Part shown: positions 1-31,787 of the stretch, in pieces
Layout of the letters: every line of letters begins with the position of its first letter
How positions within the stretch are numbered: the first letter of the stretch is position 1
DNA from: Schizochytrium sp. TIO01
Taxonomy: Eukaryota > Sar > Bigyra > Thraustochytrida > Thraustochytriidae
Direction of reading: 5' to 3'
Length of the DNA: 31,787 nucleotides
NCBI GenBank assembly: GCA_004764695.1
Contig: SMSO01000021.1
Span: 1-31,787, forward strand
Notes under the pieces: generated by a model
Seen by the model: only the letters and a program-made list of their open reading frames with translations
Database searches by the model: none
What the model was told of the DNA's origin: nothing
Position numbers and translations under genes: made by a program

Positions 1-95
1 TTGTCGAAGGTACCGTCGTTCTTGTCCTGCCGCGCCGCATCCAGGTCCGCCTTGAGCATGCGGATTTTCTCCTGCATCTCCTGAATGTCCGACAT
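1..95 (-). CDS. G-protein beta subunit-like protein, N-terminal fragment (partial)
   Basis: The reverse strand opens with ATG at position 95 and reads 31 codons to the window edge, so only the N-terminus is present. The residues form a charged amphipathic helix suited to a coiled coil. Compared from memory with animal G-beta, it aligns without gaps: Met1-Ser2, Leu14-Lys15, Ala21-Arg22, Asp27 and Thr29 coincide, with similar residues at 3, 4, 18 and 30. In G-beta this helix pairs with the gamma subunit ahead of a seven-bladed WD40 propeller; the propeller would lie outside the window. Codon third positions are GC-rich (CTC, AAG, GAC, CTG), unlike the AT-rich flanks, which supports real coding. 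The 31-residue match is suggestive only; another WD40 or coiled-coil protein is possible. Regulation cannot be read, but a long polypyrimidine tract lies 150 bp upstream. Confidence 0.6.
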   Translation of the reverse strand, partial: MSDIQEMQEKIRMLKADLDAARQDKNDGTFD

Positions 96-245
96 GGTGC
101 CTGCTCGCGTCGCTGCTGCCGCTGCCGTGCCTCGTCTGCTGCTGCTGCTGCTTCTTCCGTGCCGTGTCGCGCCGCTGCTCCGATGCGCGCGCGTCTGTGA
201 TCGATCGGGACTGCCTCGCAGCGAGCGAGCGAGTTAGTTTCCTGT

Positions 246-403
246 TTGTTTCTTTCTTTCTCTTTCTTTTCTCTCCTTCTCTCCTTCTCTCCTTCTTTCT
301 TTCTCTTTCTTTTTCTCGCCCCTACCGTATTCGCTAGATGCACGCTACCCCTTTCTCTTTCTCTTTCCCTTTCTCTTTTCCTTTCTCTTTTCTTTCTTTC
401 TTT

Positions 404-459
<56 letters not shown>

Positions 460-515
460 TTTCTTTCTTTCTTTCTCTTTCACACTCCTCTCTCTTTCCC
501 TCTCTCTCTCTCTGG
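246..515. repeat. Polypyrimidine tract with (TTTC)n microsatellite
   Basis: About 270 bp of nearly pure pyrimidine on the plus strand. It contains a long, almost perfect TTTC tetranucleotide run at about 390-478, flanked by interrupted CTTT, CCTT and TCTC motifs. On the coding strand of the neighbouring reverse gene it is a GAAA/GA tract. All three frames appear open only because the repeat lacks stops. It could adopt triplex (H-DNA) structure and is expected to vary in length. Confidence 0.9.
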
Positions 516-682
516 TTTGGTGTACGTGTGTGTGTTTAAAGCCCTAGGGGACTCCTATCAGAGATCATAGCCAGGGTAGGAGTGTGCTACAGGGGAGGGA
601 GGTCGCCCTATAGCGAGGCTTTCTTTTCTCTGGTTTGCTTCTTCGAGCCTGGGCATCGGTTGATTGAGTGATGGACTCGAGG

Positions 683-711
683 CATTCATTCATTCATTCA
701 TTCATTCATTT
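683..711. repeat. (CATT)n microsatellite
   Basis: About seven perfect CATT units. The same motif recurs at 997-1016 and, as a longer array, at 19774-19850. Confidence 0.9.
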
Positions 712-3700
712 CTTCGTTCACTCACTCGGCCACGCTCTCGCTCGCTCGCCCGCCGGCTGGCCTTGCTTGGGGCGGTGCAGAGCGGCCGCGTGTGTGTCGG
801 AGCTTACTGGGCTGTGGCGGTGTTGGAGTGTGACGGAATCCTCTTTTTCTAAGTTGCTTTGATTCTTCTTTCTTCCTTTTTCTGCCTTTGTGTATTTTGA
901 AAAAGGTTTTTACACAAATCAAAGAGCAAATCGCAAAAGACTTAATTGAAACAATTTCTTTCTTTCTTGTTTGTTTCTTCTTTCATTTATTCCTTTTTTC
1001 ATTCATTCATTCAGGAAAGTAAAGTAAATGAAATGAAAAGAAGTATGAAACAAGAAAGAAACAAAGGCTCCATCAATCAATTGTTGTGCATCAGAGAAAG
1101 TACATGCAATCAAAGATTGCAGGATAACGCCAATAACCTTCGACAGCCAAGCGCGGCAAAATCCAATAAGGAGAGGCCCCTGGCTCACAGCCAGCTCTCT
1201 AAAGCGCACGGATTAAACCAGCGTCAACGAGGCGAATACACCCTTATTCTCGCCACGCACATTGCTTCTCCTCCTTTCCTCTAGCTAGGCATTTATCCCC
1301 CGTGCAGTCCCTGCCCCCACGGCAATCCATATTACCGCCTATATACTGGCGTGCACACGGGGGTATGTCACAAGTTCATAACTTGTAGGAACTCGTGCGC
1401 CTCTCGATCGCGAGTGTGCTGATATAGCCCATAGTAGGCCCCTACTCAAGGACCAGCATCTATAGTGCCCACGATGCGTTTTTACGCGTTGATACGAGAT
1501 CAAGCAGGGCGGCTACCGCTGCAGTCCTAATTCCAAACACTCACTTACAACGAAAGCCGCCTTTGCAATTTTGATAGGCCTCAAAAACACGTGCACGAGG
1601 TCGTGGACGATACATTCCAGACCACAACCAAAGGCATCCTGGATATCCATACGTCCTTGTACACCCACCAGACTCCAAACCAATACCTGAGACACAACAA
1701 CAACGCCAGAACGCGAGCTAGCTAAAGAAAGAACCCCGACAACAAGAACAAACAAGAAGAACACCCCCCCCGAGTGAAACGCAGTGCCTACTGTATCTCC
1801 TAGCCCTGTCCTACGTGCCAAGATCTTAGCGGCTTCTGTTCCTTTCGTTCTTATCGTTCTGTTCTTTTCCATTTGGGTTTCTCTCTGTTTTCCTTCTTCG
1901 AGCCCGCGGGTCCCTTGGGAACTTACCTAGTGTTTACAGTAGGGTTCAAATAAAAGTCGCCGTAGTGGAGTATTTACGAGGACGAGAAGACCGAGCTTCT
2001 GCTGCTCGCTCCGGTGCCTGCCTGGCTCTGCTGCCGCCTTCCTCCGCCTGCTTGCGTGTCACGCCTGCGCGTCTGATCTCTACCTGTCTTGGGTACGTGC
2101 GTGAGAAGGCGTCCCGCGACTGACCGACCTTGGACGCTGCTTGCTCCGCACAAGAACGAGGACGAAGGGCGATCGAAATGGATTTGCTTTGGACTCTTTC
2201 TCTCTCTTTTCTTATTTGTTTTGTTTGTTTGTTGTTTCTTTCTTTTCTTTCTTTGTTCCAGTATTCTTTTCTTCGCCCTCTCGCTTGCGAACGAGAACGA
2301 GGAGAAGAAGAAGGAGGCAGCAGCGGACCGCCTCACGTGCCGATATCAGTCTCTTGCCTCTGCTTGGGACTGTGAGCTCCGCTCAAAGCACCTCCGTCGC
2401 CCAACTGACTGACTGACTTTCTCCTTCTTATTGCGCTCGCTTCGATCGATTGATCGCTTGATCTTTCAAGTCCAAGCTGCTTTCTATTTGCGCTCATTTT
2501 TATTCCGATTTCTTTAGTAAAAGTTTAAGAATTGAGTATGATTCTTTATGTCTACAAAAGGAGGATTCTGAGTCCTCGTATTGAGAAGGTACTTTCCATG
2601 CAATTCCAAAAACTTTTCATTCGAAATAGCTTTTGGTGTTTAGTGTTTAGTTTTATTTCTAATTTATATCAAACAAATGAATAAATCAAGTGTTATGTAT
2701 GTATGTATATATATTTTTGGGAAGAGAACTTGACCTCTCTTTAATTCTTATGGTCTAAAGAAGTGAGACTTCGACTATTAGCTACCTAGTGCTTCGCAGG
2801 TGTTCCTGTTCAAGAGACTGATTTCAATATACAGACAGGTACTATGTGATATATGTAGACTAGAGAAGCAGTCCAAGCGAGGACCAAACTCTGTTTCGTA
2901 TAAAGAAATCAGCACTTAGTTGATATACGCTTCGAAGATGGGCCCTACGCCTTCAAGTTTACAGCTCAGACGTTGCGTGCATGGCTGCCTTCTCCAATTC
3001 ACTCCCTCACTTGCACGAGCTGTGGCTCTTGGCGTGGGATTCTTATAATCTTTGACTCATCTGAGTTTGTTTGCCCTCCTTGCTTTACTTTTGGGAGTTT
3101 TCACTAGCTAGGACCTACCGTGGCCTACAGTATTATCTACAGCTAACTTGTCGTCGCACGCGATGCGAATATGTGTGAATAAACGTGCGCGATACGATGC
3201 GAATTAATGCGCCAAAAGCTTTGCGATCATCATTGCTGGCAACCTCGCCAATCAGCTTTCATTCGCTTACATCAGGTTTTCTCCGACTCCGCCCAAGTGA
3301 TACCCAATGCGGCTTTCCAGCGAAAATAAGAGTTGATTGTCCATAGGATGTTTTGGTTGACATGAAGAATCACTCGCTAGGTACGAGCTTCTAGTTAGTC
3401 AATCCTCTTCTGGACTCGGAAGACCCGGAACACCAAAGTTGATTGTGGTCGGGTGCGTGCAGCGACGATTTAGAGTGAGTAAGTGCGAGGCACCTCTCGA
3501 CTTCCGAGGTCACTTCTGCTCTTGGACTTGATCTTCTTCTCCTTCTTCTTCTTCGTGCTCTTCTACTTCTTCTACGTGTGAAGAAGCTTCAAGTTGTGCA
3601 ACGAGGTGGAGCAAAAGGCAGTACTTGCTAGGCAGGTTTGCTAGCGAAAAGCACTAGCACACAACACGTACGAGCGCTAGTAGAGTTCTATGGGTACTCC

Positions 3701-3724
3701 TACGGGCTCGCTCTTTTCTTTCTC

Positions 3725-3746
3725 TTTTTTTTTTTTTTTTTTTTTT
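3725..3746. repeat. Poly-T tract
   Basis: An uninterrupted run of 22 T on the plus strand. It could be the reverse-oriented poly-A tail of a retroposed sequence, but I found no flanking target-site duplication or element body. Confidence 0.85.
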
Positions 3747-3810
3747 AATATCAAAATGAAAAGTGCTTTCTTTTTCACTTATTATTCTCTAGTGTTAGGT
3801 TGCTTTCACT

Positions 3811-3830
3811 GTTGTTGTTGTTGTTGTTGT
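3811..3830. repeat. (GTT)n microsatellite
   Basis: Between six and seven perfect GTT units in non-coding sequence, 65 bp after the poly-T tract. Confidence 0.85.
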
Positions 3831-6800
3831 GATTACTATTTTTTAAAGTGAGTAACTACATTGTGTGTACACATGCATAGAGAATTCTATAATATAAAAT
3901 AAAAGGAATAAAACAAAATGAGAGATACACATGTTTTTCAAGAAACCTTTCTGTAAAACAAGTTTAAGAATCGCCACAGGCAATAGAGAAAGAGAAGACA
4001 GTACAACATGGAGAAAGCGAAACTGATATCATTACAGATATTGTTAATTGAGGAAACACTTAGGCTTGCAAAGGCCACTATCCAGCGAGCCTGGGCCACT
4101 CTTCTTTATTAGATTCCTACCTACCTATATAGCTGGGAATTGTTGTTCCTGAATTCCTAATAAAACTTAGTCATTGCTTTATTGTAATACCTCACTCTGC
4201 TCGCTAAATTTCCAATGTGCATCTACTATGTCTTGAGAACGAGCTCCACAAAAGCCATTCTAGCTTGCTCTGGGTCTCCACCCGCGAGCCTATGCAATGT
4301 TTCATAAATTTTCATCCCCCATCGCTTTGAGGTGTTTCTGCAAACCGCAGGGAGGGATCTTGAAGATGCAGAAGAGTCAATTTACCGGAGCTCGTCTTTC
4401 ATATGAATATTTAGAGTGTTCAAAATAATTACTTCAAGAAGTTAGTCTTGCGCAGATAACACGGAAGTTTTTTTAACTTATTTTTTTAATTAAACGACTA
4501 CACGACATGAAAATATATACAATAAAAGTATTGAGTCGTGTGATTGGAAAGTTATGCAAGGTATTATAAAAAGTTGGTGTGTAAAAGGCCAAACCTTGGG
4601 AATACAGAACCCTGAATGTTGGCAGGACTCTATGATCGATTATGAAGGCGATGGAGGTTCGCAAGAGGTGTTCACATGCATGAGATGGAATATAATTACT
4701 TCGTACACATCTCTCTTGAGGAGATTTCCGCGACGCTTGATATATGATTTGTATATCTATGATCCCCTTGCCCAAAACGTGCGACTAGGTAGGTTCTAGG
4801 CGTCCCCCGAGAAAGTGTTGACGACTCTCGACTTAACTATTAGCCATAGTAAATAGCAAAAAAAATTATTAAATTTTAATGCACTAGTACCCTTACTAAT
4901 ATATTTATTATTTGCAAAAACATTTTATGAAAGTTAAAAAAAATTAAAAGTAGTGATTTTTTATTTTTTTCAGGAACGTTTACTTCAAGTTGTAAGCTCC
5001 AAAGCAAAACATTTTTTGATAAGTTACAGATAACAAAAGAAGCTGTTTCGTTCACGGTGAAGGCTCTACTGATTGACCGCCTCTATTTCTGCATTGAAAC
5101 GAAGGGAGATCAGCCGAAGACTCATGCAATTGTTTCCTCCCTTCCTCTGTGGTCTCTCTGCTCCCACGGAAGCTACCGTTGAGCATGCCGGCGTCACCAA
5201 TTATAAACGAAAAGATCAGAAAGGAAATCAATTTTTTAAAGACGAGAAGGTACACACGGCTATATGTATTCAATTCATCATTACGGGATGGAAAGACTGT
5301 TATTCATGCGGTTGTTCAAGCAAGGCCATAACTGATGATACTGATGTGCAAGATTCTATTTTTCTAAATCTGAATACCTTTAAAGAGTTTACCATATGTT
5401 GTTATTCATTTTGATTTTTTTCGAGTCCCTGGTTACAAATCATGGGTTAGAATCCCAAGGAAATCGCACAGCCCAAATTCTAATGTCAATACCAGAAGCA
5501 AAGCGCTTCAAGTCTACAATGAAGGCGAACAATCACCTCGTCCGGTCTCATTCCATCCAGCAGAACGTACTAACTCGATTCGAGGATGTTGGGAGTGGGC
5601 ACTCTGGCTTCATTTACAAGTCAAACAATTCTGAGCTCACAGTGCGGTACCTATAGTTCGTAGATAGGGTCCGGAAAGACAGGATGAGGACAAAACAAAA
5701 GACCCAGAGTGGCGGAACGAAGTCACCTTTCGAGACAAGTGAGTAGTAGACAGCGCCCCCTGCCTTGCCGCCATGGAGTCTTCGCAAAAGCGCCAAGCAA
5801 TTATCCCCAGCTTTCTTAGATGCCATGTGTCGTCTACCAGGAGTCGGATAAAATGTGGTGCACCAAATTAATTACATGGGTACTGTTTCTTAACTAGTAC
5901 TAGTGATATATTTATTCTGGCACTTTCACTGGCCAGCTCGGGGGGCGGGAACCTCCGTTCTCCACTAGGTCCATCGTAGGAGGACGCTGTGGGGCAAGCC
6001 GTCGTGGCGAACGACATCTGCGGCAAAGGTTTTCTTCGTTTCATGACTCATTCCTCTCTGCGCAGATTACTACCTGCATAATAAGGAGATCACGGCCAGT
6101 GTGTCTTGGAGAAGAGTAGCTCCAAGAAATACTAGTGTGCACGGAGAAAGCGCACACCTTGAAGGGACATCTCTAAGCGAAACCTTCGGACTGCGGGCAT
6201 TGCGAGCGAGGCTGTGGCACGTGCACCCCTTTCTTTCTACTAAGGAAGGCTCTACCAACAGCTCTGGTCTCCCTCTTATAAAGGGTAGCCACTGCACAAG
6301 AAATCCACCGATTCCCACTGTGTTATTTTACTATGTGCCTCGTATGCTTAACTGGTATAACTTCTAGTCTTTGTCTCCGTGTAGAGACATCCACACTGGT
6401 AGAAATGTGAGGTAGTGCAAGTGAGAGGAAACAGTAGCTTGATCAGACGAAAAAGGTGGCCTCTTCCTCTGTGGCTCCACTGTTCCTATCTCCAGATTAC
6501 TCTAGCATACTCCTAGTATCCTGAACTACCTAGATGATTAGAAGTGATATTCATAGGAGCAAAGGCTTCATTCCAAAAGCAATAGTAAGCATCATGATGA
6601 TTCTTAGTACTCCCTTTTTGGAAAATGAATCCATTCCAATTATTGACCTCGTTGAACTCTACTCACGGGGTTCATTTTACTACGAGTGTGAAATAGGGCC
6701 ATAAAGAGTTTGTAGTGATGCTTGAAAGCATCTTTTTTGCACGCGCGGGCGGCACGGTGGCCACGTGAGGATGTAGTTCAACTTAGTATGGCTGATTGAC

Positions 6801-7825
6801 GCATGAGCTGGCTGGCGCGGACAACCTGGATGGTTATTATAGGGGTGGTATTCTTCAACATTTCCTATGTAGAGGCTAGCTCTGCAATTGAGTACTCGAG
6901 TCCGATGCAACTTGTGTTTACTCCCGGCTACAATATTAAAAAATGGTAGGTTCCACTAGGATTTACTTGTTCTTACGAAGCAACTACTTGCACAAGCTTG
7001 CTCTATGAGCATGTTGATAGGGAGTTTTATACCAGGTAAAACATTGAACAAAGGAGTGTTACAAGTTCTCAAAAGCTGACAACGACTCAGATGGTGGTGG
7101 GACGGCCAGAGAAAACAATTCTCCTACTCTATCTCACTTCCATTTTGTTGATGCTGTGCGTGTCTACCATGGGGCTACAGGTCGCAACACAGGCCTGTAG
7201 AGCTAGTAGGAATAATTCAACTCGTGCCAACAATATTTTGGCTTTTGAGGTGGGCTAGTTTTAACTACTAATGCTTCTTACTTCTCGCTGTTGCACGCGC
7301 GGGTTCGACAATAAATAAAGGCTTGACATAGGAAAAATAAGTGAAAGCCTGCATGTTGTGCTATAGCCTTTGCAGGTACTACTTTGCCAGTGTTGCGTGT
7401 AGAAGGTTCAGTTGGTCAAGGAGATGCGACACCATATTATAGAAGAACGTGGAATTAAACCGATGTTGCGATTCTTTAATATTACAACAGGTACCTGTCA
7501 ATACTTTTCAACAATTTGGCGATTCCAGAGACACAATGTTGAGTCAGATTGAGGAATTAATCGTCCTTACCATTCAGCATGATATTTTGTTCTGTTCGCG
7601 TTCATGAATCTACGAATGGAAATGTCATAGCCAATCTCTTTAAAATGGTTCCATTGCTGCATTCTAAAAACCTGCAAAGCAAATGCGAGCCTTCATCTAG
7701 CTTGATCATTCGTCATAAATCAGTCGATAAACACAAAATCTTACATGAAACCTGCATGGCAACCCCATAAAGGCCGTCAAACCAAAACAATATTTAAAGA
7801 ATCCACTGGTCTCCAGAGCACCAAG

Positions 7826-7826
7826 T

Positions 7827-7867
<41 letters not shown>

Positions 7868-7887
7868 CTATACATATATATATATGT
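7826..7887. repeat. Compound (TC)n-(TATC)n-(TA)n microsatellite
   Basis: A dinucleotide TC run of about 12 units passes into about five TATC units and then a TA-rich, nearly palindromic end. This graded compound structure is typical of a microsatellite that changed its unit by point mutation. Confidence 0.9.
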
Positions 7888-8254
7888 ATGCACAACACTT
7901 CTCACTATCTCTTGCACGCACATCCAGAATTGAAGTTATTTTGCTGCCTAATGAAGATACTATCCAATGAAGCAAGAATGTGTGTGATAATTGTCATTTT
8001 CAGTTAGAGATATCCATACTTTGACACGACTAGGCGCGAGATCACTGATGGCGTATGGGACAACGAAGAGCTGTTGCTGCCTGGTCTGCTGCGAGAATGC
8101 CGAAAGCTTGGTATTCGCAAGTTTCCATGATGCACAAGTTTCTTACTGATGGTGTGCTATCTTCTTCCAATGAGCTGTCGTTTTCATCACATTTCTTCGT
8201 TTTTTTCCTCTCTTCTTTTTTAATACTTTCTTTCTTTTGATGAGCAAACCTTTT

Positions 8255-8450
8255 CTCACCTTATTTTGTAAAATAATAAATGACTTGAAATAAATTATCA
8301 TCTTTTTATAAATGAATTAATATTTAAATATATATAAATAAATAAGTTTTCTTTTATCCTAACCATTACTTCCTTTTAGAATATATGAATAGATCAAAAC
8401 GTATATATATATATATTTATTTATTTATTAAAGTATGCTTTTCTTTTAAG
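8255..8450. repeat. AT-rich low-complexity block
   Basis: About 200 bp of strongly AT-rich sequence with AATAAAT, TATATA and ATTT runs, ending just before a nine-C tract at about 8464-8472. It may act as easily melted DNA (matrix attachment or replication start), but nothing in the sequence proves that. Confidence 0.6.
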
Positions 8451-11400
8451 TTAAAAAGCGTAACCCCCCCCCGCGCTGGATGTCAAAAAGATATATGAGG
8501 TCTGGGCAGAGATCACACCGAGGAAGCACAATGTGGAGTAACAGCCTCCTCTTCAACTTTCGTCTAGACTAGCTTGCCACTAGCAAATCCATCTAGTCGA
8601 TATAAATATACAGCAGGTTTCTCGGTCACATTGCTTGGACATGTAAGCACAAGGTTCTTTAAATTATCGCCATCAAGACAGGTACCTAGCTTATGATGAA
8701 CGAGCAGTCATGCGAACCTTGAAGATTCAAGTTTTTTCTTTGCTCAAGCTTTCGAAGCTACTCAAACTTCGAGGTTTAGGACTCACTTAGACCTCTCAAA
8801 ATAAAAAAATGTGATCATTCCATGGTGAGAATGGTGAAGACTCATAACCCAGCGAGCGAGGAGTTAGTGTTTTGCAAGTAGCAACAGAGTTACTTATGTG
8901 ACAAATAAATATAGATTAGACACTAAAAGTCCTGGTTTCAAGATAACATGAAGACCGAAAGTCGATGGGTCTGGCTTCGATTTTGGCCAGTTGAACCGTG
9001 GACAGCGCCAATGGTCCCGCAGAAGGCGAGCTTGATTCCAAACACTAATGACTTGGAGGATGTTTTATGTTTCATGTCTCCTACAGACCTAGTTGTACAG
9101 ATATATCATAGTTCAAAGAAAGACCTTTCCGGCAATCAAGATTAAAAATTGTAATAACTTTTTTTTTAATATTAATATTAATTTTAAAAGAAAACAAATC
9201 AATAAAACGTGTTAAACCTTCGTCACTTTTTAATAACTAAAACATGATTAGGAAATAGTCCTAATGATCTCTAGAGTGTGTTTGGTTTAATCAATTGCAT
9301 GGTACATTCCAAATTATAAATCCAATGAGTTGGATTCCAAGAAGTAAAAAAGGATACTACTGACTCTGTTCTCTCGCTGCGCAGGCGGCTTTTGTCCAGC
9401 CCAGTTTGCACGCGCTGCAAGCAAAGAGACTGTGTTTCTTTCATCATGATAATCGAGGTTCCAGTTTCACAGGCAGTTACGCGGCAACCTCGAAATTTGC
9501 AGTAGGAGGTTTATTCGGTTCACCGATCGATTGAAATGAGGCTATTTTCGAAGTTCCTTTTCTTTTCCTGTAGTAGGTAGTTAGTTTCTTACCTATCACT
9601 AAGATCTACAATAACTCGAGTAACGCCAGCTTTATCAGCCAGATAAGAATCACTTCTGCTCTATGCCCATACAACAGCTGTTCGAGGAGGTGGGGGTTAC
9701 TCTCATAACGACTGTAGTTTTGTGGATTCTGCGGGCTATACTCTTTCGAATAGAAAGTCAAGTTGGCCTCGCAGAATGAATAATTGTGGAATGCCAGGAC
9801 GATTCTTTTTACTCGTGATACTTCAAGTTTTTTTTTAAGAGACCCACATGACATCAATCCCATCTTGATTTTCTGTAATTAACAGTATAACTGAATTCTC
9901 AGTAGAGCTCATTGTGAAAACTTAAAGTTGGCAACCCTCTTGTCCAGCATCACTGCTGTAACGTTTCTACAAGGAATTAGGAGTCACGAGTACTTTGCGA
10001 TTTACTTGTGCTTGTCGAAAGAATGTTATCAAAACTCCTAAGAAAAATACAAATACCATCTCTGAAACGCCAATTCTCAATAGTCAAATGCAACTTCTTA
10101 GAAAAATCTTCTAGCCTGAGTAGAAACTCTTGCCAAAACAAGCACTCATGAAAAGCCATCTGGTTTGACGACGGCTGAGACAAACTTTGTATCCTTAACT
10201 AGCCAAACATGGTACCTTAATACTTGTAGCAAAGGCCTCCACCACAGAATAGAGGAAATCGCCTGCGGTGTGTAATGAATGTACTATCTGGAGGAGGCTG
10301 AAGTATTGAGTTTCAGGTTGTATTATTTGCGTACAGATTGAGTAAAGCTGTGAAATGAGTACACGAACGAGGTCGTTTCCCGAAAGTCTCTTTCGATTTT
10401 TATTGCCAGTCCGTTTCAAATCGGGAAATGCCTCGTCTGTGGCGAGCAGGTGAGCGAGTGATCTCTCGCGTGCGAGTGATTGAGTTAGCTATATCACAAC
10501 TTCATTCGATTATTTATTTAATAATAAATAATAATAAATCATGGCCAAGCTACCACTAGGGTAGCGTGTGCAAAGGAGAGGAAGAAGAGATGTAGTAGGT
10601 ACTACTCTTGCCCACTTCATGATGACCACGAAATTAAAATACCTTTTTTTCATCGTCGCTGCCCCTCCTAGTGATGATTCCAAGGTGCTGGAAAGTGTTT
10701 GCCTCGGGTACCAGCTAGAGTAATAGTAGTAAGAGGTGAAAACATTGTGAACTAAAGTGCACACTAAAATTATTTCATTTCTTTTAATGTCAAGATAAAG
10801 TTCTTTCTCATTTCTTTCACACATGCAGATGTCGAGACCGCTTTCGTACCTACGTACCTACCTCGAGCTGCACTTGCACAAATCTGAAGCTACTGCCGTT
10901 GGCGCTGTTGGCGCTGTTGGTAGGTACATACTATGGCTGATGATGATGCTCAGTTCTTACATTACATAAATAGACTATTCTTTACTTTCCTATCTCGCTT
11001 TTAGTACTCTTTATTGTTGTGGTGGTGGTTAATTGAAAAGCTTCCCACGAGAGTAGTAGGTATCCCAATACAGAAAGGAGTGAGCGAGTTCCTGTTTTAC
11101 TGGTTCGACACAAATGGCCGATCGTATCATACCTCTTGCTCTCCCAAATGGACTATCAAAAACAACATTTGGACGCGTGCACACTACCCGAGCGAGAAAC
11201 CTTCAAGACAGTTTAATCTGGTCTCATCGCTAAATTTTAAAGTATCCCTGTAGTCACTGCATATTTGACGCACCAGTGACTAAACTCAAGCGGTGGGTAG
11301 TCTTTTCTTCAATAAAACTAGATTTGCTTCAATCCAGTTTGAAACCTTCATAATGATCTGAGCCCGGATTTTGCCACAATCAAAGGATACATCACGAAGT

Positions 11401-12640
11401 TGAGCCGAAGGGGATTAACGTTAACAATCTGTAGGCGTCAAAACCATAGGAGCGGTTTATCTTGAAATGAGGTGATTACTTCTATTGACTCATGTCATCT
11501 ACACTACAATTAGGTGTTCAGCATGATCTCCATTTGACAACCCATTTGACACACTAGAAGCTTCACCCTTTCACTAGAGAGCTTCAGTGCCGTCTCCTTT
11601 ACATATCCTCTTGTCTATTGTGTAGTATTCTCAAGTATACAGTGGTTTATGAAATCCCTTCGATTAAGTTGTAATAATATGAGCAGTTTTCAATGGGTTC
11701 TTATGCTCTTGAACAGAGGGTTCTACACGACCAATATCGACTATCTTTAATGCGTACAAAGCTAAACGTCAAGTGAAGATATTTGCCTATATAAACTAAC
11801 ATTTGCAACTCTTCACTGAAACAATCTTTTTTTCGTACGTTGGAGCTCTGACAATTTGCCCAGTAAGAGTTAACACATGTGGCAAAGCCAAAGGCTAAGC
11901 CTATATGCAATCGATTTATCCTGTGCATCTTGTGTTCTTGTCATGCCGACGAAAACAGGTAAATTTGCACAGACAGAGCAAATGCAAGAAAAGGGGTTTG
12001 CATATGAGTAGATGAAATTCATTTGTGCTACGCTGGGCTGAAACGAAATATTTGTGCCGAGCTTGCAACAACAAAGCGTCAAGAGCAATGCAGAGTGCAT
12101 AGTTGCTACCCCTTCTAGTCTTTATAACAGGGAAGCAAGCAGCACAAAACATTATGTTTCGAAACTTTATATGTGCTTCAGATTACATCATCTCTGCAAC
12201 CTTTAACCCGCAACATCCTCAGAACTCGCAATCTTTTCTGCCTTCTACTAACGCATTGATTACATGGGTAATTTAAAAAAACCGCACAATCCGCCCGTTG
12301 CTGATGCCTAGCTAAACCTCACTCAGATTCTTTACCTCCACCATGATTGAGATAGACAATTCTCTAAATTTGTCTGCCATGGTGTCCACATGTGCCGATT
12401 TTCCATATTTTATCCACTCAGCACCATTCCTTTTCCTCATCATTGCTTGTAGTGTAGTACTTACGACTTCGTTACGACATGCAATTACTATATTGTGTAA
12501 CTGACTCCTACATATCGGAAATCGAGAGATTGAGAGATTGAGCGGCTGCGCCTACTATTAGTTCACCCCTATACACTCCTAATGCAGCAGTGCATGGCAT
12601 GCAGTACTAGCCTAAGAGTGTTACTCATCATCTTGTGATA

Positions 12641-13100
12641 AACTTCATCACCCACAAAGAATGGCGTTTCGCTCAATACACACCGTCAGCTGCGGCCCCG
12701 ACTCTCCAAAGGAACTGTATCAGGCACGAACTTGGAGGACTTCCTCGACGACTACAATAAATTCTCCAAAGTCTACCTAGCCACCTTGAGAACCATCTGT
12801 CTGTAATTAGCAGGTCTTGCTGTGTTCTGCTTGTTCCCTTTGTTCTACGTGTTCCACCCTCTGTTTCTGGACGTCCTAATATGGTGAATAATGCCGTGCA
12901 GGTTTCACTGTGAAGGGAATGTTCTACTGTATATAATCCGAATAGCTCACTATATTGGCCTCGAATAGTGTACTGTAGTTGTGCTTTTGTTTTACTGTGT
13001 TGCAGAGGCCAAGAGAGGCCACGAGAGAGGCGTGGAGCAGCGGGCACTGCAGACTTCATCCACGCCGCCTTACCGCCGCGTCTCCGCTGCCTTTGGCACC
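12641..13100 (+). promoter_or_regulatory. Upstream / 5' leader region of the mitochondrial uL15 gene, with candidate 3' splice site
   Basis: The region before the uL15 start becomes GC-richer from about 13005 on. A pyrimidine-rich stretch ending in TTGCAG at 13000-13005 matches a eukaryotic 3' splice acceptor, so the leader may contain an intron whose donor I could not fix. The coding frame stays open upstream of the ATG as far as a GTG at 12981, but that part lies in the pyrimidine tract and looks like leader rather than protein. A 54-codon frame without ATG (12642-12803) ends in a protein-like acidic/aromatic stretch that I could not assign. Confidence 0.35.
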
Positions 13101-14078
13101 ATGCTCTCGGCCTCCCGGCTGCTCTTTACACCTCGGGTGCTCTCCCGAGGCTCCTCCGTGTGCTCCTCTGTCTCCTCGCCGAGCGTCTCGAGGTTCGCCA
13201 CGCCGCAATTGGCTTCATGGACCTCATCCTCCGCCTTCGCCTCGCTGGTCGCCGCGCCGGCACAGCAGCAGCAGCGCGGTATGGCGTACCTCGCGCTTAA
13301 CAACCTTCGCGACAACGATGGCGCCCGCAAGGAGGCTAAGCGTCTCGGTCGTGGTGCTGGATCAGGCTTGGGTAAGACAGCAGGTCGCGGTATCAAGGGT
13401 CAGAAGGCTCGCACGGGTAACAAGGGTGTCCGTGGCGGCTTTGAGGGTGGTCAGACCCCTCTCCACAGACGTATGCCGAAGTGGGGTTTTACCAACGCCC
13501 GCAACAAGAAGGACATCTCTGTGGTGAACTTGGGCTCTCTGCAAAAGTACATTGATTCTGGCCGTATCGACCCGTCAAAGGTGATTACGCTCAAGCAATT
13601 GCAGGACTCGAACATCTGCGGCAAGATTAAGGATGGCGCCAAGCTCGTAGGTGATGGCAAGGAGACCTTTAAGACACCTATCTTCATCGAGGTTACTCGG
13701 GCTTCCAAGTCTGCCATTGAGGCCGTTGAGGCCGCTGGCGGTGTCGTGGTTACTGCTTGGTACAACAGGCTGAACCTCAAGGTTTTGCTGAAGCCTCACC
13801 AGTTCCACCCGAACAGAGTGCCCCGGCGCGCACGCCCTCCTGACCAAAAGGAGATGCAGTACTACTTGGACTACGAAAACCGCGGTTACCTCTCGCCGGA
13901 GATGCAGCTCAAGCTCAGGGATCTCAAGGTGAACCTTCTTCACATCCCGTACCCGTTCAAGTCGGTAGAGGAGTATGAGACGTACGTGGACCACCTCGAG
14001 AACTCCAAAAAGATTCCCTCTGTGCCCAGGCCACCTGTGCTCGAGAGCCCCTTCGAGAACCCCGTGGCGGCCAAGTAA
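13101..14078 (+). CDS. Mitochondrial large-subunit ribosomal protein uL15m
   Basis: A 325-residue protein that would bind 23S-like rRNA in the mitochondrial large ribosomal subunit. Residues 1-60 form a Ser/Arg-rich, acid-poor N-terminus starting MLSASRLLF, typical of a mitochondrial presequence. The L15 core begins near residue 65: a basic Gly-rich segment contains KRLGRGAGSGLGKTAGRG, then KGQKARTGNKGVRGGFEGGQ and PLHRRMPKWGF, the classic bacterial-type L15 N-terminal signature. The second half holds the conserved beta/alpha element with AIEAVEAAGGVVV near residue 210. A further 90 or so residues (YYLDYENRGYLSPEM and onward) extend past bacterial L15, which is about 145 residues, as in mitochondrial homologues. 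The start is the first ATG in frame, in context GGCACCATGC. Codons are GC-rich at third positions, consistent with high expression. The TAA stop lies inside a GTAAGT string. It converges on the sulfatase gene 2.1 kb away. Confidence 0.95.
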   Translation: MLSASRLLFTPRVLSRGSSVCSSVSSPSVSRFATPQLASWTSSSAFASLVAAPAQQQQRGMAYLALNNLRDNDGARKEAKRLGRGAGSGLGKTAGRGIKGQKARTGNKGVRGGFEGGQTPLHRRMPKWGFTNARNKKDISVVNLGSLQKYIDSGRIDPSKVITLKQLQDSNICGKIKDGAKLVGDGKETFKTPIFIEVTRASKSAIEAVEAAGGVVVTAWYNRLNLKVLLKPHQFHPNRVPRRARPPDQKEMQYYLDYENRGYLSPEMQLKLRDLKVNLLHIPYPFKSVEEYETYVDHLENSKKIPSVPRPPVLESPFENPVAAK

Positions 14079-16194
14079 GTAATATTGCAAGCAGAACCAT
14101 TTCCACCTGCCCGTTTACTTCCTTCAGGGAAGGAGGACAGGACACCACAACCCATTTATCCGAAAAATAACTAAAAAAGATTATTACACACACATATACA
14201 ATTGCAAAAAATAGATTGTTCACCGATCTGATATCCCATCTATGTATATATAGAACTGCAAATCTTGCCCAAGTTTCGTATTTATGCGCAATCGCAACAA
14301 TCAAACTCTTGCATTCTCCTTCGCCTCATACCTTTAGGAAGCACAAAATAGATTATGCTGGCTTACTTCTCACTGGTAGTTATATTCGCAGTAACAATAA
14401 TCACATGCCATGAACTATTGAAAAACTACTATCAATTTGGTGGTTTAGGTCATCCTTGTGATTCCGCCATTGAGGCTGAATGAGCTCCTTACGACTGGTT
14501 CTTCATTTCCTAATTTTTCTTGCGTAATATTTTATGTCAAGTGTTCTGAAGCAATATTCTTCTTACGTTCGTACATAAAAATCCATCAGTGACCAATGAT
14601 ATACATTTTCTTTTCTTTGTAGTCCCGCATATGTATTCAGATTATCAAACTCCGAGTCAAAGAGATGAAACAACTAAACCCAGCGTCTGTAGCTTCCCAA
14701 TTCACGTTTTGATGGGGCCCTCTTGCCCCTTTTAGTAAACATAATAATTTGTTCAATCATTTCTTTCATATAAAAGACATTGGACAAACCTTTCTCCTAC
14801 TGTACACTAAGATAAAATATGACTATTCTGGTTGGTATCTTACTTATAAACTAAAGCTCAGCACAGTAAATGTTTTGTTTGCTGAAAACCCTGCAGGACC
14901 ATTATTTACAGAAGATGCATTGCCTTTTATAAGAATAGCAGAATAAAATGGTTCAAAAATCTAAGGTCCAGTCAATTACTTGCCTTCCGTTCTCTTTTGT
15001 ACTTCTTTAACTAGATGGCCACCGCCAACCGAAAAAGCAGTGCATATTTGAAGTCCATTTGGGGTAAGTGTGCAGACAGCATGCTGTGTATGCTCTAATG
15101 TGGCAGCAATATGCACCGTTACTATGAGTGATGCTTCTGAGCGTCTTGTATCTGCATCCCAAGAGCCTTGTTCGGTTTCTTTCAAAGGTATATTTGCAAT
15201 ACTGGAAGGAGGGGCCAAAGTCCGAAAATCCTACTTATGCTATGACGTTTCTGGGAAACCTTGGCACTTAAAATCTATGTTGTTTTCATAATTCTTGCCA
15301 TGTATTCAAGGTTTTATTTAGGATTCTCACCCTACATCTATCGAACTGGAAGATTATAGCTTCATGCCAGTACGCACTCAAGGAAGTTGACTATTATTGT
15401 GATACAGTTATTGTAGAAACCTAATTAAGATGTGAAGCGCTGTGAGACAATCAGAAACGCCATCCCATGTTTTTCTTTTGACAAAGCCCGCGAATCTCTC
15501 TGCGTAAATAGTTTGGAGAAGGAAGGTCAGAAATCTACAAAGAGCCTCTACATAGTGGAGCTCGGCAAATCCCTCTAGATGCCAGCCTTCTTTCTCTTCG
15601 CCACTTTACAGATTTCTACTAGCCATCCTAATTGAACATGTAATGGAGAGCCGGAACTTCGTTAATATATTGAAATCACTATTTCACAAGCTCACCATCA
15701 TATCCGGTCTACAAACAAAAAACCTAATCGTGCTCTGGTCAGCTGTTCATGTCACTTTTGTTGGATTACTCTTTCTACGATGTATTATCGTCAACGAAAT
15801 ATTTATTCAGGGCAAAATACGTTCAATTGACGCGTGAAGGAGGTACCCAGCCCATCGTAGTAATCAATCGTTGTTCTTTTGATTTAAATACTTTTGAGTT
15901 CTCCTTCCGCTAGTAATTTGTGATTTTAAAAAAGATAAGTACCTTAGAAAAAGGAAAAATACAGAACTCAACCTTCGGGTAGGTCTTTAGAAACTCAACT
16001 AAACAAAAGAACTATTTCAATTTGATTTAAAATATTAATTCCAGTATGTCAAATTAAGATACAGTTAAAGCATTTCAACTGATGCGAGGTGCTTCATCTA
16101 GGCAGGAAATTGTGCACCTCACAATAACTAGATTGTTTCTAACTCAGCAGTGCTGAACAATAGTTTTAAAGTGAGTGGACTTTGGCCACCCATG
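14079..16194. other. Convergent intergenic region between uL15m and the sulfatase
   Basis: About 2.1 kb of AT-rich DNA between two converging genes, so it should hold both 3' UTRs. No gene is supported. Frames at 14749-14946 (+), 15070-15291 (+) and 14976-15218 (-, non-ATG start) are short, overlap each other and lack recognisable motifs. I saw no clear AATAAA close to the uL15m stop; the first good one is more than 800 bp downstream. Confidence 0.6.
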
Positions 16195-19100
16195 TTACTC
16201 CATCACGCTTGACACCTGTGTACCAAGCACAGTGATAACTGAAGGCGGTTTAATCTTCCACCATGCTTTTTTAGTTGCCTTACAATTTTCATCCATAAAA
16301 AATCCCGAGGCAGTTAAGTCAGCTCGAGCTTGGGCCTTGACGTAGGACTTGGTGGGAAATTTTGAAGTATCATAAGCACTGGATGTGGTATAAGCCCTTA
16401 ATCCAGCATACAACTCCTCAGCAATTTCTTGAATAGTTTGGTTGCCAGGCTGTGTCCACAGCAAGTTGGTCGATTCCAAAGGGTCTTCAGCAAGATTGTA
16501 AAGCTCTACACGATAAGCATTCATTTTCGCAGGTGGCTTTCGAACAGTCACCTTTTTAGGCTCCCAGAGAAGCTTATAAACTCCGTTTCGAACTGCGAAA
16601 CGAGGGGAAAAGCCCAGACAATCTCCCATAAAATTGTCACGGAACTCAAATATTAGAGGTTCTGTTTGAGCAACCACAATAGGATCACAAGTACGAAGTA
16701 AGCCACATGACAAGTCACGCCCTTGGATACGGTTTGCATCTGGTAGAGAAGAAAACTCCTCTGCATAGCCTGCCAAGCTTGCCAGAGTGGGGAAGAGGTC
16801 TACCCCGGAAGCGACTTCGCCGAAAGTTGAGGCGGATGGAATATGATTAGCCCATCTCATAAACATGGGCATGCGCACTCCTGCCTCGTACAGTGACCGC
16901 TTTCCGCCTCGAAAAGGCGAAATGCTGCCTGCAAGGGTGAAGTACATTGCGCGTGTCTCGGGACCATTATCAGAAGTATGAATAATGAGAGTTTTATCAT
17001 CCAAACTTAGATCGCCAAGCCGCTCAACAAGACGCCCAACAGCCTCCTCGTGGTCACGTAATAATGTTTGATAGATTTGCTGCGGGACGTATTCCTCAAT
17101 AAAATCATATGGCATGGTCCGGTTTCCGCGATTCGGCCATGGGTTGCTCGTATTACTAGGAAATCCATACTTTGCGGCTTGGTCGTAGGACTCTGCCAAA
17201 ACCAATGGTGCATGCGGGTTCTGCAACCAGACTTGAACGAAAAACTTTCGTTCATCCATGGCACGGTCCTCAAGAAATGAAATCGTTCTGTTTACGAGTA
17301 AGTCTTGAGCATAAGATGTAAAGAAAGGATCCTTGTTGTTCAAGACTGTGCTATGAGACTGAGAAGCTGTCTCAAAAAGGACTTCTCCTTTATCAAGCCG
17401 TGAGCTGCATCCATAAAGCTGATACTCGTCCAAACCGTACAAAGGACCATCGGCATCCAATGAGGCGGGGGCGCTGTATCCAAGATGCCACTTGCCAAAA
17501 TGCGCAGTAACGAAGCCTTGGTCATGAAAAAAGCGAGGCATCAAGGTGAAATCATCCACGTCTTGGCCTTCACCAAGGTACGAGACAACTCCCGAGTTGC
17601 GGTTTGATTTGGAAGTTTTATCGAGTGCATTATGAACTCGAACATCAACATGAGAGGGGTAGCGCCCTGTAACAATTGCAGCACGACTTGGTGAGCATAC
17701 ACAGCCATTTGCGTAATATTGAGTAAAATGAACGCCTTCAGACATGAGCTTGTCAAAAGTTGGCGTACTAGGGCGATATGCAAATTGATCAATTCCTGCG
17801 CGGTTTGAGTTCAAGTTCCCCGAGACATCTCCATAGGCCATATCATCAGCCAGAATGAAAATAATTCCTCTAAGTTCCTCACGGAGCTCTGCTTGGGTCC
17901 AATTCTGAACAGGTGATGACTCTGAGTTTGTCATGCTCGCCGCAGGACCGCCATAGCACCCGACATGAGGAACTGCGGTGGGCTCGCTGGGAAGGCTACT
18001 AATCCAGAACTGGAGTTCGAGCATGAGCTGGTTCTTAATCTTTTCAAGCCGACTCTCATCTGCACTACTCTTAGGAACGCTGTTCCACAAGTTCGTCAAT
18101 TCGAACTCGCCTCGTGACAAATCGTACAATTCATATCGCTCCTCCACACCAGCAGATTCAGACGCTGGCTCATGGAGTAGCTTGAATGTGCCTTTTAGAA
18201 TACTGTATCGCGGAGATTCATGCATGCAGTGACCCGGAGTGCCAAATCTCCATTCCCAGACAAGGGACTGAGTACGAGAAAGCAAGCTGCAATGTGACGA
18301 AAGGCAAGAGGAGGCATCAACACCGGGCAACCCGCTTGGTACGTCAATCTCCGCCCATCCAGCTAGCGTAGGAAGCAAATCGATACCTGTGATGTCAGCG
18401 GTCATCGTCCCAGATCCCATATTGTGACGAAAAAGCCCTTTGAGACCACCATCATAAAGTGAGCGACGGACACCTCGCGCAGAGAGTCGAGGCCTGGAAA
18501 ATGAGTCTGCTTCTTCAGTCTCGCCTCCAGTCGAAGAATACATCAATGTCAAGGATGAACTGCCATCGACTAAAGTCAAAAGGTCTAATAGCTTGTTCAT
18601 TTCATGAATTCTATTCGCCCTGTAAACCTGCTTGGGGCAAGTTTTGTAGCGTGGAGTATAAGTGCCACCGCGCGTAAGATCAGGGCAAACTGACCAGCGC
18701 GTCTCCGAAGGACCCTCGACCCCATTGCTCCAGTTGTCTTCATTGACGTTGTCGATACCATGGCCAAAGGCAGCGTCGAGCCTAGGTAGCATCAAGACAA
18801 CTAAATAATCCTCCTCGTTGTCCACCTGCTCGCTGACAAATGCAATCGCGGCATCAATAACATTACTAAAATGGTCACTAATAAAGCGACTGTCTGTGCT
18901 CTCTGTGATCGCATCGACCGCAAACGGCCATTGCCCAAAATGGCCAACCTTGAAGCCTGCATCACGAAAGGTTGTATAGAGCACAGGGTCGACCTCTGTG
19001 GCTTCATTTTCAGCTGCGTTATCTCGGTGTACACCTATAAGTGCCGGGAAATCCCCTGCAACGACAGCTGCTTCTGAGGGAGCAAGGTCAGGACTTGCAG

Positions 19101-19293
19101 AGCGATAGTTGCTTGCTGCACCCGGTAGGACATTGCCAATCTTCTTCACAAGGTTCGAGGGCAGCGCTTCGAGGTCACCTTGCGTGAATTCCTGCAGCTG
19201 CACGAGACATGCACCTCTGCCCTCCACGCCGCTGTTCACTAAAGCCAAGCTCATCCACGCCAATACGGCGCGCCACATGTTGCCGTGGGCCAT
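16195..19293 (-). CDS. Secreted tandem sulfatase: inactive N-terminal half plus active S1-type C-terminal half
   Basis: A 1032-residue intronless protein starting at an ATG in good context (AAG before, G after), with signal peptide at residues 1-25 (hydrophobic WRAVLAWMSLALVNSG). It contains two homologous formylglycine-sulfatase domains. The C-terminal domain (about 475-1032) has metal ligands D483-D484 in LADDMAYGD, the maturation motif C533-S-P-S-R, HFGKWH (598-603), D775-N776 in TSDNGPE and K798 in RGGKRSLYEAG, so it should hydrolyse a sulfate ester once C533 is oxidised. The N-terminal domain (about 30-450) aligns along its length but reads LAPSE at 70-74 instead of CSPSR, HFGQWP at 118-123, GG at 256-257 for the DN pair, and lacks the LADD segment; it is a pseudosulfatase. 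Closest families are arylsulfatase A/B and GALNS-like S1 enzymes; the substrate cannot be told, though sulfated polysaccharide is likely. N-glycosylation sequons occur. No membrane anchor is seen. Confidence 0.9.
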   Translation of the reverse strand: MAHGNMWRAVLAWMSLALVNSGVEGRGACLVQLQEFTQGDLEALPSNLVKKIGNVLPGAASNYRSASPDLAPSEAAVVAGDFPALIGVHRDNAAENEATEVDPVLYTTFRDAGFKVGHFGQWPFAVDAITESTDSRFISDHFSNVIDAAIAFVSEQVDNEEDYLVVLMLPRLDAAFGHGIDNVNEDNWSNGVEGPSETRWSVCPDLTRGGTYTPRYKTCPKQVYRANRIHEMNKLLDLLTLVDGSSSLTLMYSSTGGETEEADSFSRPRLSARGVRRSLYDGGLKGLFRHNMGSGTMTADITGIDLLPTLAGWAEIDVPSGLPGVDASSCLSSHCSLLSRTQSLVWEWRFGTPGHCMHESPRYSILKGTFKLLHEPASESAGVEERYELYDLSRGEFELTNLWNSVPKSSADESRLEKIKNQLMLELQFWISSLPSEPTAVPHVGCYGGPAASMTNSESSPVQNWTQAELREELRGIIFILADDMAYGDVSGNLNSNRAGIDQFAYRPSTPTFDKLMSEGVHFTQYYANGCVCSPSRAAIVTGRYPSHVDVRVHNALDKTSKSNRNSGVVSYLGEGQDVDDFTLMPRFFHDQGFVTAHFGKWHLGYSAPASLDADGPLYGLDEYQLYGCSSRLDKGEVLFETASQSHSTVLNNKDPFFTSYAQDLLVNRTISFLEDRAMDERKFFVQVWLQNPHAPLVLAESYDQAAKYGFPSNTSNPWPNRGNRTMPYDFIEEYVPQQIYQTLLRDHEEAVGRLVERLGDLSLDDKTLIIHTSDNGPETRAMYFTLAGSISPFRGGKRSLYEAGVRMPMFMRWANHIPSASTFGEVASGVDLFPTLASLAGYAEEFSSLPDANRIQGRDLSCGLLRTCDPIVVAQTEPLIFEFRDNFMGDCLGFSPRFAVRNGVYKLLWEPKKVTVRKPPAKMNAYRVELYNLAEDPLESTNLLWTQPGNQTIQEIAEELYAGLRAYTTSSAYDTSKFPTKSYVKAQARADLTASGFFMDENCKATKKAWWKIKPPSVITVLGTQVSSVME

Positions 19294-19585
19294 CTTCCAC
19301 GCAGGTGCCTGCCTCTGCGGCAGCTGGCGATCAGAAACTTATTACGGTTCTGCCAGAAGCCGTGATCTGCCCAAGTCTCCAGCGCACCGTTCTTTACGAG
19401 AACGACGAATTCCTAACCTGTAGGTAGCCAGGCTCCAACTACCTGGCAGCTGCTGGTTGATGCACAAGTTCACTTGACGCGATGCTTCGCCACCACGGAA
19501 CACCGACTGCCGCCTCAGTCTACCTACCTACCTACTTTTTTTCTTCCCGTCTGGCAGGAATTCCTCGTCCTCGCCATTCACTACG

Positions 19586-19588
19586 CCG

Positions 19589-19635
<47 letters not shown>

Positions 19636-19637
19636 TT
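19586..19637. repeat. (GTC)n trinucleotide array
   Basis: About 17 GTC units with two GTT interruptions near the start. Frames through it give poly-Val, poly-Arg or poly-Ser, but no gene context supports translation. It lies 290 bp upstream of the sulfatase ATG. Confidence 0.9.
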
Positions 19638-19773
19638 CAAAGGCGCTCTGGAGGCACACATTCGGGTTCTGAAGATTCTCCGCACTCAGTCAGTTCTGCC
19701 GTTGGATCTCAAACTCTTAGGCAGCGGTTCTTGATCGCCAGAGCCAACGAATGAACGAAATGAGGGTATCTCT

Positions 19774-19850
19774 CATTCATTCATTCGTGCATTCATTCAT
19801 TCACGCATTCATTCATTCACGCATTCATTCATTCATTCACGCATTCATTT
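19774..19850. repeat. (CATT)n array with CACG interruptions
   Basis: CATT units grouped in blocks of three or four and separated by CACG or CGTG, giving a higher-order period of about 16-20 bp. It faces an oppositely oriented related array 105 bp further on. Confidence 0.9.
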
Positions 19851-19955
19851 GCCACTCAAGCTGGGCCCGTGACTGAGGTCGGTCTCAAAGACATCTATCA
19901 GCGCGCGCCATGAACTCGACGACGATGGCTTCAAAGTCGCGCGTGAGATCGATAG

Positions 19956-20018
19956 AGTGAGTGAGTGAATAAATGAGTGAATAAACGAGTGAATAAATGA
20001 GTGAATAAATGAGTGAAT
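19956..20018. repeat. 12-bp GAATAAATGAGT-type tandem array
   Basis: Four to five near-perfect copies of a 12-bp unit preceded by GAGT repeats. Read on the reverse strand it becomes ATTC/CACTC-rich, so it is partly complementary to the CATT array at 19774-19850. Confidence 0.85.
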
Positions 20019-20199
20019 GGGATGTCGATGGAAAGGAATTTCGCACATTACAATGGGAATTTCAGGAAGGAAAAAAGAGGGAAAAAATACGGAAGGCCCA
20101 CCCCGCGCGTCCACATGGGCTCACCGTCGCACGAACACCGCGTGCTTCGTTTTAGCACACACCCCTTTTCTTTTCTTTTCTTTTCAGGCGCACCGCACT

Positions 20200-20219
20200 G
20201 CAAGCAAGCAAGCAAGCAA
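20200..20219. repeat. (GCAA)n microsatellite
   Basis: Five perfect GCAA units. A GTAA/GCAA relative occurs at 26872-26900. Confidence 0.9.
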
Positions 20220-20588
20220 TGTATTTGGAGAATCAAACCTCGAGCACCGGCGGCGAGGAGCGCGAAGCTCACCAGTGCAGAACTGCGGTTCATTGCCTGC
20301 AGGCTGGACAGATTGACCGGAAGATGGCCGAGGTCTTGGCAGCAGCTGCCTTGGGCAGTCGCAGCACAGACGGGCCGTTGCCCATGCAGAGTGGTGCAGC
20401 TGGCTGTCCCAACTGCGCGACCTTCAGGTCTGCGGTCTGGCCAACCAAGGAAGGTTAAGCACCCTCTGCGGACATCTTGAGCAGCACTGCGAAAGCCTTT
20501 GCTTCAGCAAGTGCCGCGGCGAGATTTGAGAGCGCCACCCGGCCTCGCTCAGCTCCAAGATGCAGCGGACCTTGAGATCGAACGAAGC

Positions 20589-20604
20589 CAGTCAGTCAGT
20601 CAGT
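20589..20604. repeat. (CAGT)n microsatellite
   Basis: Four perfect CAGT units. The same motif recurs at 26435-26450 upstream of the first GH114 gene. Confidence 0.85.
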
Positions 20605-20884
20605 CTCGTGCATACATATGAGCAGCTTCAGCAGCAGCCGAAAGTTCTCGCAAGGGCGTCGAATCGAACGATCCGCTCGCTTCAACTTGACTTCCGGAGT
20701 GCCAATGTGCTGATATGGAGGCGGACCACACGGCTTATTGGCCAACACACAGAAGAAAGACTGGTATTCATTTACCATGGGTTAGCCTATTGGCCAAATA
20801 AGTAAGTTCTCAAAGTAGGTAGTACCTAGCTAGGTGCCAGTAGTCCGAACGATGAAAACCATCCAAATGATCCAGGCGTTCTGC

Positions 20885-20968
20885 ATGTTCTGATGGCGAA
20901 GTGGACGTTCCACATGTTCTGTTTTGGTTGATGTTCCCAATGTTCGTGCACAATGTTCCCAGAGTTCG
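20885..20968. promoter_or_regulatory. Cluster of ATGTTC direct repeats
   Basis: ATGTTC occurs at about 20885, 20914, 20931, 20940 and 20953, with the variants ACGTTC at 20905 and GAGTTC at 20963: seven xxGTTC motifs in 84 bp, all on the plus strand and irregularly spaced. It lies about 760-845 bp upstream of the acyl-CoA synthetase start. The density suggests a transcription-factor array or a degenerate repeat; no factor can be named. Confidence 0.35.
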
Positions 20969-21729
20969 AGCCTTGCTTTGTCAATTGGGTTTTACTTGAA
21001 TCGAAATGTACACATGATTATTTACCTGATTGTGAGAGCTTCTTCAGGTTGCGGCCTGACGAGGAAGAACAGACATCATGGGCGAGGTCGACGTTATCTT
21101 TGGGGAAGGCAGCACATGCTGGTTGCTATCAAGGCGCTTGTACCTCATAATTAGGGTAGGTTTTCGACTGATTGCGAAGGGAATAGCTGTGGCCTCTTTT
21201 GTGTGCGAAAGTATGAGCAGTACTTACGAGGTACCTACTTTCACTTTCGCGAGAGACCTTGGGTTGCGATGGCTTGCGTATCTTGGGTAAACTGTATGGA
21301 GACATACTTCACAAAGCCATGGGCTCTGGCGGGCCTGCACGGAGTAGATACATACCTGTCATTGTTGCGAAGGTTTTCTGTTGTGAACCTATGTAGTGTC
21401 CAAGTTTACAGCTCGTACCAACATAGAAGTGTCTACGGCTTAATCCTAAGACATCGACTTTGAACGAAAGCGAATAGAAAAAGAGATGAAGCAGAAGGAT
21501 GCTGTTTGCTGCCCATGGTTCCTGCGTCTTAAAGAGTGCGGAACCAGCCAGCAAACAAGCAACGCGAGTCACTCTCGCCTCCAACGTGTGGCTCCATCAG
21601 GCTTTACTTTACAGGGTCTCCCGCGAGGTTTTCCTGGCACAACACCAAGGCTCTCCGCCTGCTCAGGCGTTCAAGAAATACCTGTGCCGAGGATTAATCC
21701 TTAAACTTGACTGACCCTAGTCAACGGAG

Positions 21730-23625
21730 ATGAACATGGACTCGAACAGACTGCTCAAGGCAGGAGCTGCTGCTGGAGCCGCTTATGCGAGCTGGAAGTG
21801 GCTTGATGATAGGCATGGCATAACTCATGACATTGAAATGGCGCGCCGACTCTTGCCGCTTCGCAAGGAGATTAACGAGCTCAATAAGAACGGCTTTAAC
21901 GTGACCGAGCTTTGGCGCAAAGTACTTAGCAAGAACCCGAACAAACCTGCTCTGCTTTATTTAGACGAGGTCGTGACGTATCAGCAGGTGGAAGACCGCT
22001 CGAACCAGGTTTCCAACTGGCTGCTGAGCAAGGGCCTCAAGAGAGGCGATACAGTGGCCTTACTCATGGAGAATCGCCCAGAGTTTGTGATTTCTTGGCT
22101 AGGAATGACTAAAATCGGCGTGAAGGTAGCGCTCATCAACACTATGATCAAGCAAAAACCATTGTACCATTGCATCAAGATTTCCAGCTGCAAGATGTTG
22201 TTTTTCGGCGCTGAGCTCGCAGACCAGGTAAACGACATCAAAGAAGACCTTGTAGAACTTGGCGTAATGCTCTTTGCTACAAGCAAGGTGGAAAATGTTG
22301 ACTGGTGCCCCATGGTGACCGCTGAAATTGACGCCTCTCCAACAGCTGCAACAAGCCCTAAATTCCGCCAAGGAATTGGAATGCAAGATGTGTTTGGGTA
22401 CATCTATACATCAGGAACCACAGGTCTGCCCAAGGCAGCGGTGATCTTACATCAGAAAATGTTTGCTTTTGGTGCGTTAATGACTCGTTCGTTCAAGGTC
22501 AGAGAAACCGATGTAGTATACACCTGCCTTCCGCTCTTTCACAGTGCTGGTGGTGGTCTTGGCATTGGCATAATGCTGTATACAGGTGCAACTGTTGTGA
22601 TCAAGCGCAAGTTTAGCGCGAGTGACTTTTGGACTGACTGCATCAAATACAAATGTACTGTTGTGCAATACATTGGTGAGTTGTGCAGATACCTCACTCT
22701 CTGCGATGAGCGCCCTGAGGAAACCAAGCACTGTGTACGTTTGGCTATCGGGAATGGCCTCCGTCCAGAAATTTGGGGTACCTTTCAAGAGCGCTTTAAC
22801 ATTCCGGAAATTGGCGAGTTTTATGGAGCTACAGAAGGGAATGGCGCGCTAGTCCAGCACTGTACAAAGCCTGCTGATCGAGGCTCAGTTGGCCGGGTAG
22901 GTAGTCTTATGAAAAAAATCACTGGAATCAAGTTTGCCAAATTCGATGTTGTCGAGGAAAAACCAATTCGTGGGCCCGATGGATTCTGTATCGAATGTGC
23001 AGCGGACGAGCCTGGCGAACTTCTCTTTCTTATCCGTGATGATGACCCAAGCTCCCAATTCGCAGGCTATAATGACCCCAAGGCTACTGCCAAGAAAATC
23101 ATTACTGATGCTTTTGTGAAAGGTGATAAATACTTTCGCACGGGAGATCTCCTTAGCCGCGATGCCACTGGTAGGGTCTACTTCCGAGACCGAATTGGGG
23201 ATACGTTTCGATGCAAAGGTGAAAACGTGTCCACAAGTGAGGTAGCAGAGGTTCTTTCCACTTTTCCTGGTGTCGAAGAGCTTAATATATATGGTGTACA
23301 AATTCCAAACCAATTGGATGGGCGCTTTCCGGCTGCGGCTATCACGCCAAAAGATGGAAACATTGCTAATTTAGATATGAAGAAGCTTCTTGCACATGCA
23401 AAGAAAAATCTTCCTGCCTACGCCATTCCCATGTTTCTTCGAATTCAGACAGAAATTGCAGTCACAGCAACCCTTAAATTACAAAAGGTACAGCTACGTA
23501 AGGAAGGCATGGACATTAGCATTATCCAAGATCCCATGTATTGGTTACACGACGAGAAACAAGAATATGTCCCTCTTACACAGGACGACTATGCACGTAT
23601 CATTGGTCAACGCGCTCGTCTTTAG
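21730..23625 (+). CDS. FATP/SLC27-type very-long-chain acyl-CoA synthetase
   Basis: A 631-residue member of the ANL adenylate-forming superfamily, close in size to FATP/VLACS proteins (about 620-650). It should convert long or very-long-chain fatty acids, ATP and CoA to acyl-CoA, AMP and pyrophosphate, coupling uptake to activation. A short N-terminal hydrophobic patch (residues 8-22, AGAAAGAAYASWKW) may attach it to membrane. Visible motifs: AMP-binding P-loop YIYTSGTTGLPK at 224-235, FYGATEGN at 364-371, YFRTGDLL before residue 480, and the FATP signature RDRIGDTFRCKGENVST at about 486-502, where the usual Trp before KGENVST is Cys. The family C-terminal TLKLQKVQLRKEG is present. The ATG is fixed by an in-frame TAG 12 bp upstream; a second ATG two codons on is possible. 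It diverges from the sulfatase gene. Likely sites are ER, peroxisome or lipid-droplet membranes; substrate length is not readable. Confidence 0.93.
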   Translation: MNMDSNRLLKAGAAAGAAYASWKWLDDRHGITHDIEMARRLLPLRKEINELNKNGFNVTELWRKVLSKNPNKPALLYLDEVVTYQQVEDRSNQVSNWLLSKGLKRGDTVALLMENRPEFVISWLGMTKIGVKVALINTMIKQKPLYHCIKISSCKMLFFGAELADQVNDIKEDLVELGVMLFATSKVENVDWCPMVTAEIDASPTAATSPKFRQGIGMQDVFGYIYTSGTTGLPKAAVILHQKMFAFGALMTRSFKVRETDVVYTCLPLFHSAGGGLGIGIMLYTGATVVIKRKFSASDFWTDCIKYKCTVVQYIGELCRYLTLCDERPEETKHCVRLAIGNGLRPEIWGTFQERFNIPEIGEFYGATEGNGALVQHCTKPADRGSVGRVGSLMKKITGIKFAKFDVVEEKPIRGPDGFCIECAADEPGELLFLIRDDDPSSQFAGYNDPKATAKKIITDAFVKGDKYFRTGDLLSRDATGRVYFRDRIGDTFRCKGENVSTSEVAEVLSTFPGVEELNIYGVQIPNQLDGRFPAAAITPKDGNIANLDMKKLLAHAKKNLPAYAIPMFLRIQTEIAVTATLKLQKVQLRKEGMDISIIQDPMYWLHDEKQEYVPLTQDDYARIIGQRARL

Positions 23626-24021
23626 ACCTTTGAATTTCAAAGTTTTGAGAAAGTATACCCACTCGCGTCCTAAATTTAAAAGTTAACAAATATAAATTTG
23701 TTTGTTTCTCATAATAAATGCATCGGCATATAACCTAAGGGAAGAGTGCTTCCGCTCCAACGCATTTGCGCATACACTTTTTTTTTAAATGGCTTGAGCT
23801 ATAGATTAATATCATCAATTCTTGAAAGGTAGAATATTACATCTTGTAAATGATTTGTGAAAGACAAAGAACGAATTGTGTGTTGTAGAATACGATTTTA
23901 TAATTTTAATAGTCAAAAAGCAATGGTATAATTGGTCAAAGCCTCACGTGGGGCGTCTGAATTGTCAAAGCCAAGCGCAACCGATGACTGAACAAGGTTC
24001 AGTTAATCAGCAATACAATAT
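23626..24021. other. Short convergent intergenic region
   Basis: These 396 bp separate the stops of the acyl-CoA synthetase (+) and the first GH114 gene (-). It is AT-rich and must carry both 3' UTRs, so overlapping antisense transcript ends are plausible. No gene is seen. Confidence 0.7.
23713..23718 (+). terminator. Candidate polyadenylation signal AATAAA
   Basis: A canonical AATAAA hexamer lies 88 bp after the acyl-CoA synthetase stop codon. Position and sequence suit a 3'-end signal, but protist poly-A signals vary and no transcript evidence is available. Confidence 0.4.
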
Positions 24022-26103
24022 TTAATGGGGCGGGCCGCGAGGGTTAGCCGACCATCTCTCGCGACCGCGAACAATATCCAGACCCTGGTCTGACTGAGGA
24101 CCAGGGGCAGCGAGTGCAGATTGCGGGTATCCGCTTGATGTGGAGCGGCTCCGAAGGATTGTCTCTGGGCTTGTTGCAGATCCCCTCTGCCGTCTTCGAA
24201 TGAAGAAAACAGTCGCTGCAGCTAAAAGCGTAGCAGGAACGGCAACACCAATGACGATGTAAATTAAAGACATCGAGTAAGTGTTGGACTTTGGTTCGGT
24301 TGTCGGAGCGCTTGTCGGCCACATTGTAATAGTTGCGGCCTTGAAACAGTTTTGGAAAGAACTTGAGCTCGAACATAAACGCGTAGATTGCGTTCCATCA
24401 CACATTTTAATTGCAATGGAAGAGTTTGCATTGTCTGTGCATGTGGATGAGTCAACAGTGTACTCCAATGTCATTACTGCTTTGTCAGCGCTGATGAAAG
24501 AATCATATTTGTCACAGTTTCCGCGATTCACGCAGGCTTCCGCCAAGGCAAAGTCGTAATACGAAACTAAATCATCAGCAATGGTGCGTGCAGAATGCAA
24601 ACCAACCAGTAATCCTTGCTCAGATGCGTATGTCGCCAGATATGAGTTGTAGGCTATCTGGGCATCTTCAGCAGACGCACGAGTGGTAATGCTTGATACA
24701 CCGAGATTTGATCGACATGTGCTATACTCAAGACAGTCCGTATCCATAGGGAAAACACCATGGCATCCAATTTCCGCTGCCGCATCAATTCTTGTAGCCA
24801 TAAGGGCACGAAGACCTGTGTCTGTCATGTTCAACCACAAGTCTCCACGAGGGGTTTCTGCGTTATTCTCGATTAGATAGGCTTCCCAAGCAGCCTTGTT
24901 TGAAAGATAGTCCGGGCGCCATGTTTCTAGTGCACCGGCACTAAATGTGCACAGAACGTGGTGACCTTGACCCACAAGGTAATCCACAAGGTCTGAGTTG
25001 AGCCCATCATTGTCATGAAGACTCACAAACACCGCTTGGGTAATCGATACGTTATCCATAAGAAGGCGCTCGTTAGATGAGCGTAGGACTCTTCGGGAAG
25101 TGATCGCATCTGTTTGCTCCTGAATAATTTCAGACATGTTCGCAAAGCCAAACGCTAGATTCGACCATGATACTGGTGATTCGGGCAGTGCATACTTGTC
25201 CGGGGTTGGCGCAACAGAAGGGCGTACGGTAGGACGAGGAGTTGGTGTTGAAGCTGGAGAGGGTGTGCTGCCGTCATCCCAACAGTTGATCCATTCTCCA
25301 GAAGTACACAAGTTGCCATTGCCACTACAATATTTCGTAGAAAGCGAATAAGTGTCCGCAGTAGTGCAAGCACCACTGATAAGCGTGTACTCCGCGTTTA
25401 ATATTGCTTTGCCGTCTGAAACAAAGGGAGACAACATATCGCACTCGCTGTATCGCTGGCAAGCTTCATTGATGGCAAAGTCGTAATCACTGTGCATTGT
25501 ACTTACAAGGTCAAGGGAGTTTTTGAGAGCAATCGCTAACCCTAAGTTATGCGCTGTGGTAATTTGCCATTGGTTGTATGCAATTTGAGCAGTGAGCGCA
25601 GCACTCTTACTCCCACTGGTGGATTCAATCTTACCATAACAGTCTGAATTGTCGTAGCAATCGGTGTTGTCAGGTTCGATACCATCGCAGCCATATTGCA
25701 CAGCGCGTTCGAAGCGCGGGGTCATAAGATCCGCCAAGGCATCCAGTTGGGTAATGTCGAGCCATTCTTCGTCCCAGTCAGCCATGTCCCCAACCGCAAC
25801 AGCCATCCAGGCAGTTTCATTAGCGATGCAGTCTGCGCGGAAAGGTTCCAGTGTGCCGACTGAAACATAGCAAATGACAGTTTGCCCAGCTGCTTTGTAA
25901 GTGCTAATGAGATCTGTATCGTCAAGGTCGACAATAACGAGGTCTACACCCGTGGCATCATCTTCTCCGCCGCCGCTCCAGCCCCACGCCAAGTTTGCAT
26001 ATGTGATGCCGTTTGGCACACTCACAACGCCAATTGCAGGTTCTGCCGTATACAGACAAAACAACACTGCTGTGAGTAATGCATACATTCTGCTCTGCAT
26101 CAT
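24022..26103 (-). CDS. Membrane-anchored protein with two GH114-type domains (polygalactosaminidase-like)
   Basis: A 693-residue type I surface protein. Signal peptide 1-25 (cleavage after AIG), GH114/TM1410-like domain 1 at about 28-275, Pro/Thr linker 278-302, domain 2 at about 308-590, transmembrane helix about 611-636 followed by RRRQR, and a basic Ser-rich cytoplasmic tail. GH114 enzymes are (beta/alpha)8 barrels that cut alpha-1,4-galactosamine polymers. Domain 1 keeps the family hallmarks: AWGW at 39-42, CYVSVGTLEPFRADC, GIEPDN at 141-146, LKNS, INEAC at 211-215, and a Cys-rich end. Domain 2 keeps CTFSAGALETWRPDY but has GVFPMDTD in place of GIEPDN and AEAC in place of NEAC, so it may be non-catalytic and could bind glycan. 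Both domains share a Cys pattern suited to disulfides and have N-x-S/T sites. ATG-ATG opens the frame. It is tandem with a homologue at 29074 and beyond. The actual substrate is unknown. Confidence 0.87.
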   Translation of the reverse strand: MMQSRMYALLTAVLFCLYTAEPAIGVVSVPNGITYANLAWGWSGGGEDDATGVDLVIVDLDDTDLISTYKAAGQTVICYVSVGTLEPFRADCIANETAWMAVAVGDMADWDEEWLDITQLDALADLMTPRFERAVQYGCDGIEPDNTDCYDNSDCYGKIESTSGSKSAALTAQIAYNQWQITTAHNLGLAIALKNSLDLVSTMHSDYDFAINEACQRYSECDMLSPFVSDGKAILNAEYTLISGACTTADTYSLSTKYCSGNGNLCTSGEWINCWDDGSTPSPASTPTPRPTVRPSVAPTPDKYALPESPVSWSNLAFGFANMSEIIQEQTDAITSRRVLRSSNERLLMDNVSITQAVFVSLHDNDGLNSDLVDYLVGQGHHVLCTFSAGALETWRPDYLSNKAAWEAYLIENNAETPRGDLWLNMTDTGLRALMATRIDAAAEIGCHGVFPMDTDCLEYSTCRSNLGVSSITTRASAEDAQIAYNSYLATYASEQGLLVGLHSARTIADDLVSYYDFALAEACVNRGNCDKYDSFISADKAVMTLEYTVDSSTCTDNANSSIAIKMCDGTQSTRLCSSSSSFQNCFKAATITMWPTSAPTTEPKSNTYSMSLIYIVIGVAVPATLLAAATVFFIRRRQRGSATSPETILRSRSTSSGYPQSALAAPGPQSDQGLDIVRGRERWSANPRGPPH

Positions 26104-26434
26104 CCTCTATCACAAGACCTTGCGTCTGCGAGCAGGCCCCAGCCGTGCCGCACAATAGAGTTTTGGTTGCTGTCTGCACAGCTCTTTGGATTCGCAGTGC
26201 GCGCTCTTGTTAAATCCTCTTTTGTAGTCCTTGTAATATTTTGTATTGAAAGAGAAAAACGGAATCACACCTTAGCGCTGTAAGACACCCAGAACTAAGA
26301 ACCAAGACTATGCCTCCAGCTGGCCCAGAGCCTTAAAACCGTGTCGCCGTCTCCACAGGGCTCCAAGAGCATCTCCGAGTTCAAGTATTGCATTTCCCTT
26401 CGTACAGCCACGCTCGCTCCCACGCACACACGCA

Positions 26435-26453
26435 CAGTCAGTCAGTCAGTCAG
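26435..26453. repeat. (CAGT)n microsatellite
   Basis: Four perfect CAGT units plus CAG, 330 bp upstream of the first GH114 start. Confidence 0.85.
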
Positions 26454-26871
26454 CCTAGCCAGCGCTAAGAAGCATGAATTCTTGTCCTCGCAATGACCAC
26501 TGTCCAATTGTATAGTTACTTTAATACACAGGGGATGAGAGCACGTGCAAATTGTGTAAGCAAGGGAGCACTCCTGTGGTTCCGAAAGTGGGACGCCAGT
26601 CACTCGTCTCCACTGCAGACCCGCTGTCTCTGCGGAGGAGGCCTTTGGTGTCGGCCTCGTCGGAGCTGCTCGAATGCGCTGCTGATGCTGCAGGTGTTGT
26701 GCACGTGAGCGGTAATGCACTCTTAGAGAAGAACTTCTCCCAGCAAAGAGCAGCAAGTCCAAAGGGGCTTTCTGGAGTTGTGCCGACCGCTCAGCGTTGT
26801 CTTGATCTTGTTTCTAGCCTGAGAATCAGCAGGCAGGTAGGTATAGGCACCTAGGAGCAGAGAAGGGAGTG

Positions 26872-26900
26872 AGTAAGTAAGTAAGCAAGCAAGCAAGCAG
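26872..26900. repeat. (GTAA)n-(GCAA)n compound microsatellite
   Basis: Three GTAA-type units pass into four GCAA-type units by a single-base change of the unit. Confidence 0.85.
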
Positions 26901-27200
26901 GTCCTGCCTATATGCTGATGTGGTTTGTGCTTTACTCTATGCTGTCTATGGACTTGAGGCTGTTTTAAGAAATCAGGAGCCTAGTCCAGTCGTATCTAGC
27001 CGCTGGAAATGCGAACCAACGAGCTTTCGGTCACCCTCCTTGGCAAATTGGGTGTAGCACCAGCGTACGGTACGAAGCGCACGATCTTAAAGGTTGGTAT
27101 TTGGAATGCATGTAGCAGCTTTCAAAGTTATCAGCATTACTATTAAATTGAGCCAGGACGAGTGTTTTTTTAATTTTTTTATAAACCCTTTCGTAGAATG

Positions 27201-27220
27201 TGCATGCATGCATGCATGCA
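27201..27220. repeat. (TGCA)5 perfect palindromic repeat
   Basis: Five TGCA units make a 20-bp self-complementary, strictly alternating purine-pyrimidine tract. It could extrude a small cruciform or take Z-like form, and contains overlapping CATGCA motifs. Confidence 0.85.
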
Positions 27221-27378
27221 GAATATCATCGATGGGACATCCGACCGACCACCCATGCTCATGACTTCATGAACTTGAACGAGCGGGGAGATATCTGGAT
27301 ATAAGCTAATGCTCAAGCTTTTCGGCCTGTGTTCAATCACATAGACTACCACCGACAGCTTCGCACCACAGTTTTTTT

Positions 27379-27762
27379 CTAGCAAACAAGATTAGAAGAG
27401 GAAGATTGCCAGCGAGGGAGCTGGAGCTTCACTGCAAACAGTTTAGTACTTAGTAGCAGCAGATACTTGGTGCGCTGCTTCTGCACAATTAAGTCTTGAA
27501 GAATAAATTTTTGCTTATCATTTACTCCCTCGCTCAAGCTTCGAGAGACAGCGCCTATAACATTCAGTTTGTGCATGCGCTGGGTGCAAAGTACATTTCT
27601 ACACCCACGGCAGAAAACCAAGCCATGACTGTGGCCATCTTCTGAGGAAGATAGTAAGTAGCGCCAGTATTTGTGCTTGCTTGCAAGAGTAGCAGTAACT
27701 CGGAAAGTCGTCAGAGCCGCAGAGCATGACAATGAATTGCCGGACCATCTGCCACCGCGCAT
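27379..27762 (-). CDS. Doubtful hypothetical protein
   Basis: The reverse strand is open for 182 codons (27379-27924) but the first ATG is at 27762, giving 127 residues. This is the longest clean frame outside the assigned genes on the right side. It carries a cysteine knot-like string FCRGCRNVLC in mid-protein, which could be half of a zinc-binding site, and a Leu/Lys-rich C-terminal helix. I recognise no family. It has the same orientation as the two GH114 genes around it. Codon use is mixed rather than GC3-biased, and chance openness is quite possible. Confidence 0.2.
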   Translation of the reverse strand: MRGGRWSGNSLSCSAALTTFRVTATLASKHKYWRYLLSSSEDGHSHGLVFCRGCRNVLCTQRMHKLNVIGAVSRSLSEGVNDKQKFILQDLIVQKQRTKYLLLLSTKLFAVKLQLPRWQSSSSNLVC

Positions 27763-29073
27763 GTGTCGCGCTACCGAATCAGCGTGCTTGCTCACCACTG
27801 GAGCTTCCAAACAACCCAAGAAACAGTGTGTGCAGTAGCAATTTTGTAGTAGACACGACAATTGACGATTATGATGCTTGCAATTACTGTGAATCTTCAA
27901 GTTGAGTAGTATTGAAACGTGCAATGCGGATGCCCACGATGCTCATCATGAGCACGGCGGTGTAACAGTAGACCATCTTGACGATGTTTTGATATCAATG
28001 ACCTTCATTGCGGCTTTCCTTCTTTTCTCTAAATGGGATTGTTGGTAGAAACAGGTCGAGGTAGGAGTAGGTAGGTATAACCTATGCTACTATATACTTT
28101 TACCTCAGCTGGCTGCACACCAGGTGCACGTGTACACCCGCCATCACTCCTACTCCTACTACTTTGAGGCAAGCTCTCATGGTGATGACAGCAAAATTTT
28201 GATGATCACTGAAGTTTGAAAACTCAATGTTGATGATGATAACCAAATTCCTTTTTGATCATGAGCAGTAGATCCCTCGTAGAAAAGTGTGCAATACTTC
28301 TAAGGTCTACTGGAAACCTCTAGAATATTATTTTTGTATTTAGCGGAAGAGAATGAGGAAAACGAAGTGATGCCTGTTCTTCGAGATATCCTGAAATTGG
28401 TGGCAGCTAGATAATATCTCACTCGCTCAGATTAAAATAGATTCTCACGAGGGAGGGTGAAAATTTCGGAAATGGCTCGCTTTCTAAATAGTGTTTTATG
28501 GCTTATAAGGGAGCGTGAATCAATCTCTTGGTGAGAGATGGACTTGTGTCAAAAACCTGATTTCCAAAAAACGATGAGCGAGGGATTTAAACTATCCACC
28601 CTTTAATAGTTTTAAAAGTACTGCGTGCAGTGTATATGCAGCTGCCCTAGGCTTGCGATATTATTCGGGGGAGTAGGCCCTATCAAGAGATTTGGCGGAC
28701 ACACTCTTTCATCGAAGAATAAATAATTTTTTTGGCAGATCTAATAATCTTGTCTCGCAAAAATCGCAACACTTTGGGTAGTAGGTATAATAAAGTAGGT
28801 AGGTACTACTATTCTCCGGTTAGATATTAACTGGGACAGTTTCGAACCGAAGCTACTAGGAGCTCTATTGAAATTGAGGATTTCATCTCTATGTGCTACG
28901 AGTAGAATTCAGCTTTTCATTGTTAGCTAGGTATTGGATCAACGAGCCGCGGCCAACCTGCATAGTAATTATTTTTTAAATTTCTAAAAGTAAGAAGAAG
29001 AAAACTACGGTATAAAGAAAGAAAAATTACATTTTAAGAATCAGTCTATGCAATACAAGACAAATGCCGCTAA

Positions 29074-31787
29074 CTAGTCACGAAAATTCTCGTGACGAGA
29101 GTTATGCGAAAAAACGGTGACTGTTCCATCTACTGAAGAATTTCTACGGCGTCTTGACGATCGCCGGCGACGGTAACTCAGATAAATTAAGATCAGCACG
29201 CACCCTACAGTGGCACCAATTGCACCCGTTACAACTGGGGAAAGTTTAAGTGAATGGCTGTCGCTCTCCTCTTCCACAGCATCTGAGCTAGACTCATTAG
29301 TACCACGAGTTCCTACCGAGCCAAAACAATTCACTTGGGTCGTGTTGTTCGAGCACTCCTGTGAGCTGGCATCTCCACTACACATTTTTGTAGATACGCC
29401 CCATTGCTCAGAGGCATCACAGAGAGAAGTGGTCACACTATATTCACGGTTGAACACAGGCTTGCTGGTGTTCAAAAATTTCATGTATGCAGCACACTCA
29501 CCGCGCGAAATGCATCCCTCAGCCATTGCAAAATCATACTGTGATACCATAAGATCAGCGAGCTTTGAGTTTGCATGCAAACCGATCTTGAGACTTTGGG
29601 AAGAGGCCATAGAAGCAAGCCAATCATTATACGCATACTGTGCAATATCTGCTTCTTCGCGCGAGAAACCAAAGGCACGACGGCATGAAGCATAACTATT
29701 GCAATTTACGTCTAAGGGAAGAATACCTGAGCAACCAATATTTGCTGCGGAGACGATCCGCTTACCCATCAAAATGCGAAGATCAATGGAGCTGATGTTA
29801 AGCCAGTCCCGCGTGTTGGTGAACGCTGTTAGGTTGTTCCATAAAGTGGCATTCTCCTCGTAGTCTGGTCTCCAAGTTTCAAGAACGCCTGCACTGAATG
29901 TGCACATCACAGCTCGAGTGTTGCTGTACAGACTCTGTACAAGCTTAGAGTTCAGTTGGCCATCTTGAGTGTGCAGGTCAACCAAGACCACCTCTGTTCC
30001 GGTTACATTATCCAAGTCTGCAATACTTGTATCACCAGTGACCGCTTCGATGGTGTCCAGTGCGCGCAAATGTGGAGAATGAGAATACCGTGTGTCGACC
30101 AAACGACGCAGGGAATTGGTTGTATTCGAAGCACTTTCACTTGTTGTTGCATTAGCCGCAGTTGTAGTGTTGGTCTCACTGACAGTAGTGGGAGAATCAG
30201 TAGAAGAAGCTGTCGAGGTATCGGCAGTATCGATAGGAATACCCACCACGAGGTTCGCCCAGGGAACAAGGTCGCGTGCTTCATAGTTTATGGGGGGTGC
30301 CACAAGCTCGCCCGCTTGCAATGAGTTGAAGCAATTGTGCCAGGTTCCGTCCTGGCACATAAAGTTCACAGTGTTGTTGCCACCATCACAGAATTTAAGT
30401 TGGATATGCAAACTCTGAGCTTCAGTGCACAGGCTTGTCTGGTTATCCAGATTGTAATGATGAACCCAAATTGATTTGTTGCGTGTATAAAACGGGTCAT
30501 ATAAGCTACACTCGTCATAAGAAAGGCAGTTTGAATTGATTGCCCAGTCAAAGTCATCAGCAAGATACTGGACAAGCCCTGGCGCATTTTGTAAGGCTAT
30601 CAACATGCCACGCTCGTGTGCTGCGCTGGCAAGCCAACGATTGAAAACAAGTTGATCTTGAAGAGCTTGCGTGGCGTTTGGCAGAAAAGCTGTGCAAGTA
30701 TCCTGCAAAGCACAGTCCATGAAATCTGGCGCAATTGCACTGCAGTTATGCGCAACTGCCCGATCCAATCTTGGAATCAAGAGCTCTTGCATAGCTGTCA
30801 AGTTGCTAATATTCAGCCAGGCGTTTGATGTTTCCAAGGTAGCATTGAGTGTTGCTGCTTGCCAGGCCGCAGGGTCTGCAAGAACATCCTCACGGTACAA
30901 TTCACGCGTACCTGCACTGAAATAGCAGACAACCAGCTTATGTTCTTCATCCCACATGTTGATTTGCTCAGAACTAGTAGTATCCAGGTCTACCATCACA
31001 GCATCCATACCTGTAGCGTTATCTTTTCCTCCATCTGCCCAGCCCCACGCCATATTTGCAAAGGTGGTATTTGGATTGACTGCCCGCATGCCAGTAGGAA
31101 TTGACATAACAAGGCTTCCAGATGGGTCAATAGCATCAGTAGTCACCATGATTGTTGGGTATGGTGTGGGTGAAGATGTTGTAGGGACTATGACTAAGGT
31201 CGGATAAGTCGTAGGCTGTAGTGTTGGTTTCTTTGTTGTCGGCTGCAGCGTTGGTTGAAGAGTGGGCTGCAGCGTTGGTTGAGGAGTGGGCTGCAGCGTC
31301 GGTTGAGGAGTGGGCTGCAGCGTCGGTTGAGGAGTGGGCTGCAGCGTCGGTTGAGGAGTGGGCTGCAGCGTCGGTTGAGGAGTGGGCTGCAGCGTCGGTT
31401 GAGGAGTGGGCTGCAGCGTCGGTTGAGGAATGGGCTGCAGCGTCGGTTGAGGAGTGGTCTGCAACGTCGGTTGAGGAGTGGGCTGGCAATGTAGGTTGAG
31501 GGAGTGGGCTCTAAAGTAGGGGGCGATGTGGGACTGGGTGTGGTGCAGTCTGACCAAGTGCCGTTTACGCACATGCCATCAGCCTCCAGCGCACATTTTG
31601 GAGACATACTGTGTGCTGATGCCCTTGAGCAAGTGTTGCTCTCGAGTTGATACTCAACGTTGAAGACTGCCTTGTTGCTTCCGTAAAATAAACCATTCTT
31701 CCACACTCACTTTCTGAAAGGCATTGTTCGTTAACTGCGAAATCATAACTGCTGGCCATACTTGTGACGAGCTCCACGAGTTTTTCA
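29074..31787 (-). CDS. Multi-domain GH114-type surface protein, 5'-partial, with apparent frameshifts
   Basis: A homologue of the gene at 24022-26103 that runs off the window at its 5' end. From the N-terminal side: the end of one GH114 domain (31787 to about 31550, containing SSYDFAVNEQC), a Pro/Thr/Gln repeat linker (about 31230-31530), a second domain (about 31100-30330), a third (about 30270-29320), a transmembrane helix (about 29240-29177, AIGATVGCVLILIYLSY) and a basic tail RRRRSSRRRR. The third domain has a long Ser/Thr/Asn-rich insert (about 30080-30230) like a mucin loop. The second domain reads AIAPDFMD and AINSNC, and the third GILPLDVN and MAEGC, where an intact copy has GIEPDN and NEAC; both are probably non-catalytic. 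The 832-codon frame opens with GTG at 31572, not a true start: homology continues upstream through three single-base indels near 31485, 31501 and 31703. These are sequencing errors or pseudogene lesions. Confidence 0.8.
31242..31510. repeat. 24-bp coding minisatellite (PTPQPTLQ)n
   Basis: About ten to eleven tandem 24-bp units on the reverse strand encode an octapeptide PTPQPTLQ linker between the first and second GH114 domains. Inner units are nearly identical; edge units diverge (PIPQ, TTPQ, PTLQ). Because 24 is a multiple of three, copy-number change keeps the frame. The outermost unit (31480-31505) has two extra bases, each in a short C run on the coding strand. Confidence 0.93.

Follow-up and report, generated by a model that had tools for sequence, protein, structure and literature searches.

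Two neighbouring genes on the minus strand of the window (the whole 31,787-nucleotide stretch analysed, which is contig C20 of the 64.06 Mb, 37-contig genome assembly of Schizochytrium sp. TIO01), here referred to as genes A and B, and a paralogue on contig C34 (gene C) are predicted to encode type I surface glycoproteins in which a canonical GH114 domain farthest from the membrane is followed by GH114 domains with altered catalytic residues. The leading domain would work as an Ega3-type retaining endo-alpha-1,4-galactosaminidase whose putative substrates are cationic polymers rich in galactosamine, whether bacterial, from prey or from the coat of the cell itself. The membrane-proximal domains would be pseudoenzymes that retain the barrel and its disulfide cysteines but have a broken catalytic cluster and have lost the lid Trp, with a flexible Pro/Thr stalk between them and the leading domain. 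While the leading domain cuts, the dead domains would most likely hold or present the polymer or serve as a folded spacer, and the products would thus stay at the surface of this osmotroph cell. We put the probability of this account as a whole, a tethered endo-galactosaminidase accompanied, closer to the membrane, by conserved pseudoenzyme copies, at about 0.6. At the level of sequence and structure models, the architecture, the change of catalytic residues, the retained fold (for A2) and selection against change are established.

In a Pfam search, both long open reading frames showed two GH114 stretches apiece, and a short overlapping frame (31194-31706) showed none. The four window domains scored 107.8 to 168.3 bits against a cut-off of 27, far too high for chance matches. 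Their layout is given below, with transmembrane and N-terminal hydrophobic segments called by a hydropathy threshold.

24022-26103, minus strand: gene A, 693 aa, with a signal-peptide-like start, domain A1, a Pro/Thr linker, domain A2, a transmembrane helix and a basic tail
26023-26103, minus strand: signal-peptide-like hydrophobic N-terminus of gene A, aa 1-27 (hydropathy)
25273-26019, minus strand: A1, canonical GH114, aa 29-277; W110, D145 and E213 correspond to Ega3 W154, D189 and E247
25186-25272, minus strand: gene A linker rich in Pro and Thr, aa 278-306, of low model confidence
24334-25185, minus strand: A2, changed GH114, aa 307-590; Met (M453) in the D189 column, Asp in the N190 column, no lid Trp, E247 retained (E522)
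24202-24258, minus strand: transmembrane segment of gene A, aa 616-634 (hydropathy 2.35; model helix 610-640), then the basic tail
29074-31787, minus strand: gene B, truncated at the contig end with frames broken near that end; the C4 allele is intact and encodes three GH114 domains in 1097 aa
31721-31735, minus strand: VNEQC, acid/base motif of B1; this canonical leading domain is complete at locus L015:8299-9054
31241-31510, minus strand: 24-bp tandem array of 11.2 copies (Pfam PT repeat) coding for a TLQPTPQP stalk between B1 and B2
30316-31077, minus strand: B2, changed GH114; nucleophile Asp retained (PDF), Phe in the N190 column, acid/base Glu replaced by Ser, no lid Trp
29314-30288, minus strand: B3, changed GH114, sister of A2; nucleophile Asp replaced by Leu (PLD), acid/base Glu retained, Phe in the lid column
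29179-29235, minus strand: transmembrane segment of gene B (hydropathy 2.31), then an Arg-rich tail

All motifs quoted in the first-pass annotation were found in the two genes: in gene A, GIEPDN (within aa 141-149), INEAC (aa 211-215), VFPMDTD (within aa 449-457) and AEAC (within aa 520-524), and in gene B, IAPDFMD (30712-30735), INSNC (30526-30540), ILPLDVN (29701-29724) and AEGC (29512-29526). The arrangement it proposed, a canonical leading domain with altered membrane-proximal copies on a transmembrane anchor, was seen in A and B and extends to gene C, the anchor being C-terminal.

The window is the second haplotype of C4:86833-118551, which aligns to its full length as two blocks, 97.8 and 98.1% identical, separated by a 28-base gap. 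As an allele, it holds one A + B locus and no extra paralogues, and its redundancy with C4 (~98%) means that allelic duplicates inflate gene counts in this assembly. The C4 copy of gene B is an open frame of 1097 aa with three GH114 domains, so the N-terminal stub with canonical VNEQC described in the first-pass annotation is the end of the canonical first domain, B1. The two copies of gene B differ in length by a single base at six sites, none farther than about 305 bp from the contig end, and by 24 bases, equal to one repeat unit, at two more, so that the B1-B2 stalk length seems variable within one genome. Clustering of single-base differences at a contig end is expected of an assembly edge, which the frame breaks in gene B look like, rather than gene decay. 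Contig C4 also carries ten tandem ACPs (611495-614707) within a 2172-codon open frame of a PUFA synthase, and a polyketide dehydratase match was found in a 2172-codon frame, the same length as the ACP-array frame; a PUFA synthase with a tandem ACP array is a thraustochytrid hallmark. Genome sizes given for three DHA-producing thraustochytrids are 58.10-65.69 Mb (PMC6050695), so that the array and the size of the present genome both fit a probable thraustochytrid.

The Pfam search of the genome returned at least 14 GH114 matches: the four window domains (A1, A2, B2, B3), five on C4 (their counterparts and B1, past the cut end of the window) and five elsewhere. With alleles counted once, these represent six genes and ten domains. 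By hydropathy, each of genes A, B and C has a hydrophobic segment at the N-terminus and a transmembrane one at the C-terminus, with the trailing domains (A2, B2, B3, C2) lying after the leading domain and before that membrane segment. The other three genes (D, E and F) have a single GH114 domain and no trailing one, so GH114 function here does not depend on the pair. By hydropathy, gene E ends in a hydrophobic stretch, and neither D nor F has a hydrophobic or transmembrane segment at the threshold used. Against PF03537 (cut-off 27 bits), all six leading domains (A1-F1) scored 161.1 to 190.1 bits and the trailing A2, B2, B3 and C2 scored 125.3, 129.9, 107.8 and 81.6 bits. Gene D (D1), at locus L017:6463-8838 on the plus strand, directly adjoins the two-domain gene C (C1, C2) on C34, reminiscent of the A/B neighbours, and has a Pro/Thr-rich repeat stalk of about 300 residues. 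In gene F (L019:3205-5202, minus strand), the GH114 domain is fused with a von Willebrand A domain (PF00092, E 2.6e-7), an adhesion-like partner.

In Ega3, Asp189 is the nucleophile and Glu247 the acid/base, both experimentally verified, and Trp154 sits at the tip of a loop that moves onto the ligand (PMC12054363). Residue numbers were taken from that report and columns were placed through a phmmer alignment to 6ojb, in which one offset puts W154, D189 and E247 all on W, D and E. In the trailing domains, the changes fall in the columns of these catalytic residues of Ega3, bearing out the earlier suggestion that catalytic positions are affected. All six leading domains have W, D and E, and none of the four trailing domains has both the catalytic Asp and Glu (Asp in one of four, Glu in two of four, lid Trp in none); the lid, nucleophile and acid/base columns read P/M/E in A2, gap/D/S in B2, F/L/E in B3 and S/E/V in C2, where the varying length of the lid loop leaves the lid column uncertain. 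A second Trp before the conserved W(L)(N/D) motif is likewise absent from all trailing domains. For comparison, 81 prokaryotic GH114 ORFs at 80 loci have Asp and Glu throughout (81 each) and Trp in 74 or Phe in 7 at the lid, counts that lean canonical since these are the best 80 of 454 loci for a canonical query and the search patterns included the DN motif.

A reference set of 34 positions is conserved across all six leading domains and at least 90% of 82 others. In the trailing domains, the three published residues among them survive in 3 of 12 cells, against 83 of 124 for the remaining 31 positions (Fisher p 0.009, with cells that are not independent). Five cysteines, S128, G130, D138, R174, A178 and F261 are kept in all four trailing domains, and W154, E157, E187, N190 and K228 in none. 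The nine cysteines invariant in the leading domains are still invariant when the trailing domains are added. By descent the trailing domains are GH114 members, whether or not they act as enzymes.

Comparison of the two haplotypes bears on whether these domains are maintained. Across 579 synonymous and 2010 nonsynonymous sites of A2, B2 and B3 taken together there are 10 and 4 changes, respectively (binomial p 1.3e-4), and in A1 there are 3 and 0; on these allelic counts, the trailing domains are evidently under selection against change. In the domain tree, A2 and B3 are sisters (99/94), as are A1 and B1 (96/91; SH-aLRT 83-87 in three reduced trees). Most simply, these two sister pairs would mean that the ancestor of A and B already carried a canonical leading and a changed trailing domain. 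C2, whose branch is very long, joins A2 + B3 (98/90). The position of B2 is unstable: it falls apart from A2 + B3 + C2 in the best tree and joins A2 + B3 when C2 is removed (SH-aLRT 81), and a single clade of all four trailing domains is not rejected (AU p 0.299). That the trailing domains, or the whole of gene B, are decaying pseudogene material would fit the broken frames of the window copy but hardly the mostly synonymous allelic changes, the old A2/B3 pairing, the open C4 allele of 1097 aa or the confinement of the six single-base differences to some 305 bp at the contig end; we regard it as most improbable. For gene B itself, the open C4 allele and the clustering of those differences rule out a decaying pseudogene.

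A further question is whether catalysis in the trailing domains is absent or altered. One position past the nucleophile, in the N190 column, three of the four (A2, B3, C2) have an Asp, and A2 and B3 retain the acid/base Glu, so that altered rather than absent catalysis is possible. The trailing domains would then be alive, with the acid shifted by one residue (xD versus DN) and another specificity, perhaps for a galactose-rich protist wall polymer. Consistent with this, A2 and B3 form a supported clade sharing the change, and a FsGH114 query found its best stretch within gene A in the changed A2 and not in A1 (E 3.9e-14). The lid aromatic also varies among working relatives, FsGH114 being described with tyrosines at the loop tip in place of the Trp (PMC12054363), and together with the Phe in the lid column of B3, as in 7 of the 81 prokaryotic ORFs, this makes a missing lid Trp weak evidence on its own. 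However, E187, N190 and K228 are also changed in all four domains, B2 is without the Glu and C2 has Val in its place. In the models of gene A, D145 (A1) and M453 (A2) are each the last residue of their own strand, so that the neighbouring residue should point elsewhere. We consider altered catalysis improbable and think it quite likely that the trailing domains are catalytically dead.

The models cover gene A and show the GH114 barrel for both the leading and the trailing domain (A1, A2), with the qualification that the AlphaFold alignments contained canonical relatives, which would help any family member to fold. The changed residues lie at the C-terminal ends of strands beta4 and beta6, as placed from the secondary structure strings of the models with our own strand numbering. 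Changed residues outside the cleft would have spoken against the first-pass annotation; for A2, at model level, they are at the barrel strand ends. The mutual arrangement of A1 and A2 is undefined in the model (pTM 0.42). In both sequence and fold, the best matches were Ega3 of Aspergillus fumigatus (6oj1/6ojb) and FsGH114 of Fusarium solani (9ep6), and the PelA hydrolase (GH166) and GH191 enzymes were fold matches at lower Z. The domains are closer to Ega3 than to PelA and fall outside GH166.

The trailing domains may bind glycan, a conjecture to which we give somewhat less than even odds. The binding mode of GH114 has been called elusive (PMC12054363), and loss of K228 and of the lid may weaken polymer binding, so that the dead domains may bind nothing or another ligand. 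They could instead bind no glycan and, as folded spacers or chaperone-like partners, raise or stabilise the leading enzyme. Retained cysteines and core alongside changed cleft residues would suit such a role, as would the position between leading domain and membrane segment in A, B and C, but a Pro/Thr stalk like that of gene D would be a cheaper spacer, and the strongly acidic character of the trailing domains (net charge -14 to -26) suits a cationic polymer, even if the leading domains share it (-11 to -29); we think a pure spacer or chaperone rather unlikely. About equally doubtful is the more specific idea that the membrane-proximal pseudo-GH114 domains are glycan receptors, sensing or gripping galactosamine-rich biofilm polymer on the same chain as the cutter, with a cytoplasmic tail. 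GH114 enzymes are investigated for their ability to dissolve the biofilm polymers of fungi and bacteria, and under the preferred reading of a tethered enzyme with pseudoenzyme copies, the natural pair would offer a direct route to the roles of cleft residues in catalysis versus binding, and the changed domains a candidate non-cutting probe for galactosamine-rich polymers.

The design of an enzyme with a dead counterpart is known elsewhere. The domains of alpha- and beta-Klotho are GH1 pseudoenzymes, and we know of no active domain within the same chain; these membrane-anchored co-receptors with glycosidase-like domains are described as binding FGF proteins, and differ from A, B and C in this protein ligand and in GH family. 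Lactase-phlorizin hydrolase belongs to GH1 and has some catalytically changed domains. It is a membrane enzyme whose precursor has four tandem domains, of which III and IV are active and I and II are removed (PMC7658089), whereas here the active domain would be the farthest from the membrane. Ega3 and FsGH114 share the nucleophile and acid/base with all leading domains, and Ega3 also the lid Trp, but their deposited chains have one such domain (277-296 residues), unlike A, B and C with their extra changed domains. The PelA hydrolase (GH166) and TmGH191/Env-GH191 (GH191) have the same barrel and an overlapping acid pair but are placed in other CAZy families (PMC12054363). The first-pass annotation had described GH114 as usually a single secreted or periplasmic domain, with Ega3 and PelA as examples; in that wording this found no support, as the PelA hydrolase is GH166 and fungal GH114s are said to have a transmembrane segment (PMC11356417). 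In fungi this segment is N-terminal, at aa 39-62 in the Neurospora protein (PMC11356417), and in A, B and C it is C-terminal.

GH114 has already been reported in thraustochytrid secretomes (PMC6050695) and in brown algae (PMC11468063). A tandem or degenerate GH114 was not found described in literature titles and abstract openings, though supplements may hold some, so that for this family such an enzyme and dead-enzyme design appears to be undescribed in what we searched. A second GH114 domain was found in none of the 81 prokaryotic ORFs (80 loci, the best 80 of 454), and no frame was shared among 44 GH114 matches found in a single phylum (33 of 299 genomes), judged by coordinates and frame lengths; the eukaryotic part of this survey comprised the present genome. 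Two scans of viral contigs returned no viral relatives.

As to substrate, thraustochytrids are said to feed by way of an ectoplasmic net (PMC11642839, PMC10101102), and GH114 is listed among gene families and gene clusters common to convergent osmotrophs (PMC13345962), which together fit surface-held digestion. Their wall is reported as a sulfated polysaccharide with galactose and xylose (PMC11642839), and an own-wall substrate is therefore also possible. A search of the genome for Spherulin4/GH135 gave no match, but the control was likewise without a match anywhere, so this negative carries no weight. A glycosyltransferase at L023:1282-3291, plus strand (C31:378540), combines DUF3492 with GT4, the DUF3492 match covering positions 160-257 of 268. 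DUF3492 is presumably as in PelF/Gtb3-type polymer synthases, a likeness that offers a lead, and only that, that the host may itself make a related polymer.

A similar pairing of an enzyme with a dead twin was observed in a sulfatase gene of the window (16195-19293, minus strand, 1032 aa). Its second half has a Pfam Sulfatase match and a CSPSRAA site, whose Cys we take to be the formylglycine site. The first half is homologous to the second (23% identity, E 1e-21), has no Pfam match over cut-off and reads LAPSEAA at this site, with Cys and Arg lost. Should the trailing GH114 domains prove to be glycan receptors, an enzyme with a dead twin would be repeated at the cell surface. The changed half comes first in the sulfatase, whereas in the GH114 genes the canonical domain comes first.
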